Below, piece after piece: positions 1 through 64,000 of a stretch of DNA of 64,000 bases. Source of the DNA: Deltaproteobacteria bacterium (GTDB lineage Bacteria > Bdellovibrionota_C > UBA2361 > SZUA-149 > JADZAE01). The DNA is taken from assembly GCA_020852715.1 (NCBI GenBank), contig JADZAE010000067.1, positions 1 to 64,000 of the forward strand, read 5' to 3'. Position 1 is the stretch's first letter. Each line of letters begins with the position of its first letter. The notes beneath the pieces are model-generated. The model had not been told where the DNA came from. It was given only the letters and a program-made list of their open reading frames with translations, and made no database searches. Position numbers and translations under genes: made by a program.

Positions 1-370
1 AGGCTATAATAGCCTTTAGTTACGTGCTGTGTATGAGTAGATGTTTAGTCATTGCCTTTATTTCTTAAAAGACAAGAAACAAAGGCAAGATAGTCTATAT
101 GGTTTTGGTTTTCCTTTTTGTTTTTCTCGCAAACTCTCCCTTAACTCCTCAGAGGATTACCTCAGGCAAAATACTAGGAAATACCTCTTGGTTAAGAGCA
201 AACTAAGTTGGCTAGTAATATAATAAGAAATACTCAAGATTTTATAAGTATAACTTTAGCCGCTTTGAAGGTAAGGAAGTGCTCTGAAGGGTTCTTGAGA
301 GATAATGGCTTGCTGGATTGTGGGGGAGGTAATAGTCCTTCGGGGGACTATATATATGGGGAGTAGGTGC
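1..370. other. Upstream region of the nuo operon, no supported gene
   Basis: No convincing gene is seen here. One copy of the CCTCAGAGG palindromic repeat lies at 141-190. Notably, nuoB, which usually sits directly before nuoC, is not present. Some promoter for the nuo operon must lie here or to the left, but I could not pick one with confidence. Confidence 0.5.
141..190 (+). repeat. Copy 1 of CCTCAGAGG palindromic repeat
   Basis: The core AACTCCTCAGAGGATTACC (143-161) is followed by AAAATACTAGGAAATA. The same core plus the AAAATACTAGGAAT tail recurs at 36798, next to a RAYT transposase gene. Related cores lie at 38135, 39806 (reverse orientation) and 59222. Confidence 0.6.
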
Positions 371-943
371 ATGGGGGATCTTTTACAGGATAAGTTAGAA
401 ACTGAGTTTGCCGGGAGGCTGGAGCGCCTGCCCGATGCTGCTTGGTCGGGCTCGGCTCTTTGTTATGGCCTTAAGCCTGAGCAGGCACTAAGCGTTTTTT
501 CTGAGCTCAAATCCCAACCGGACTTTTTGTTTGAGATGCTCACCGATATTACAGCTGTTGATTGGCAGGATAAGAAGCCGCTGCGTTTTGAAGTTGTTTA
601 TCAGCTTCTTAGTATTACTCACCGCCATAGGCTGACTATCAAAATTTTCCTTCCTGAAAGCGCTCCGCAAACACCAAGTCTGATTGCTCTTTGGGCCTCA
701 GCTAATTTTCAAGAGCGTGAAGTTTTCGATATGTTTGGAATCACCTTTAGCCAGCACGAGAACCTGCGCCGCGTTCTTCTTTATGATGAGTTCGTCGGGT
801 ATCCTTTACGTAAGGACTATCCGCTTCGCAAAAAGCAGCCACGCATTGAACTACGCATCCCCGAACTTCACAACAGCAGCATGGATATGCGCCGTCCGGC
901 ATTAAGCTGCATTCAGGCTAAAATCAAGGATTTAAGAGGATAG
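371..943 (+). CDS. nuoC: NADH-quinone oxidoreductase subunit C
   Basis: This is the 30-kDa-type peripheral-arm subunit of respiratory complex I, about 190 residues, matching free-standing NuoC rather than a NuoCD fusion. The C-terminal half has the family signature: a WASANFQEREVFDMFGI stretch, then RRVLLYDEFVGYPLRKDYPL. I place the start at the ATG at 371 because GGGGAG lies 7 bases upstream; an in-frame ATG at 305 would add 22 residues of poor character. It stands first in the visible operon with nuoD starting 1 base after its stop. nuoB, its usual upstream neighbour, is absent. Confidence 0.95.
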   Translation: MGDLLQDKLETEFAGRLERLPDAAWSGSALCYGLKPEQALSVFSELKSQPDFLFEMLTDITAVDWQDKKPLRFEVVYQLLSITHRHRLTIKIFLPESAPQTPSLIALWASANFQEREVFDMFGITFSQHENLRRVLLYDEFVGYPLRKDYPLRKKQPRIELRIPELHNSSMDMRRPALSCIQAKIKDLRG

Positions 944-944
944 C

Positions 945-2162
945 ATGGGGGAGGTGGCTAACAATTGGCAGTCTTCTGAGCTTGGCGATTCTCTGCACAG
1001 CCAAACCATGATTGTTAATATGGGCCCTTCTCATCCGGCTACTCACGGCACAATTCGCCTGATTATAGAACTCGACGGCGAGATCGTTCGTCGCTGCGAC
1101 GTCGATGTCGGCTATTTGCATCGCGGTTTTGAAAAAGAGTGCGAAAACACCCGCTATCACCAAGTCATTCCCTACACTGATCGACTTAACTATGTCTCCC
1201 CCGTCATCAACAATGTCGGCTATTGTCTGGCTATCGAGCAATTATTAAAGGTCCAAGTTCCCCCGCGCTGCCAAGCTATCCGCGTTATTCTCAGCGAACT
1301 ATCCCGCATCGGCGATCACCTTACTTGCCTTGGCGCAGCAGCTATGGAATTAGGCGCTTTTACTGTCATGCTCTACATGATGGAAGCTCGCGAATATATT
1401 TATGAACTAATCGAAATGGTCACAGGCGCGCGCGTAACTATTTCATACTGCCGCATTGGCGGTCTGCGCTCTGACCTCCTGGAGAATTTCCACGCCGAAT
1501 TGACACCTCGTCTAACTAAAATCAAAAAGAAACTTAACGAATGCGACAAACTCCTCACCAGAAATCGCATCTTCGTCGATCGTATGGTTGGCGTAGGAAT
1601 TATTGCCGCGGACGAAGCTATCGGCTATGCACTTACCGGCCCAATGCTGCGCGCCTCCGGTGTTAACTATGACGTGCGCAAAGCCTTCCCCTATAGCGGC
1701 TATGAAAACTACAACTTTGAAGTTCCTCTAGGCACCAAGGGCGACAACTATGATCGCTATATCGTGCGCTTTAATGAGATTGAGCAGTCGATGTCCATAG
1801 TCGAGCAAGCACTCAAAAAACTCCCCGGTGGCCCCATCTGCGTTGATGATCCGCACATCATCATGCCGTCCAAAGACGAAGTTTACAGCTCTATCGAAGG
1901 AATGATTTCTCAATTTAAAATGGTATTTGATGGCGTAAGGCCACCAGCCGGCGAAGTTTATTTCCCTGTCGAAGGCGGTAACGGCGAAGTTGGTTTCTAT
2001 GTAGTCTCAGACTCCAGCAACATCCCCTATCGCGTTCATGTGCGTGCCCCAAGTTTTATTCACATGGGCATATTCGGGCGCTTGGTGGAGGGGCACTCAC
2101 TGGCGGATATTATTGCTCTCTTTGGGATGACGAATATGATTGGCGGAGAATGCGACAGATGA
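945..2162 (+). CDS. nuoD: NADH-quinone oxidoreductase subunit D (49-kDa subunit)
   Basis: This peripheral-arm subunit forms the quinone-reaction site together with NuoB. At 405 residues it has the usual length. The N-terminal quinone-site segment NMGPSHPATHGT is present (about residues 26-37), followed by DVGYLHRGFEKECE. The protein ends in GECDR, the normal end for the family, directly followed by TGA. This is good local evidence that TGA acts as a stop codon in this genome, which matters for the tspO observation near 45.3 kb. It is translationally close to nuoC (1-base gap) and is followed by 64 noncoding bases before nuoE. Confidence 0.97.
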   Translation: MGEVANNWQSSELGDSLHSQTMIVNMGPSHPATHGTIRLIIELDGEIVRRCDVDVGYLHRGFEKECENTRYHQVIPYTDRLNYVSPVINNVGYCLAIEQLLKVQVPPRCQAIRVILSELSRIGDHLTCLGAAAMELGAFTVMLYMMEAREYIYELIEMVTGARVTISYCRIGGLRSDLLENFHAELTPRLTKIKKKLNECDKLLTRNRIFVDRMVGVGIIAADEAIGYALTGPMLRASGVNYDVRKAFPYSGYENYNFEVPLGTKGDNYDRYIVRFNEIEQSMSIVEQALKKLPGGPICVDDPHIIMPSKDEVYSSIEGMISQFKMVFDGVRPPAGEVYFPVEGGNGEVGFYVVSDSSNIPYRVHVRAPSFIHMGIFGRLVEGHSLADIIALFGMTNMIGGECDR

Positions 2163-2226
2163 TTGTGAGGCAGATTTTAGGTGATTTCTTTGTTGGGCGG
2201 CCAACGGCTAAGGGCAATTAGGAAAC

Positions 2227-2814
2227 ATGAGTTTGGAAAATTTAAAAGCGGCGGAGGACAAGTTAGCTCAGATAGTTAAGCGCTATCCTAATAAGCGCTC
2301 TGCTTTGATGCCCGCCCTTTATTTGGGGCAAGAAGCTGTCGGCTATGTAAGCGCCGAGGTGATTTCTTGGGTGGCGACTAAAATTGGCGTGTCGTCAGCA
2401 GAGGTAAAAGAAGTTGCCACTTTCTACACCATGTATCAGCAAAAACCTGTGGGCAAATATCACTTGCAGGTCTGCCGGACTTTAAGCTGTCATCTGGCCG
2501 GTGCTAAGCCGCTGGTAAACTTCTTAAAAGAAAAGCTTGCTGTAGATGCTCATCAGGTTACTGCCGATGGACTTTTTAGCTATGAAGAGGTGGAGTGCCT
2601 AGGTAGCTGCGGCACGGGACCTGTGGTGCAAATCAACGATGTATATTTTGAGCGCATGGATAGCGAAAAGCTCGCTAGCTTATTAGAGCGCATAAAAACT
2701 GAACTTCCTGATCTGCGCTATAGTACGCTGAAAGATGAGTTAGGCGTAGGACTTGCGGACATGCCGCGCTCGCAACTGGTTAATCTTAAAGAGGGCAAGC
2801 ATGGCGCATCATAA
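2227..2814 (+). CDS. nuoE: NADH-quinone oxidoreductase subunit E (24-kDa, 2Fe-2S)
   Basis: This NADH-dehydrogenase-module subunit carries the N1a 2Fe-2S cluster. The four ligands are visible as C83, C88, C124 and C128, in CRTLSC and ECLGSCGTGP. An ATFYTMYQ segment around residues 65-71 is also typical. At 195 residues it is slightly longer than the common size of about 160-180, because of a C-terminal tail (about residues 155-195). The tail coding region overlaps the start of nuoF by 14 bases, so translation of the two is probably coupled. Confidence 0.96.
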   Translation: MSLENLKAAEDKLAQIVKRYPNKRSALMPALYLGQEAVGYVSAEVISWVATKIGVSSAEVKEVATFYTMYQQKPVGKYHLQVCRTLSCHLAGAKPLVNFLKEKLAVDAHQVTADGLFSYEEVECLGSCGTGPVVQINDVYFERMDSEKLASLLERIKTELPDLRYSTLKDELGVGLADMPRSQLVNLKEGKHGAS

Positions 2815-4072
2815 GATTTTAACCGAGAATGTACATTATGCCGATCAGCATGAAATCGGCCGCTATGAAGAACGCGGTGGTTATCAGGCCATTCGCCGCA
2901 TCTTAAACTCTGACCCGCTAAGCATTATGGAAGAGGTAAAAACCTCCGGACTTCGCGGCCGTGGCGGAGCAGGCTTTCCGACAGGCATGAAGTGGAGCTT
3001 TGTTCCGCGCAACACCGGCAAACCGATTTACTTGTTATGTAATGCTGACGAAAGCGAGCCGGGCACTTTCAAAGACCGCTTGCTTTTAGAGCGCGACTCG
3101 CATCTGCTCTTAGAGGGCATGATGATAGCTGCTTATGCTTTGGGCTCGCACTGGACAGCAATTTATATTCGCGGCGAGTATGCTCATCCCGCGGCTTGCT
3201 TAGCAAAAGCTATCAATGAAGCTTATCAGCGCGGCTACTTGGGGCAGGGAATTTTTGGTTCAGACTACGGGTTGGATATAGTGCTGCATCGCGGTGCCGG
3301 CGCTTATATCTGCGGTGAAGAAACAGGGCTCATTGAATCGCTGGAAGGCTACAGAGGTCAGCCGCGCTTAAAGCCGCCTTTTCCGGCTGTGGTTGGTCTT
3401 TATGATTGTCCGACAGTGGTCAATAACGTGGAGACTTTAGCAGCGCTGCCTTGGATTATTAAAAACGGTGCGGCAGCTTATGCGCAAATCGGCACAGAGA
3501 AATCCAAGGGAACTAAGCTGATGAGCGTTTCAGGGCATGTAAAAAATCCGGGTGTTTACGAAATTGATTTAGGCTATCCGCTTTTAGACTTCATCAACAA
3601 CGAATGCGGCGGTGTGCGCGAGGGGCATTCGCTAAAAGCTGTGATTGCCGGTGGCTCATCTGTGCCGGTGCTCCGTGCTGATGAGCTAGCGGGTGTGTTA
3701 CTTGATTATGAGTCTTTGAAAACGGCCGGCACTATGCTCGGCTCGGGCGGCATGATTGTGCTCGATGATAGCACCGACATGGTGGAAGTGGTGGCCAACC
3801 TGCAGCATTTTTATAGTCATGAGTCCTGTGGGCAATGCACGCCGTGCCGCGAAGGTGGCCATTGGGTGGAAAAAGTAGTTAAGCGTATTTACGAAGGGCA
3901 AGGCTTCCCCACTGACTTAATGCTACTGGATAGCGTCTGTTCTCAAATCGCCGGGCACACGATTTGCCCTTTTGGCGATGCGCTGGTTACTCCTGTGCTG
4001 AGTTTCATTAAAAAGTTTAGAAATGAGTTTGACGAAAAGATAATGGCCGCCTTGGATAGGCACTTGGTATGA
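2801..4072 (+). CDS. nuoF: NADH-quinone oxidoreductase subunit F (51-kDa, NADH/FMN-binding)
   Basis: This subunit binds NADH and FMN and passes electrons to the N3 4Fe-4S cluster. Visible motifs are the NADH-binding loop GRGGAGFPTGMKW (about 53-65), the FMN segment NADESEPGTFKDR (81-93), GAGAYICGEET (165-175), and the cluster ligands C343, C346, C349 and C389. I chose the ATG at 2801, giving 423 residues, because GAGGGC lies just upstream and the protein then begins like its relatives; an in-frame ATG at 2753 would add 16 implausible residues. The stop overlaps the nuoG start as ATGA. Confidence 0.96.
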   Translation: MAHHKILTENVHYADQHEIGRYEERGGYQAIRRILNSDPLSIMEEVKTSGLRGRGGAGFPTGMKWSFVPRNTGKPIYLLCNADESEPGTFKDRLLLERDSHLLLEGMMIAAYALGSHWTAIYIRGEYAHPAACLAKAINEAYQRGYLGQGIFGSDYGLDIVLHRGAGAYICGEETGLIESLEGYRGQPRLKPPFPAVVGLYDCPTVVNNVETLAALPWIIKNGAAAYAQIGTEKSKGTKLMSVSGHVKNPGVYEIDLGYPLLDFINNECGGVREGHSLKAVIAGGSSVPVLRADELAGVLLDYESLKTAGTMLGSGGMIVLDDSTDMVEVVANLQHFYSHESCGQCTPCREGGHWVEKVVKRIYEGQGFPTDLMLLDSVCSQIAGHTICPFGDALVTPVLSFIKKFRNEFDEKIMAALDRHLV

Positions 4073-5616
4073 GCGAAGAGACAAAACAAGTAATGGTAAC
4101 GGTGACGATAGATGGCCAAGAGAAATTGGTGCCGCAAGGGAGTAACTTAATCGAGGCGGCCAGGCAGGCGAATATCACCATTCCGCATTATTGTTACCAT
4201 AAGCATTTATCTATAGCCGGTAACTGCCGCATGTGTCAGGTCAAAATCGAAGGGCAACCGAAGCTCACAATTGCCTGCAACACCACCGTCACCGAAGGGA
4301 TGAAAGTTTCTACTCATCACACTTCTGCGGAAGTGGCTGAAGCGCAACGGGCAACTTTAGAGTTTCTGCTCATCAATCACCCGCTGGACTGCACAGTCTG
4401 CGACCAAGCCGGACAGTGTAAGCTCCAAGATTACTTTTATCAGTATGACATTCAGCCTTCGCGTTTTACCGAGCATAAAGAGCATAAGATGAAAGCTACG
4501 CCGCTGGGCCCGGAAGTTATTTACGACGCCGAGCGCTGTATTGTTTGCACGCGTTGCGTGCGCTTCTGCAAAGAGGTTACCAAGAGTGCAGAGCTGGGGG
4601 TGTTTCAGCGCGGCGATAGATCTTATATCGGCGTGGTGCAAGGAGCTGAGCTAAATAATCCTCTCTCCGGCACAGTGGCTGATCTTTGTCCAGTGGGAGC
4701 ACTTACACATCGGCGCTGGCGTTTTAATACGCGCATTTGGAATACAACGATCACGAGTACTGTTTGTGCCGGCTGCTCTAACGGTTGTAACTGTGAAGTA
4801 GCTGTGCGCGATAATCAAGTCGTGCAGGTCAAAGGAAAGCTAACTTCTCAGGGGAACAAAGGCTGGATGTGCGACGAAGGGCGTTATGGTTTCATGCGCT
4901 TTGAGCCGGAGCGGCGATTAGCCAAGCCGATGCGCTGGAATGGTTCTACTTATGAATTGGTTAAAAGCGAGCAAATAGTTACTGCGATTAAAACCGCACT
5001 ATTTGCGCTTAAGGCTAATAGCAAGGCAGCGCTATTCTTGTCCCCGTATTTGACCAAGGAAGAATTGGCCGCAGCGCTGGACTATGCACAGAAAGCTTTT
5101 CAATTAGCAGCGACTTCTGAGCAGATTTCGCTATCTCCGAGACCAAGGGCAGTGAGTGAGCTTGAGGCCATTTTGATTGCATCGGATTATGCGCCAAATA
5201 TTCAAGCGGCCTGTGCCCTTAATATGGTTGAGCAAAGCTCCGACTGGCGGACAGGGTTAAATGAGCGCTATCTAAGACTGCTTAAAGAAGTTAAGGATGG
5301 AAAGTATGCGGCGGTTTGTATTATTGGAGATTATGCAATTAACGCTGATCAGATAGATGCCGCACTGGTGGTTGCTGTGCGCGGGGCGGAGTTTAGCTTA
5401 CAACTGGGGGTAAGGGAGGATGAAGTGCTTGGCTCTGAGGAATTAGCAAAGGGAACTCCGGCGATAGCCAAGTTTGTGCTGCCAGCTCTGACGGTAAATG
5501 AAAGGTCAGGGATTTTTATCAATCGCTTAGGGAGAGAGCAAAAAATAAAGCAGCTTTTGACTGCGCCCGATGAGGCTAAATCGGAAGCTGATTGGTTAAA
5601 AAGTTTGGCTGAATAA
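4069..5616 (+). CDS. nuoG: NADH-quinone oxidoreductase subunit G (75-kDa, Fe-S), short form
   Basis: This is the Fe-S wire subunit of the NADH module. All ligand sets are visible: 2Fe-2S C42/C53/C56/C70; the His-Cys cluster H104/C108/C111/C117; a 4Fe-4S set C157/C160/C163 with C207; and a CxxCxxxCx27C set C233/C236/C240/C268. The last set is the off-pathway N7 cluster found only in some bacteria. At 515 residues it is far shorter than the Escherichia coli (about 900) or Thermus (about 780) proteins, so most of the molybdopterin-oxidoreductase-like C-terminal domain is missing or reduced. The stop shares one base with the nuoH start (TAATG). Confidence 0.94.
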   Translation: MSEETKQVMVTVTIDGQEKLVPQGSNLIEAARQANITIPHYCYHKHLSIAGNCRMCQVKIEGQPKLTIACNTTVTEGMKVSTHHTSAEVAEAQRATLEFLLINHPLDCTVCDQAGQCKLQDYFYQYDIQPSRFTEHKEHKMKATPLGPEVIYDAERCIVCTRCVRFCKEVTKSAELGVFQRGDRSYIGVVQGAELNNPLSGTVADLCPVGALTHRRWRFNTRIWNTTITSTVCAGCSNGCNCEVAVRDNQVVQVKGKLTSQGNKGWMCDEGRYGFMRFEPERRLAKPMRWNGSTYELVKSEQIVTAIKTALFALKANSKAALFLSPYLTKEELAAALDYAQKAFQLAATSEQISLSPRPRAVSELEAILIASDYAPNIQAACALNMVEQSSDWRTGLNERYLRLLKEVKDGKYAAVCIIGDYAINADQIDAALVVAVRGAEFSLQLGVREDEVLGSEELAKGTPAIAKFVLPALTVNERSGIFINRLGREQKIKQLLTAPDEAKSEADWLKSLAE

Positions 5617-6749
5617 TGGAATTAAACGAACTTTATATAAGTCTGCTCATCGGCGCCCTTAAAGCGCTGCTGGGTATAACTTTTTTGCTTGCGCTGGCGG
5701 CAGTTAATACTTGGTTTGAGCGTAAAGTATCGGCGCTTATTCAAAATAGAACAGGGGCGAATCGCGCTAGTTTGTTTGGCATGGATTTGGCGGGACTGGT
5801 GAATACTTTAGTTTGCGATCCGCTTAAAGCGTTCTTAAAAGAAGATTGGGTGCCTAAGGGCGTATCGCAGTTTATGCATTGCTTGCCCGTATTCTTTGCT
5901 GTTTTTCCTGTGCTGCTATGTATTGCCGCTATTCCTTTTGCTCCGCCGCTAACCGCCTTGGGTTTGGAAATTTCGCTACAAGTCACTAACTTAAATGCCG
6001 GACTTCTATTTGTTTTTGCCTTTGGTTCTTTAGCTGTCTTGGGTGTGTTGCTTGCGGGTTATGTTTCCAATAATAAATTTGCACTTTTTGGTGGTCTGCG
6101 TGCAGTGGCGCAAATGGTTAGCTACGAAGTTGTCCTTGGTCTAAGCGCGCTCAGTATGTTGATCATCTATCGCTCGCTTGATTTGCAGGATATGGTGCTC
6201 GCGCAGAGCGGCACTTTTTACGGGTTGCCAAATTGGGGCATCTTTTTAAATCCTCTGGCCTTCTTTATTTTCTTTACAGCTATGATGGCTGAAACAAAAC
6301 GCGCGCCCTTTGACTTGCCGGAAAGCGAATCTGAACTGGTCGCCGGTTATTTAACTGAATATTCAGGCATGAAGTTTTTGTTATTTTGGCTAAGTGAATT
6401 TGCCGAGATCGTTATTTGCGCCTGCTTGGTAAGTATTATTTTCTTGGGTGGTTGGCAGCTTCCGTATTTTGATATCACGACAATTACCAGTGACTGGGGA
6501 GGCGTTTTGCCTGATTGGTTTAACCGAATGAATTTTCAATGGGCGCCGCTTTTAGGGGCAGGTATTTTTGGTCTTAAGGTTACAGCGATGTGCGTTTTGC
6601 AGATAATTATTCGCTGGACATTGCCACGCTTTCGCTATGATCAGTTGATGAGCTTTTGTTGGAAAATACTTTTTAGCTTATGCATTTTGAATTTAGTCGG
6701 CACGGCAATTTTAATGCTTAGTGGTGGATATAATATATGGGAAGCTTAG
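5616..6749 (+). CDS. nuoH: NADH-quinone oxidoreductase subunit H
   Basis: This membrane-arm subunit joins the quinone chamber to the proton channels. It is very hydrophobic, 377 residues with about eight to nine membrane segments. Family signatures are FERKVSALIQNRTGANRA near the N terminus and the cytoplasmic loop AETKRAPFDLPESESELVAG in the middle. The start overlaps the nuoG stop by one base, and the end overlaps nuoJ by 13 bases. In most bacteria nuoI lies between H and J; here no room for it exists. Confidence 0.96.
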   Translation: MELNELYISLLIGALKALLGITFLLALAAVNTWFERKVSALIQNRTGANRASLFGMDLAGLVNTLVCDPLKAFLKEDWVPKGVSQFMHCLPVFFAVFPVLLCIAAIPFAPPLTALGLEISLQVTNLNAGLLFVFAFGSLAVLGVLLAGYVSNNKFALFGGLRAVAQMVSYEVVLGLSALSMLIIYRSLDLQDMVLAQSGTFYGLPNWGIFLNPLAFFIFFTAMMAETKRAPFDLPESESELVAGYLTEYSGMKFLLFWLSEFAEIVICACLVSIIFLGGWQLPYFDITTITSDWGGVLPDWFNRMNFQWAPLLGAGIFGLKVTAMCVLQIIIRWTLPRFRYDQLMSFCWKILFSLCILNLVGTAILMLSGGYNIWEA

Positions 6750-7297
6750 TGTTTTATATTTTAGCATTTCTAACTGTGCTCTCGGCGGGGGCAGTGGTTT
6801 GTTTGCCGAAGGTCATACACAGCGCGATAGCACTGATCATTTGTTTTTGTTTGTTGGCTATTCATTACTTGTTTTTAGGTAGTGAGTTCATTGCGGCGCT
6901 ACAGATCTTAATTTATGCCGGTGCCATTATGGTGCTTTTGGTGGTCAGTATTGTGCTTATGGGTAGCGCTTTTGAAAACCAACAAGAGGCCGGTCTGCTT
7001 GCTAAGGTCATCGGCGTAATCTTGGCTAGCGCCTTACTTTTTGTTTTGTCTTTGGCGGTTCCTGTGGGCAAAGGGCAGTTTCTTAACTTTGAAGAACAAG
7101 CAACGATTCTATTTTCTGTAGTTGATATCGGGCAGGCTTTGTTTGAAAAGTATTTTCTAGCATTTGAACTGGTCGGAGTTTTGCTGCTTTTGGTAACTGT
7201 GGGCGCGGTAATGCTTTTGCAAGAAAAGAAATTGCCTTTGCCCGAGGGTTCCGGACTAAGGGCCAAGCGCCAAGAACACGCTAAGGAGGCAAAATGA
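6737..7297 (+). CDS. nuoJ: NADH-quinone oxidoreductase subunit J
   Basis: This membrane-arm subunit is 186 residues with about five transmembrane helices and a basic C-terminal tail. The segment EFIAALQILIYAGAIMVLLV around residues 50-70 is the conserved third helix, which carries the pi-bulge involved in coupling. It overlaps nuoH by 13 bases and nuoK by four (ATGA), so it is tightly coupled to both neighbours. Confidence 0.94.
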   Translation: MGSLVFYILAFLTVLSAGAVVCLPKVIHSAIALIICFCLLAIHYLFLGSEFIAALQILIYAGAIMVLLVVSIVLMGSAFENQQEAGLLAKVIGVILASALLFVLSLAVPVGKGQFLNFEEQATILFSVVDIGQALFEKYFLAFELVGVLLLLVTVGAVMLLQEKKLPLPEGSGLRAKRQEHAKEAK

Positions 7298-7590
7298 TCT
7301 CATCATATTTGTTGCTGGCGGTTAGCTTATTTGCGATCGGTGTGCTCGGCGTGCTGGTAAGGAGAAATGTTTTAGTTGTGCTAATGTGTTTGGAGCTGAT
7401 GTTGAACGGTGTAAATTTGGCGGCTGTTGCTTTTAGTCAGCAGCTACAAAATGCCGACGGCCAAGTGCTGGTAATGGTTTCTTTTGCTATCGCTGCGGCC
7501 GAAGTTACCGTAGGGCTGGTAATAATTGTTTTGTTGTATAAGAATTTTTACGCCACAGCCACGGATGCCGCACAAAATTTAAACGGGTGA
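7294..7590 (+). CDS. nuoK: NADH-quinone oxidoreductase subunit K
   Basis: A 98-residue, three-helix membrane-arm subunit homologous to MnhC/MrpC antiporter subunits. The conserved CLELMLNGVNL segment (about 33-43), with the functionally important Glu, and the later AIAAAEVTVGLVI segment with the second Glu are both visible. The start overlaps the nuoJ stop. A GAGGGGAAG ribosome-binding site for nuoL overlaps its stop codon. Confidence 0.95.
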   Translation: MISSYLLLAVSLFAIGVLGVLVRRNVLVVLMCLELMLNGVNLAAVAFSQQLQNADGQVLVMVSFAIAAAEVTVGLVIIVLLYKNFYATATDAAQNLNG

Positions 7591-7601
7591 GGGGAAGTCT
7601 T

Positions 7602-9548
7602 ATGCTGGAAAGTTTAGCCATGCCGGTGGAAAAACAAATCATAGCGGCGCTATTATTGCCCTTGTTCTCAGCGGTGATTAGCTATTTTGCTTTCAATAGC
7701 CATAAAAAATTGCATGTTCTTAGCGGCTGGGTAGCCAGCGCCAGCGTATTTGGTTCATTTATACTTTTTTTAATTTTATTCTACACGCTGCGCTTGGGAC
7801 TAGCCCAGGAAGTGAATGCCATATTGAATTCTGATCTAGGTAGCTGGATTAACGTCGGCTTAGTGCAGATTGATTTTATGTTACGCATTGATGGCTTATC
7901 GGCAGTGATGAGCTTACTGGTTACAGGTGTAGGATTCTTAATTCATGTTTATGCTAATGGCTACATGGCTAAGGATGAAAACCGGCCGCGGTTTTTTGCT
8001 TACTTAAATTTATTTATTTTTGCTATGCTAATTCTGGTTTTGGCCGACAATCTGCTTTTGTTGTTCGTCGGCTGGGAAGGAGTAGGGCTTTGTTCTTATC
8101 TGCTCATTGGCTTTTGGCACAAAGATATGAATAACGCTCAAGCTGGGCAAAAAGCTTTTGTTGTTAATCGTATTGGGGATGCCGGTTTTATTGTCGGTAT
8201 GATTACGTTATTCCTGGCCACGGGAACACTGAGCTTTTCTCAGCTGCAGTCGTTAGCCGTTAGTCTCTCACCGGAACTTGTTGCTTTGGCTGCTCTATGT
8301 CTTTTTATTGGTGCTATCGGCAAAAGTGCACAGCTGCCGCTTTTTGTTTGGTTGCCTGATGCAATGGCCGGTCCGACGCCGGTGTCGGCATTGATTCACG
8401 CGGCAACTATGGTTACTGCAGGTATTTATTTAATTTGCCGTTTGTCGTTTTTATATACGCTAGCGCCTTCAGTGCTGGCGCTGATTGCGATCATCGGCGC
8501 GCTCACAGCCTTTTTTGCGGCAACTATCGCCTTAGTGCAAAACGATATTAAAAAGGTTCTCGCCTACTCTACTATTAGCCAGCTCGGTTTTATGTTCATG
8601 GCTTTGGGTGCGGGAGCTTATAGTAACGCTATTTATCATGTTATTACCCATGCGTTTTTTAAGGCCTGCTTGTTTATGTGTGCTGGTTCGGTAATCAATG
8701 CCTGCCACCACGAACAAGATATGCGCCACTATGGTGGGCTCTGGAAAAAAATGCCTTGCACATTTGCTTGTTACTTAGTTGCAGTTTTGGCGATTGCCGG
8801 TGTGCCTTGGACTTCGGGATTTTATTCCAAAGATGCTTTGCTTTGGACTGTTTTCAGTGAAGGGGACATTCTGTCATTTTTGCACCTCGGAGATTATTCC
8901 TTAGCTGTGCTCATTTATTATCTTGGCCTTTTTACGGCTCTGCTCACAGCTATATATATGGGACGATCTTTGGTGATGACTTTCTTTGGCCAATACCGCG
9001 GTCACGGTGAAGTTAAAGAATCGAGCGCAGTGATGGTTGTGCCGATAGCGATTTTAGCTTCTTTATCTTATTTCTTCGCTTCCCGTTATGGTGATATTTT
9101 AATGGAGCTTTTGTATCCATGGACACGTTCGGATATGCAGCTGAGCCATCATTTACTAGCCGAGAACCCGGTCTTTAAAGAGCGCGAGCATTTGTCGATG
9201 TTTGTGGCGCTAGGAGGTCTGGCTCTGGCGTTAACGTTTTTCTGGTATTTGCCAAAAGTTACGCAGGCGGTAGCGAAAGTATTTGCTTGGCCACATAAGC
9301 TGCTAAGTCACAAGTATTATATTGATGAAATTTATAACTGGGTTATTGTTGAGCCGCTGCGTTTCGTTGCCGGGGCGCTATTTAAAGTAATCGATCGCGC
9401 CCTTATAGAAGGACTGGTTAATGGCAGTGGGGCTTTAGTGCTTGTTTTGTCGCGCCGGGCTAGAGTGTTGCAAAGCTCGATGTTGAGTAGCAATGTGTTG
9501 ACAATGAGCACGGCTTTAATTTTATTTTTATTTTGGTTGCTGTGGTGA
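7602..9548 (+). CDS. nuoL: NADH-quinone oxidoreductase subunit L (antiporter-like)
   Basis: The distal antiporter-like proton-pumping subunit, 648 residues. Signatures include the MLLVTG-FLIHVYA helix, FVGWEGVGLCSYLLIGFW (about residues 148-165), the QLPLFVWLPDAMAGPTPVSA loop and HAATMVTAG. The C terminus contains the lateral-helix region and the KYYIDEIYNWVIV segment typical of NuoL. I prefer the ATG at 7602, with GAGGGG 7 bases upstream, over the in-frame GTG at 7587 that overlaps the nuoK stop. nuoM follows after 10 bases. Confidence 0.96.
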   Translation: MLESLAMPVEKQIIAALLLPLFSAVISYFAFNSHKKLHVLSGWVASASVFGSFILFLILFYTLRLGLAQEVNAILNSDLGSWINVGLVQIDFMLRIDGLSAVMSLLVTGVGFLIHVYANGYMAKDENRPRFFAYLNLFIFAMLILVLADNLLLLFVGWEGVGLCSYLLIGFWHKDMNNAQAGQKAFVVNRIGDAGFIVGMITLFLATGTLSFSQLQSLAVSLSPELVALAALCLFIGAIGKSAQLPLFVWLPDAMAGPTPVSALIHAATMVTAGIYLICRLSFLYTLAPSVLALIAIIGALTAFFAATIALVQNDIKKVLAYSTISQLGFMFMALGAGAYSNAIYHVITHAFFKACLFMCAGSVINACHHEQDMRHYGGLWKKMPCTFACYLVAVLAIAGVPWTSGFYSKDALLWTVFSEGDILSFLHLGDYSLAVLIYYLGLFTALLTAIYMGRSLVMTFFGQYRGHGEVKESSAVMVVPIAILASLSYFFASRYGDILMELLYPWTRSDMQLSHHLLAENPVFKEREHLSMFVALGGLALALTFFWYLPKVTQAVAKVFAWPHKLLSHKYYIDEIYNWVIVEPLRFVAGALFKVIDRALIEGLVNGSGALVLVLSRRARVLQSSMLSSNVLTMSTALILFLFWLLW

Positions 9549-9558
9549 GGGGAAAGCT

Positions 9559-11061
9559 ATGAATTCCGGAATTTTTACGCTCTTAACCTTAACGCTTCCT
9601 ATTTTGGCAGTACTGATAATTTATTTTATTCCGCGCACAGCGCTAAAGACTCTCTATGTTATTGCCAATGTGTTCTTTGCTTTAGATTTGTTGTTGGCGC
9701 TTTTACTTTGGTATTTGTATGTGCCGGAGAGTTCTTCTCTGCAGCTTAGGTATCAATATGCTTGGCTTCCGGATTTTGGCATCAGCTTTTCTCTGGGCCT
9801 TGATGGGCTTTCGTTGCCGCTTGTTTTGCTCACATCGTTTTTAACTCTGCTCGTTGGTATCCATTCGCGCTCAGTAAGCACAGGGCTTAAAGGTTATTTA
9901 ATCTGCGTGCTGTTACTGCAAGCGGCCATGCTGGGGGCTTTTCTGGCGATGGATGCGCTGATTTTTTATATGTTTTGGGAAAGTATGCTTGTGCCCATGT
10001 TCTTTTTAATAGGGGTCTGGGGCAGCAGTCGGCGCGTTTATGCAGCAATGAAGTTTTTTATTTATACTGCTGTTGGGGGGTTGCCGCTTTTAGCGGGGAT
10101 TTTGTATCTTGCCTATCTTTGTTTGCAGCAGCAGAACCAAGTCAGCTTTGCCATTACTGATTGGTATAATTTAAACCTTTCCCCGAACGAACAGGTTGTT
10201 TTGCTGGCTATTTTCACTTTTGCTTTTGCCATTAAGATTCCTGCCTTTCCGCTACATACGTGGTTACCGGATGCACACGTAGAAGCTCCGGCCGGGGCTT
10301 CGGTGATTTTAGCCGGAGTTTTGTTGAAACTGGGTCTTTACGGTTTAATCCGTTTTTGTCTGCCGATTTTCACTGAGGCTTTTGCTGGCTATGCTTGGGT
10401 GTTAGTCATTTTGGCCACGCTGGGCATCGTCTATGGTGCCTTCATGGCTTGGGTGCAAAAGGACATGAAAAAGCTGATCGCTTATTCGTCAGTGAGCCAT
10501 TTGGGTTTTTGTTTATTAGGTGTGGCAAGTCTAACAACGGAAGGAGTGAATGGGGCAATTTTGCAAATGGTTAATCATGGGATAACCACTGGTGCTTTAT
10601 TTTTTATCGTTGGCGCGCTGTATGAACGTTATCATACGCGTCTGATTGCTGACTACGGTGGCCTTGCCGGGACCTTGCCCCGTCTAAGCATGTTTACCTT
10701 GATTTTTACTTTAGGGGCCATTGGTTTACCCTTAACGAATGGTTTTGTCGGCGAGTTCTTAATAATCGTTGGTGCTTTTGAGTGGCAAGCTGTCGCGGGC
10801 TTGGTTTCAGTAAGCGGTGTAATCTTAGGGGCTATTTATATGCTTTCATGGTATCGGCGCTGCTTCTATGGAACGCCGGCAAATACATTGGCCCAGAAAA
10901 ATGACTTCGTTTTACGCGAATATTTAGTATTTATTCCTTTAGCGATTTTGGTTTTTGTTTTAGGTGTTTACCCCAATCTCATTTTATCACGCACTACTGC
11001 GACTGCTGAATCGTATTTAAAGGACTTTGATCGCGTTTTGCAGGAGCGAAAGATGCCATGA
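9559..11061 (+). CDS. nuoM: NADH-quinone oxidoreductase subunit M (antiporter-like)
   Basis: The middle antiporter-like pumping subunit, 500 residues with about 14 membrane segments. Family signatures are FYMFWESMLVPMFFLIGVWG (about residues 137-156, with the key Glu), KIPAFPLHTWLPDAHVEAP and ASVILAGVLLKLG. The start is preceded by GAGGGGAAAGCT, a strong ribosome-binding site. The end overlaps nuoN by four bases (ATGA). Confidence 0.96.
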   Translation: MNSGIFTLLTLTLPILAVLIIYFIPRTALKTLYVIANVFFALDLLLALLLWYLYVPESSSLQLRYQYAWLPDFGISFSLGLDGLSLPLVLLTSFLTLLVGIHSRSVSTGLKGYLICVLLLQAAMLGAFLAMDALIFYMFWESMLVPMFFLIGVWGSSRRVYAAMKFFIYTAVGGLPLLAGILYLAYLCLQQQNQVSFAITDWYNLNLSPNEQVVLLAIFTFAFAIKIPAFPLHTWLPDAHVEAPAGASVILAGVLLKLGLYGLIRFCLPIFTEAFAGYAWVLVILATLGIVYGAFMAWVQKDMKKLIAYSSVSHLGFCLLGVASLTTEGVNGAILQMVNHGITTGALFFIVGALYERYHTRLIADYGGLAGTLPRLSMFTLIFTLGAIGLPLTNGFVGEFLIIVGAFEWQAVAGLVSVSGVILGAIYMLSWYRRCFYGTPANTLAQKNDFVLREYLVFIPLAILVFVLGVYPNLILSRTTATAESYLKDFDRVLQERKMP

Positions 11062-12473
11062 AGTTGGAAATTTTATCATTATTGCCCGGAATACCGCTAA
11101 CTATTTTGTTAATCACAGCGGTTATTGTTTTGCTCTGGCAGTTACTTAAGCAGGAAGGTATGGCGCTACTTTTTGCCTGTGTCGGCATAATGTTGGCAGC
11201 TTTGATGGTCTATGCCCCAGCAGTGCGAGAGTTGGGGAGGACGGATTATTTTCACAATGATGGTTATAGCGCTTTATTCGGCGTAGCTGTTTTGCTTGGC
11301 CTGCTGCTAACCATACTTCTTAATCATGGCCAATATGCCAAGCAGGGATTGAAGCTCAGCGGGGATATGTTAGCTATTTTACTGCTGGGCACATGCGGGG
11401 GCCTCAGCCTTTTCTTAGCCAAAGATTATATAACGTTTTATCTTAGCCTGGAGATATTGGCTTTGTCTTCTTATATCCTGACAGCGGCAGCGCGCGAGAG
11501 TCGATTAGCCACAGAGGCGGCGATCAAGTATTTTGTCATTGGCGCGTTTGGTTCGGGTTTTATCTTGCTCGGTATTGTTTTTATGTATGGCGCGAGTGGA
11601 TCTTTGCAGATGTATGGCGCGTTGGAGATGAGTAATCCATTTGCCTTGCTCGGGTTGGGATTAATGCTTTTTGGTTTTGCTTTCAAAGTCGGCTTGGTAC
11701 CATTTCACTTCTGGCTGCCTGATGTTTATCAAGGGGCTCCGACAGGGATGGTTGCTTTTCTGTCCGGTGTGGCCAAGATCGCTTTCTTCTTCTCTTTTGC
11801 GCGTTTCTTTATGAATTACTATGTGGAAGGCATGAAGATGGCGTTTTATGCTGTTAGCGCTGTTGCTGTTTTGAGTATGACGCTGGGTAATATTTTAGCT
11901 TTGCGCCAAGAAAGATTAAAACGGCTGCTCGCTTATTCCAGTATTGCGCATGGTGGTTATATGATGCTTGGCTATCTCGTAGCCGGGCAGGGTTTGGGTT
12001 TTGTGGGCATGATGTTTTATGGTCTTAGTTATTTACTGATGACGATTCTTTCTTTTGGCTTGGTGCTTTTAATGGGCGAAGAAGGAGAAGACGGAGATTT
12101 GATTTCCAAGTGGCAGAATATCGGGAAAAGATGCCCGCGTCGTGCTTTGGTCATGACAATAGCATTATTATCATTGGCCGGTATCCCACCCTTTTTAGGA
12201 TTCATGGCTAAGTATAATATTTTGTTTGCTCTGATTAATATGGGCCAATTGTGGCTGCTGGCGATAGCTATTCTTAATTCCGTTATCGCTCTTTATTATT
12301 ATTTGAAAGTCATTGTTGTCATGTATTTTGGTGATGAGGAGTATAAAGGCGAAGTATCTTCTTTTCAATTGCTGCCCTCAATAGCCATTGGCGCACTTAC
12401 TGTCCTTATTGTTGTCAGCGGTATTATGCCACAGTGGCTATATAACCTCTGCTTAACTACGATTAAACAATAA
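11058..12473 (+). CDS. nuoN: NADH-quinone oxidoreductase subunit N (antiporter-like)
   Basis: The proximal antiporter-like subunit of complex I, 471 residues with about 13-14 membrane segments. Signatures are FYLSLEILALSSYILTA (with the conserved Glu), GLVPFHFWLPDVYQGAPTG and KRLLAYSSIAHGGYMMLG. It is the last gene of the cluster: 11 subunits, C to N without I. No clear rho-independent terminator follows; a gap of about 545 bases comes next. Confidence 0.96.
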   Translation: MKLEILSLLPGIPLTILLITAVIVLLWQLLKQEGMALLFACVGIMLAALMVYAPAVRELGRTDYFHNDGYSALFGVAVLLGLLLTILLNHGQYAKQGLKLSGDMLAILLLGTCGGLSLFLAKDYITFYLSLEILALSSYILTAAARESRLATEAAIKYFVIGAFGSGFILLGIVFMYGASGSLQMYGALEMSNPFALLGLGLMLFGFAFKVGLVPFHFWLPDVYQGAPTGMVAFLSGVAKIAFFFSFARFFMNYYVEGMKMAFYAVSAVAVLSMTLGNILALRQERLKRLLAYSSIAHGGYMMLGYLVAGQGLGFVGMMFYGLSYLLMTILSFGLVLLMGEEGEDGDLISKWQNIGKRCPRRALVMTIALLSLAGIPPFLGFMAKYNILFALINMGQLWLLAIAILNSVIALYYYLKVIVVMYFGDEEYKGEVSSFQLLPSIAIGALTVLIVVSGIMPQWLYNLCLTTIKQ

Positions 12474-13018
12474 ATATCTTCCTTGCTTAAGACGTATATT
12501 AATAACTTAGACGTGGTGCTTTGCTAGTGACAATTACGCATTTTAAAGATTCTCATGTGCAAGATGATGTGAAAGGCTTCGGTTTGGATAACTTGCCAGA
12601 TCTCGCTAATAAGGCGAAGATTTTACAGCACGATATATGGTTAGTTACAAAAATACTATTTTTACTCCCCTGTCTGATCTAAAGTAGCCTCATTTGTAGG
12701 GAGGTATTACTTACGTATATATCTAACCAACAAATATTTATTATTAATTCCCCCCGATCTGACGATGATAACAACGTGCACATCGAACTAAGGGCTAGTT
12801 AATAGCGGAGTGTGAATTTTTTGTGCCAGAAAATAGAGAGTAAGTAGTTTTTATACAGGCGAGACTTGTTTTTTATAGATCTCGTAAAGCGAACTAGTGA
12901 AAGATATTAATCTGACGCTCGTTTGCTTTAACGAAATGCCTGAAACGACCGCATTTTGGGTTAGGTGTTCGGTTTTAAGATATTATGCTGTTAAGCAGAT
13001 GAAAGAGGAGAAATTACT
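12474..13018. other. Intergenic region with one weak short reading frame
   Basis: About 545 bases lie between nuoN and the carbonic anhydrase gene. A GTG-started frame of 51 codons (12527-12682, +) reads VTITHFKDSHVQDDVKGFGL and onward; it has a protein-like first half but no good ribosome-binding site, and I do not recognise it. It may be a gene remnant. No repeat copy or strong hairpin was seen in the rest. The last bases hold the AGAGGAGAAA ribosome-binding site of the next gene. Confidence 0.3.
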
Positions 13019-13809
13019 ATGTCTAAGCAAACATTAGTTACGTTTATTTTATTTTTAGGGATAGCTGTTTTAGGCTCATCGCTAAGTAGTGCCGAAGAGA
13101 AAGAGGGACAGCAGAAACCCTCTCCGGACGTCGTAATGTTGAAAGAGGGCAATGAGCGTTTTGCTGCCGGGAAGAGCACAAGACCACATAGTGGTCTTGA
13201 TCGTTTGGCGCTAGCCGGAAAAGAAAGTCAGGCTAATCATGCATTAGCTACTATATTGTCTTGTTCTGACTTCCGTGTTCCTGTCGAATATATCTTTGAT
13301 GTTGGGTAATGGATATTTTTGTTTCTCCTGTCGCAGGAAATATTGCAGGTAATGATGAAATAGGTTCAATTGAATGTGGGCTAGGAAATGTGAATACCCC
13401 TCTTTTGGTGGTGCTTGGACACTCGCAGTGTGGAGCCGTCACGGCAGCGGCTAAGGCGGCGCAAGGAGAAAAAGGACATGATTTAGAAAAACATATTGGT
13501 CTACCTCTGTCGCACATTGCACCGGCAGCTAAGCGCACCGTAGAGGCTTTCCCTTATCTGCGCGGTGGCGAAGTTATTCCTTTAGCCATTGTTGAAAATA
13601 TTTGGCAGACGATAGAAGAGCTTCTTACCAAAAGCGTAGCAGTGAGAGATTTGGTCAAAAAAGGCACTGTTAAAATAGTGGGTGGTGTTTACGATGTTGG
13701 TTCAGGAGATGTCACTTGGTTAGATACTGCCAAAGTAAACGAGATTCTGAAGAAAGCTGATGCGGCCGCAGGCAAGGCGCCTGAACTATCACAGGAAACG
13801 GCCCACTAA
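13019..13809 (+). pseudogene. Periplasmic beta-carbonic anhydrase, split by a frameshift
   Basis: Beta-class carbonic anhydrases interconvert CO2 and bicarbonate at a zinc ion. The first part (13019-13309) has a signal peptide (residues 1 to about 25) and the C82-S-D84-F-R86 motif, supplying one Cys ligand and the Asp-Arg dyad. The second part (from 13309) continues with MDIFVSPVAGN and HSQCGAV, giving the His and second Cys ligands. Between them GATGTTGGGTAATGG puts the stop in frame; one more G in the GGG run (13304-13306) would restore a continuous enzyme of about 263 residues reading FDVGVMDIFV. It is therefore a one-base deletion in a G run: a real mutation, a sequencing error or, less likely, programmed slippage. 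A strong AGAGGAG site precedes the start. Confidence 0.85.
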
Positions 13810-13831
13810 AACTTTTTGACTGCTTATAGAT

Positions 13832-13870
13832 AGGTATCCCTGACGAAATACATGAGCAGGGGTACCTTTT
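13832..13870 (+). terminator. Probable rho-independent terminator after carbonic anhydrase
   Basis: AGGTATCCCTG (13832-13842) and CAGGGGTACCT (13857-13867) form an 11-base-pair stem with one G-U pair, followed by a short T run (TTTT then AA). Confidence 0.6.
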
Positions 13871-14106
13871 AAGATCCTGATAAGGTGCGGTAACCCTTAA
13901 AATTATTGCTGGATCTATTTATTTATATTTCTCGCCTTGATTGTTGCAAAAATACCGTGTTATTGGACTATCCTTATTGGTCCCGTTCTTTCAAAAGCTT
14001 ATCAGTGAAAAGATAAAATGTTTTCAGCAGGGAAAACTGCTTTGCCTGCTGAAGACAAACAGCAAAGGTTTTACAAAACCTGCCTGCGGGCACGAAGGAG
14101 GTTGTA

Positions 14107-15144
14107 ATGTCAGGAAAACCAAGAGGGCGTATCACAAAAATTATCAACGCTGTCGCCCCTTGTCGTATCTGCGACGAGGGAGGATGGACAGACACATGGT
14201 TTGCCCTTATTGGCATGATCCTCAATTTCTGCATTTATCCATTCGTGGAGGTGCAGATCGTTGTTCGGGAATGTCGTAAACGTCGGATTACGCTGTATCT
14301 GGAAAACTTCCAAAGCTCGTATGATTATGAGCTGGGAAGTGGCTACGACAAAAATCCTCTTATTGAAGCAGCGCTGGAGATGGTTCCGATTCCGGAAAAT
14401 GTGCATTTAGAGATTTCTATTCACTCTCAAATGCCTCCTGGAGCTTCTACTGGAAGCTCGGCAGCTCTGGTTGTTGCGCTGATTGGTGCATTAGATGCCC
14501 TGACACCTGGTCGTTTGGCTGCGGCAGAAGTGGCGCGCTTGGCCCATGAGGTCGAGACGCTTAAGCTGAGGCAGCAAAGCGGTATTCAGGATCAATTAGC
14601 GGCCGCTTTTGGTGGAATCAATTTCATCGAAATGCGCGAGTTTCCTCATGGTGTCGTTTCTCCAATTAAACTTCCTGATAGTTTGTGGTGGGAGCTGGAG
14701 CGGCGATTCTGCTTAGTGTATGTGGGTAAGCCTCACAATTCTTCCAAGGTTCATGAAGAAGTAATTGAAAAGCTTGGCTCGCATGCTAAAAACAATCCAC
14801 ATATGGTTGCGCTTCGTCGTATTGCAAGCCAGGCCAAAGACGCCTTATGCTCGGGTGATTTTCGCTTGTTTGGTGAGGCGATGAACGCCAATACTCGTGA
14901 GCAAGAAGCAATGCACCCGGCGCTGGTTAACCCTCAGTTCCACAATATCATTGATATTTCGAAAGAGTTTGGGTGTGTCGGTGCTAAGGTAAATGGTGCT
15001 GGTGGCGATGGAGGAACGGTTACGCTCCTTACAAACGGCTTGATGCCGCAGAAGCGTCAGATGGAGGCCAAGCTTGTGAATGCGGGATATCAAGTAATCC
15101 CTATTTACCTCGCTCGCCAAGGCCTCCGAGTTTGGGTTCAGTAA
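14107..15144 (+). CDS. GHMP-family sugar kinase (heptose/fucose kinase-like)
   Basis: This is a small-molecule kinase of the GHMP superfamily, which phosphorylates sugars or mevalonate-pathway compounds using ATP. Visible motifs are APCRICDEGGWTDT (about residues 17-30, the substrate-side motif 1), PPGASTGSSAALVVAL (about 110-125, the ATP-binding glycine/serine loop), and NGAGGDGGTVTLL near the C terminus (motif 3). The opening resembles D-glycero-D-manno-heptose 7-phosphate kinase (HddA) and fucokinase domains, but the substrate cannot be fixed from sequence alone and no nucleotide-sugar neighbours are present. AAGGAGG (14095-14101) gives a near-ideal ribosome-binding site. It appears monocistronic. 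Confidence 0.85.
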   Translation: MSGKPRGRITKIINAVAPCRICDEGGWTDTWFALIGMILNFCIYPFVEVQIVVRECRKRRITLYLENFQSSYDYELGSGYDKNPLIEAALEMVPIPENVHLEISIHSQMPPGASTGSSAALVVALIGALDALTPGRLAAAEVARLAHEVETLKLRQQSGIQDQLAAAFGGINFIEMREFPHGVVSPIKLPDSLWWELERRFCLVYVGKPHNSSKVHEEVIEKLGSHAKNNPHMVALRRIASQAKDALCSGDFRLFGEAMNANTREQEAMHPALVNPQFHNIIDISKEFGCVGAKVNGAGGDGGTVTLLTNGLMPQKRQMEAKLVNAGYQVIPIYLARQGLRVWVQ

Positions 15145-15150
15145 TCAAAG

Positions 15151-15180
15151 GGGGGCGGAGAAAACCATCTCTTCGCCCCC
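15151..15180 (+). terminator. Hairpin after the GHMP kinase, possible terminator
   Basis: GGGGGCGGAGA and TCTTCGCCCCC form a GC-rich stem. The T run behind it is broken (GCTCGTTGTTATGTTTT), so termination is likely but not certain. Confidence 0.5.
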
Positions 15181-15303
15181 GCTCGTTGTTATGTTTTAGG
15201 ATTTTGCTGTTTGTCTTCAATAATTCCTTTCAATCCTACCTATTTGAAATCATTATATGTCGGTGCTATAGCTTTTGCCTGTCTATTTTAGCGGAGGAAA
15301 ACT

Positions 15304-16116
15304 ATGCAAATAATGATTAACGGCCTACCGGGGAATATGTCGTCACTGGCGGCAAAGACTATTGCGAAAAAGAGTTCTTATAAAATTGTTCCTTTTGCTT
15401 TTACGGGGCCTGAGATTACGGCGGCTTCGACGAGCATTGAAGGCCAAGAGATTGCGCTGATTAAGCCAGATGGGAAAGCGATTATTGACCAGATAAAAAA
15501 AGACTATGGCGGCTTAACTATAGTTGATTTCTCTCACCCATCGGCGGTGAATAAAAATATCGAGTTTTATTGCTCCAAGAAAATCAATTTTGTTTGCGGC
15601 ACTACGGGTGTCGATATGGCGGCGGCGCAGAAGAAGATTGCCGATGCCGGTATTATCGCCGTGGTTGCTCCGAATACAGGGAAGCAGATTGTCGCTTTGT
15701 TATCTATGATTCAGTATGCGGCCGATAATTTCCCTGAGGCTTTTAAGGGATATAGTTTAGAGATAGTGGAGAGCCATCAGAGGGGTAAGGCTGATATTAG
15801 CGGCACGGCGCGCGCGACAGTGCCTTATTTTAATAAGCTGGGCCTGCCGATTAAAGATGGTGACATTAAGCCGCTTAGAGAGCCGGAAGAGCAAAAGCGT
15901 TTGGGCGTGCCTGAGAGCTTCTTGGGAGGCCACGCTTGGCATACTTATTCGCTAAAATCGCCCGATGAAAGCGTGCTGATTAGTTTTACGCACAATGTAA
16001 ACGGCAGGCAAATTTATGCTGATGGCGTGGTGGATTGCTTGGATTTTCTAAACAAGAAAGGTAGCGCAGGGGAGAGCGGCAAAATGTTCTCAATGATGGA
16101 CGTTTTAAAAGGTTAA
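15304..16116 (+). CDS. dapB: 4-hydroxy-tetrahydrodipicolinate reductase, plant-type
   Basis: This enzyme reduces dihydrodipicolinate with NAD(P)H in the lysine/diaminopimelate pathway. The N terminus has a Rossmann-type start (MINGLPGNM). Mid-protein, FVCGTTG and the catalytic-loop version ESHQRGKADISGTA are seen instead of the usual bacterial E(A/S)HHxxKxDxPSGTA. The HNVNGRQIYADG and MFSMMDVLKG stretches and the overall order match the reductases of plants rather than the Escherichia coli type. Length is 270 residues. GGAGG lies 7 bases before the start. The next gene, trhP, begins after one base, so they form an operon even though the functions differ. Confidence 0.85.
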   Translation: MQIMINGLPGNMSSLAAKTIAKKSSYKIVPFAFTGPEITAASTSIEGQEIALIKPDGKAIIDQIKKDYGGLTIVDFSHPSAVNKNIEFYCSKKINFVCGTTGVDMAAAQKKIADAGIIAVVAPNTGKQIVALLSMIQYAADNFPEAFKGYSLEIVESHQRGKADISGTARATVPYFNKLGLPIKDGDIKPLREPEEQKRLGVPESFLGGHAWHTYSLKSPDESVLISFTHNVNGRQIYADGVVDCLDFLNKKGSAGESGKMFSMMDVLKG

Positions 16117-16117
16117 A

Positions 16118-17443
16118 ATGGAGAAAAGAGCGCCTGAACTATTGATGCCGGCAGGGGATTCGGAAAAGCTTCGCTATGCTTTTGCTTATGGGGCTGATGC
16201 TGTTTATGCCGGCGTGCCGATATTTTCTCTGCGGGCGCGCGAAAACTCGTTTACTAAGGACTCATTGCAAGAAGGGATAAAGCTTGCGCATGACTTGGGC
16301 AAAAAGCTTTATCTGACCATGAATATCTACGCGCACAACACTAAGATTCAGCGCTTTTTAGATTCTTTTCTGGAAATGTCGGATTTAGGCCCTGATGGGT
16401 TTATTATGACTGATACCGGGCTAATTAAAGAGTGCCTGCGACTGAAGCCCGACACTGTGGTGCATCTTTCCACTCAGGCTAATGTGACTAACTGGCTTGA
16501 TGTGAAGTTTTGGCATGAGTTAGGCGTAAAGCGCATAATACTTTCGCGCGAGTTGTCGCTTGGCGAGATTACCGAAATGCATGCCCGTGTGCCGGAGATA
16601 GAATTGGAAGCTTTTGTCCATGGGGCAATTTGTGTGGCCTACTCCGGGCGCTGTTTGATTTCTAATTATCTAAATCACCGCGATGCTAATCAAGGTGTTT
16701 GCACTAATTCTTGTCGCTGGCAGTATAAGTTAGCTGTCGATAGGCAGAGCTTTGTGGAGTATGAAAACGAAGCGGTTAAAGAACGCGAGTATGCACCGCT
16801 AAAAGGTGATTATGTCGTGCATCCTTGGTCTAATGCCGAAGAGAACTTCATGAAAGAGAGCTTTCCTATTGATGAAGACGAAAACGGCACTTACTTAATG
16901 AATGCCAAAGACCTTTGCGCTATTGAACTCATTGATAAACTTCATGCGGCTGGGGTTTGCAGCCTCAAAATCGAAGGGCGCACCAAGTCTGAATATTATG
17001 TGGCTACTGTGGCGCGCGCTTATCGGCGAGCCATTGATGATATGATTGCCGGGCGTGAGTTTAATAAAGAGAATTTGATGGAACTCATAGCCACACAAAA
17101 TAGAACTATGACTACAGGTTTTTTGGTTAAGCGCCCGGAAGAATATGGGCAAAACTATAATGACGGCTATTCAGCCCCACACACGCACCGCTACGCGGCG
17201 CGTGTTAAAAGTTATGATGCGGAAACGCAAATTGCTTGGGTAGAAATGAAAAACCGCGTGGAAAAAGGCACTGCTTTAGAATGGTTCTCGCCCACGCAAA
17301 CACAAATAGCCACAGTAAACGAAATTTATAATGCGCGTAAAGAAGCCGTTGATACTGCCCACGGCGGTTTAGTTCTCGGCATCAAAGTTCCTTTCGACGT
17401 TGATGATATGTGGCTTGCCCGCCAACGATTGCAAAGCGAATAA
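16118..17443 (+). CDS. trhP: tRNA 5-hydroxyuridine synthesis protein (peptidase U32 family)
   Basis: A member of the U32 family closely resembling Escherichia coli TrhP (YegQ), which hydroxylates U34 of certain tRNAs using prephenate as a cofactor source. The similarity runs end to end: PELLMPAGDSEKLRYAFAYG at the start, LSTQANVTNWLDVKFW, RIILSRELSL, the U32 signature EAFVHGAICVAYSGRCLISN, NQGVCTNSCRW and SLKIEGRTKSEYYVA. Length is 441 residues against about 453 in E. coli. The cysteines of SGRC and CTNSC are typical Fe-S candidates. It lies 1 base after dapB. Although often annotated as a protease, the tRNA role is better supported for this subgroup. Confidence 0.88.
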   Translation: MEKRAPELLMPAGDSEKLRYAFAYGADAVYAGVPIFSLRARENSFTKDSLQEGIKLAHDLGKKLYLTMNIYAHNTKIQRFLDSFLEMSDLGPDGFIMTDTGLIKECLRLKPDTVVHLSTQANVTNWLDVKFWHELGVKRIILSRELSLGEITEMHARVPEIELEAFVHGAICVAYSGRCLISNYLNHRDANQGVCTNSCRWQYKLAVDRQSFVEYENEAVKEREYAPLKGDYVVHPWSNAEENFMKESFPIDEDENGTYLMNAKDLCAIELIDKLHAAGVCSLKIEGRTKSEYYVATVARAYRRAIDDMIAGREFNKENLMELIATQNRTMTTGFLVKRPEEYGQNYNDGYSAPHTHRYAARVKSYDAETQIAWVEMKNRVEKGTALEWFSPTQTQIATVNEIYNARKEAVDTAHGGLVLGIKVPFDVDDMWLARQRLQSE

Positions 17444-17483
17444 CCCGCCGCAAAATTTCACGGTGAATAATATGCTGTGCTTG

Positions 17484-17650
17484 TGGAGTGCGACCCATGT
17501 TGCGGAGCGACTGGGCCGCATACGGTTTGATATATGCAAAGTTGTTCTCGGCATTAGCCACCACGATATCGCTGCGCATTAGTGCTTGGGGATAGCGATG
17601 CGTTGGCGACCCAGTTGTTCACCAACGCTCACAACATGGGTCGCGCTCCA
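17484..17650. repeat. Dispersed repeat family A, copy 1 (terminal inverted repeats)
   Basis: The element begins TGGAGTGCGACCCATGTTG and ends CAACATGGGTCGCGCTCCA, a 19-base terminal inverted repeat with one mismatch. Inside is GGCATTAGCCACCAC, found in copies at 51097-51270 and 61535-61709, and GGCGACCCAGTTGTTC. No reading frame is present. It looks like a MITE or large palindromic intergenic element. Confidence 0.75.
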
Positions 17651-17701
17651 CGAAATGCCACGCAATAATTTTCTCTGTGGGCGATATGTGGCAGCGTACC
17701 C

Positions 17702-18781
17702 CTACCGCATATCGGGGACCTTTAGCATCTTGGCTTTTAGATCAAACTCATTTTGGCCATTATCAATGAAGGAAAACTTTCCTAAGGCGCCGGAGAAGTT
17801 TTTTACGCGAAGGGCAGTATTTAGCTGTTCGCGATCTTGGCCTAACCCTTTTTTTACAGCATCGTCTATTATGCTTAGAGCGTCATAGGTATTAGCTGAT
17901 ACTGGCGGCGGGTTAGTTTGATAGGTGTTCTTATAGAGGCTTGAAAAGCTATCGCTGAGATTGGAGTCAACATACAAAGCGCCATTTAATGCTCCAGCGG
18001 CCATTTCTTGTTCTCGTTGATCGGCCATAGTCATGCAGCCAATGATTTGTCCCGAATAGTGTTTCTCTTTTAACTTTTTGGCTAGCAAACTAACTTGCCC
18101 GGGCATAAGATTAAGGATGACAGCGGAAGGAGCTTTCTGCTTAGTTTTAATAGCCAATAAATCTATGACACTTTCGTTAATGAGGGTCTCGTTAATGGCT
18201 ATTATCTTAGTTGCAGTGTTGCGCTCAAACGCTGCCATTAGTGCCTGAGTTCTAACAATCATTGATTCTTGCTCTGAGGTAATAACCCCAAGCGAAGACC
18301 ACTCTGGGTGTTTTAGGATTTCTCCGTAAACGGCATCTGCCTCGGCGTTTGGAGAATGCCAAATATTAACTATATAGTTATGCCCCTTTGCTGCGTTCCC
18401 TCCGGTGATAGTAATTGTTGGGATCTGATAGCGGTCAATATCGTTAGCGACGGCCATAGCTACGGGAGTGACAAACAAGATTAAAGCATCTATTTTCTGT
18501 ATCTCTATTAATGAGCGAACGGCGCTTATGCCCTGAGGGATATTATTCGTAGCGACATCTTCATAAATAACTTCTAGCCGCTCTTTGGCTTCCGGGGTTT
18601 TGAGAAAATACAAATCAACTGCTTTCTTCGCCGAATCACCCATCCAGGCAGCACCTCCAGATAAGGGCAGAGCTATTCCTAACTTAAAAATCTTTTTGTT
18701 GCTCTCGCTGGCAAAAGCTGGAGGAAGAAACATAAGGGCAAGAATAAAGAAGAGTGCGCTAAAAATAAACTTTCTAGTCAT
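17702..18781 (-). CDS. Branched-chain-amino-acid-type ABC substrate-binding protein (third of three)
   Basis: A periplasmic binding protein of the LivJ/Peripla_BP_6 fold, 359 residues. It has a signal peptide (about residues 1-25, ending AFASES) followed by KLGIALPLSGGAAWMG, the typical first strand and ligand loop, and SANTYDALSIIDDAV near the C terminus, matching the usual YDA motif. It lies 10 bases after its upstream paralogue. No permease or ATPase is near, so the ligand and transporter are unknown; such proteins may also act as sensor partners. Confidence 0.85.
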   Translation of the reverse strand: MTRKFIFSALFFILALMFLPPAFASESNKKIFKLGIALPLSGGAAWMGDSAKKAVDLYFLKTPEAKERLEVIYEDVATNNIPQGISAVRSLIEIQKIDALILFVTPVAMAVANDIDRYQIPTITITGGNAAKGHNYIVNIWHSPNAEADAVYGEILKHPEWSSLGVITSEQESMIVRTQALMAAFERNTATKIIAINETLINESVIDLLAIKTKQKAPSAVILNLMPGQVSLLAKKLKEKHYSGQIIGCMTMADQREQEMAAGALNGALYVDSNLSDSFSSLYKNTYQTNPPPVSANTYDALSIIDDAVKKGLGQDREQLNTALRVKNFSGALGKFSFIDNGQNEFDLKAKMLKVPDMR

Positions 18782-18791
18782 TTATCTCCCT

Positions 18792-19889
18792 TCACTTATT
18801 GCTATTTAGATCGAGCGACACATTAGTGAGTTTTCCATTAATAACTTTCATTAATGACGCTTCGCTATAATTGCCCCAATGAGAAGTGGTGAAGTCTAGT
18901 GATCCTGTTACGGAGGGACCTTTGTAGTTTTGGATAAAACTAGCCGGATTAGTTTTATTGTTTTTTAAAGCGGCTACTATGAGTTTACCCATATCGTAAT
19001 TATCACCCGCTGAAAATAAGGGGTAATCACCAAATCGCTTTTGATATGCCGTCACGAAGTTTCCTTCCGGAGGCCAATCGGTATAGTATACGCCATCTAA
19101 GAGTTTGCTATCTAATAACTTCCTATACCAAATTTCAGTGATATTGTTTGTGCTGAGAAACTTAGGGAAATATTTTTGTTCGGCGAAGAGTTTTATAATA
19201 ATCTGTGCATGATGACTGATGAACACTAGGTCAGGCTTCTTGTTTATCGCCTTTGCTACATCGGCTCGATAATCATAGCTAAAGTTATTTGGATTTAGGT
19301 TTTGATAAATTATCTCCACATTATATTTTTTGCTGGCAGTTTTCCATTGTTCCAGATAACCTTTTCCCCAGTCATCGTCCCAAGCAAATATCGCAGCTCT
19401 TTTTATGTCTTTATTGTTCTCAAAAAATACGTTTAGTGCATTTGTTATAGAACTACTCTTTGTCCCAACGCTAAAAAAGGTTTCCGGTGATTGGGTGACA
19501 GGGGCTGTCAATGAGGCTAAATGTAGCACCCCATCACGCCCCGCTAAAGGCATAAAAGATGCAATGAGGAAATTCCATATGTCTCCACATATTACCCTTG
19601 CCCCTTGAACTTTTGTTAGCCACTGATAAGCGGAAACAGCGTTTGCCGGCTGTGTTTGACTATCCTGCACTAATAGTTCTATGGGTTCCCCATTTACTCC
19701 CCCCTGGGCGTTTCCCTCTTCAATTGCTAAACGCAATCCATTTAACCCGAAAGTTCCCCAATATGAGGCCTCTCCTGTTAGCGCATAAATTGCCCCAATA
19801 TTTACTGTGTTAGCTTTTGCGGTTTGCGCATAGCTTTCGCCTAATAAAACTGTCAGGAAAAATAAAACAATATATTTAGCTATGCGCAT
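18792..19889 (-). CDS. Branched-chain-amino-acid-type ABC substrate-binding protein (second of three)
   Basis: 365 residues with an N-terminal signal peptide (about 1-26), then VNIGAIYALTGEASYWG, the usual start of the LivJ-type fold, and GGVNGEPIELLVQDSQTQP, the typical second motif. FAWDDDWGKGYLEQW corresponds to the second-lobe strand region. It starts 3 bases after the stop of the first paralogue and is 10 bases from the third, so the three are co-transcribed. Sequence divergence among the three suggests different ligands. Confidence 0.87.
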   Translation of the reverse strand: MRIAKYIVLFFLTVLLGESYAQTAKANTVNIGAIYALTGEASYWGTFGLNGLRLAIEEGNAQGGVNGEPIELLVQDSQTQPANAVSAYQWLTKVQGARVICGDIWNFLIASFMPLAGRDGVLHLASLTAPVTQSPETFFSVGTKSSSITNALNVFFENNKDIKRAAIFAWDDDWGKGYLEQWKTASKKYNVEIIYQNLNPNNFSYDYRADVAKAINKKPDLVFISHHAQIIIKLFAEQKYFPKFLSTNNITEIWYRKLLDSKLLDGVYYTDWPPEGNFVTAYQKRFGDYPLFSAGDNYDMGKLIVAALKNNKTNPASFIQNYKGPSVTGSLDFTTSHWGNYSEASLMKVINGKLTNVSLDLNSNK

Positions 19890-19892
19890 ATT

Positions 19893-21011
19893 TTACTCTA
19901 TTGATTGTTTTTTGCCGTTTACGATTTGAATCAACTTAAATGCACGAAGGCCATCGCCATTACTATCAATTGAGATTTTACCCGATATGCCCGGATAATC
20001 TTTTACTTGGTATAGGCACTGTTTGACTTTTTCTGTGTCATCACCGCAGCGATTGATAACGTCGGCTAGTATTCTAGCCCCATCATAACTTTCGGCCATC
20101 CACATGCCAAACTGAAGATCTCCCACACCGGATCTTTGATTATATCGTTTTGCAAAATTAATATAGTCTTCTCCTTCCGAGGAAAATTCCGGTTCCGCAT
20201 AAACTATTCCCTCCGTGAGAGCAGCTTTTTGCTCTTCCGGCAGCGGTAAGCCCCCTAAAACATCATTGCCAATTATCGGGAGATTTAAGTGAAGATTTTT
20301 TTGTTGGGCTAGGACCAGCATCGCCGATTCAGTATTTTGCGGCGAGAAGATTAGAGCGTCAACCTTCTTCCCTTTAAGTTTGATTAATAGTAGTCGAAAG
20401 TCTGTTTCTTCCGAATTATACCCTTCAAAAAAGGCAACATTAATGCCCGCGGGAATGGCAAGCTCTTTAAGTTTTTCCGCCATTGGTTGAGCATAGGCTG
20501 TTTCTTCATATAGAATTCCAATACTCTTAATTTCTTTTTTTGTTTTTAGATAATCAAATAAGCGTTCACTTTGTTTCGTGCTTGCCGGGCAAGTTCTAAA
20601 TACATAATCTCCGGCATTGGTTAGTGCGGGAGAAGCAGAAACGGTCGCTAACATAATTACTTTGTTTGCCTCGGCGATTGGGGCGATAGGTACTGACTCC
20701 GGTGAACTATGCCCGCCTAGAACATATTTAACTTTATCAATATTAATTAGCTTATGCATGGCGGTTACTGCTGTTAGGCCGTTGCCTTTACCGTCTTCGG
20801 CGATGAGCTCGACAGGGCGACCCAAGATTCCGCCGCGGGCATTTATATCATCTATCGCCATTGATACTGCCTTATATCCGCCGTATGAACTAAAAGGTCC
20901 CGTCATAGCGCCGATAAATCCAATCTTAAACTTCTCTTGCGCCAGAACGTTAGGAGTGTGGCCTGCGAAAATGACAAATAATAATATGGTCGCAGTAATA
21001 TAGTTTTTCAT
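19893..21011 (-). CDS. Branched-chain-amino-acid-type ABC substrate-binding protein (first of three)
   Basis: 372 residues, first gene of the three-gene set. A signal peptide (about 1-24, ending VLAQE) is followed by KIGFIGAMTGPFSSYGGYK and INARGGILGRPVELIAEDGKG, the classic LivJ-type motifs. GILYEETAYAQPMA and AESYDGARILADVI mark the second lobe. It is the best match of the three to a standard amino-acid-binding protein. No LivH/M/G/F genes are in the window. Confidence 0.9.
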   Translation of the reverse strand: MKNYITATILLFVIFAGHTPNVLAQEKFKIGFIGAMTGPFSSYGGYKAVSMAIDDINARGGILGRPVELIAEDGKGNGLTAVTAMHKLINIDKVKYVLGGHSSPESVPIAPIAEANKVIMLATVSASPALTNAGDYVFRTCPASTKQSERLFDYLKTKKEIKSIGILYEETAYAQPMAEKLKELAIPAGINVAFFEGYNSEETDFRLLLIKLKGKKVDALIFSPQNTESAMLVLAQQKNLHLNLPIIGNDVLGGLPLPEEQKAALTEGIVYAEPEFSSEGEDYINFAKRYNQRSGVGDLQFGMWMAESYDGARILADVINRCGDDTEKVKQCLYQVKDYPGISGKISIDSNGDGLRAFKLIQIVNGKKQSIE

Positions 21012-21198
21012 GGCGGTTTTCCTTGCGGGCTAAGAAATAATTATTAATGAAGAATAGCGAAATTTTTGTACGTGCCCTACTGTTAACTATTTTTACAAGA
21101 CAGGATAGGAAAAGGCAATTGATATTTTGGGTTGGAAAAAATGTTTTTATGCCGTAGGGCTGCGCTGTTCATGCATTATGCGACGTGGTATTCTCAAC

Positions 21199-21219
21199 AA
21201 GGGCACGCACAGCGTGCCC
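21199..21219. repeat. Short perfect hairpin upstream of mscL
   Basis: GGGCACGC and GCGTGCCC form an 8-base-pair stem around ACA. Its place between the divergent binding-protein operon and mscL suggests a regulatory or repeat-derived hairpin; no T run follows. Confidence 0.4.
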
Positions 21220-21290
21220 CTATCTGGATTAAAGGGCATACGTTTAGTATATTGGGGTGGCAGTTTGGTTTGAAAACAAGGGAGACTATC

Positions 21291-21680
21291 ATGAGCATTT
21301 TAAAAGAATTTAAAGATTTTGCAGCTAAGGGAAATGTGGTGGATATGGCTGTGGGTATTGTGATTGGAGCTTCTTTTACGAAGATCGTTTCTTCTTTTGT
21401 TAGCGATGTGATTATGCCGCCTTTAGGGTTTGTGATTGGTGGTGTTAATTTTACTGGCCTTAAGATGACTTTAAAAGAAGCGGCGGGTAATGTGCCGGCT
21501 GTCACTTTGAATTATGGAACCTTCTTACAGACAGTATTTGATTTTACAATTGTCGCTTTTGCTATGTTTATGTTGGTGAAGGCGGTTAATAAACTACACA
21601 AAAAAGGAGAAACAGCTCCGAAGATCAGCGGAGAAGAAGTGCTACTGGGTGAGATTAGGGATATTTTGAAAGCGAAGTAA
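21291..21680 (+). CDS. mscL: Large-conductance mechanosensitive channel
   Basis: MscL opens under membrane tension to release solutes on osmotic downshock. The 129-residue protein starts [20 protein letters not shown], then [20 protein letters not shown] (first helix, with the usual pore-lining residues) and [12 protein letters not shown]. The second helix ([20 protein letters not shown]) is followed by a charged C-terminal helix ending [12 protein letters not shown] chose the ATG at 21291, with GGGAG about 7 bases upstream; an in-frame start at 21132 would add 53 unrelated residues encoded across repeat sequence. Confidence 0.97.
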
Positions 21681-21688
21681 TGAAGAGA

Positions 21689-21719
21689 AGCGCCGCCGGG
21701 TTTTTAATACGACGGCGCT
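21689..21719. terminator. Bidirectional terminator between mscL and the lipoprotein gene
   Basis: AGCGCCG (21689-21695) pairs with CGGCGCT (21713-21719), with TTTTT inside the loop. It lies between converging genes 9 bases after mscL and 15 bases after the lipoprotein gene, as expected for a shared terminator. Confidence 0.65.
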
Positions 21720-21733
21720 CTGCTGGTTAATTA

Positions 21734-23014
21734 TTAATTAACCGGAGTTGATGCATCAGGAATACAAAAACGATCCGGATCACTGTCATCACCGGCCATT
21801 TTAATAGATGTATGAACAATCGGAACCATGAGGTTAGCATTTCCAGGTGCGCCGAAACATGCAGTTTTTGTTCCACTGCCATCTATATAATTCTGCACTT
21901 TATAAGGGCTGCAAGAAGCAAGGGCGCATCCCTCATCTAAACGGTCACCCCCATCGGGTAAGCGTAATTGCACGCTAAACGCTCCAGCAAAATCTCCGCT
22001 TAATGTAACAGCGGCGTTGCCCCCGCACTGTTCGCTTTGCGGCGAATAACTTACTGTGCCGGGCATGGTGTCGCAAGCATAAGCTACTTCTTCTGAGCTT
22101 GAACCGCCAGCAGAACCGACGCCCTCGAATTCGGTGCGGTCACAGCCATTATCAATCATTAAGTAAGGCTGACTGCCAAAATAAACAGGGTTGCCTGTTT
22201 CTTTTTCCAGTATTTCAACTTTTATGTTCGTGCCATAGCTGCAGCCGCTAGAACCGGAACGAACAGTTGTACAACGTCCATTTCCTGTCGGATACTCGCG
22301 AATCTGCTGGCCATTAACAAAAACGTTTACATCGCAAGGATTAAGCAAAATCGTTACGCCACCGGGATTGTAACCGCTTTCTGAATCAGGCTTCCAAAGG
22401 AAGTCTCCGACTTGTTTGGTATCTACGGTGCTGGACGAAGAGGAAGAGCCCTCGGATGAAGATGAAGCGGCAGAGGGATCGGAAATCAGGGAGTAACATC
22501 CGGCTAAGGCAGAGACGTTGCAATTATCTGAGGTTTCAATCACTCCGGCGATATGTTCATCGAGAGCTTCTTCGCCAAAGCTTTGGCCATCGGCGGTAAC
22601 GATTTGTCCGACTTCGGCAATACCGGAAGCTGTTTCAGCTGTGCAGTCGCCGGCCGGAAAATAGTGTAGGGTTTTCAAACTTAGTTGGGCATAGAGATTC
22701 TCAGCCGCAGTATTATTGAATCCTGTAGTTGCGCCTAGACCCTGGAGCTTAACTAGCTTTTCACTACCATTGACAGAGATTTGCACAAGATTGGAATCAA
22801 TTACTCGTATCAAAGTGGCTGTTGGTGCATCTGTGTAAACAGGTGGATTAACTAATTCTCCATTGTTGATTAGTCCGCATTTTGTTGCGCCCGGTTCTGT
22901 GTTACTGCCTGGAGTATTGTTGGTATCTATGCTTGCCTCATCTCCGCCTCCACTTCCGGAACAGCTAGAGAGCAAAATTACAAGGCCACAGATCATAAAC
23001 TTACTATGCCGCAT
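21734..23014 (-). CDS. Secreted lipoprotein with a degenerate thermonuclease-like domain
   Basis: 426 residues. The signal peptide ends in LLSSC with lipobox Cys18. Residues about 60-165 (ATLIRVIDSNLVQISVNGSE, then KLVKLQGLG and GQIVTADGQSFGEEAL) follow the layout of staphylococcal-nuclease-like domains, but the usual catalytic DGD is DSN and the expected Arg/Glu residues are not evident, so nuclease activity is doubtful. A Ser-rich linker (SSSSEGSSSSSS) separates a Cys-rich C-terminal half that I do not recognise; its GDFLWKP start resembles other secreted modules. Even Cys spacing suggests disulfides. The nuclease-like assignment is by pattern only. Confidence 0.6.
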   Translation of the reverse strand: MRHSKFMICGLVILLSSCSGSGGGDEASIDTNNTPGSNTEPGATKCGLINNGELVNPPVYTDAPTATLIRVIDSNLVQISVNGSEKLVKLQGLGATTGFNNTAAENLYAQLSLKTLHYFPAGDCTAETASGIAEVGQIVTADGQSFGEEALDEHIAGVIETSDNCNVSALAGCYSLISDPSAASSSSEGSSSSSSTVDTKQVGDFLWKPDSESGYNPGGVTILLNPCDVNVFVNGQQIREYPTGNGRCTTVRSGSSGCSYGTNIKVEILEKETGNPVYFGSQPYLMIDNGCDRTEFEGVGSAGGSSSEEVAYACDTMPGTVSYSPQSEQCGGNAAVTLSGDFAGAFSVQLRLPDGGDRLDEGCALASCSPYKVQNYIDGSGTKTACFGAPGNANLMVPIVHTSIKMAGDDSDPDRFCIPDASTPVN

Positions 23015-23158
23015 GTTCGTTCTCCTTGGTTAAAAAAATTGTTAAAATAGCCTGGATGCATTTAGGCCGATTGAACGTATTTATATAATTGTGTTAGATA
23101 GTCAATCATTTTCCCGGATGTTTTTGTCGATGAAAATTACCGTAATTATTGGCCAAAA

Positions 23159-24085
23159 ATGAACAAAGTCTCCGTAATTATTCCCGCTTATAATAGAGAA
23201 AAAATGCTTGCCCGTGCTGTGGATTCGGTGCTGACACAAACCTACCATGATTTTGAGTTTATTGTTATTGATGATGGGTCTATAGAGGATTTGGCAGTAA
23301 TTAAAGAGAAGGTTGAGGGGGCAGGGCACATTTGGATAAGCGTCCCTAATGGTGGTGTGGCTAAAGCGCGCAATTTAGGAGTGCGGCATAGTAGCGGCGA
23401 ATATTTAGCTTTTCTTGATTCCGATGATCAATGGTTACCGGAAAAATTGGAAAAACAGTTAGCTTATTTGCATAAGCATTCCCAATATCGCATTTGTCAG
23501 TGTGAGGAAAATTGGTTTCGCCATGGGCGCTTTGCCAATCAATGCAAGCATCATCGCAAGCCTGAAGGTGATGTGTTTAAGAATAGTTTAAAACTTTGCT
23601 GTATTAGTCCATCGTCAGTGTTGATGGAAAGGAGTTTGTTTGATGAGTTTGGCGGTTTTGACGAGGATTTTGTTGTTTGTGAGGATTACGAGCTTTGGCT
23701 CAGAGTTACTGCCCAATATGAGCTGGGGTTATTAAATGATGTGCTGGTAGTGAAATATGGCGGGCATTCAGATCAGTTGTCCCATTCGCAGATAGCGATG
23801 GATCGTTATCGAATTGTCGCGATAAGCAAATTGCTTTGTTTTCCTAATTTATCCGAGCAACAAAAACTATTGGCAGTTAATGAATTGCGGGTAAAAACAG
23901 AAGTCCTTTGGAAGGGCGCGCACAAGCATAAAAATGGGTATTTGCTCGATCGTTTGGGAGTATTGCGCGATCTTCTTGAAAAGAAGCGCTTTGATAATCT
24001 GAGAGAAAGTTTTGGTTTAATAAAAGAATTGTTAGAGCCAATCCAAGACGCGTCTTCTGTATATATAAAGAAGTCCGATTTCTAG
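23159..24085 (+). CDS. Family 2 glycosyltransferase
   Basis: 308 residues with the GT-A fold of family 2: VSVIIPAYNREKMLARAVDS at the N terminus, IDDGS (nucleotide-binding Asp), NGGVAKARNLGV and the metal-binding FLDSDDQW. CEDYELWLR near residue 180 supplies the usual acceptor-side/catalytic ED. The acceptor is unknown. The last 54 bases overlap the 3' end of nuoA on the other strand, an unusual tail-to-tail overlap that suggests nuoA and this gene were joined by rearrangement. Confidence 0.9.
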   Translation: MNKVSVIIPAYNREKMLARAVDSVLTQTYHDFEFIVIDDGSIEDLAVIKEKVEGAGHIWISVPNGGVAKARNLGVRHSSGEYLAFLDSDDQWLPEKLEKQLAYLHKHSQYRICQCEENWFRHGRFANQCKHHRKPEGDVFKNSLKLCCISPSSVLMERSLFDEFGGFDEDFVVCEDYELWLRVTAQYELGLLNDVLVVKYGGHSDQLSHSQIAMDRYRIVAISKLLCFPNLSEQQKLLAVNELRVKTEVLWKGAHKHKNGYLLDRLGVLRDLLEKKRFDNLRESFGLIKELLEPIQDASSVYIKKSDF

Positions 24086-24388
24086 GATAAAAAGAAAAGG
24101 CATGGCCAGCCAAAAACCGGGCCAACCCATTTCTGCCAGTTGTATGGCCCAGGGGTAGAGAAAAACTACTTCCACATCAAAGACAACAAACAAAACAGCG
24201 ACTAACAGGAATTTTACCCCGAAGCGTTGACCTGATGTGCCGGAGCTAATAGTGCCGCACTCAAACGGGTCTTCTTTCATGGGGGTGCGGCGCTTCGGCC
24301 CCAGAAAGATACTGAGCGCGAGAAAGATTAAAATGATCAAAGCGGCGAACGCAATTAAAGCAAATAGTGAAAAATAATGTTCAAACAT
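24032..24388 (-). CDS. nuoA: NADH-quinone oxidoreductase subunit A, away from the nuo cluster
   Basis: 118 residues with three membrane segments. The signatures DPFECGTISSGTSGQRFGVK (about 41-60) and VVFDVEVVFLYPWA (about 68-81), including the conserved acidic residues in the quinone-linked loop, identify it clearly. In most bacteria nuoA opens the nuo operon; here it stands about 12 kb from nuoN on the opposite strand behind a DUF2934 gene (28-base gap). The ribosome-binding site is weak. It is expected to supply the A subunit to the complex encoded at 371-12473. Confidence 0.95.
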   Translation of the reverse strand: MFEHYFSLFALIAFAALIILIFLALSIFLGPKRRTPMKEDPFECGTISSGTSGQRFGVKFLLVAVLFVVFDVEVVFLYPWAIQLAEMGWPGFWLAMPFLFILEIGLLYIYRRRVLDWL

Positions 24389-24416
24389 GTTTTAATCGCG
24401 TTTGCCTGGCCTAATT

Positions 24417-24761
24417 TTATTTCCCTCTTAGTTCTCTTTCAGCTTGCAGCCAGTGATCATCGCTACGTCCTTCAGGACAACCTTCGGCTTTCCAGATTTG
24501 ATATGCGCGGCTGGCGATAGCATTACTATCAGGTCTAGTAACTGATCTGCTTGCTTCGTGGGTTGTGGGAGTATTTGGAGAAGGTATTACCCTATCCGTA
24601 TCCCTTTCATTTGTTTTTGTAACCATAGAGGCATTATAAGCTTGCGCTGAATGAATAGGGGAAGTTGAAGACTTTGTTGAACGCTCAGAAGAAGAGCCAT
24701 TGCCTCCGTTTCCACCGTTAGAATTCTTAGATGCTCCGGCAGCTTTCTTTGTAGTTGCCAT
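24417..24761 (-). CDS. DUF2934 domain protein
   Basis: 114 residues. The first 75 are low-complexity, rich in Ser, Thr, Asn and Gly, and probably disordered. The end (about 84-114) matches the small DUF2934 module: ASRAYQIWKAEGCPEGRSDD then HWLQAERELRG. The module's function is unknown. AAGGAGG precedes the ATG. It is co-directional with nuoA. Confidence 0.75.
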   Translation of the reverse strand: MATTKKAAGASKNSNGGNGGNGSSSERSTKSSTSPIHSAQAYNASMVTKTNERDTDRVIPSPNTPTTHEASRSVTRPDSNAIASRAYQIWKAEGCPEGRSDDHWLQAERELRGK

Positions 24762-25176
24762 GATCGGGCCTCCTTAATTTCTAATTAAAATACTATTGTA
24801 ATTTATAAATAAAGTTTAACAGCTAGCAGGGGTTTCATCAATAATGTTTTATTGACGTAGTCTCCGCTATTTAGATGTATGATCATCTGTAAAAGTTCCA
24901 GATTTTATTTGCTGTGATACATTAAGATTGTTAGGTACCCGTTCACGACCTTTACTGAGTTTCTATTCAAAAGCCCCCAGAGGGGGCAAGTTTTGCGAAG
25001 CAAAACTATGGGGAGACGAAGACTAAGCCTTCACAAGATTAGTCGTTTCCGATTAGGAAACGTCAATAAATAATTGTAAATGTTCATATTTGTAATACTT
25101 CCGGAACGCTATTAATAATAATCCGTGAAGGCTTAAGATTGTTAGCTCGTTTTAGGAAATTCTTATTTAAAAAGGC
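24762..25176. other. Intergenic region holding repeat family B copy 1
   Basis: The divergent gap between the DUF2934 gene and a lipoprotein gene contains the 132-base repeat at 24939-25070. No gene is seen. The final bases before 25177 have a weak ribosome-binding site (AAAAAGGC). Confidence 0.5.
24939..25070 (+). repeat. Dispersed repeat family B, copy 1 (structured, about 132 bp)
   Basis: It begins CCGTTCACGAC and contains three hairpins: GCCCCCAGAGGGGGC, GTTTTGCGAAGCAAAAC and CGTTTCCGATTAGGAAACG. A second copy, nearly identical and in the same order, lies at 61777-61908. Differences such as GCCCCC to GCCTCC and GTCGTTT to GTTGTTT are scattered. It could be a mobile palindromic element or a small structured RNA. 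Confidence 0.75.
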
Positions 25177-25644
25177 ATGAGTATAATTAGGTTGCTAGTA
25201 TCTTTATTGTTATTAACTCTGATGAGCGGATGTTCTACTGCCCAGAAGGATAAGAGCACAGCAATCGATAATGATTTAGTCAAGAATGCGAGTGTTCCAC
25301 CTAGCGTTTCTGTCGGAAGTTTGGCTTCGGGCGAACAAAAGTCTCCGACCCCCGAAGAAGCAGAAAAGAAGTTGGAAGAGTATAGTGAAAACTGGTTTTA
25401 TGGTTACGGTTTGGGGCGAAGTATTTTAAACATTGGTACCGTAGTAATTTTCCCTCCCTATGCGATTTACTTGGTAGGGAATGCTGCTTTGCAGGTAGCC
25501 GGGGAAGAGCCATTATATGTAACTGACGCCTTACCCGAAAAGCCGAAAGATGCGTATATGAATGTTTACAACGGAGTTACCGGAATACCGGGAATGCTTT
25601 CTTCTACTGTGGCCGGGGTGCCGTTTCGTGAGGAAACAAAATAG
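25177..25644 (+). CDS. Conserved-looking lipoprotein of unknown function
   Basis: 155 residues. The signal peptide ends LMSGC with lipobox Cys19, so the protein is probably anchored in a membrane from the periplasm. After a charged linker comes FYGYGLGRSILNIGTVVIFP and a hydrophobic stretch, PYAIYLVGNAALQVAG (about 88-103), perhaps an amphipathic or membrane helix. The domain looks like a family of secreted lipoproteins, but I cannot name it. nadK begins 15 bases downstream, so the two may be co-transcribed. Confidence 0.75.
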   Translation: MSIIRLLVSLLLLTLMSGCSTAQKDKSTAIDNDLVKNASVPPSVSVGSLASGEQKSPTPEEAEKKLEEYSENWFYGYGLGRSILNIGTVVIFPPYAIYLVGNAALQVAGEEPLYVTDALPEKPKDAYMNVYNGVTGIPGMLSSTVAGVPFREETK

Positions 25645-25659
25645 ACTAAGGAAAGTTTT

Positions 25660-26553
25660 ATGGCTCTTGATGAGAAAAAAGTGGGTATTGCTGGTAAGCC
25701 GACAAATCCTCAGGCTTGTCACTTGGCGCTGGAGTTAATTGCTTGGCTTAACGAAAAACAGATTGCTTTTCGAGTTGATGAACAATTGGCGCAATGTGTG
25801 GAGAACAAAAAATGCTTGCTTTCCCGGATTGGGCTTTTAAAAGAGTGTGATCCGGTAGTTGTCTTTGGTGGCGACGGTACTTTAATCAGTGTTTCTAGAA
25901 ACATTGGGGAACAAAGCCCGCTGATTATCGGCGTCAATGTTGGCACCTTGGGGTATTTAACTGAATGCTCGGTAGATGACTATTTAACGGTGCTGGAATT
26001 AGCTTTGCGCGGGGAAGTTGGGGTAATAAAAAAACAACTTTTGGAAGGAAAGATTATTCGCGACGGCCAGTCCGTAATGTCTTTTCGCGGCATAAATGAT
26101 GTGGTTATTGGCAAAGGGGCGTTAGGTCGAATCTATGGCATTAACCTTTTTATCAATAGCGATGAAAACGCCGCTTACTTTCGCGGTGACGGAATTATTA
26201 TTGCTACACCGGCAGGGTCCACTGCTTATTCACTGGCAGCCGGCGGTGCTATTGTTCATCCGCGAATTAGCGCTTTATTAGTGACGCCGATTTGCTCTCA
26301 TGTTCTTACCAGCCGCCCGCTGGTTCTGCCGGGAGACGTGAAACTAAGAATGACAATAGCTGATGAACAATATGCTTCCGTAGAGAACACAAAAAAGATG
26401 TATCTTACTATTGATGGACAAGTAGGGCAGGAGATTGCCCTGGGTGATGAGATCCATGTCTCGCTCTCTGCGCATTTTGTTCGTTATGCCAAATCACAGT
26501 CGCGGAACTATTTTGATGTGCTATCACATAAGCTCAAATGGGGAGCGGTTTAG
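25660..26553 (+). CDS. nadK: NAD kinase
   Basis: It phosphorylates NAD+ to NADP+. The 297-residue protein shows FGGDGTLISVSR (GGDGT at 70-74), NVGTLGYLTE and the C-terminal GDGIIIATPAGSTAYSLAAG signature. AAGGAAAG lies 7-10 bases before the start. The NADPH-linked nfnAB-icd operon lies 2 kb downstream. The coding end faces the Dps-like gene on the other strand. Confidence 0.96.
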   Translation: MALDEKKVGIAGKPTNPQACHLALELIAWLNEKQIAFRVDEQLAQCVENKKCLLSRIGLLKECDPVVVFGGDGTLISVSRNIGEQSPLIIGVNVGTLGYLTECSVDDYLTVLELALRGEVGVIKKQLLEGKIIRDGQSVMSFRGINDVVIGKGALGRIYGINLFINSDENAAYFRGDGIIIATPAGSTAYSLAAGGAIVHPRISALLVTPICSHVLTSRPLVLPGDVKLRMTIADEQYASVENTKKMYLTIDGQVGQEIALGDEIHVSLSAHFVRYAKSQSRNYFDVLSHKLKWGAV

Positions 26554-26558
26554 TAGCT

Positions 26559-26580
26559 ACGGCAGCCGTTTTATTTTTTA
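26559..26580. terminator. Short hairpin with T run between nadK and the Dps-like gene
   Basis: ACGG-CAG-CCGT is followed by TTTTATTTTTTA. The stem is only 4 base pairs (5 including A-T flanks), so it is a weak terminator candidate. Confidence 0.35.
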
Positions 26581-26585
26581 ATGGC

Positions 26586-27098
26586 TTACAGACGCAGCTT
26601 CTTGAAATTTTCCTTCATAATATGGATGTCTTTAATCCAGTCTTCAATATCCTGCTCGTGTTCAATTTCCTCATTAAGTATCTGCGTGGCCATTTGATGA
26701 GTGGAATGATCTTTTCCGGAAGTCATGTTGGCAATGGAACTATAGCGACTGATAGCGCATCTTTCGCCATTGAGGTTCTGCTCAAGAATAACCTCGATGT
26801 AAGGATCAATGGGCTTTTCGTAAGGACATTTTGTATATTTGAACCAGTCTTCCGGAGTCAAAATAGGTGTTCCTCCGAGCTGAATTATTCTGTTTACAAC
26901 AAGCACGGCGTGATTGAGTTCTTGCGTAGCATGCAGAAGTAGCTCTGGTTCAACTTCGCTACGCATCGGGCCTTCCATAAGTCGAGCGCCAATCCAATAT
27001 TGATAAAAAGCAAGCCATTCCTCGGCCAGCGCTTCGTTTAATGATTGGATTAATTCGCCTGTGTTAATGCCAGAAATCTGGATAGCTTTTTCTCCCAT
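26586..27098 (-). CDS. Dps-like ferritin-superfamily protein
   Basis: 170 residues from the ATG at 27098, which has TAAGGGAG upstream; a longer frame to 27203 lacks such a site. Ferritin-like diiron residues are visible: EEWLAFYQYWIGAR on helix A, ELNH on helix B, GERCAISRY on helix C and NEEIEHEQD on helix D. The pattern GARLMEGPMR and GGTPILTPEDWFKYTKCPY agrees with the Dps-like (DPSL) group, which stores iron and detoxifies peroxide in the cytoplasm. The Cys residues in TKCPY and ERCAI fit the thiol pair reported for DPSL proteins. Confidence 0.8.
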   Translation of the reverse strand: MGEKAIQISGINTGELIQSLNEALAEEWLAFYQYWIGARLMEGPMRSEVEPELLLHATQELNHAVLVVNRIIQLGGTPILTPEDWFKYTKCPYEKPIDPYIEVILEQNLNGERCAISRYSSIANMTSGKDHSTHQMATQILNEEIEHEQDIEDWIKDIHIMKENFKKLRL

Positions 27099-27317
27099 GT
27101 CCTTATCTCCCTTAGAAAATTCCAATAACAAAGGAAACAAATGGTTTCCAAACCTTGTAACCAAATTCACAGTAAGTGAAAGATCAGCGAAAGTCAAATC
27201 CAAATTTTAGATTATGAGATTGTGCTGAGCCTGGATATTAGACACTGCATATTGCAGGCCAAATAAGAAAGAGGCCTTTGTGTGGCCCCTTTCGTGATAG
27301 TCTTGTTGATTTCTAGC

Positions 27318-28344
27318 TCATTGGCACGTGCATGATTTGGTTTCGGGATCACAGAGCGGAGTTTTGTCACCGCAGGAGACAACGTCTTGGCCATATTCTG
27401 GTTTAGCTACGCAACCGCAGTTTGCATATTTATCACAGACAAAGAATTTATTGTCGTAGGAACAAGACTCTTAGGTAACGTCACATTTGCAATTGCCTGT
27501 TTGGTAGCATGTCCAGCTAAAATGTGAGGGCATGTCATACATACAAACCTGTTCATTGTTGGCAAGCCCGTATAGTTTGATTTCCCTGTAGCTTTGACTA
27601 GCGAATACAGATCTCCATTTTTACTTCTCAAAGCAGTGTAAAGTTTTTTGCCATAATCATAATCTGAACTATAGTTTCTAATTTCGTTATCAGTCAGCTG
27701 GCGGCTGAGGCCGTAAACATCAATATAAAATATATCATGTTCTTCTTCTCCATAACCTGAGTCTCCGTTATTCGATTCATACTTGTCATTGGTATCCTTG
27801 ATAAATGGACCAGCATAAGCAAAAGGAGCACCGTTGGGTATCGTAATAGGGATGATTACTTTTTTCGATAGCTGCTAACAGCGCCTTCACGGATCGTGGT
27901 GTGGGAGAGGTCAATGTTAACTAGTGCGAAATTCATTCGGTTAAAAGATGGATATCTTAGCGTATAGCCGCTAGCATCAGTAGTCCTTAGCGAATAGATG
28001 AGTGCAATAATGTTCTCAACGTTAGAAGGCATCTTGATCCACTTTAGGCCTGGGGAGATAGCGCAAGTGTTTTTGATGAGACCCTCGGCGAAATGTTCCT
28101 CGCTATTGGTTACTAGCAAAGAATAAGCCTGCTTAAGTTGAGAATTAATTTCACTTAGCACGTAATCGGTAGAGCTGCAGCCATGTTACTTGCCGAGTCC
28201 ATAGTGTCCGCTGACTTTTGTTAGTTTCTCAGTGTGCACTCTTATTTTGGCAACACCTTTACCAAAACCAGCCCAGCTATTTTGTGTTATTGCAAAACTG
28301 GAAAGCACTAAAGCGCTAACCATAAATTTAAGAAAACCTTTCAT
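27318..28344 (-). pseudogene. Decayed Cys-rich secreted protein gene
   Basis: GGAGG precedes an ATG at 28344 and a clear signal peptide (MKGFLKFMVSALVLSSFA). The reading continues for about 340 codons but is broken four times: TAA at 28186-28188; a one-base loss in an A run (27860-27865, A7 to A6); a frame change near 27600; and TAA at 27471-27473. Between breaks the protein-like text is obvious, for example YGEEEHDIFYIDVYGLSRQL and EIKLYGLANNEQVCMYDMP. The C-terminal part is Cys-rich (YQTGNCKCDVT, NCGCVAKPEY, SCTCQ). The function is unknown. Some of the breaks may be sequencing errors, but two nonsense codons argue for true decay. Confidence 0.75.
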
Positions 28345-28659
28345 ATAACCTCCATTGTCCCTGTTATTAATTGCCCCTTACGCATCCATTCTTTAATCGG
28401 TCATCGCAACTACGGCCGGTATTATGCTTATGGAGAGTTTAAAAATTTTGTTGTGTTAGGAGTTGATTAGTAAAAATCTATAAAGATTTCTTGGTAAAAA
28501 AGAGTGGGTAGTTTTAAGAACTAAGTCCAGGTAATAAGCTTCAGCGTGTTCGTTTTTTTGTTTGATTCTAGCATCTTATCCGTCGTTGATAACTTTACTG
28601 AATTACCATGTCGTGCTAGGGTCTGGGCCTTGCAGGTTCAAAGGCCATTTAGGGGGAAA
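28345..28659. other. Intergenic region upstream of the nfn operon
   Basis: This divergent gap between the decayed secreted-protein gene and nfnA must hold promoters for both. It shows no repeat copy and no convincing gene; the reading frame open from 28546 is simply the upstream extension of nfnA. Confidence 0.4.
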
Positions 28660-29499
28660 ATGACACAAATACTAAAAAAAGAGCAGCTTTCAGAGCAAGT
28701 GTATCGATTTAGAATTGATGCGCCGCACATTGCCAAAAGGCGCAAAGCCGGACAGTTTATTATGGTGCGAGCCAATAATCATAGTGAGCGCTTGCCGCTT
28801 ACGATTGCTAATGCCAGTAAGGATGATGGCTGGATAGAGATAATTTTCCAAACTATCGGCGCTTCTACTACTGAGTTGGGGCTGCTCAATGAGGGCGAGC
28901 ATGTTTCTGATCTTGCCGGACCTTTAGGTAAGCCGACGCATATTGAGAATTTTGGCCGCGCATTGTGTATCGGTGGCGGTGTGGGAATAGCTCCTTTATA
29001 TCCGATTGTTACCGCCCTAAAAGAAGCGGGCAATGACGTTTCTACTATCATTGGGGCACGTAATAAGGGCTTACTGATTTTAGAACAGGAGATGCAAGCA
29101 CAGAGTCATAAATTATTTGTCGCGACTGACGATGGTTCTTATGGTCAGAAGGGATTTGTTAGCGATATTTTTAAGCAGCTATTGGCGGAAGGTCAGAAAT
29201 TTGATTTTTGTGTGGTAATTGGTCCGGCGCCGATGATGAAAGCGACAACGGTGCTTACTGTGGGTGCGGGCATTAAAACTTTTGCTTCTTTAAATCCGAT
29301 TATGATTGATGGCACAGGAATGTGTGGCGGCTGTCGTGTGACGGTTTTTGGAGAAACCAAGTTTGCCTGTGTTGACGGGCCGGAATTTGATGCTGCCGGA
29401 ATTGATTGGGATTCGATGCTTAAGCGCCTTGGTAGTTACCGAGAGTTTGAGCAGAAGGCGAAAGATAAGCATATTTGTCAGTTGGGGACAGAACAATGA
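28660..29499 (+). CDS. nfnA: NADH-dependent ferredoxin:NADP+ oxidoreductase, small subunit
   Basis: This is the FAD- and 2Fe-2S-bearing subunit of the flavin-based electron-bifurcating transhydrogenase NfnAB (also annotated SudB). The 279-residue protein shows the FAD-binding RLPLTIAN, the NAD-binding GGGVGIAPLYPI, SLNPIMIDGTGMCGGCRVTV and FACVDGPEFD; the Cys residues of the last two segments ligate the 2Fe-2S cluster. I chose the ATG at 28660, with AGGGGG 5-10 bases upstream, over a start at 28546. Its stop overlaps the nfnB start by three bases. Confidence 0.9.
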   Translation: MTQILKKEQLSEQVYRFRIDAPHIAKRRKAGQFIMVRANNHSERLPLTIANASKDDGWIEIIFQTIGASTTELGLLNEGEHVSDLAGPLGKPTHIENFGRALCIGGGVGIAPLYPIVTALKEAGNDVSTIIGARNKGLLILEQEMQAQSHKLFVATDDGSYGQKGFVSDIFKQLLAEGQKFDFCVVIGPAPMMKATTVLTVGAGIKTFASLNPIMIDGTGMCGGCRVTVFGETKFACVDGPEFDAAGIDWDSMLKRLGSYREFEQKAKDKHICQLGTEQ

Positions 29500-30911
29500 G
29501 TGATAATGCAGAAAAGAAGCCGCCAGTAAACGAGCGTTTTATTAAAACGCCAATGCCGGAGCAGATGCCCGAAGAAAGAATACGTAATTTTGCCGAAGTG
29601 CCTTATGGTTATGCGGCGCAAGAGGTAGCACGGGAAGCTGCGCGCTGCTTACAGTGTAAGAACCCTGCTTGTGTTGCCGGTTGTCCGGTGGGGGTGAAAA
29701 TACCGGAGTTTATTAAGTGTCTTGCGGAGAATCGTTTTCGCGATGCCGCGCAAGTGCTCAAAGAATGTAATACGCTTCCTTCTATTTGTGGGCGCGTTTG
29801 CCCGCAGGAAGATCAATGTGAGGGACTTTGTATTCTGGGGAGAAAGGGTGAAGCGATTGCTGTTGGTAATTTGGAGCGCTTTGTCGGAGACTGGGCGCGA
29901 GAGCACAGCGATCAGTTGGACATCAAAGTTAAACCGAAAAATGGCAAGAAGGTTTGCGTTGTGGGCTCTGGTCCGGCCGGGTTAACTGCGGCCGGTGAGC
30001 TAGCAAAAGAAGGCTTTGATGTAACTATTTTTGAAGCGCTCCATGAACCGGGCGGGGTTTTAGTTTATGGTATTCCGGAGTTTCGTCTGCCGAAAGAAAT
30101 TGTGCAGAGCGAGATCGAGTCTTTGCAGCAATTAAGCGTGAAAGTAGTTAAGAATTTTATTGTCGGCAAAAGTGCCACCATTGACGAGTTGATGGACGAA
30201 GAAGGGTTTGATGCTGTCTTTGTTGGTTCCGGCGCGGGACTGCCGAGTTTTATGCAGATTCCCGGGGAGAACAGTATCGGTGTTTATTCGGCCAATGAGT
30301 ATTTGACGCGCAGTAATTTGATGCGCGCCTATAAAGAAGATTCGCGCACACCAATTATTAATGGTCGGCGCGTAGTGACAGTTGGCGGTGGTAATGTAGC
30401 GATGGACGCTGCGCGCACGGCGCTGCGTTTGGGTGCGGATAAATCGATTATTGTTTATCGTCGTGGCGAAGAAGAAATGCCGGCGCGCAAAGCTGAAATC
30501 CATCATGCTCATGAGGAGGGCATTGATTTTAATCTGTTATGTAACCCGATAGAAATTTTGGCCGATGAGAAGGGTTTTGTTAAGGCTGTAAAGTGCGTGC
30601 GTATGGAGTTGGGTGAGCCGGATCAAAGTGGGCGTCGTAAGCCGCATGTAGTTGCGGGCAGTGAGTTTGAAATACCATGCGATGTTGTTATTATCGCCAT
30701 TGGTAATAGACCAAATCCGCTTATTCCTGAGACGACACAAGACATTGAAGTTTCCAAGCATGGCACGATTAAAGCCAGCGAGGAGGATGGGCGCACTTCG
30801 AAGAAGAATGTTTATGCCGGAGGTGATATTGTCACCGGTGCAGCCACTGTGATTTTAGCAATGGGTGCCGGGAAACGCGCGGCGCGCAGTATAATTGAAG
30901 ATTTGTTATAA
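29496..30911 (+). CDS. nfnB: NADH-dependent ferredoxin:NADP+ oxidoreductase, large subunit (GltD-like)
   Basis: 471 residues. The N-terminal Fe-S domain has RCLQCKNPACVAGCPVGVKI and LPSICGRVCPQEDQCEG, which matches NfnB/SudA rather than glutamate synthase small subunits. Next come an FAD Rossmann motif GSGPAGLTAAGELAKEGFDV and the NADP-binding GGGNVAMDAARTALRLG, with AGGDIVTGAATVILAMGAG near the end. With NfnA it would link NADPH, NADH and ferredoxin pools. A gltA-type large subunit is not nearby, supporting the transhydrogenase reading. I chose the ATG at 29496, which overlaps the nfnA stop. Confidence 0.9.
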   Translation: MSDNAEKKPPVNERFIKTPMPEQMPEERIRNFAEVPYGYAAQEVAREAARCLQCKNPACVAGCPVGVKIPEFIKCLAENRFRDAAQVLKECNTLPSICGRVCPQEDQCEGLCILGRKGEAIAVGNLERFVGDWAREHSDQLDIKVKPKNGKKVCVVGSGPAGLTAAGELAKEGFDVTIFEALHEPGGVLVYGIPEFRLPKEIVQSEIESLQQLSVKVVKNFIVGKSATIDELMDEEGFDAVFVGSGAGLPSFMQIPGENSIGVYSANEYLTRSNLMRAYKEDSRTPIINGRRVVTVGGGNVAMDAARTALRLGADKSIIVYRRGEEEMPARKAEIHHAHEEGIDFNLLCNPIEILADEKGFVKAVKCVRMELGEPDQSGRRKPHVVAGSEFEIPCDVVIIAIGNRPNPLIPETTQDIEVSKHGTIKASEEDGRTSKKNVYAGGDIVTGAATVILAMGAGKRAARSIIEDLL

Positions 30912-30923
30912 GACGGGGGCGTG

Positions 30924-32330
30924 ATGGCCGGACTAATTCCGATAACAGTTGCGCATGGTGATGGTATTGGACCGGAGATCATGGAAGCAACGCTCTTTAT
31001 TCTTAAAGAGGCGGGTGCGCGTATTGAGCCGCAAGAGGTGACAATCGGTGAAAAACTTTATCTGCAAGGAGTAACGCAAGGTATCACTCAAGAGGCATGG
31101 GATTCAATTAAGTCAACAAAGGTTTTCTTGAAGGCTCCGATTACGACGCCACAAGGCGGTGGCTATCGCAGCTTAAATGTCACTGTGCGCGAGGCGTTGG
31201 GATTGTATGCCAATGTTCGGCCTTGTTTGTCTTATGCGCCGTTTGTGCCGACACTTCACCCGAGTATGAATCTGGTTATTGTTCGTGAAAATGAAGAGGA
31301 TTTATATTCGGGGATAGAATATCAGCAAACCAAAGATGTTTGTGAAAGCGTTAAGCTGATTTCGCGCCAGGGCTGTGAAAGAATTGTGCGCTTTGCTTTT
31401 GAGTATGCGCGACATTGCGGGAGAAAAAAGGTCACGTGCATGACCAAAGACAATATTATGAAAAAAACCGATGGGCTTTTTCATAGTATTTTCGATCAGC
31501 TTTCCAGAGATTATTCGGATATTGTCGCCGAGCATTGGATAGTAGATATTGGAGCGGCGAAGTTGGCTGTGCAGCCGGAGAATTTTGATGTGGTGGTTCT
31601 TCCTAACTTGTATGGGGACATCTTGTCGGATGTGACTGCGCAGCTCAGTGGCTCGGTGGGCATTTCGGGGGCGATGAATATTGGTGCCGAGGCGGCGATG
31701 TTTGAGGCGATACATGGTTCAGCACCACGCCATGCGGGTAAAAATACGGCTAATCCATCCGGCTTGTTGCAGTCGGCTATTTATATGCTTGTTTATTTGG
31801 GACAGATTGAGACGGCTAATGTTGTGCAGAATGCTTGGTTGAAAACGCTGGAGAGCGGGAAGCATACCAAAGATATTTTCCGTGATGGTCAGAGCAAAGC
31901 AATGCTGGGCACTAAGGAATTTGCCCGAGCCGTGGCTAGACATTTAGGAGAAGCGCCGGCTTCTTTAAAAGGAGCTGATTATCGTGCAAGTTTTAAACCG
32001 CAGCGGGTGGTCAGTGAAGCCAGCGCGGGAGTAAAGCAGCTTAATGGTGTTGACGTTTATTTTGAGCTGGCAGGCAATTGGCAGGAATTTATTGCTAGGC
32101 TGCAGAATATAAATATTTCGGGGCTGCGTTTAACGGCTGTTTTTAATCGCGGGGCGCAAGTCTGGCCACAACAGTTGGGAGCAGGGGATTATATTAATCA
32201 TTGGCGCTGTCGATTTGAAAGCAATGGCTCTTTTGCTAGCCAAGATCAGATATTAGATTTACTTAATATTTTGCATCAGCATGGTTATGAGTTTTTTAAG
32301 GCAGAGAATTTATTTTCCTTTACCGCCTAA
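30924..32330 (+). CDS. icd: NADP-dependent isocitrate dehydrogenase, C-terminally extended type
   Basis: It oxidatively decarboxylates isocitrate to 2-oxoglutarate in the TCA cycle. The 468-residue protein has the AHGDGIGPEIM start, NVRPCLSYAPFVPT, VIVRENEEDLYSGIEYQ with the substrate Args, DNIMKKTDGLFH, and the family signature NLYGDILSDVTAQLSG followed by FEAIHGSAPRHAGKNTANPS. An extra domain of about 130 residues follows the catalytic core, as in the Thermus thermophilus and Rickettsia enzymes. The upstream GTG at 30921 is an alternative start. It begins 12 bases after nfnB and is probably co-transcribed. Confidence 0.92.
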   Translation: MAGLIPITVAHGDGIGPEIMEATLFILKEAGARIEPQEVTIGEKLYLQGVTQGITQEAWDSIKSTKVFLKAPITTPQGGGYRSLNVTVREALGLYANVRPCLSYAPFVPTLHPSMNLVIVRENEEDLYSGIEYQQTKDVCESVKLISRQGCERIVRFAFEYARHCGRKKVTCMTKDNIMKKTDGLFHSIFDQLSRDYSDIVAEHWIVDIGAAKLAVQPENFDVVVLPNLYGDILSDVTAQLSGSVGISGAMNIGAEAAMFEAIHGSAPRHAGKNTANPSGLLQSAIYMLVYLGQIETANVVQNAWLKTLESGKHTKDIFRDGQSKAMLGTKEFARAVARHLGEAPASLKGADYRASFKPQRVVSEASAGVKQLNGVDVYFELAGNWQEFIARLQNINISGLRLTAVFNRGAQVWPQQLGAGDYINHWRCRFESNGSFASQDQILDLLNILHQHGYEFFKAENLFSFTA

Positions 32331-32506
32331 TACCTGGCGGCTGTTTCTTTGATATTTCTTCTTTTGAGTAAGTGATAATTTCTAGGCACTGTCGATTATA
32401 AGCCTGGTAGCGGAACTTTTCGCTTAGATGAACGATGAGTTTTGCTGTGTGGTTGAGTGATCGGTAGTGCTTGGGCACTTTAAAGGTTTTTGAAAAGGAG
32501 AAAACA

Positions 32507-33055
32507 ATGGGAACATCACTGAAGGTGGCGGTTGGAGGTACAATACGCAACCGCCTGGGGTATATGCTCCGAAGAAACAAACGGGGATTGGCGATTATTA
32601 TCGCCCGTTCGGACTTGGAAGCTGGGAGTTTACGTTTGCATAATCAAATGCAGGCCATGGGTTATCAATCCAAATTGTTGGTTGAAGAAGCGCGTTTTTT
32701 TGAAAAAGCGCTGCACATCAACTTTCTCGGATGGGATCGCAAGGGCGATTGCTTGGAAAATAATTTTTATTATCGACCCTTTGAGTTGACCGGTTGGGCG
32801 GAATCAAAGCTGCTTGCTTTTCTGAGTAGCTATGTTTTCGACCGCGACATCGATCGTGATGATGTTGATGATATTCTGACGGTGGCGGTGTTGCGTCGCA
32901 GCAATGCTTTTGCTGTTAAACAACGGATTCGTGCTTTTGTCGATAACGCCTTGGACGAGCGGAGTTATTCGACGATTGCTGAACTGACGCACGGCTTCGG
33001 CCCTGATGGGGCCAACCAAATGCTGCTGGAGCTGGAAGCTTATCTTGTTCAGTGA
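32507..33055 (+). CDS. Hypothetical protein
   Basis: 182 residues from an ATG preceded by AAGGAG (7 bases). I do not recognise the family. It has no signal peptide or membrane segment and looks like a compact soluble protein, with a basic start (TIRNRLGYMLRRNKRGLAII) and an acidic middle rich in Asp (VFDRDIDRDDVDDILTVAVL). Coding character is good. It stands alone after icd, separated by 176 bases. Confidence 0.7.
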   Translation: MGTSLKVAVGGTIRNRLGYMLRRNKRGLAIIIARSDLEAGSLRLHNQMQAMGYQSKLLVEEARFFEKALHINFLGWDRKGDCLENNFYYRPFELTGWAESKLLAFLSSYVFDRDIDRDDVDDILTVAVLRRSNAFAVKQRIRAFVDNALDERSYSTIAELTHGFGPDGANQMLLELEAYLVQ

Positions 33056-33067
33056 GGTTCGAACTTT

Positions 33068-33104
33068 GCGGGGGCGCAGTGGGCAAAAGAACGCTGCCCC
33101 CCCC
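33068..33104 (+). terminator. GC-rich hairpin after the hypothetical gene
   Basis: GGGGGCGCAG and CTGCCCCCC can pair with one bulge around a 15-base loop. There is no T run behind it, so this is only a possible terminator. Confidence 0.3.
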
Positions 33105-33142
33105 GGGGAGTAGGTTATAGTTAGGTAGTGCCCAGGGCCAAT

Positions 33143-33721
33143 TTAATAGGCTTTAATCAGCTCCATTATTTCTTTATCTTCGACAGCCTGTTTGATGACT
33201 TCGGACATCACTTGGCCTAACCCTAAAAGGATTTCATCTTCGGCGGCATCTTTATGTAAACGATCAAAAGATTCATAATGGGAAGTGTTAATGGCTGTGC
33301 CATCAGGGCCTAGTAGGTCGAGAGCTAGCGCAGCTTCGCAGGTTATTTCATTTTCTTTTTTGGTGGCTACCCAGCGCTCGATTTTAGGGGAGAGAGCTAC
33401 TGAAGCTTTATCAACGACAGAGAAGCCGATGGAGCGTAGGGCTTTGCGAAAAGCATACTGAACGTTAAGACCAAGATCGCCGGTAAATGATTCGCCGTTG
33501 CGGTTGTCGTATTTGATTAAAAAAGGGGAGGTGCGAATATCTTTTACGGCGGTTAGATAAACGCTGGGGCGATAAGAAGCTTCGAAGGCCTGAGCATTAA
33601 CTACAATAGTTGGAATTTGTGGTGCTGCTAATTCGGTAGGCATTTGCACGCGAGCGCCGGAAGCACAGGAAACGAGGGAAACAAGAGAAAATGCCAAGAT
33701 GATAGCGAGTAAAGATTTCAT
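33143..33721 (-). CDS. Lipoprotein of unknown function
   Basis: 192 residues. The signal peptide ends LVSLVSC with lipobox Cys19. The mature part (for example VKDIRTSPFLIKYDNRNGES, then QYAFRKALRSIGFSVVD) has the general layout of small YajG- or outer-membrane-auxiliary-type lipoproteins: two mixed alpha/beta halves with a KALxxxGFxVVD turn. I infer only a periplasmic, membrane-anchored role. The gene is divergent from tolB, with a 96-base shared upstream region. Confidence 0.65.
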   Translation of the reverse strand: MKSLLAIILAFSLVSLVSCASGARVQMPTELAAPQIPTIVVNAQAFEASYRPSVYLTAVKDIRTSPFLIKYDNRNGESFTGDLGLNVQYAFRKALRSIGFSVVDKASVALSPKIERWVATKKENEITCEAALALDLLGPDGTAINTSHYESFDRLHKDAAEDEILLGLGQVMSEVIKQAVEDKEIMELIKAY

Positions 33722-33817
33722 ATAATATGCCTTTAAGAATGACTTGCCTACTTACAGTTGCCTATGGCAGGTTATAACCGAAAAATAAACAAAACAAGAT
33801 AAAATTTTAAGGTTAGT

Positions 33818-35134
33818 ATGAAGGGAAAAGTCATAAGCTTAAAAATCATTAGTTGTGTATTTTTGGCGCTAAGCTTGCTCATTGCTGACTTGGCCAAGGC
33901 TGAGACGCAAATTCGGATTATTGCCGAGAAAAAAGGCTTCCCGATAGCGGTGCCGGATTTATGTGATTTAGGAAAAGGGGGAGAGTTTCACAAAGAAATA
34001 GCGCAGTTGCTTATCAAAAACATAACGCTTACCGGTCTTTTCCGTGTGCCTGATACGTCGAAAGTAAAATCGGGGTGTACCGGAGAGCTGCTTAGCGACA
34101 TGGGAGTGTGGTCGGGCAGTGGGGCCGAGGCAGTGGTTCGCGGGAGCACTAAGGCCGGGGGATTTGAAGGGCAGCGGTTGGTGGTGGAGCTATATTTATA
34201 TGATCTTGCCAAAAAGAAAGCTGTGATTGGTAAGTCTTATGATGTTGGGGAAATAGAAGCAGCAGATGTGGCGCTTAAGTTTTCCAATGAGATTATAAAA
34301 TATTTTACCGGCCAGCAAGGTTTGTTTGATTCGCAGATTGTTTTTGCGGGTGGGACAAAGGAGGCGAGTCGAGAATTATATTTGTTGGATTTAAATGGGC
34401 AGAAACTCACCCAATTAACTAAAGATGGGGGCATAGTTTCTTCTCCGGCCTGGTCGCCGAAAGGAGATCAGGTGGTTTACAGTTTGACTAAAGATGGGAA
34501 TACGGATCTTTTTATTCTTAGCCCTAGCAAGAAAATACCGCGACAACTTACAGTTATGATGGGCGAAGAGAGATACCCGAATTTTTCTCCTGATGGGAAT
34601 AGTATTTTGTCCACGGCTTTTGTCTCAGGAAAGGCGTCGATAGTGTTATTTAATCTACGCGGGCGTCTACTTAAAAATTTGACTCCTTATACCATGTCTG
34701 ATGTGTCGGCGAGTTATTCTCCGGATGGAAAGCAAATCGCTTTTTGTTCAGATCAGGAGGGTAAGAGGCAGATTTATGTGATGAAAGCTGAGGGCGGAGC
34801 AGCCAAAAAGATAAGCTATGCGAAACTGGACCAGTGTCATTCTCCGAATTGGTCGTCGCGTGGTGATTGGGTGGCTTTTGTGTGTGAGACGCCGGCGGGA
34901 GGGGCGATTTACGCAGCCAATCCGACAGGGAGCGATGTGATCCAGTTGACATTTGGTGGGGATAATAAGGATCCTAGTTGGTCGGCGGATGGGAATATGT
35001 TGGTCTATGTTGCCAAGGACTCAGAGACGAACGGGCGTAAGCAGTTAGCTATTTACTCTTTGTTGTCGGGAAAGAGTGAAATGCTAGATACGGGGTTGGT
35101 GGAAATTGCAGGACCGGCGTGGTCGCCGCAGTGA
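33818..35134 (+). CDS. tolB: Tol-Pal system protein TolB
   Basis: TolB is the periplasmic beta-propeller of the Tol-Pal system, which maintains the outer membrane during division. The 438-residue protein has a signal peptide (about 1-28, ending KAET), an N-terminal alpha/beta domain (33-165) and then six repeated propeller blades with motifs such as SPAWSPKGDQVVYS, YPNFSPDGNSIL, ASYSPDGKQIAFCSD, SPNWSSRGDWVAFV and DPSWSADGNMLVYV. It is not accompanied here by tolQRA or pal. Confidence 0.93.
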   Translation: MKGKVISLKIISCVFLALSLLIADLAKAETQIRIIAEKKGFPIAVPDLCDLGKGGEFHKEIAQLLIKNITLTGLFRVPDTSKVKSGCTGELLSDMGVWSGSGAEAVVRGSTKAGGFEGQRLVVELYLYDLAKKKAVIGKSYDVGEIEAADVALKFSNEIIKYFTGQQGLFDSQIVFAGGTKEASRELYLLDLNGQKLTQLTKDGGIVSSPAWSPKGDQVVYSLTKDGNTDLFILSPSKKIPRQLTVMMGEERYPNFSPDGNSILSTAFVSGKASIVLFNLRGRLLKNLTPYTMSDVSASYSPDGKQIAFCSDQEGKRQIYVMKAEGGAAKKISYAKLDQCHSPNWSSRGDWVAFVCETPAGGAIYAANPTGSDVIQLTFGGDNKDPSWSADGNMLVYVAKDSETNGRKQLAIYSLLSGKSEMLDTGLVEIAGPAWSPQ

Positions 35135-35146
35135 GGCAAAGAGAGA

Positions 35147-36724
35147 CTATTTAAATTTTGCCAGTTCGGAGGCGATTACGGAACTTACCACATAATTTGT
35201 TTCTTTGAGTTGCTGTTCTTTGAGCAGGGCTTTAGCCTTGTCTGTTCGTAAGACGCTGAGTGACTTAGCGGCGAAGCCACGAACTAAGTGGTCGGGATCA
35301 GAGAGTAGCGGATAGACAAGGCTTAGGTAGTCTTGTTCCGGAATGCGAGCGGGACTGGCGGATAGAACTTTTAACACTTCTACTTTAACATTGTAATCAG
35401 GATAATTGGAAAAGGTTAAAGCTTTGCGAAATAAGGTCTCGTCGTTACGTTTTCCTATTTCGGGAATAGCAAGACGAAGCAGCGGGGTATTTGTGGGCTG
35501 TGCGTTGATCGTGGTGAGTAGTTCGATGTCCGAGAGCTGTATGACGTTGGGCAAGGCCGAGGAAGGATCGGGGTCGGAAGTTTTTGGTTGCATGGCGAAT
35601 GCTTGTTTGTTGGGGTCTGTGGAGGACACGATGGAAACGATATAATAAATTGCGCCACTGATAATAAAAAATCCAAGAGAAAAAATAGTAATTTGAAGAG
35701 CGCGAGTGGTGGATGAGGGCTTAAAAACAGGGGCGCTGATATGGATATCTGTAAGCGGGAAGTCGGGATTCTGTGGGGCAGCAGGGAATTCGTTTATGGA
35801 GGCATTCTTGGTGTTTGACGAGGAAGCGGGGTAAATGGATAAGTCTAATCTGCTTCCGTATGCGGGCACGGGTGGTTGTTCGTTGGGAAGTAGAACAGAA
35901 CGGAGTCGATCAACCAGTTCAATAGCCTTCTGGAAACGATCTTGAGGTTTTTTGGAAAGACCTTTGTAGAGAATGTTCTGGGCTTCGATGGGGAGGGGGC
36001 AATTGACATCAGCAAAAGTGCGGGGTTGTCCTTGAACAATCGAATTGGCTGTCCCCATGAGGTCTTTTCCTTCGAAAGGAATTTTGCCGGTGAGCATCTC
36101 GAAAGCGAGGACAGAAAAGGCGAAAATATCAACCGAGTGATCACATTTCGAAGATGAGAATTGTTCGGGGGCCATGTATTCGGGGGTGCCAAGGAGAGTG
36201 CCGGCGGGAGTGAGGGATGTGTCGTGAAATTTAGCGACGCTAAAATCAAGTAGAAAGGGATTGCCTTGGCGATCAATTACAACGTTGTTTGGTTTAATGT
36301 CCCGGTGCACGATGCTTTGGGAGTGGGCGTAGTCTAGGGCACGGGCGAGGGGGTCAAGGTAGAGTAGGGTTTCTTCGGGGGAGAGGGCGCCACGAATATC
36401 GATAATATCACCTAAGTCTTTGCCTTCGACGTACTCCATGACAATATAGGGGGCGCCGAGCTCGGTAATGCCAGCATCGAAAATGGTAATGATGTTTGGG
36501 TGTCGGAGTCGACAAGCGAGTTGGGCTTCGCGTAGGAATCGTTGATAGGAGGAGTTTTTCTCATTGCTGGTATCGCCCAGCGAGATGGATTTTAAGATCT
36601 TAATGGCGACGGTGCGATTGAGCTGAGTGTCGCGGGCCTTACAGACGATGCCCACAGAGCCTGAGCCAAGCTGCTTAATAATTTCATATTTCCCTATATT
36701 TTTTTCCATGCCCCAAAAACTCAC
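35147..36724 (-). CDS. Membrane-anchored Ser/Thr protein kinase with HEAT-like tail
   Basis: A Hanks-type kinase of 525 residues. The kinase domain (about 12-280) shows GSGSVGIVCKA, Lys42 in VAIKIL, HRDIKPNNVV at 140-149 and APE at 185-187. The DFG motif is DFS (160-162): the metal-binding Asp is kept but Gly is replaced. A proline/serine-rich linker leads to one membrane helix (about 344-367) and then a helical tail (about 400-525) with HEAT-like repeats, including DPDHLVRGFAAKSLSVL. The tail would be extracytoplasmic. The start is uncertain: GTG at 36724 or ATG at 36709. Its stop faces tolB's across 12 bases. Confidence 0.9.
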   Translation of the reverse strand: MSFWGMEKNIGKYEIIKQLGSGSVGIVCKARDTQLNRTVAIKILKSISLGDTSNEKNSSYQRFLREAQLACRLRHPNIITIFDAGITELGAPYIVMEYVEGKDLGDIIDIRGALSPEETLLYLDPLARALDYAHSQSIVHRDIKPNNVVIDRQGNPFLLDFSVAKFHDTSLTPAGTLLGTPEYMAPEQFSSSKCDHSVDIFAFSVLAFEMLTGKIPFEGKDLMGTANSIVQGQPRTFADVNCPLPIEAQNILYKGLSKKPQDRFQKAIELVDRLRSVLLPNEQPPVPAYGSRLDLSIYPASSSNTKNASINEFPAAPQNPDFPLTDIHISAPVFKPSSTTRALQITIFSLGFFIISGAIYYIVSIVSSTDPNKQAFAMQPKTSDPDPSSALPNVIQLSDIELLTTINAQPTNTPLLRLAIPEIGKRNDETLFRKALTFSNYPDYNVKVEVLKVLSASPARIPEQDYLSLVYPLLSDPDHLVRGFAAKSLSVLRTDKAKALLKEQQLKETNYVVSSVIASELAKFK

Positions 36725-36789
36725 CGCAGGATAGTCCTATGCCTATCTATCGACCACACCACCCCAAAGCATTAGCTTCCCCCCCTTTC

Positions 36790-36840
36790 CTTCCTTTAAC
36801 CCCTCAGAGGTTTTCCGCAATGAAAATACTAGGAATACGG
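36790..36840 (+). repeat. Copy 2 of CCTCAGAGG palindromic repeat, left of the RAYT gene
   Basis: The pyrimidine-rich lead TTCCTTTAACCCCTCAGAGG continues TTTTCCGCAATGAAAATACT and AGGAATACGG. It shares core and tail with the copy at 141-190, and is matched in inverted orientation by the copy at 39790-39838, with the RAYT, a lipoprotein gene and a recombinase between. Confidence 0.65.
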
Positions 36841-36974
36841 TTATTAACGAAAGCATTTTTAACGGGGAGAATTACCAAGAGATATCAAGTAGTTAACCAT
36901 GTCTAATTATTTATAAACACAATCGGCAAATCTTCGAAAAGTTAAATGCAGGAAAAACTTTTTGAGGAGCTAAT

Positions 36975-37931
36975 ATGGCAAAGCAATCTCAACCATTACG
37001 GATAGAAGATACAAGTGTGGCATCTTTTTGCACTTCACGGTGCATTAATTCAGCGATGTGGTTTATCAACAATAAAGCGCTGGAGGGTAGAGTTCTTGGC
37101 TATTTAGCAAAATATCAACAGCACTATGGCGTTAAGATTTACGGTGCGACGATCATGGCTAATCATGCTCATATTATCGCGGCCTTTCCTAATGCGAACC
37201 GAAGTGCATTTATGCGTGACCTTAATGCGCGCACTGCTGAGGGAGTGAGATACCATGTAAGTGAGTTTGATGGTGGTCCAGTTTTTGAAAAAAGGTATTC
37301 CTGTCAAGCTGTAGTAGAGAGCGAAGATATCGAAGATAGAGTCCTATATACAGCACTGCAACCGGTTAATCATGGTTTATGCCCCAGAATCAGTCAATAC
37401 CCGGGATATAATTCTTTTTATGATGCCATTAGCGGACACGTAAAAGAATATCCTGTGGTTGACTGGGCAGGTTACAACAAACGGCGCCGATATAAAAAAG
37501 AAGTCGATATCGAAGAATACACAACTTACTATTCTTTAGTATTTAGTCGCATTCCTGAATATGACAATATAGAGCAAGAAGAATATAAAAAATTAATGCT
37601 TGCCAAACTTGAAGCGAGAAGAACCGAAATAATAAATAAAAAACTAGAGCAGGGTTTTATTTACCCAACGGATTTAAGTTTCTTAACCAACACGATACCG
37701 GGAACCAAGCCACGTAAAACAAAAAAGAGCGGTCGCTATTCAAAATTGCCAAGAATATTTTGCAAGAACTTAGGTAAATTCATTGTTAAGAGCATGGAAT
37801 ATGAGCACCTTTATTATCTATACAAAGGCGCTTCAAGAGCATACCTTGGGGGAAATGAATACGTGCAGTTTCCCACTTGCACATATAAGCCGCCAAGATT
37901 TTTAGTATGCGGGAGTCCGCCAATCAATTAG
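36975..37931 (+). CDS. REP-associated tyrosine transposase (RAYT), IS200-like
   Basis: 318 residues with a Y1/HUH single-strand endonuclease fold. The HUH metal motif is MANHAHII (H64, H66) and the likely catalytic tyrosine is Y125 in DRVLYTALQPVNHGLC, the position of the YIxxNPVRAGL motif in the family. A further SQYPGYNSFYDAISG stretch resembles the usual YPWSSYRA region. RAYTs are domesticated relatives of IS200/IS605 transposases thought to spread REP palindromes. GAGGAG precedes the ATG. Copies of a CCTCAGAGG palindrome lie on both sides, consistent with a RAYT-REP pair. Confidence 0.85.
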   Translation: MAKQSQPLRIEDTSVASFCTSRCINSAMWFINNKALEGRVLGYLAKYQQHYGVKIYGATIMANHAHIIAAFPNANRSAFMRDLNARTAEGVRYHVSEFDGGPVFEKRYSCQAVVESEDIEDRVLYTALQPVNHGLCPRISQYPGYNSFYDAISGHVKEYPVVDWAGYNKRRRYKKEVDIEEYTTYYSLVFSRIPEYDNIEQEEYKKLMLAKLEARRTEIINKKLEQGFIYPTDLSFLTNTIPGTKPRKTKKSGRYSKLPRIFCKNLGKFIVKSMEYEHLYYLYKGASRAYLGGNEYVQFPTCTYKPPRFLVCGSPPIN

Positions 37932-38129
37932 ACCAATGTAGCGGCCGCAATTTTTTATTTTCCCCGTGTCAATAGCAGGACAAGAGGTCGGGAACTACCT
38001 AATTGGTCAAAATTAGCCCAATTCTTCACTTCATTTTTATTGTTGATATGACGAAAATTTCGGAATCGACCCTCTCAGTTCTCAAAATGTTTCTTTATGT
38101 AACTCAGCCTTCCTTTTCCCCTCGAGTTT

Positions 38130-38156
38130 TTCGTAACTCCTCTGAGGAGTTGTGGG
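38130..38156. repeat. Copy 3 of CCTCAGAGG palindromic repeat, right of the RAYT gene
   Basis: AACTCCTCTGAGGAGTT (38135-38151) is a perfect 16-base palindrome apart from its centre. It lies between the RAYT stop and the lipoprotein stop, and follows a pyrimidine-rich CCTTCCTTTTCCCCTC like the other copies. Confidence 0.6.
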
Positions 38157-38163
38157 CGGAGGA

Positions 38164-38517
38164 TTATTCGTAGGAGTAGCAGCGCCAGGAAGCGGAGCCG
38201 GAGGAAGGAGAGATACGGCATTCGCGGTAGTTGGGGCGGAGGATGACAAAGCCGAGGTCATAGGAGTCGTTTAAGAGGGTATACTTAACATTGCCTTTTT
38301 CTTCCGCGGGGTAGGGGAATTCAGGTAGATAGTCCGGGACTAATTGTTCAAGAGATACCGGGTAGGTGTGGTTGCGCCCGTAATACCAGTATAGAGCTTC
38401 GGTTACGGATTGCATACGTTTCATCCAAAGCGCCTCTAAATCAGTTTCGTTTTGTTTAGCGATGAGACAAGAAGACGCGAAAACAATGATTAATACCAAT
38501 AATATTTTATTTGTCAT
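38164..38517 (-). CDS. Small secreted (lipo)protein of unknown function
   Basis: 117 residues with a signal peptide and a probable lipobox ending FASSC (Cys17). The mature region (WMKRMQSVTEALYWYYGRNH then TYPVSLEQLVPDYLPEFPYP) resembles the core of type II/IV pseudopilin-like proteins, in which YxxxNxxYPxSLxxL is common, but the pilin N-terminal helix is missing. AGGGG precedes the ATG. The upstream recombinase gene ends 12 bases before its start, so they may be co-transcribed. Confidence 0.7.
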   Translation of the reverse strand: MTNKILLVLIIVFASSCLIAKQNETDLEALWMKRMQSVTEALYWYYGRNHTYPVSLEQLVPDYLPEFPYPAEEKGNVKYTLLNDSYDLGFVILRPNYRECRISPSSGSASWRCYSYE

Positions 38518-38529
38518 ATTACCCCTGAC

Positions 38530-39633
38530 CTACCTATACTTATTAACTTTCTTTTCAATCGCTCGCGCTATTTCCTCTTCGGCTCTTTCTGTATAGCGCA
38601 TTGTGGTACGCACGTCACTATGCCCTAATGCTTGTGCCACTAAACGTACATCTTTGGAACTATCTAGCAGTCCGTGGGCAAAAGTATGTCTTAATTTATG
38701 TGGATGCAAGTGTTTTACTTTCTGCCCACCTACTAAATTTGCGTGTTTGCCAAAATCAGCGATGATACGCCACAAGGTTTTTGGCGCCAACCCTAGAGAA
38801 CCTGGAGTATGAATGTCTCCGTGGCGTAAACTAATGAGTACCGGAAATTTTTTTTGCTCACTCATGGGTAGAGTTAATAATGGCTTAAAATGGCCCTTAA
38901 GATACTTTTCTCGTGCTAGGATATATTCTTTTAATAATTGCCTAATTTGGCTATCGAGATAAACGTTACGAAATTTTCGCCCTTTGGTTTTAACATTCTT
39001 TAGCCAGTGCAAATCCTCACTGATTTGATTCATTACCAGTAAACGCACTTCATCTGCGCGTAGCCCAGTAGCTAAAAGCATTTCTAAGACAAGTTGATTG
39101 CGAATAGAATTAAATGAATTATCTTCCCTTTCTCTTAGCAACGAGGCAGTTTCTCTCAGTAATTCTATTTCCTGCGGACTAAGGCCGTGAGGCTTTGTCT
39201 GCTGAATCCCGGGAGATTTAACTTCGCGAGCAGGATTAATGTATCCGGGAACTCTTTCGGCCAAAGTTCGACCAAAATGTTTAATTGTTGCTAGCCGCCG
39301 CCCAACGGTAGCGGGTGCTTCTCCGAGCCCCAGGCGCTGATCTATGAAATCCTTAGTGGCTTGTAGTGTCCAGTCAGAAACCAGCACCCTCTCTATTTTA
39401 TTTTTGCTCCCGGCAAGGAAAAGAATGAAATGCTGTAAATCATAACGCTTGGCTCGTGAAGTGTGATTAGCCCCGGCAGCATAATAGTGAATATAATTTT
39501 CAATAACACTAATCAGCGTTTCGCCTGATAGACGATATGAGCCGGTCAGCAAATCAATCTCCGGCCCTCTTTGTCGGGTCATGGTAGATGGAAGAATTTC
39601 AACAGCAACGTTATTTCTTGGCTTAGTGGGCAT
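38530..39633 (-). CDS. Tyrosine recombinase / site-specific integrase
   Basis: 367 residues from the ATG at 39633; an in-frame TTG at 39648 would add five. The N-terminal SAM-like DNA-binding domain (about 25-135) is followed by the catalytic domain: GLRADEVRLL with the first Arg, Lys in the beta-hairpin KTKGRKFRNV, HPHKLRHTFAHGLL (HxxR) and LGHSDVRTTMRYTE with the nucleophile Tyr. It is of Xer type but longer than XerC/XerD (about 300), so a mobile-element integrase is more likely than the chromosomal dimer-resolution recombinase. Its neighbours are a RAYT and inverted repeat copies. No attachment site could be defined. Confidence 0.9.
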   Translation of the reverse strand: MPTKPRNNVAVEILPSTMTRQRGPEIDLLTGSYRLSGETLISVIENYIHYYAAGANHTSRAKRYDLQHFILFLAGSKNKIERVLVSDWTLQATKDFIDQRLGLGEAPATVGRRLATIKHFGRTLAERVPGYINPAREVKSPGIQQTKPHGLSPQEIELLRETASLLREREDNSFNSIRNQLVLEMLLATGLRADEVRLLVMNQISEDLHWLKNVKTKGRKFRNVYLDSQIRQLLKEYILAREKYLKGHFKPLLTLPMSEQKKFPVLISLRHGDIHTPGSLGLAPKTLWRIIADFGKHANLVGGQKVKHLHPHKLRHTFAHGLLDSSKDVRLVAQALGHSDVRTTMRYTERAEEEIARAIEKKVNKYR

Positions 39634-39789
39634 AATCTTATCGGGCAAAAACTATTTACCATCTGTCATATATGGAATTGGCAGCCCTGGGTAGACTTAA
39701 TTTTACCTGCTTTAGTGGGAGAGGTTCGCAACCACTGGGCCCAATTTTTAAGAGAATTTTTGGTGACGATGACTCATGAGGCATATTCC

Positions 39790-39838
39790 TGAGCATATTA
39801 CATGCGGTAATCCTCTGAGGGGTTAAGGAGGAGGGGGT
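39790..39838 (-). repeat. Copy 4 of CCTCAGAGG palindromic repeat (inverted)
   Basis: In reverse complement it reads CTCCTTAACCCCTCAGAGG, ATTACCGCATG and a degenerate tail with CTCAGGAATATGCC, matching the copy at 36790-36840. The two copies face each other across about 3 kb. Confidence 0.6.
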
Positions 39839-39884
39839 GGGAAGTAGGCTTGCCGGTTTTGGGGGGTTTGTATAGGTGGTGGTT

Positions 39885-40472
39885 ATGGTTGAGAGTCCGG
39901 AGGAAATAGTTGCTATGTTGATTGCCCTGCTTCAGGGCTATGTTTCTATTCCTGAGTATAGGCTGCTTTATGTTTTTGGCTGTTATGTGGCGCATCGCTG
40001 GACACCGGAGCGTAAGCGCGAGTTAAATCCCATCTCCACCTTAAACGTTTTTCTCGAAGCATCGGCTTTATTAATTACTTCTCTTTCGTTACTTGTTCCT
40101 TATCTTCTTTATTTTAACTATCTCGATGCCCCGCAAGGTGTAAACGCTATTTGGTTCTGGTCATTTGCTGTTGGCTTTTTGTTGTTTCGCTTGCGCCAGG
40201 AAGTCCGCTTCATGCGCGACCGAAAAAAACAGCCGATTTATGTTGATCTTGAGAATAAAGATGACCGTGGCCGTTATCTGCTTACGTCATTTTGGACTTA
40301 TCGGGATTTGGAAAAATATCTGGTTCAGCTGGAGCAGGGTAAAAATATCAATGTCTATGGCTATCAAAAGACTACCGACTCCAAGCGTCAGCGCAAGATA
40401 ACAGGCAAGGGCACAGTGTATTTTGACGGCAAAGATGGCCGCTGGGTCAGTACGATAGAATGGCACAAATAA
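39885..40472 (+). CDS. Hypothetical protein with two membrane helices
   Basis: 195 residues from the ATG at 39885; an in-frame GTG at 39876 would add three. Two hydrophobic segments (about residues 55-78, LITSLSLLVPYLLYFNYL, and 85-105, IWFWSFAVGFLLFRL) are followed by a charged soluble tail rich in Lys, Arg and Asp. The family is not recognised. It appears monocistronic and ends before two terminator hairpins. Confidence 0.65.
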   Translation: MVESPEEIVAMLIALLQGYVSIPEYRLLYVFGCYVAHRWTPERKRELNPISTLNVFLEASALLITSLSLLVPYLLYFNYLDAPQGVNAIWFWSFAVGFLLFRLRQEVRFMRDRKKQPIYVDLENKDDRGRYLLTSFWTYRDLEKYLVQLEQGKNINVYGYQKTTDSKRQRKITGKGTVYFDGKDGRWVSTIEWHK

Positions 40473-40524
40473 ACTCATCAAGCTTTTCACTTCGTTAAAA
40501 AATTATTAGCAACTGGCTTATCCT

Positions 40525-40548
40525 AAAAACGGCAGTCGCCGTTTTATT
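40525..40548 (+). terminator. Rho-independent terminator
   Basis: AAAACGGC-AGTC-GCCGTTTTATT: a 7- to 8-base-pair stem with a 4-base loop and T-rich tail, 50 bases after the hypothetical membrane-protein gene. Confidence 0.65.
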
Positions 40549-40580
40549 AACCCTGAAAACTCAGTCTCTCTTTAAGTAGC

Positions 40581-40660
40581 CCTCAAAAATAAAAAATCGC
40601 GCCCACCCGTTGATAATTTTCATATTCTGAGTAAATGGGCGCGTTTTTTTATTTTTGAGG
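40581..40660. terminator. Long bidirectional terminator with 24-base arms
   Basis: CCTCAAAAATAAAAAATCGC then GCCCA (from 40581) is matched at the other side by TGGGC then GCGTTTTTTTATTTTTGAGG (to 40660), with one mismatch. GC-rich inner stem and A/T-tract outer arms give a terminator working in both directions, between the + gene ending at 40472 and the - gene ending at 40697. Confidence 0.8.
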
Positions 40661-40696
40661 CTTTCTATCGCCTCGACTGATTTTTTAGGTTTATTC

Positions 40697-41305
40697 TTAT
40701 TTCGAGCCGCTGCCGGTAATTATGATTCCTGCGGTGCGCAGAGCAATCAAAAAATCCAGCCATAGTGAGCGGTGTTTAATATAGAGAAGATCAAAGGCTA
40801 ATTTTTTTCTGCAGCCCTCGATGTTAGCAGCATAACCGGTTTGCACCTGAGCTAGCCCGGTAATCCCCGCTTTCACGGCTAGCCTTTTTTTGAATGATGG
40901 TATTGTTTTTTGGATTTCTTCGGCGATTTCCGGCCGCTCCGGGCGAGGTCCAATCAGGCTCATTTCTCCACGAATCACGTTGATTAGCTGTGGCAGTTCG
41001 TCCATCCTCGTATAACGTAACAAACGGCCAAAGGGCGTGATGCGCGGATCGCCGTCCGCCGCCCAGACAGCACCTGTTTGCGCCTCAGCATCGCGAATCA
41101 TCGTTCTTAATTTGAGGATGTAAAAAACTTTACCATGCGCTGTTAATCTAGCTTGTCGATATATTATCGGTCGCCCATAAAAAATCAGCATAAGCATAGA
41201 AACGAGCAGCAAAAGCGGAGATGTGATAATTAGAATAACAACTGCACAGACTAAATCAAGCGCCGATTTGAAATCATCATAAGCATTTTTATTGTATATT
41301 CCCAT
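40697..41305 (-). CDS. Bacterial sugar transferase (initiating glycosyltransferase, short form)
   Basis: 202 residues. A single N-terminal hydrophobic hairpin (SALDLVCAVVILIITSPLLL, with DLVCAV) leads into the Bac_transf core: YRQARLTAHGKVFYILKLRT, then RMDELPQLINVIRGEMSLIG, PRPERPE and ITGLAQVQTGY. Such enzymes place the first sugar phosphate on undecaprenyl phosphate at the inner membrane to start polysaccharide synthesis. It lacks the extra N-terminal helices of WbaP/WcaJ. It lies 25 bases after a response regulator gene in the same direction, linking polysaccharide initiation to the two-component genes. Confidence 0.9.
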   Translation of the reverse strand: MGIYNKNAYDDFKSALDLVCAVVILIITSPLLLLVSMLMLIFYGRPIIYRQARLTAHGKVFYILKLRTMIRDAEAQTGAVWAADGDPRITPFGRLLRYTRMDELPQLINVIRGEMSLIGPRPERPEIAEEIQKTIPSFKKRLAVKAGITGLAQVQTGYAANIEGCRKKLAFDLLYIKHRSLWLDFLIALRTAGIIITGSGSK

Positions 41306-41330
41306 TTTTCTATTGCCGTAGCGGCCACGC

Positions 41331-41981
41331 TTATTTCTTATTAGGCTTCAAAGAACGACTTTGACAATACTCGGGATAAAGCAACGCAACGCAGTCCGGA
41401 CAAATGCCATGAGTAAAGACAGCTTCGGAATGTGAGCTCACATAATGTTCGATTTGCTGCCAGTAGCCCTTATCGTCTCTTACATTTTTACAATTCGCGC
41501 ATATCGGAAGCAACCCCTCGAGCAAATGAACACGGGCCATCGACTCTTCCAGTTCTTGATTGCGTTGGCTTAACTGCTCAATGAGGTTCTGACGATCTCG
41601 GCGCAACATATAGTATTGTATTGCCTGCCTAATTGTCGCATGAAACTCAATCGTTTCACTAATCGGCTTAGTTATATAGCGATATACTTCCCCGGCATTG
41701 ATTGATCCAAGGATTTGCTGTGTATCCGATTGGCCACTTAATACCATGCGTACAGTTTCCGGATATTTTTCTTTTATTTTATTTAAAAAAGTCAAACCAT
41801 CCATCCCTGGCATACGCATGTCTGTAACCACGACGTGAGCAGAATCCTTATCCATCATTTCTAAAGCCTCAGCGCCGCTGTTGGCAAAGAAACGCTGATA
41901 TGGCTCATGAATTAAATTTCGCTCCAGTGATTTAAGAATGTTTATTTCATCATCGATAAACATTACCTTAATGTCGTTCAT
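41331..41981 (-). CDS. Response regulator with Cys-containing C-terminal motif
   Basis: 216 residues. The receiver domain (1 to about 125) has the acidic pair DDE at 10-12, phospho-acceptor D54 in VVTDMRMPGMDG and the conserved Lys in YITKPIS. A short coiled coil (about 130-150) leads to LLPICANCKNVRDDKGYW, QQIEHYVSSHSE and THGICPDCVALLYPEY, a motif with two CxxC pairs that often follows PAS/REC sensor domains; it may bind metal or structure the signal helix. No DNA-binding output domain exists. The start overlaps the kinase stop by four bases. Confidence 0.9.
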   Translation of the reverse strand: MNDIKVMFIDDEINILKSLERNLIHEPYQRFFANSGAEALEMMDKDSAHVVVTDMRMPGMDGLTFLNKIKEKYPETVRMVLSGQSDTQQILGSINAGEVYRYITKPISETIEFHATIRQAIQYYMLRRDRQNLIEQLSQRNQELEESMARVHLLEGLLPICANCKNVRDDKGYWQQIEHYVSSHSEAVFTHGICPDCVALLYPEYCQSRSLKPNKK

Positions 41982-44900
41982 GATTGTAGGTCCTCCTTTA
42001 TTCTTTGGGGAAGGGCAATCGTAAATTTTGTGCCCACACCTGCATGGCTTTCCACCACTAACTTACCTTGATGTTTATTAGCAACTATATCGTAACACAA
42101 ACTTAGTCCTAGGCCTGTCCCTTGACCGGGTTCCTTTGTTGTAAAAAACAGCTCAAAAATTCTCCGCTCAATGTCCGGGCTAATACCACAGCCGTTGTCA
42201 CTTATTTCGCAAAATACTTCGTCTTGAGTAAACCGAGTTTCTATCTTGATTAGACCACGGCGAATATCTTTTACCATAGCTGTAGCTTGGGCTGCATTTA
42301 TAATTAAGTTCAGAAACACTTGGTTTAACTGCCCCGGCAAACAGCTGACCTCGGGAACATCGGCCAAATTAAGTTCGATATCGGCGTGGTATTTATAAAC
42401 ATTACGAGCAATAACCAAAGTTTCTTCAATGCCCTTATTAATGTTGTAGCTGACGTATGTATCAAGGTGATGAACATGGGCAAAATTTCTCATGCTATCA
42501 ATAATGCTGGTGATTCTTTTAAAGCCGTTTTTTGATTCATCTACAAGTTTATCGATGTCCTTCATGATGTAGTCGATGGATAGATCTTCCTCAAAGCGTT
42601 GAATGTCCTTTATTTCTTTTGGACAGATTCCGCTGGCTGCCAACTGAGTAATCAGTTTTTTATATTTTTCCAAAATCACTTGAATGCAGCTAATGTCTTC
42701 CGCCAAGGTGGCAAAGTTTGTCGCAACAAAACTAACCGGATTATTTATTTCGTGAGCTAATCCCGTCGCTAACTGGCCAATAGAAGCAAGCTTTTCTTGC
42801 AAATATAGCTGTGACTGGAATTTCTGTAACTGCTGTGTTCGCTCTACTACGCGAGCTTCAAGATTATTATTGATTTCTTTGAGCGCCTCTTGGCTAATCA
42901 GCAATTTTTGTTCTGCTTCTTTGCGCTTTAGTCCGCCAATAAAAATGTTAGCTAATAGCTCCATCGGGGCAATACTTTCTTTGCTCCATTCTCGCTCTTG
43001 ACGTACGCAATCAAAGCCCAAAAATCCCTCGACACATCCTTTCCAAACTAGCGGCACTACAAGCACAGATTGAATATCCTGGGCTTGTAAAATTTCTTTT
43101 TCCGCTGTTGCTTCTGGTGGCATATCGCTGACACGGGAGATGTGAATAATTTCCATTTTGTCAAGCTTGCTCTCCCACCACAAAAAGGAATTTTTGGGAA
43201 TATCTTGGAGATTATCAAGCTGAGGCTCTATACCCGTAGCGCACCACTCATAGGTATTGCTCATGCAGGTTCCGTCCTGGGAATATTCAAAAATATAAAC
43301 CCTGTCTGCCCCTTCAAAAGAACCAATCTGCTCAATTGAATCTTTTATTGCCTGCGCCGTCTCTTCAGCGGTGCTATTGATGAAACGCGAAGATACGTGC
43401 GCGACTAAATTCTCCACATCGACGCGATAATGCAATTGCTGTTCAGCTTTCCATTGTGCTGTGATATCACGAGCAACCGCCTGAAATTCAACTACCTGGC
43501 ACGCACTATTAAGAATGGCGCGAATAGTCCACTCCTGCATAGATAACTGACCATTATCTTTAGATACATGTAATCGGCAGGTAGCGACCGGTTCGTTTGC
43601 GCTGAGATCGTGAATAATCGTCTCCAACATTGCTAAATCCTCTCTAACAATAGATGGAGTAAAAGAATGCCCCTCTAACTCACTGCGATTATGATTAAAA
43701 AAACGGCAGTAAGCATCGTTAACAAAGAGTAGTAGTCCATCGGTATTGAAGCGAAAAACTAACTCTTCTTGATCTTCGACAACGGCACGGTAACGTGCTT
43801 CACTTTCTCTCAGCGCTTCCTCTACGATTTTTCTTCCGGTAATATCTCGAGAAAATCCAGCGGTGCCGAAGAGTTTTGCTTGCTCATCAAGAATTGGAGT
43901 TTTAAATATCTCAAACCATTTAGTTACACCCTCATCGGTTATTGGCTCTTCAACATTTTTTTTGATACGCCGATTCATTACCTCACGGTCATCATTGACG
44001 TATAGTTGAGCCAGCTCTTTTGGCCATATATCAAAGTCTGTTTTTCCAATAACCATTGAGGCATTGCCGCAACCACATGATCGAGCGAAAGCTTCATTCA
44101 CCGCCAAGAATTTACCTTCGGTATCTTTAAGCCAAACCAAGAAAGGAAAATTATTAAGAATTGCACTTAGCCATGCTTCTCTTTGTTTTAGTGCTTCCTC
44201 GGTGCGCCGGCGGGCGGAAATATCGCTATTTGTGCCCACAACGCGGAGGGGCTTGCCTCTGGCGTCTTTTTCCATGACTTTGCCGCGGTCAAGAATCCAC
44301 TTATAGTTACCATCTTTGCAGAGCACGCGGTACTCCGACTGGTAAAACGGTGTTTCCCCGCGTAAGTGGCGCTGGACTGTTTCAATAACACTGTTGCGTT
44401 CTTCGGGATGAATACGAGTTGACCACTCCTCCAGGCTGTCGCTTAGCTCATGCTCTTCGAAACCACGAATTTCTCTCCAGCGCGCAGAGAAAAAAACTGT
44501 GTTATTTTTCAAATTCCAATCCCAAATTCCTTCAGCGCTAGCCTCGGTGGCAAATTGCCACTTTTCTTCGCTTTTTTGTAGTGCCTGTTGCGAATGCTGA
44601 AGTGCCGTTAAATCTTTGATTGCCGCAAAAAAAACCGAATGCCCCTCCCATTTTCCAATGGTGATACTAGTTTCAACAGGAATAATGCGGCCATTTTTGC
44701 TCAAGAGAGGAAAGCTGTCAGGGGGAACATCTTCCTTTGCTATGTTTAAGGCTAATTTTAGTAGAGCGTCTTTATCTCCTATGGGAAGTAGAATAGTGAT
44801 TGATTTTGCTAATAATTCTTCTCTTTCATAACCAAGGGCTAGAAGCAATGCTTGATTAACTATAAGAATTTCGCCCTGGGTATTAAAAACAACAAGGTAA

Positions 44901-44986
44901 TCTTTGATCGAGTCTAGAAACTTCTGAAAATTAACCCTCTGCTCATGAAGGAAATCACTAATATTGTTATCTTCGATTGAGTGCAT
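41978..44986 (-). CDS. Multi-PAS, GAF hybrid-type sensor histidine kinase
   Basis: 1002 residues, with no membrane helix apparent and so probably cytoplasmic. Four PAS/PAC units are visible in the first 520 residues, each followed by a VVGTNSDISARRR-, GFSRDITGRK- or AVARDITAQW-type PAC end. A GAF domain follows (about 540-695, with SVLVVPLVWKGCVEGFLGFD), then a coiled coil and a HisKA region with phospho-acceptor His in LATGLAHEINNPVSF (near residue 745). The ATPase has the N box LNLIINAAQAT, G1 DNGCGI and G2 GQGTGLGLSL. It overlaps the partner response regulator by ATGA. The ligand is unknown. Confidence 0.93.
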   Translation of the reverse strand: MHSIEDNNISDFLHEQRVNFQKFLDSIKDYLVVFNTQGEILIVNQALLLALGYEREELLAKSITILLPIGDKDALLKLALNIAKEDVPPDSFPLLSKNGRIIPVETSITIGKWEGHSVFFAAIKDLTALQHSQQALQKSEEKWQFATEASAEGIWDWNLKNNTVFFSARWREIRGFEEHELSDSLEEWSTRIHPEERNSVIETVQRHLRGETPFYQSEYRVLCKDGNYKWILDRGKVMEKDARGKPLRVVGTNSDISARRRTEEALKQREAWLSAILNNFPFLVWLKDTEGKFLAVNEAFARSCGCGNASMVIGKTDFDIWPKELAQLYVNDDREVMNRRIKKNVEEPITDEGVTKWFEIFKTPILDEQAKLFGTAGFSRDITGRKIVEEALRESEARYRAVVEDQEELVFRFNTDGLLLFVNDAYCRFFNHNRSELEGHSFTPSIVREDLAMLETIIHDLSANEPVATCRLHVSKDNGQLSMQEWTIRAILNSACQVVEFQAVARDITAQWKAEQQLHYRVDVENLVAHVSSRFINSTAEETAQAIKDSIEQIGSFEGADRVYIFEYSQDGTCMSNTYEWCATGIEPQLDNLQDIPKNSFLWWESKLDKMEIIHISRVSDMPPEATAEKEILQAQDIQSVLVVPLVWKGCVEGFLGFDCVRQEREWSKESIAPMELLANIFIGGLKRKEAEQKLLISQEALKEINNNLEARVVERTQQLQKFQSQLYLQEKLASIGQLATGLAHEINNPVSFVATNFATLAEDISCIQVILEKYKKLITQLAASGICPKEIKDIQRFEEDLSIDYIMKDIDKLVDESKNGFKRITSIIDSMRNFAHVHHLDTYVSYNINKGIEETLVIARNVYKYHADIELNLADVPEVSCLPGQLNQVFLNLIINAAQATAMVKDIRRGLIKIETRFTQDEVFCEISDNGCGISPDIERRIFELFFTTKEPGQGTGLGLSLCYDIVANKHQGKLVVESHAGVGTKFTIALPQRIKEDLQS

Positions 44987-45306
44987 CCTTTAAGATTCCT
45001 TCGTCGAGCCTCGTTTAGTTCCGCAAGTCACTCAGAAACGTTTCCATAATGGTCTAACATTTCTAACAAAAAACTATTACTGCTTGATAGAGCTCGGGCT
45101 GCTATTTTATCGGCAAATTAAGCATTTTGCTGAAATATCTTAAGTTATAGTTTCTGCAGTGAATTGTTGACTTAATTTCAGCTGATTGCGGTTCATAAAT
45201 TTGCCATGTTTAAGAAAATCAGAGATGTTTTCCTTGTTTTTGCATATCAAAGAACATTTTTAGTTGAAAGAATTTAGTTTATAGTTTGTTTTTGATCACG
45301 GAAGGC
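44987..45306. other. Intergenic region upstream of tspO and the sensor kinase gene
   Basis: A divergent gap of 320 bases. No gene or clear hairpin is seen. It should hold promoters for both the kinase operon and the tspO-DAGK pair. Confidence 0.4.
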
Positions 45307-45789
45307 ATGAAGAAAGAAACGTGGAAATTAATTGTTTCGATTCTTATTTGTCAATTGGCTGGTGTCATCGGGTCTTTTTACACTCGCCCTGCAGTTAGTT
45401 CTTGATATGTGACATTAAATAAACCAAGCTTTAATCCGTCGGATTATATTTTTGCCCCTGTTTGGATTACCTTATATCTGCTCATGGGGATATCTTTGTT
45501 TCTTGTTTGTCGCCGAGGAATCGTGAGCAGTAACGAGAAGACGGCAGTTATATTGTTCATTGCCCAACTTATTTTAAATGCCGCTTGATCAATGATATTT
45601 TTTGGCTTAAAAGCTTTTTTATTAGCTTTCCTTGAACTGTTGGGCTTATGGCTACTGGTGATGATGACAGTGATATATTTTTATCGAGTATCCAAAACGG
45701 CGGCGATCTTACTTATCCCCTACCTTATTTGGATAAGTTATGCTCTGTGCTTAATTACTCTGTTTATAGTTTGAATTAACAATGGCTAG
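45307..45789 (+). pseudogene. tspO: TspO/MBR family protein with TGA codons at Trp positions
   Basis: TspO is a five-helix membrane protein binding porphyrins and implicated in stress regulation. The frame from the ATG at 45307 reads LAGVIGSFYTRPAVSS-*-YV, TLNKPSFNPSDYIFAPVWIT, LYLLMGIS, LILNAA-*-SMIFFGL and LLIPYLIWISYALCLI. The two asterisks are TGA (45403-45405 and 45586-45588) at the sites of the near-invariant Trp in WYxxLxKP and LNxxWS. A third TGA (45772-45774) reads FIV-*-INNG before TAG at 45787-45789, near the usual C-terminal IWxLN. With TGA as Trp the protein has 160 residues, the normal length, and its stop overlaps the next gene's start. Four other Trp codons are TGG. It is either a pseudogene or recoded; see findings. 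Confidence 0.85.
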
Positions 45790-46633
45790 TTTAATTGTAT
45801 TTAACCCGATCTCCGGAAAAGGCCAGGGAAAGAAGCAGGCGCTAATTTTAGCGACTATGCTCCGAGCTCAGGGAGAAGAAAGCCAAAGCGTCGGCACTGA
45901 ACAATTGGAGAGTATCGATTGGGGAGTAGTTACAAAAATTATAGTTGTCGGCGGGGATGGCACGTTGCTGAAAGTTCTTCCTTATGCGCTTAATCAGCAA
46001 AAACCTGTTTGTATGTATCCCGCTGGGTATCAGTGCCTTTTTGCTCGTGAATTTAATTATCCTAAAGACCATGCAAAATTTTTAGCTCGTATTCTGCGCG
46101 GTCAGGTGGAAAAATTTCAGGTGGGGTTAGCTAACGATCACCCCTTTTGCTCAATGACCAGTGTGGGGGTTGATAGCGCTGTGATAAAGTATTTGGACCA
46201 GACAAGAAAAGGGCCAATTACCTCGCTTACTTATCCTTGGGCGACATTTAAAACCTTGTTTTCCTATCGAGCTTCGGTTCTTACAGTGCACGCCAATGGT
46301 GAGCTTATTATTGATGCCCGGAGGGGGTATTTAATAGTCGGCAATAATCCTCAATATGCGCTGGGCCTTAAAATGATTCCGGAGGCTCAAATGAAAAGTG
46401 AAGTATTTGCAATACGCTTTGTGCCTTGTAAACATGGCTTAGACTTCTTGTTAAAAACCATTTTTGCTTTGCTTACCGGTCGTTGGAATAAATATCCGCT
46501 GCATTTTGCCGGAGACATAACGGTATCTGCCGATAGTAAGAGCCAAATTGCCGCACAAAGCGATGGTGATTTTATCGGTGACTTACCCTTACATATTGTC
46601 AAAAGTAAGCAGAAATTATTGGTAATTATTTAG
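45782..46633 (+). CDS. Diacylglycerol-kinase-catalytic-domain lipid kinase
   Basis: 283 residues of the DAGK/sphingosine-kinase fold: VFNPISGKGQGKK (phosphate loop, about 6-18), VVGGDGTLLKVL with GGDG at 57-60, and the C-terminal beta-sandwich ending AQSDGDFIGDLPLHIV. The usual GTxND substrate motif is replaced by YPAGYQCLFAREF: LFAREF keeps the family layout, but the G-T-x-N residues differ, so substrate specificity may be unusual. It could phosphorylate diacylglycerol or another lipid at the inner membrane. Its start overlaps the last codons of tspO if that gene is read to 45789. Confidence 0.85.
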   Translation: MASLIVFNPISGKGQGKKQALILATMLRAQGEESQSVGTEQLESIDWGVVTKIIVVGGDGTLLKVLPYALNQQKPVCMYPAGYQCLFAREFNYPKDHAKFLARILRGQVEKFQVGLANDHPFCSMTSVGVDSAVIKYLDQTRKGPITSLTYPWATFKTLFSYRASVLTVHANGELIIDARRGYLIVGNNPQYALGLKMIPEAQMKSEVFAIRFVPCKHGLDFLLKTIFALLTGRWNKYPLHFAGDITVSADSKSQIAAQSDGDFIGDLPLHIVKSKQKLLVII

Positions 46634-46828
46634 CTGACAATGTTTGCTCTGTAGGGAGAAATAGTGCTATGCGTTTGCTGTTCAGTTCTGTAATTTTTTG
46701 CCACGAGTAGTGAAGGTTTATCCAATGCCGCTTGTTTTTGAAAAGAAGCGGCACAAGATAGGAGAGAGAAGGTTTTTTGTCTGCGCCGCGATTGATTTCA
46801 GTCGATAATCCTCAAAAAAAGGAGAGAG

Positions 46829-47449
46829 ATGATGGGTCATTCCGTAATCATCGTTATCTTCTTTGAAGCACTGGGCATAATCAGAGATACTGCACGCTTA
46901 AAGGAGTTAAAAGAATTTCTGCTTGAGTATAATGAGATGCTTTTTGACGATGAGCAGCTTTGGAGCGAGGAAGAAGAAGAGGAAGAAGAGTGGAAACACT
47001 TTGAGTCTGTGGTTGCTAAAAGCCACGAAAAGGAAAGATATATTCCTCCTCCTAGCGCTGAAGATTTGGCTGATTCATTTTTGCAAACAGTAGGTCTGGC
47101 AATCAGTGAAGTAAGCGGTGACTCGCCTATGGAGGAACTGCCTGAAAATGATGTTGAGTTTACCAAGCTGGACGGAAATGAGGACAATAGCTCTTACTGC
47201 AACGTTGATTTCAACGCTGAGGGCAATGCCATTCTTTCTTTTGAAAAGAATGAGGAAGCCATCAAGTTTCTGAAAAGATGGGTTGGGGAGTGTGAAGGAA
47301 TATTTGCCTATGTCCAGGGGCCGCCTATCGAACTTAGCGACAAGGCGCTGGATTTTAAGGCTCTCAATCGATCGACCAAGGAGCATAATCGATTAGAGAA
47401 AGAACTTCGGCAAATCTTCCAAAAGATACGCCGGCGCAAAAAGCGTTAA
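46829..47449 (+). CDS. Hypothetical acidic protein
   Basis: 206 residues; the family is not recognised. The N-terminal hydrophobic stretch is short (SVIIVIFFEALGI) and is followed by an extremely acidic segment (WSEEEEEEEEW, about 45-55), a Pro-rich YIPPPSAEDL and a very basic C-terminal end (FQKIRRRKKR). The latter half has predicted alpha/beta character and a Trp/Cys pair in RWVGECEGIF. The acidic-to-basic charge layout suggests protein-protein or nucleic-acid-linked interactions, but this is only inference. GGAGAG lies 5-10 bases before the start; a second ATG follows at 46832. Confidence 0.65.
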   Translation: MMGHSVIIVIFFEALGIIRDTARLKELKEFLLEYNEMLFDDEQLWSEEEEEEEEWKHFESVVAKSHEKERYIPPPSAEDLADSFLQTVGLAISEVSGDSPMEELPENDVEFTKLDGNEDNSSYCNVDFNAEGNAILSFEKNEEAIKFLKRWVGECEGIFAYVQGPPIELSDKALDFKALNRSTKEHNRLEKELRQIFQKIRRRKKR

Positions 47450-47458
47450 CTCTGGCAG

Positions 47459-47498
47459 GGCCAAAGGTTTTTTCTGAGTTCTACTCTCTCCTTTGGCC
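47459..47498 (+). terminator. Hairpin after the acidic protein gene
   Basis: GGCCAAAGG (47459-47467) and CCTTTGGCC (47490-47498) form a perfect 9-base-pair stem around a 22-base loop. No T run follows, but T6 lies inside the loop. A possible terminator. Confidence 0.5.
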
Positions 47499-47583
47499 TC
47501 ACTTCCAAATCCTAGAATACCCTATTAGCTTTCAACATTATTCCTTCGCTGCTTAGTTTGCTCCTTGCTGTTTTTGATATCTT

Positions 47584-48290
47584 TCACGGAATCTCAAGCA
47601 GAATAGATTTCAGGTGAAAACGTTTTTCTAAATATTCAGGTAAGGGAGCAAAAGCTCTCGCCAAATGTTCATTCCAAATAAGAATATCCATGGGCAAATG
47701 AATAAGGGCCCTTTGCCTGGCTTTATCAATGAAGACTGGCATGCGATTGAGAACAACTAAAGAGCTTATTTTACGCACCGATTGTTGTGCTGCAATCTCA
47801 GCCACAAGGCGTGTATAAAAAGCGGAGAACTGATAATTTTCAGCAACTGACGCCAGGCGCAAATATTCTCGTTTATCTTCCTGGTTTATTCCCACTTTTT
47901 TAATGACAGGACAATTATCGCTTGATCACTAAGTGAGTAGTAAGGATTGCGGCGAAAATTCTTTTCCTCTTCCTCTGTTAGTCCCTATTTCCGATATAGA
48001 TCCCTGTTGTTCTTCTTAACTATTTCTAGCGTCTCATATAAAGCTATCTCTTCAGCGTCAGTGATATATCTCGAAGCTTTACCGATCAAGCAAATATTGA
48101 ACCCTGGAACAAATTTAAAAGCAAAACCTGTTGCTGTTTGCGCAGACACAATGCGCTTTAGTTCCTCGCCGAGCGCCGGATTGCGCGAGTAGGGATCAAC
48201 TTGATAGACCTTTTGCAGCCTCCTTAAATTCTTTCTGTAGCCAGCAATGTTCAACGCTCCCTGAACAACGACTGTAATGCCACCGTTTCG
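47584..48290 (-). pseudogene. Disrupted gene for an unrecognised protein
   Basis: Coding-like text runs from about 48290 (GGITVVVQGALNIAGYRKNL) through GIKR-type charged helices to HLPMDILIWNEHLARAFAPL and ends at 47584. It is broken by TAG at 47985-47987 (after NNRDLYRK) and by a one-base loss in an A run at 47895-47901 (A7 to A6) that moves SLKK into VGINQEDKREYLRLA. Repaired length would be about 235 residues. No upstream ATG with a ribosome-binding site is visible, and TGA stands at 48291-48293. The family is not recognised. Confidence 0.6.
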
Positions 48291-48354
48291 TCAAGACACA
48301 TTAGGTAAAAAATTTTGGTATAAAAAATCAAGCTACTTTTTGTTGTAATTGTTG

Positions 48355-48495
48355 CAAAACTTACCACCCCACCACCAGCAGTTACCAACAGGCTGCTACT
48401 GGCCCTATAAGGCCAGCAGCAGCCTATTGATAACTGCCCACCCCCCCATTTTCTACCTTATTGGGTGGTCTCACTCAAACTGGTGGTAGTATATA
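48355..48495. repeat. Large structured palindrome
   Basis: GCAGTTACCAACAGGCTGCT, ACTGGCC, a CTATAA loop, GGCCAGCAGCAGCC and TATTGATAACTGC form a long hairpin (48378-48437). Outer pieces CTTACCACCCCACCACCAG (from 48359) and ACTGGTGGTAGTA (48479-48491) also pair. The region between 48300 and 48794 has no supported gene otherwise. Confidence 0.65.
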
Positions 48496-48794
48496 ACTAT
48501 CGGCTGCACGCGGAAGTTCGCGCCCCGTTGCAGCTGCGCATCGAGAATATTGGCCGGCCGAAAAGAAGAAGAGCTTTCATAAGACTGGGTAAAACTTTCA
48601 GTAGCACAGTCGAGCAGTAAGAATATTTAAAAAAAAAGAGCAAATAAAGAGTTTTCATAGAAGCAGTGACCTAAGATAAAATAAATTCCTAACCAAGCAA
48701 TCGGGTATCGGTAACTGCCTGTACCTGAGAGAGTTTTTTAAAACAATACTTGCTCTTATCCTAAAGTCGAGTAGATTGGCGAGCGGGGGAGCAG

Positions 48795-49796
48795 ATGAGA
48801 GCGATAAAAGTATTACTAGGTAAACTAATTTCCAAAATGCTCGTGGTGTTGCCGCCGCTGTCTTTGGCCTATTTATCATCCGCGTTAAAAAAGAATTGCT
48901 AATCCCCGGTAACAGTGGAAGTGCTAGATTGTTTATTAAAAAAATATTCTTATGCTCAATTTAAAACGCACTTAGAGACGACTTGTCCGGATGCGATCGG
49001 CTTTACCGCTTTTACTTTTGAATTTCCTTCGGCGTTAAAAATGGCCGAGTTGGTCAAGGCGGGTAACCCCAAAATCAAGGTTGTCATTGGCGGCCCTCAG
49101 GCATCGGCGGTACCGCTTGAAGTGATGAAATATCCGCCAGTGGATTTTGTAGTTCTTACCGAAGGCGAAGATACTTTTGCTCGGCTGGTAGATGCGCTGG
49201 CTGCGGGAGATTTATCCTTTGGAGGAATTAATAACTTTGCTTATCGTCAAGGCGCTGAAGTTAAAGTTAATCCTGTGCTGCTCAGTGACGATTTTGAGGC
49301 GCTTCCATATTCTGATTTTAAAGCTATCGATTTACCGAAATATCCCAAGCTTTATCTAGCTAAAGAACATCCTTCTGCACCGATTATAACATCCCGCGGT
49401 TGTCCTTTTAGCTGCAGATTTTGTTCTGGCCCTAAGCTTTCCGGTAAAAAGTTTCGCTCTCGTTCCGCTGCGAACATCAGCGCAGAAATAAAGCATTGAA
49501 AAGAGAGGTATCAAATTAAGGAATTTCAAATTTGGGATGATAATTTTACTCTTGATAAACAACGAGCTAAAACATTTTGTGATCTGCTTATTCAAGAAAA
49601 GCTTGATTTGGCTTGGTGGTGTCCCAATGGAGTGAGGTTAGAAACCCTGGATAAGGAATTGCTAGGAAAAATGCGTGCTAGCGGTTGTTATTCCATCGCT
49701 TTTGGTATTGAGTCCGGCAGCGAGAAAATCCAGAAAGATATGAAAAAGAATTTGGATTTTAATCGCTTGATAGTAGCCAATATTAATTATGCCTGA
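48795..49796 (+). pseudogene. B12-binding radical SAM protein gene, disrupted and truncated
   Basis: One frame from the ATG at 48795 reads LPPLSLAYLSSALKKNC-*-SP, VTVEVLDCLLKK, DAIGFTAFTFEFPSALKMAE, VVIGGPQASAVP (cobalamin-binding-type domain), ITSRGCPFSCRFCSG (the radical SAM CxxxCxxC motif), EIKH-*-KERYQIKEFQIWDDN and GIESGSEKIQKDMKKN. In-frame stops are TAA at 48900-48902 and TGA at 49497-49499. It ends at 49796, before the C-terminal third of the usual domain. Relatives (BchE/hopanoid-type families) modify lipids or cofactors. The reading frame is intact between the stops, suggesting recent loss. The later TGA falls where relatives often have Leu or Trp. Confidence 0.8.
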
Positions 49797-49969
49797 TCTG
49801 CGCTTATCTTAAATGACCTTAAAAATTTCAGGTCTAAGGTGATTTGTCCAGAATTGTAAAAATTAGATAAAAACTAAGTTCAGTTTTAAGATTTGGGCTG
49901 GCTTAAATTCAAGCTATTTATTAGACTGGTGCGGCGTGTGATATTTGCTACCTATTTAGGGAGAAAATT

Positions 49970-50980
49970 ATGAAACTCAGATTAAGTTTAATGTTACTTT
50001 TACTTGCCGTGGCTGTTGTCAGCTCACCATTGGCTGCCTCTGCTCAAGATGAGAATATTACCCCAGAGCAGATAGAAGAACTTCGTAACGCCCTGAATTC
50101 CGCTATGAACGACGGTATAAATACCGTCGTAAACGGTATGATGATTTTTGGTGCGCAAAGATCTGTTTCCTCCGGAGTCTTTTCTACTAATAACATTGGC
50201 GAGGATTATGACGAAGATTTAGATGTGCAAAAACTTAACTTTGAAATGCCTTTAGCGGAAGAAGACAGTGCGCTTATCCCCTTTATTTCCGGAACGCTTA
50301 GCTCAGTTAAGATTACCAGCCAAATTCCACCCTTCATTCCGGAGACCGGGGAAAATGATTTTATGACTATTAAATCCGATACGGCGGCTATTGGTGGCGG
50401 TGTTCATTACGAAGTGGTTGAGAATCTAACATTAACCGGGGAGTTTGGTATTGCTTATAGCCATGTTGAAAATAATTACGATTACCATAACATGGTCAGC
50501 GAATATCTGATTAAACCCTTAATCGATAAACAGACTCTTAATTGGCACATGGATATGCTAACCTACATGCCTGCATTTAAGGCTCTCTATGAAATTCCAG
50601 TTGGCGAAGATAGCGCTATTAATTTGTCTGCTCGTTATTCGCATATGTTTAATGACTCCTACGATTCGTCGACTAGCGGTAAAGTCAATGTCGAATCTAA
50701 TACCGGCTTGTTACAGTCGCGGATTGAAGGCGTTACGCCCCTTTTTGGTTATAAGATCTGCGAAGATAAACTCAAAACCAGAGCTTATTTCCAACGTAGC
50801 GATACATTTGGCGATTTCCGTGACAATGGCGGTCTAGATTTCTTTTATGAGACGGGCCTTGATTTTTTTGCAGACACCAAAGATTCCAGCGAGTTGTTTT
50901 CTGAAGTTGGTTTGAGCCTAGGTTATGTTTACCGTGACGAATTTACCGGCTGGCGTGCTGGAGTATTACTAAGTTTCTAG
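49970..50980 (+). CDS. Outer-membrane beta-barrel protein (autotransporter-barrel-like)
   Basis: 336 residues. The signal peptide (1 to about 25) ends ASAQDEN. A short helical region (NITPEQIEELRNALNSAMND) precedes amphipathic beta strands through to the C terminus, which ends AGVLLSF, the terminal-Phe signature recognised by the Bam machinery. The overall plan resembles solitary autotransporter-type barrels without a passenger. Function is unknown. AGGGAGAAAA precedes the ATG and a strong terminator follows. Confidence 0.75.
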   Translation: MKLRLSLMLLLLAVAVVSSPLAASAQDENITPEQIEELRNALNSAMNDGINTVVNGMMIFGAQRSVSSGVFSTNNIGEDYDEDLDVQKLNFEMPLAEEDSALIPFISGTLSSVKITSQIPPFIPETGENDFMTIKSDTAAIGGGVHYEVVENLTLTGEFGIAYSHVENNYDYHNMVSEYLIKPLIDKQTLNWHMDMLTYMPAFKALYEIPVGEDSAINLSARYSHMFNDSYDSSTSGKVNVESNTGLLQSRIEGVTPLFGYKICEDKLKTRAYFQRSDTFGDFRDNGGLDFFYETGLDFFADTKDSSELFSEVGLSLGYVYRDEFTGWRAGVLLSF

Positions 50981-51001
50981 TTTTATATTTTCTCCTTTTT
51001 G

Positions 51002-51037
51002 GCCGATGCTAAAGTAACACTTAGCATCGGCTTTTTT
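51002..51037 (+). terminator. Strong rho-independent terminator
   Basis: GCCGATGCTAA (51002-51012) and TTAGCATCGGC (51021-51031) form an 11-base-pair stem with an 8-base loop, directly followed by TTTTTTATTT. Confidence 0.92.
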
Positions 51038-51096
51038 ATTTAAGCGTTTTCGCTTTTGGCATAGTGCTATTTATAAGGTGTAAAAACAATATTTTG

Positions 51097-51270
51097 TGAA
51101 GCGCGACCCATCTATGGTAGCGGAGCGGACAAGTGGGTCGCCTGCGGTTGGAGTATGCGAAGTAATTCCCGGCATTAGCCGCCACTGTCGTGCTTGCGCG
51201 CTAGCCCTTTAAAACTGTTCTGGGTAGGCGACCCAGATTCGGCTGCGCCGAAGTCATGGGTCGTGCTCCA
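51097..51270. repeat. Dispersed repeat family A, copy 2
   Basis: It begins GAAGCGCGACCCATCTATGG and ends CATGGGTCGTGCTCCA, with GGCATTAGCCGCCACTGTCG and GTAGGCGACCCAG inside, matching the copies at 17484 and 61535. Its left end has lost the TGG. It lies between the barrel-protein terminator and the CoA-disulfide-reductase gene. Confidence 0.75.
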
Positions 51271-51374
51271 AAACACCATAGCGATATGCATTTATATCGC
51301 GCGCCGATTTTGTTTAATTAACCCAAAAGTGCTAAATGCCTCCTCGTTAAATGAACTTCAATAGGGTTAGAATT

Positions 51375-53828
51375 ATGCAAAAGAAAAGAATAGTTATTGT
51401 TGGTGGTGTCGCCGGCGGAGCTTCGGCGGCGGCGCGAGCGAGGCGCTTATCGGAAGATGCGGAGATCATACTTATCGATAGGGGACCTTATGTGTCTTTT
51501 GCTAACTGTGGGCTTCCTTATCATATCGGCGGCGTGATCAAAGAAAGAAACCGCTTGCTGGTACAAACACCGCAAACTCTTTATGCCAATTTGTGCATTG
51601 ATGTGCGCACAGAAACCGAAGTTATGGCGATAGATCGTAGTGCTAAACAAGTTACGGTAAAAAATCTCAAGTCTGCTAACAGCGAGCAGATATCCTATGA
51701 CCAGTTAATTCTAAGTCCGGGTGCTGAGCCAATCCGTCCGCTGCTTCCCGGTAGCGATGACAAGCGCGTTTATACTCTGCGCTCAATGACTGACATGGAT
51801 GGCATTATCAGCGAGCTAGGAAGGCTTTCGTGCTGCCGCGGCTTGATTATCGGCGGCGGTTATATTGGACTTGAAATGGCAGAAGCTTTTATCGCCCGCG
51901 GGCTCGATGTGAGCATAGTGGAGCTTGCCCCGCAGGTGATGGCACCTGTAGATATTGAAATGGCTAATATCATTCATCAGCAGCTAAGGGCACATGGTGT
52001 TGATTTGAGGCTGGAAACTTCAGTGAGTGCCTTTGAGCCGCAAGCAGATAAACTTATTGCTAAATTAGATAACGGCGAAGCATTAGATTGCGGGCTTGTA
52101 ATTATGGCGATCGGCGTGCGGCCGGAAACTAAATTAGCCAAAGACTGTGGTCTGGAGCTAGGCGAGCGCGGTGGCATTAAAGTCAACGAATACATGTGCA
52201 CCAGTGACGCTGATATTTACGCTGTAGGCGATGCTGTGGAAGTCAAAGATTTCGTGCTGGGAAATAACACTTTAATTCCACTCGCCGGGCCGGCCACTCG
52301 CCAAGGGCGCATTGCGGCGGATAATATTTTTGGTCGCAGCAGCACTTACAAAGGCACGCAAGGAACAGCGGTTTGTAAAGTGTTTGACCTTTGTGTGGCT
52401 ATGACAGGCGCTAGTGAAAAGCTGCTTAAGCGACTAGGTCGTGAGTATCAAAAAGTCTATATTCATCCAGCCAATCATGCCGGCTATTATCCGGGCGCGA
52501 CGCAGCTAAGCCTGAAGCTGCTTTTTGAGCCCAGCTCAGGGAAGATTCTCGGCGCTCAAGCAGTCGGGATGGATGGGGTTGAAAAGCGCATTGATGTTAT
52601 CGCTATGGCTATTCGCGCCGGGCTAACTGTGCTGGATCTGGAAGATAGCGAGCTTTGCTATGCGCCGCCTTACGGCTCGGCCAAAGACCCGGTCAACTAT
52701 GCTGGCTTTGTGGCTAGTAATGCACTTCGCCAAGATGTGCAGCTTTGCCAAGTCGAGAATATGCTTAACCCTAAGCCCGACCAAATCCTGCTTGATGTCA
52801 GAACAGCGCAGGAAGTTAGCTTGGGAAGCATACCCGGTGCGCTTAACATCTCGCTCCAAGAACTGCGCGATCGCCACGGCGAGTTGCCTAAGGATAAAGA
52901 GCTACTTGTTTTTTGCCAAGTAGGGCTTCGTGGTTATTTAGCCTGCCGAATTTTAAGGGCGCTTGGCTATAAAGCGTACAACCTAAGCGGCGGCTACAAG
53001 ACCTACAAAATGTTTTTCCCCGGTAACACTCAAGAAAACATAAAGAAAGAAATTAAAGACGACTCGGGAACGAGCGAGATAAAAGGAGCTAAGGCCAATA
53101 TGAATACAGCTAAGGTTATCGATTGCATGGGGCTACAATGCCCGGGACCAATTATGAAGGTGGCTGAAGCGCTAAAAGCGGCTAAAGACGGCGAAGAAAT
53201 CGAAATTCACGCCTCCGATGCCGCGTTTTGTTCTGATATTCAAGGCTGGTGCGCTAGCACAGGAAACAAGTTTCTGGGCCTGAGCCAAGAGAAGGGGACT
53301 ATTAAAGCAAGAATCGTCAAAGGTGGAGCTTTAGCCGCCGCAGCTAGCCTGCCGGCGGGGAAGAAAAAAACGATAGTTGTTTTTAACGGTGACTTTGATC
53401 GCTGCATGGCAGCGTTTATTATTGCTAACGGTGCGGCTTCTATGGGTAGCGAAGTAACCATGTTTTTTACCTTTTGGGGGCTAAATGCTCTGCGCAAAAG
53501 CCAGAGCGTGCCGGTGAAGAAAAATATCATTGAGCAGATGTTTGGCTGGATGATGCCGCGCGGCGCTGACAAACTCACGCTTTCTAAAATGAACATGGCG
53601 GGCATAGGGCTAGACATGATCAAAGGCATAATGCGCAAGAAAAACGTGCAATCTCTAGCTGAGCTGATATCGGCCGCTCAAAAGCAAGGAGTGAAGCTGG
53701 TTGCTTGTTCCATGTCTATGGACTTGATGGGGCTTAAAAAAGAAGAGTTTATCGACGGAGTGGAAGAAGGCGGCGTGGCTATGTATCTGAGCAATGCTGA
53801 ACAAGGCAATGTAAATTTGTTTATTTAG
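51375..53828 (+). CDS. CoA-disulfide reductase - rhodanese - TusA - DsrE four-domain fusion
   Basis: About 817 residues from the ATG at 51375; an upstream in-frame ATG at 51351 would add eight. Domain 1 (1-450) is a pyridine nucleotide-disulfide reductase of the CoADR type: VGGVAGGASAAARARRL, redox Cys in SFANCGLPYHIGG, GGGYIGLEMAEAF and ADIYAVGDAVE. Domain 2 (about 465-555) is a rhodanese with active Cys in VFCQVGLRGYLACR. Domain 3 (about 585-655) is TusA-like, with DCMGLQCPGPIMKVAEAL. Domain 4 (about 670-815) is DsrE-like, with NGDFDRCMAAFIIANGA. Together they would reduce persulfides and pass sulfane sulfur from one module to the next in the cytoplasm. Confidence 0.95.
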   Translation: MQKKRIVIVGGVAGGASAAARARRLSEDAEIILIDRGPYVSFANCGLPYHIGGVIKERNRLLVQTPQTLYANLCIDVRTETEVMAIDRSAKQVTVKNLKSANSEQISYDQLILSPGAEPIRPLLPGSDDKRVYTLRSMTDMDGIISELGRLSCCRGLIIGGGYIGLEMAEAFIARGLDVSIVELAPQVMAPVDIEMANIIHQQLRAHGVDLRLETSVSAFEPQADKLIAKLDNGEALDCGLVIMAIGVRPETKLAKDCGLELGERGGIKVNEYMCTSDADIYAVGDAVEVKDFVLGNNTLIPLAGPATRQGRIAADNIFGRSSTYKGTQGTAVCKVFDLCVAMTGASEKLLKRLGREYQKVYIHPANHAGYYPGATQLSLKLLFEPSSGKILGAQAVGMDGVEKRIDVIAMAIRAGLTVLDLEDSELCYAPPYGSAKDPVNYAGFVASNALRQDVQLCQVENMLNPKPDQILLDVRTAQEVSLGSIPGALNISLQELRDRHGELPKDKELLVFCQVGLRGYLACRILRALGYKAYNLSGGYKTYKMFFPGNTQENIKKEIKDDSGTSEIKGAKANMNTAKVIDCMGLQCPGPIMKVAEALKAAKDGEEIEIHASDAAFCSDIQGWCASTGNKFLGLSQEKGTIKARIVKGGALAAAASLPAGKKKTIVVFNGDFDRCMAAFIIANGAASMGSEVTMFFTFWGLNALRKSQSVPVKKNIIEQMFGWMMPRGADKLTLSKMNMAGIGLDMIKGIMRKKNVQSLAELISAAQKQGVKLVACSMSMDLMGLKKEEFIDGVEEGGVAMYLSNAEQGNVNLFI

Positions 53829-53897
53829 GCGCGGGACGTGTTCTCTAGTCGTTCTGAGGTCAGAACAGATAATTTGTTTTCTTTTCTTCTTTGTTTG

Positions 53898-53924
53898 CCC
53901 GAAATGCCCGATAGTCATTTCGGG
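53898..53924. terminator. Hairpin after the sulfur-transfer fusion gene
   Basis: CCCGAAATG and CATTTCGGG form a perfect 9-base-pair stem with a 9-base loop. It lies between the fusion gene's stop and the converging glycosyltransferase gene. The tail is TAATAAAG rather than a T run. Confidence 0.5.
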
Positions 53925-53984
53925 TAATAAAGCAGAACAAGGCTGTAAACTTGTTTATCTAGCTGTGGGGCGCTAGCGCGGTCT

Positions 53985-55991
53985 TTAAAGGTATGAAAGC
54001 TTTGATAGGTGTGGCAAATAAGGGTCGTTTGTCTGGAAATATTGCGGCCATCTGCGCATTAGGTTGTTTAAATCGGCAGCGCTTTTTAGTTGTGTTGACG
54101 AGGAGTTGAGACTCGCTCTGCTTATCGATTCATAATGGTAGCCTCTGGCAAATGGAGTCCAAACTATTTTATAACCTTTAAAGCGAAGGCGAAGGCAGTA
54201 TTCTACGTCATTAAAGTCTGAAGCAAAGGAGGTATCAAATTTGCCGCTATCAAAAAAGACAGATCGCTTTGTCATCAGACATGCTCCGGTAAGAGCACTT
54301 ACCTCGCGTCGATATTTTAAAAGATTTTTATAACCTTCATCATCGACACAGCTCCCTTGGGCAAATGATATTATGTGCGGATTTTTGTTAATGAGGGCTA
54401 ATCCGGCGGACTGAACTGAGTCATTCTTGTAGAGAAGCAATGGGCCAATTGCGCCAACATCTGCTTGCTGGTTGATTGCAGTTAACTCCTTTAGAAAATT
54501 ATTAGAAATAACTTTTGTATCATTATTAAGGAAAAGTAAATTCTCATGCCTTGCGTGTTGAACTCCTAAATTATTGAGTATAGAATAATTAAATTCACCG
54601 CTATAGGCCACTATTCTTATCTGGTTTGGAAAAGTCGCTGCTAATTCAGCATATAACTTTTTGGTATCAGTCTCGTTAGAATCGTGATCAACTATGATAA
54701 TCTCTAGATAATGCAGATCATAATTAGTGATCAGGCTATGCACGCATGGCGATAAATACTCGGCCTTGTCTTTGTTCGCAATAACTATAGAAATGCCTTG
54801 GTCAGTAACGGGATAATTCATATATATTAATCCGGAGGTATCATCTTTAACTACTTTATATGGAATTTTATGCGCTAAAGCATAATCATCGATGGCAGAG
54901 ATTGCAGCTGAATGGGCAAAAAGCTTTGCTGTAGGATCCCCAGCCGCTGAGCCTTCTATTATTCGCCAGTGATATAGGACCTTATCAATATGATAAAAGT
55001 CATTAGTTGCAAGGGCTAATTGTAGCAACAAATCGTAATCTTGAGAGCCATCGAATTCCGATCGCAGCCAATTTAAGCTATCGCCAATATCGCGTCGGAC
55101 TATAACAAAGTGAGTTATGTAATTAATACATTCAAGTAGCGACAAGGAAAAATCTGGCTTCATGAAAGGATCAAAACGCTTACCTTCTTCGGTAATTTTA
55201 TCTTCATCGCTATATAATACTTGAACATCTTTCTTTATATTTAATACCTTCACTACTTCATGAAGTGCAAACAAAGCTAATTCGTCATCTTGGTCCAAAA
55301 ACCCAATATATTGACCGTTAGTAATAGAAATAGCTTTGTTTGTATTATTGGATATACCTAGGTTAGATTCGAGATTGACAATCTTAACTCTACCATCCTT
55401 TGACGTTAACTCATTAAGAAATACTGAGAGTTCCATATCCTCCGGTGAAGCATTGGCTATACATAATTCCCAGTTGGAATAGGTTTGGTTAATAACCGAA
55501 TCGATAGCTTTTTTTAGATATTTAAGTGGCGGCTTATAAATCGGCATTACAATGCTAATGAGAGGGTTATAGCTAAAATGATAAAGTTTTTGTTTTTTTA
55601 AATCTCTAGTCTTCGGCTCAAATAACGAAATCCATCTTTGATAAGGTTTCTCGTAGGAATTATCATTGCAATAAATAAGTTCATAAAAAGTTAGTCGTGG
55701 AAAAGTTTTTGAAAAAAAAGCCTGCTCCCATAATATGAGTCTGTCGTAATAGGCTCTTAGAGAGCAAGTAGTTGGAATTACCTTGTTTAGTAATGTTTGA
55801 TAAAACCGCAAAAATCGCCACCATAGGCTGCGCTCGATGTTATCAAGTAAGTTAGTTAAAGCAATAAGCCTTCGCTGGAAGATATCAAGTTTATTATCTA
55901 ATTGAAGGTTACAAAGCTCTAAATCCTTGATGCGTTTTTTTAGGTTGGCAATCTCGCGGGGTTCCTCTTCTTGATTAGCAGAATTATTCAT
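53985..55991 (-). CDS. Two-domain family 2 glycosyltransferase
   Basis: 668 residues. A coiled-coil N terminus (about 8-45) is followed by an aromatic linker and two GT2 domains: the first (about 145-370) with ISIVMPIYKPPLKYLKKAID, FLDQDDEL and DEDKI; the second (about 400-640) with GISIVIANKDKAEYLSPCVH, IVDHDSNE and FLNNDTKV. Both have the metal-binding acidic motif. Such tandem proteins usually build O-antigen or rhamnan-type polysaccharide chains. Compared with its neighbours the gene is AT-rich, a sign of possible transfer. No other polysaccharide genes are adjacent. Confidence 0.9.
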   Translation of the reverse strand: MNNSANQEEEPREIANLKKRIKDLELCNLQLDNKLDIFQRRLIALTNLLDNIERSLWWRFLRFYQTLLNKVIPTTCSLRAYYDRLILWEQAFFSKTFPRLTFYELIYCNDNSYEKPYQRWISLFEPKTRDLKKQKLYHFSYNPLISIVMPIYKPPLKYLKKAIDSVINQTYSNWELCIANASPEDMELSVFLNELTSKDGRVKIVNLESNLGISNNTNKAISITNGQYIGFLDQDDELALFALHEVVKVLNIKKDVQVLYSDEDKITEEGKRFDPFMKPDFSLSLLECINYITHFVIVRRDIGDSLNWLRSEFDGSQDYDLLLQLALATNDFYHIDKVLYHWRIIEGSAAGDPTAKLFAHSAAISAIDDYALAHKIPYKVVKDDTSGLIYMNYPVTDQGISIVIANKDKAEYLSPCVHSLITNYDLHYLEIIIVDHDSNETDTKKLYAELAATFPNQIRIVAYSGEFNYSILNNLGVQHARHENLLFLNNDTKVISNNFLKELTAINQQADVGAIGPLLLYKNDSVQSAGLALINKNPHIISFAQGSCVDDEGYKNLLKYRREVSALTGACLMTKRSVFFDSGKFDTSFASDFNDVEYCLRLRFKGYKIVWTPFARGYHYESISRASLNSSSTQLKSAADLNNLMRRWPQYFQTNDPYLPHLSKLSYL

Positions 55992-56132
55992 TCGAGATTC
56001 TAAAGTGCCTCAATTTCAATTTGTCAAAAAGGAGATATCTTTGGTGAAGCTTACATAACTTTCAGGGAGTAGCGCAAACTCTTTATTCGGCATAGATGGG
56101 ATAAGGAATATTTTCTCTAAGACAGAGCCTCC

Positions 56133-57173
56133 CTAGCTATTTCTGCGCTTTAAGGCTTTTAACATGTGATAGCAAAGCAGCACGATAAGTAGTGCTGCGG
56201 CGAACTGTTCCCAGAGAGAAAAGCTATTGTGAATATGCATAGCTTCGTGGCCGTCGGCGCTACCAAAATCATAGAGAAGCCCCACCGAGTAAGACACGGC
56301 TAAAGAAACAATGAAAATCACACCGACATAAGTAGCCAGACCCTTTAGGCCCAGCACTTTTTTAAGCGCAATAAGCGTGGTCACATTGGTTACCGGCCCG
56401 CCGAGCAAGAAAGCCAAAGCTGCGCCCGGGAATAATCCTTTGGCCAACAGAGCCGCGGCAATGGGTGTGGACGATGTAGCGCAAATATACATGGGCATAG
56501 AAATTAAAAGCATCAAAACGCAAGCCAGCAGCGGCGAGGTGTTTAAAAAGTTAAGCTGCTCCGGGGGAACTAAGGCAGAAATCAAGCCGGAGATAATAAA
56601 GCCGACGATTAAAACATTCGAGATATCGCTTAGTAAGCGCCCCATAGAATAAGAAATAATGTCATAAAGGGCGTTAGTGGAGCTCTTACCATTACATTCA
56701 TCAGCCATCGGAGTGGCCTCAGCCGAGCAGCAACAGCTTTTTGCTTCCTCGATTTTCTGGTTATCTTCGGGGATTAACTTATCAATTAGCACGCCTACGC
56801 TCATGGCTGAGATAAAGGCCGCGATGGTGCGCGCAAAGGCCAAGACAGGTCCGAGCAAAGAATAGCTGAGGATAAAAGAGTCGACGCCGATTTCTGGAGT
56901 GGAGGTAAAAAACGCCGCTGTTGCTCCGCGGCTCGCGCCGAGCTTTCGCATCTCCACACCGACCGGAATTACGCTGCAGGAACAAAGCGGTAGCGGCACG
57001 CCAAACAAAGACGCCTTTATCACAGAGGCAAGGCCCGGCTTACTCAGCGAGCGCTCCACATATTTGGTGGATAAATATCTGTGCACGACGCCGGCGACAA
57101 ACAGCCCTAAGAATAAATAGGCGGCGGTTGCACAAATCATTTGCCAAGTAGCGATTAGCCAAGCTTCGAGCAT
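56133..57173 (-). CDS. SO_0444/ArsP-type metal efflux permease
   Basis: 346 residues with about eight to ten membrane helices. The family signature FGVPLPLCSCSVIPVGVEMR (about 58-77, with the CSC thiols) and GGPVTNVTTLIAL identify the DUF318-type permease family. A central cytoplasmic loop contains SCCCSAEATPMADEC, a Cys cluster typical of SO_0444-like transporters linked to Cu/Zn or arsenic efflux. It would export a soft metal or organic-metal species across the inner membrane. AGGA precedes the ATG. No metal-responsive regulator is adjacent. Confidence 0.88.
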   Translation of the reverse strand: MLEAWLIATWQMICATAAYLFLGLFVAGVVHRYLSTKYVERSLSKPGLASVIKASLFGVPLPLCSCSVIPVGVEMRKLGASRGATAAFFTSTPEIGVDSFILSYSLLGPVLAFARTIAAFISAMSVGVLIDKLIPEDNQKIEEAKSCCCSAEATPMADECNGKSSTNALYDIISYSMGRLLSDISNVLIVGFIISGLISALVPPEQLNFLNTSPLLACVLMLLISMPMYICATSSTPIAAALLAKGLFPGAALAFLLGGPVTNVTTLIALKKVLGLKGLATYVGVIFIVSLAVSYSVGLLYDFGSADGHEAMHIHNSFSLWEQFAAALLIVLLCYHMLKALKRRNS

Positions 57174-57225
57174 AAAGTTGTCCTTTGTTCTTATATCGTG
57201 AGCAATAAGACGAATGAGAACTAGA

Positions 57226-57615
57226 TTATATTGTCAGTAAATAGCACCAAGGCAGGATGGCCGCACTTAGATAAATGAAATTTAAGGTATACAAGCTTGG
57301 TTTTACCCAAGAAACGCGCCTGCTGGCGGCGACTAGAAATAAAATAAACAAGATAGCTGAGAATTTGGTTAAGGCTAGCGCCCAAAAAGGGCCAATGTAA
57401 ATCATCAAAGACGCGATGAAAGCATTGCCCTCAACATCATTACCCAGCGCAGAGACGCCATGAAAAGTCAGCACCGCATCAATGAGCTGCAAAGCGATTA
57501 GTATAAATCCCAGCACCATTGCCCGATTATCGACATAATCATTAAGCCGCGCCCATCTTGCTTTTAAGACGAAAGCACTTTTCGGCAAGCTGTCAGCAGT
57601 GATTGGTAAAAGCAT
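57226..57615 (-). CDS. DUF5658-like membrane protein
   Basis: 129 residues with three hydrophobic segments (about 35-52, 73-95, 105-127). LQLIDAVLTFHGV and EGNAFIASLMIYIGPFWALA resemble the DUF5658 layout, a family of small integral membrane proteins of unknown function. It lies 52 bases upstream of the efflux permease gene and runs in the same direction, so co-transcription is likely. Confidence 0.65.
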   Translation of the reverse strand: MLLPITADSLPKSAFVLKARWARLNDYVDNRAMVLGFILIALQLIDAVLTFHGVSALGNDVEGNAFIASLMIYIGPFWALALTKFSAILFILFLVAASRRVSWVKPSLYTLNFIYLSAAILPWCYLLTI

Positions 57616-57796
57616 AAAAATAATTTAAAACTCAGCCCCTCAAACTACCTTGCCTTTAGCACAAACCATACCTTTACTCAAGGTAGAAGGTGGTGGCGCG
57701 AGCTTTGCTGAGTCATATACGCAAGTTTATCAAATGCGTTACTTGAGAGGATGCCGAGCTAGTGCCCCCGGCGTAAGAAAATACCGCGGCCGCACT

Positions 57797-57920
57797 GGGT
57801 GCGCATGACAGTAGCGTAGCTGCTGGCCTGCTGGGCGCGGTAGCGCCAAATATAAGGAGAGGCTGAAATATTTGCCCGCAAGTCATCGGCATTGCTTCGC
57901 AAACCCTGTCATGCGCACCC
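57797..57920. repeat. Inverted repeat family C pair
   Basis: Exact 15-base arms GGGTGCGCATGACAG and CTGTCATGCGCACCC are separated by 94 bases. The same CTGTCATGCGCACCCGGT occurs alone at 60579-60596. Confidence 0.7.
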
Positions 57921-58010
57921 GGTAGCTGCGCGCACATCGGAAGTCTATGTTGCTTGCGATGGGAATGGCAACGGTGGTGTGCGGCTTCGCCACCACCTGC
58001 CGCGTATCTT

Positions 58011-58069
58011 TGTAGCGTAGGCGAGTCAATTGTTCGCTGACGCTCACAACATGCCTCGCGTTCCACAAG
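58011..58069. repeat. Dispersed repeat family A, partial copy
   Basis: GTAGGCGAGTCAATTGTTCG then CTGACGCTCACAACATGCCT and CGCGTTCCACA matches the right half of the copies at 17484-17650 and 61535-61709. The left half is missing. Confidence 0.6.
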
Positions 58070-58312
58070 CGCCGGTGAAATTGTTTATACCCATGGCGGT
58101 ATCGCCGAGGATGTTGCAAAAATTTATTACTAGGGTAAGCTTTTCGACTTGTGTATAAGACTCAGCGTCTATGGGCATGATAGTAGAATCTACTTCGGAT
58201 TGCTGTAAGCAAAATTGCGGAGATTACATGACCTAAAAATGGGAAACGATAGATGTGCTTACCGTTGTCTATCGTGTAGTACGGGACAAGAACCGGCAAA
58301 GGTAAAATTTTC

Positions 58313-59098
58313 TCACTGTGCCTGAGGCGCGTTGCTATTGGCAGCTATTGCCCTTTTATCTTGTTCTTCTGCGCGCCTTTTAATTATCAGGGCCATCAAT
58401 CTATCGGCTTCTTTTTTTGCTGCTTCGTTTAATTCTTTAGTAATGGGAGCCTCCTCTTTAGGAGGACATTGCTGAGCAAAGAATTCAACTGAGCGGTTTG
58501 ATATATGTGTGATTAGCGCGCTCTCATTAGTTCCTTCTTGATATTCAGCAATCGGTTGCTGTTCGGCAGCCTTTTCTTCCGTTGGCTTTGGGTCGGGCAA
58601 ATTTAAATTAGATACTAAAGAGGCTTCTCTAACGAAACCTGGCCAGGGCTCGATCGGTTTGCCCACTGGATCACTATCTATTATCGGTCCTGGGTCTGGG
58701 CAGCACTGTAATAAGCGTGCGGCTGTTGCTGCATCCAGCCGGCCGGTGACAGGTAATTTTTCTTTGCGTTGGAAGGTGGCGACAACAAATGTTTGCATGT
58801 CTTTCATAACTGTTTGCGAGGGGTCTTTAAGAGCAGCTTCGCTGAGGTTAGCGACGGGCACTATTGTTTTCGGGTCGATTTTTAGCTGTTTTTCTCTAGC
58901 GGTAAGATTAGCTTCTGTCATGTTATATTGTTTGGAGTAGTCAGCTCCGTAGCGCGGATCTACAATATGCGCTATATTTTTAGCTTGGAAATATTGTTTA
59001 AACTTTTCTGCCTGCAAATCACTTCTTGTTTGCAGCTTTCGGATATCTTCGGAAGTGATTCCGTTATCTCTTCGGCTAGGAGAGCATGAGCGTTCCAT
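58313..59098 (-). CDS. Hypothetical protein with peptidoglycan-binding-like segment
   Basis: 261 residues. There is no signal peptide, but the start MERSCSPSRR is basic. The region TFVVATFQRKEKLPVTGRLD then AATAARLLQCCPDPGP follows the pattern of the peptidoglycan-binding PG_binding_1 repeat (FQxxxGLxVTGxLDxATxxAL). The rest is charged and probably disordered, rich in Pro, Glu and Lys, ending EEQDKRAIAANSNAPQAQ. GAGGAAAG precedes the ATG. Without a signal peptide, cell-wall binding is uncertain; secretion by an unusual route or phage-related function is possible but not shown. Confidence 0.6.
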   Translation of the reverse strand: MERSCSPSRRDNGITSEDIRKLQTRSDLQAEKFKQYFQAKNIAHIVDPRYGADYSKQYNMTEANLTAREKQLKIDPKTIVPVANLSEAALKDPSQTVMKDMQTFVVATFQRKEKLPVTGRLDAATAARLLQCCPDPGPIIDSDPVGKPIEPWPGFVREASLVSNLNLPDPKPTEEKAAEQQPIAEYQEGTNESALITHISNRSVEFFAQQCPPKEEAPITKELNEAAKKEADRLMALIIKRRAEEQDKRAIAANSNAPQAQ

Positions 59099-59528
59099 CT
59101 TTCCTCACTTTTAAAAATTTAAAAAATCTTTTTATCTGATCGGATCTGTCTGATCCGATCTTCTACTGCTGTTATTGGATTAGCGAATATTGTGTTGCAT
59201 TTATTACCATATTTATTTCAAGAAACTCCTCAGAGCGCTTCCGTGGCTTAAAAACGGTTAAAGTTAGTTCATGTAAGTGCCTTAATTGGCGAATGAAATT
59301 ACGATGGAGATCTTTTACCGTATCCCTTCACGACTTATAAATATGTGGAAAAGCAGCTATTTACAAAACATCAAAAAAATAAAAATTTATATTTTTAAAT
59401 AACCTGTAACCGTCGCGATTTTGAGCCGAATACGAGGAAGACGAGTGGCGAGCACCGTAAGTGTAGTGAACTACTCGCGGAGCGCAGCCACGAAGTCTGA
59501 CAAAGTAGTCGGCCAAAAGCGTGAACGG
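59099..59528. other. Intergenic region with inverted repeats
   Basis: No gene is seen. A degenerate CCTCAGAGG copy lies near 59222 (AAACTCCTCAGAGCGCTTCC), and a large imperfect inverted repeat covers 59400-59533. Confidence 0.5.
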
Positions 59529-59533
59529 TTACC
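59400..59533. repeat. Large imperfect inverted repeat
   Basis: The left arm AACCTGTAACCGTCGCGATT then TTGAGCC (59401-59427) pairs imperfectly with the right arm GGCCAAAAGCGTGAACGGTT then ACC (59511-59533). Inside, GAGTGGC and GCCAC also pair. The CCGTTCACG word in the right arm (reverse complement) is shared with the starts of the family B copies at 24939 and 61777. Confidence 0.5.
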
Positions 59534-60213
59534 TTTTACCTTTGAATAGGTCCTCCAGGGTAGAGCAGACGATGTATTTGCTGTGGTTGGCGTAGCGCTC
59601 AAAGGGTTGTTCAGTGTAGGGGTTGCTGCCGGGGTTTTCGTCGATTAACTGTTTTGCGCTGGCATAGTGCTGGTGATTTATTTTAAACATTTTTTGGAGA
59701 TTTTCATCGCCGTTTTGGCCATTAAGATATTGCATTTGCTTGGCGTGCTGGAGTTCGTGAGCGAGAAAGCCTACGTAAACGGTAATGGCATATTGGTTAG
59801 CCTGGGTGGGCCCTTGCTGCATGTTAATGTTTTCTATGTTCTGTCCTATGCTTTGGTTAATTACGGTAGGGGTTAATGGCAACCTCGCCTGTAACTCTAT
59901 TATAGGCAGCTAGACCGAGCATTATTTTACTATCGTTGGTAATGGTAATTTTCGCATCATTGAGATCATAGAATTCTTTTATATAGCGATTTAGTTCATT
60001 AACGGCTTTTATTTGATCCGTAGGGTTCAAATCAGTGTAATGATCAGCAAGTGATTTTAATCTTTCATTTTGATAGATGCTAGTGGCGAGATTCTCGCCT
60101 GATGACTGTAATTCCTGGAGATATTCTTTGTCCGGCAGTGTGTTTTTATAGACAAAGGTAAAGAGTTCTTCTTCGTCGTGAGTGACTTTGCCGTCGGCAA
60201 AAATACTTTCCAT
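59529..60213 (-). pseudogene. HExxH zinc-protein-like gene split by a frameshift
   Basis: The 5' frame (60213 to 59857) reads MESIFADGKVTHDEEELFTF and AAYNRVTGEVAINP; the 3' frame continues TVINQSIGQNIENI, YVGFLAHELQHAKQMQYLNG and ends at 59529. HELQH is a thermolysin-type zinc motif. Removing one C from the CCCC run at 59869-59872 (minus strand) joins the frames as VAINPTVINQ, giving about 227 residues. It is therefore one extra base in a homopolymer: true frameshift or sequence error. Function is unknown; the HExxH protein could be a metallopeptidase or structural. An unusually short upstream frame (60217-60333) ends 3 bases before its start. Confidence 0.7.
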
Positions 60214-60216
60214 GAT

Positions 60217-60333
60217 TTAATTGTTTTCTTTGGTGGAGAAGGCGGATTCGCTTAGGGTATTGAAAAGGGTTTCGCCTTTGGGTTCAGCTCGGCGAGAGTG
60301 AGGAAATTGTATTGCAGACATAAGTTGGCTCAT
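60217..60333 (-). CDS. Possible 38-residue small protein
   Basis: MSQLMSAIQFPHSRRAEPKG then ETLFNTLSESAFSTKENN, ending in TAA three bases before the ATG of the HExxH gene. There is no strong ribosome-binding site before its ATG. Closeness and codon-like composition suggest a small partner gene or a leader translated just before the next frame, but it may be chance. Confidence 0.35.
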   Translation of the reverse strand: MSQLMSAIQFPHSRRAEPKGETLFNTLSESAFSTKENN

Positions 60334-61000
60334 GCTTTTGCTCTGGGGCAGCTTGTGGCCACGGCGGCAAAATTAGACCATCTAAAGACCTTCCCTTTGA
60401 AGTATCTACGCTTTGGCTTTCCGGTTTACGTTGGAAATTTAATTGGGCTATTGATTAGTTTAAAACAAACTTCTCTTTACTTAACTATTATTATGAAGTC
60501 TTCCTAACCAAAGTTACCAGTAGAGCTATGGAGATGCTACATATTTTCAGCAAGCCAGCGTTTCGCTTCGCTTCACTGCTGTCATGCGCACCCGGTGCGG
60601 CAGCGGTATTTTGTGCGCCAGTGGTGCTGACGCGTGCTGCGCACGATTAGTAGTCCCCCGCTTGGCAAGTGAAAGGTGTTACTTATTTTAGTGTTTTTAG
60701 CGTATTGCCTTATTCTTACGGTAGCATTTGATTTGACTCATATCGTGTATCGCTAAAAAGCACATAAAACTTGGTTGGGGGCATAATAGGTTTATATTTC
60801 TTAAGTAGAGGAGATTTAGCACTTTAGGGAAAAGAGTGTCTTTTCCGTGAGGTAGTCTGGCAAGATTCAAATAAGGTTTTATTAGGTTTTAGCTCGTTCG
60901 TGTGTTCGCTGATTGTCCCTTTGTTCCTCTTTTTAGGGGAAGAGAGGGATAATCAAGCGAAAGCTCCGTTTTCGGACCCCATAGTCTTTTCTGAAGGAGG
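60334..61000. other. Intergenic region with family C repeat
   Basis: Nothing coding is supported. CTGTCATGCGCACCCGGT at 60579-60596 repeats the arm found at 57906. A hairpin-rich part (60900-60980, with CCTCTTTTTAGGGGAAGAGAGG and TCCGTTTTCGGA) leads into the SD-rich region. Confidence 0.4.
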
Positions 61001-61300
61001 AAAAGAGCATGCATCCACCCTAGCCGGTGTTTGTAATGTCTTTTAAACTCTCAAGAAAGGAGGAACGCCGAATGTATCTTCATATGCATCCGACATAGGT
61101 ACTTTAGCCCTCCGGCGAAGTACCCCCTGAACCTTACCCGGCGGCACGCTGGTAAGTTGTTCGTGCATTGAGGTCAGGGAACGGAGTGATACAGCGCACC
61201 GCGTGCGTCTGTTTTAGATCGGAGCATGGTCCTGGGATACCCCCAATAATCGACCGGCAGCTCTATCACAAGGGAAAGCCAGACTTCCCTCACTCCATTT
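60994..61300 (+). other. Candidate structured leader or ncRNA with two minigenes
   Basis: Two near-perfect ribosome-binding sites each precede a tiny frame: AAGGAGG (60994-61000) before ATG CAT CCA CCC TAG (61009-61023, MHPP), and AAAGGAGG (61056-61063) before a frame at 61072-61098 (MYLHMHPT). Both contain ATGCATCC. Downstream hairpins follow: GGTACTT/AAGTACC (61098-61124) with CCCTCC in its loop, which could pair with the second GGAGG; CTTACC/GGTAAG (61133-61156); and GGGAA/TTCCC (61272-61289) near TTTTATTT. No long gene follows for about 840 bases. I could not match it to a known RNA family. Confidence 0.4.
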
Positions 61301-61534
61301 TATTTAGATTTTAGAGGCGGTAGTACTGCCGGAAATACTGAGATGCTTCATATTTAGCAGGCCAAATGTTTTGCTATCGCCTCCTATCATGTCTACGCCT
61401 TTCATAAACACTGTGAGCATTGCATTCTCAGTCATCGCTAAGATGTGGAGCCTTATGCGTAAGTCTCTCTCTAAGAATATCGGGTTTTAATGTTTGTATA
61501 AAATAGCATGACGTAACAAAAGCCGTGGCCCCTG

Positions 61535-61709
61535 TGGAGCGCGGCACATCTTTAGTCGCGGAGCGGATAAAGTGGGCCGCTCGCGGATCGTGGGAACACA
61601 GCTTTTCTCGGCATTAGCCGCCACTATCGCTTCGCACTAGTGCCTGGGGATAGTGATACGTAGGCGACCCAGTTGTTCGCTGATGCTCACAACATGGATC
61701 CGCGTTCCA
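61535..61709. repeat. Dispersed repeat family A, copy 3
   Basis: It starts TGGAGCGCGGCACATCTTTA, carries GGCATTAGCCGCCACTATCG and GTAGGCGACCCAGTTGTTCG, and ends CAACATGGATCCGCGTTCCA. It has the same architecture as the copies at 17484 and 51097. Confidence 0.75.
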
Positions 61710-61776
61710 CAAAATACAGTGGTAATTTGAAAATTTATGGAGCTGACACTGCAGACTTTTGATACTGCAGGTGTAT

Positions 61777-61908
61777 CCGTTCACGATTTTTGCTGAGTTT
61801 CTATTCAAAAGCCTCCAGAGGGGGCAAGTTTTGCGAAGCAAAACTGTAGGGGGACAGAGACTAAGCCTTCACAAGATTAGTTGTTTCCGATGAGGAAACG
61901 TCAATAAA
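61777..61908 (+). repeat. Dispersed repeat family B, copy 2
   Basis: It begins CCGTTCACGATT and contains GCCTCCAGAGGGGGC, GTTTTGCGAAGCAAAAC and GTTTCCGATGAGGAAAC in the same order as the copy at 24939-25070. The two copies are close to identical over 132 bases. Confidence 0.75.
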
Positions 61909-62141
61909 CACGCCGATTAGCATATTCGCAATGCCCCTGTTTTGTTAAATAATTGATCCCGTGAAAGCTTATTTGTAGGTTCGCCGTAGGGCGCCCGCAA
62001 GGCTATTTTCGAGGCCTTAGCTAATCCGGACAGATTCGGCTAGGAGTGTCTTTGTGGCAACTTTTTTAAATGATTTCTGAAGCAATTGCCTGAAATAAAC
62101 CAATAACAGGGTAGGTGTGTAACGTTTTTTCTGAAGGGTTT

Positions 62142-64000
62142 ATGTTTAAAAAAACAGCGTTTATTGTTTTTTCATTTTTTATTTTTGTTCTGTCAGCAGG
62201 CACTTCTATGGCTGTCGATCATTTAACGGCAGCTACTGATTTTGATGGTGATGGCCTTGGCGATACGGCCATGTATGATGCCAGCACAAATGTGATCACT
62301 ATCAGGAGTAGTAAGCGTAAAAAATTTATTCAGCGGCAAATCGGTTCACTTGGTTCTATTTATGTTGCCGGGGATTATGATGGCGATGGGGTGAGTGACT
62401 TGGTTGCTTATCATCCGATTACTGCTACTTGGTCATATCATAGCTTAATGACGGGGATTAAGTTTGATATGAAGTTTGGCGAGGCCGGGTATCTCCCGCT
62501 TCCCGGGCATTATCGTAATCGTAACTGCTCGGATATTGCAGTATATAATGCTCAAACCGGACATGTCGCTATACGCGATTGTCGCAATGGGCAGACTTAC
62601 AATTACACGGTGTTGACCAAGCAAATTCCTGCTCAGGCTGATTATGATTGTGACGGTTTAACGGATCTCGCCCTTTTTAATCGACGCAGCAATAAGTGGA
62701 CTGTTTATGGTTCACGCATGGGTATGAAGACTTTTTCTTTCGGGCAGTTTGGCGATCAACCTTTTCCTGTTGATTTCGACAATGACTCTTGTGCTGAAGT
62801 GGCTGTTTATCGTCACCCAGGCAATTATTATGTGATTGCCGAGAAAAACAAGTTTGCGGGTAGATTAAGAACGGCATCGAAAAAACAGTGGGGCTTAAGC
62901 GGCGACCGCCCGTTTGTGGCTTCGATCGATGGGGATGGTCGTTCGGAATATGCCGTTTATCGCTCTGTGGATAATCGAGTTTATCTGAAAACAGCAAGCG
63001 GGGCCTCACAGATTTATAATTTTGGTCCGCGTGTGCAGCAAGTAACGCCACCAGTGAGCGATGATCCGGAAGAGGATTATAGTAGTGAGGAATCGATTGT
63101 TAAATACTATGCGGCACAGCTTTGCATTCGTCAGCCGATGGAGGCCAGAGATAATTTTGTCAGCCGTTGTAGTAAGCTGGTGATCACGGCGATCAATCGC
63201 GATTATGGCGATTGGGCTGATTATTACGGTTATGATTTTAATGCGACGATGATTACGCAGACAATTGGCGCTATCTATCCGCCGGATTCGTTAGGTATGG
63301 CGACAGATTGGGTGAAAAGCGCTCCGGGGATTTTGCAGTCGACGCTTATGGAGCCGGTTACTCTATTTCCGCAATTAACACTTCGTAACTTTGCCGACTT
63401 TGATCGTGATGGTAGAACAAACATGCTGCTCATCAATAGCCGCTCCGATAGCAGTTATACTTTCAATGTCGTGCATGATGCACTGCGCACTACGTCCTAC
63501 AATTTAGGTATAAATAAATACGACGTGGTAGCCGGTGATTATGATGGTGATGGGCGATCTGATACGGTGCTCTTGCGTAGCAGTCGAACACTAGCCAATG
63601 AGATTGAATGGCTGTTGTTAAATGCCCAGGGGAAAGTGTTAAACCTCCACTGGGGTCGAGTTGGTGACAGGCCGGTAGCGGCTGAATTTAATGCTGACGG
63701 CAAGTATGATCCAACAGTCGTGCGGGTTGTTGGTTCTGGCCTACGCTGGTATGTTTATCTCAGCACTAGTGTAAAAATTAGCGATATTAAATTTGGTAAG
63801 TCCAGTGATTTTCCTTTTGCTGCTGATATGGACGGCGATGGACGTGACGATCTGGTAGTTGCTAGGCGTGTGGGCAGTAATATTGTTTGGTATTATCGCC
63901 CCTTGCAAGGAGCTACAGAATCAATGAAAGTAGCTTGGGGGCTTTATGGTGATCGCTTGCTGCGGCCTTTTGATTATAATGGTGACGGCCGGGCGGATTT
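62142..64000 (+). CDS. Secreted FG-GAP/VCBS repeat protein, cut by the window end
   Basis: The frame is open from the ATG at 62142 (GAAGGG upstream) to the end of the window, at least 619 residues. A signal peptide (1 to about 26, ending TSMAVDH) is followed by two blocks of calcium-binding-like FG-GAP repeats: first FDGDGLGD, YDGDGVSD, YDCDGLTD, IDGDGRSE (about 30-280); then a Cys-containing spacer with a SIVKYYAAQLCIRQP stretch (about 300-400); then FDRDGRTN, YDGDGRSD, FNADGKYD, MDGDGRDD and YNGDGRAD (from about 420). Such proteins form beta-propellers at the cell surface or outside the cell. The ligand and the C-terminal end are unknown. Confidence 0.9.
   Translation, partial: MFKKTAFIVFSFFIFVLSAGTSMAVDHLTAATDFDGDGLGDTAMYDASTNVITIRSSKRKKFIQRQIGSLGSIYVAGDYDGDGVSDLVAYHPITATWSYHSLMTGIKFDMKFGEAGYLPLPGHYRNRNCSDIAVYNAQTGHVAIRDCRNGQTYNYTVLTKQIPAQADYDCDGLTDLALFNRRSNKWTVYGSRMGMKTFSFGQFGDQPFPVDFDNDSCAEVAVYRHPGNYYVIAEKNKFAGRLRTASKKQWGLSGDRPFVASIDGDGRSEYAVYRSVDNRVYLKTASGASQIYNFGPRVQQVTPPVSDDPEEDYSSEESIVKYYAAQLCIRQPMEARDNFVSRCSKLVITAINRDYGDWADYYGYDFNATMITQTIGAIYPPDSLGMATDWVKSAPGILQSTLMEPVTLFPQLTLRNFADFDRDGRTNMLLINSRSDSSYTFNVVHDALRTTSYNLGINKYDVVAGDYDGDGRSDTVLLRSSRTLANEIEWLLLNAQGKVLNLHWGRVGDRPVAAEFNADGKYDPTVVRVVGSGLRWYVYLSTSVKISDIKFGKSSDFPFAADMDGDGRDDLVVARRVGSNIVWYYRPLQGATESMKVAWGLYGDRLLRPFDYNGDGRAD

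Follow-up and report, generated by a model that had tools for sequence, protein, structure and literature searches.

A probable recent tspO pseudogene with TGA codons at two conserved tryptophan sites

A reading frame which is open save for TGA codons at tryptophan positions can suggest recoding, and such an appearance calls for caution. A frame of this kind, recognisable as tspO, lies at 45307-45789 in the window, the whole 64,000-nucleotide stretch of Deltaproteobacteria DNA analysed here. In the initial annotation it was described as free of frameshifts, with three TGA codons at or near Trp sites, and was explained either as a young pseudogene or as a gene translated with the help of a Trp-inserting suppressor. 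The question is thus whether TGA is read as tryptophan in this organism or whether tspO has simply been lost. On the evidence below the gene has very probably been inactivated recently. It would be an ordinary decaying gene and offer no new reading of the genetic code.

The tspO frame and its displaced C-terminus

The features of the locus are as follows.

45307..45779, plus strand: probable tspO pseudogene (TspO/MBR), recognised from PF03073 (1.3e-43), the alignment with 40 homologues and the C-terminal frame
45403..45405, plus strand: TGA at codon 33, the Trp of WYxxLxKP; Trp in 40/40 homologues
45586..45588, plus strand: TGA at codon 94, the Trp of LNxxWS; Trp in 38/40 homologues
45742..45753, plus strand: zone of a one-base frame change, from PYLIWISYA (main frame) to SVLNYSVYSLN (other frame)
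45753..45779, plus strand: TspO C-terminus NYSVYSLN and stop TAA (45777-45779), out of frame with the rest of tspO
45772..45774, plus strand: third TGA (codon 156), not part of the ancestral frame and hence no mutated Trp codon
45782..46633, plus strand: intact diacylglycerol-kinase/YegS-like lipid kinase, the next gene (Pfam DAGK_cat 2.9e-13, YegS_C 5e-9)

The main frame runs from the ATG at 45307 to the TAG at 45787-45789 and has TGA as its codons 33, 94 and 156, exactly as first reported. Its assignment to TspO also stands: with Trp in place of TGA, the match to Pfam TspO_MBR is 1.3e-43 and covers profile positions 2-140 of 145, and the remaining C-terminus is found in a second frame, so that the region 45307-45779 matches the family over its whole length. 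Identity to the family reaches about 59%. Homologues came from a public collection of genomes and from further whole genomes; 40 of them were aligned with MAFFT, a broken archaeal fragment (overlapping pieces, one of the two with two stops) being excluded. The alignment places codons 33 and 94 squarely on Trp columns, as had been proposed. Elsewhere in the frame four Trp codons are TGG. No internal stop occurs in the bacterial or archaeal homologues with a full-length match, which come from many phyla.

The 3' end of the gene does not bear out the earlier account of three Trp-to-TGA changes in a frame without a frameshift. Here the main frame reads ALCLITLFIV-TGA-INNG and is without the nearly invariant Asn. 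One base off, in the frame of 45753, SVLNYSVYSLN is followed at once by the TAA at 45777-45779, two bases 5' of the ATG of the next gene; the lipid kinase start at 45782 accordingly lies 2 bases past the ancestral tspO stop. Homologue C-termini take the form LNxxIxxLN, often with a stop directly after, and NYSVYSLN lies exactly where the TspO family ends, again with a stop directly after. A scoring matrix made from the C-terminal ends of the 40 homologues was run over the whole window in six frames, which hold 85,391 octapeptides without a stop; NYSVYSLN at 45753 came top with 19.0 bits, and the runner-up reached 11.5. Across the frame-change zone the nearest homologue reads WVSFASVLNFSIFYLN.

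The third TGA had been placed near a C-terminal Trp. In the MAFFT alignment it reaches a Trp column (W in 19/40) only by way of a 2-residue gap, for which the frameshift at 45742-45753 leaves no need. Since it lies beyond the point of frame change, this TGA is outside the ancestral tspO frame and was never a Trp codon; the missed frameshift near the end of the gene accounted for the third 'Trp' codon. There are thus two Trp-to-TGA changes and one frameshift, and the locus holds no intact open reading frame able to make TspO.

Probable gene decay and other broken genes

Two nonsense codons and one frameshift amount to several independent inactivating lesions, and the extent of change elsewhere in the frame is compatible with them. 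Leaving out the TGA sites, tspO departs from the family at 5 of 45 strongly conserved columns, by P45S, W68C and three mild changes among I, L and V. Intact homologues show 0-8 departures at the 45 columns, with a median of about 1-2; most have 0-4 and some 4-8. Simulations of neutral substitution, run until two nonsense codons had arisen, averaged 5.8-6.4 departures, and 52-55% of runs had no more than 5; the count covers the 40 columns at which the starting sequence equals the consensus. The observed state of the conserved sites is that predicted for neutral decay, although some intact homologues depart as often and some of the five changes may predate the loss of the gene.

It had been argued that random nonsense mutation would not be expected to pick only Trp codons and only TGA. 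With Trp restored at codons 33 and 94, a random nonsense substitution in the tspO frame is Trp-to-TGA in 8% of cases under equal rates and in 18-25% where transitions and G:C-to-A:T changes are favoured. There are two events to explain, not three, and, across the mutation models used, the probability that both are of this type is 0.7-6%. The coincidence is a mild one, in a case which was selected for that very feature.

Other genes in the window are also broken.

near 48798-49856: B12-binding/radical-SAM gene, broken, with TAA at 48900 and TGA at 49497 and 49794
near 13019-13809: carbonic anhydrase (Pro_CA), split in two frames, with the break at about 13300

The C-terminal part of the radical-SAM gene is missing. 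Its stops fall on columns other than Trp; that of the TGA at 49497 is mostly Leu and is Trp in no homologue. In the carbonic anhydrase the first zinc-binding motif, CSDFR, lies in one frame and the second, HSQCG, in the other; the split represents either a further broken gene or a one-base assembly error. Elsewhere in the genome, internal stops occur at 4 of the 25 places matching the histidine-kinase ATPase domain (HATPase_c), with TAA, TAG and TGA all represented; two neighbouring places belong to one frameshifted gene. The broken histidine-kinase ATPase genes sit on contigs 64 and 18. These breaks suggest that broken genes, or else assembly errors, are fairly numerous in the genome. Broken genes are not rare here, and the types of stop are not confined to TGA. 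No clear broken Pfam gene was found in the intergenic regions at 26.9-28.8 kb (plus strand) or 57.2-62.2 kb.

The young pseudogene envisaged at the outset is supported by the frameshift together with two nonsense codons, by changes at conserved sites at the neutral rate and by the presence of other broken genes nearby. An alternative is that sequencing or assembly errors have introduced the stops and the frameshift into an intact tspO. Single-base frame changes, as seen in tspO and in the carbonic anhydrase, are of the type typical of long-read assembly error. However, three independent lesions would be needed within 480 bases, whereas neither the adjacent kinase nor any of the long upstream Nuo genes is broken, and the stops are accompanied by missense changes at conserved sites. 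This explanation is considered unlikely.

The reading of TGA in the same genome

The question of recoding is settled by the genome's own release factors and tRNAs. Intact genes for RF1 and RF2 were found (prfA 3.1e-159, prfB 1.3e-151). In prfB, on contig 47, the classical CTT-TGA-C site (CTTTGAC) is found at the frame change, around base 299 of its locus. This site is an autoregulatory programmed frameshift, which needs TGA to be a stop read by RF2. Nor has TGA fallen out of use as a terminator, since 12 of the 45 long open reading frames of the window, Nuo genes included, end with it. A search of the genome gave 33 tRNA places, and the only tRNA-Trp among them has the anticodon CCA and an anticodon stem of five pairs, the first of which (27-43) is G-U. 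The UCA tRNA which suppression or recoding might have called for was not found among the 33 places, in a genome which is 92% complete and from which a gene could have been missed.

Further genes with TGA at conserved Trp sites were sought by family rather than by a gene-by-gene scan. Amongst 52 matches of four families in the genome, 5 have an internal stop (2 TGA, 2 TAG and 1 TAA), and the MFS and release-factor families have none. These matches did not show several sound genes with TGA on conserved Trp columns; of the internal TGA codons, that of the radical-SAM gene stands at a Leu column.

TspO might nevertheless be produced by readthrough, if leaky or regulated suppression let tRNA-Trp decode both TGA codons as Trp. 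Both stops are on Trp columns and no other stop interrupts the frame as far as the C-terminus; moreover, in-frame stops under purifying selection have been reported from bacteria (PMC7918605). The reported cases, for which readthrough is possible, resemble tspO in having stops within an otherwise recognisable gene. They differ in that their stops are shared by different species with dN/dS below 1, whilst here there is a frameshift as well and the stops are those of one genome's tspO. With this frameshift the conserved C-terminus is lost, the genome keeps RF2 along with the regulatory frameshift that senses TGA, and the changes at conserved sites fit neutrality. Furthermore, the tRNA-Trp has the anticodon CCA on a paired stem, whereas a 4-bp stem has been linked to UGA decoding in bacteria (PMC13092985), and two successive readthroughs of UGA would probably leave very little product. 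The two Trp sites are the sole positive sign for readthrough, all tests of mechanism being negative, and it is highly improbable. The same must be said of a weaker version, in which leaky UGA decoding by tRNA-Trp would yield low-level TspO with an altered C-terminus, TGA being tolerated at Trp sites and for that reason persisting. The Trp-inserting suppressor of the initial annotation likewise loses its footing: RF2 is intact, the only tRNA-Trp is CCA with a five-pair stem, no UCA anticodon is found among the 33 tRNA places and TGA is an ordinary terminator in the window.

Changes of the code from UGA to Trp have been listed for Mycoplasmatales, Zinderia, Stammera and Patescibacteriota JAKLIH01 (PMC13092985). 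They share with tspO the occurrence of TGA at conserved Trp positions. There, however, the change is genome-wide and in some cases goes with a UCA or 4-bp-stem tRNA-Trp (PMC13092985), whereas here TGA at such positions is limited to a broken gene, the organism retains RF2, and its tRNA-Trp has CCA and five stem pairs. That TGA means Trp throughout this organism, or in a donor of tspO, has in its favour two TGA codons on Trp columns and can be dismissed almost entirely: the genome-wide form, judged unlikely from the start, is ruled out by the organism's own RF2, its CCA-only tRNA-Trp and TGA at natural gene ends, the donor form by full-length bacterial and archaeal homologues without an internal stop, and TGG is used for four further Trp codons of the frame.

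Probable origin and course of decay

The preferred reading, a recently inactivated tspO, leaves the question of where the gene came from. It is absent from all 14 genomes of the same order which were searched, the closest homologues found belong to distant phyla and its G+C content of 37% is below that of most neighbouring genes. From these three observations it is reasonable to infer that tspO was acquired horizontally and then lost its value, though the low G+C would also be produced by A+T drift in a dead gene. The neighbouring lipid kinase has counterparts with 28-34% identity in order-level relatives, which are uninformative on the history of tspO.

After its acquisition and the loss of its selective value, tspO would have decayed through small indels and ordinary substitutions. 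The richness of the gene in Trp, combined with G:C-to-A:T mutation, may have made Trp-to-TGA a frequent hit. Because the machinery which terminates at TGA is present and there is no sign of recoding, translation would be expected to yield only the first 32 residues and to leave most of the five-helix protein unmade. The decay appears to be young, since the rest of the frame is still close to the family. In its full-length homology, its nonsense codons and frameshift and its lost conserved residues the locus resembles an ordinary TspO/MBR pseudogene, differing in that both nonsense codons are Trp-to-TGA, and it stands in a genome which appears to carry a number of broken genes. Further along the window, 57615-62115 is a segment of ~4.5 kb with few long open reading frames and no clear Pfam match.
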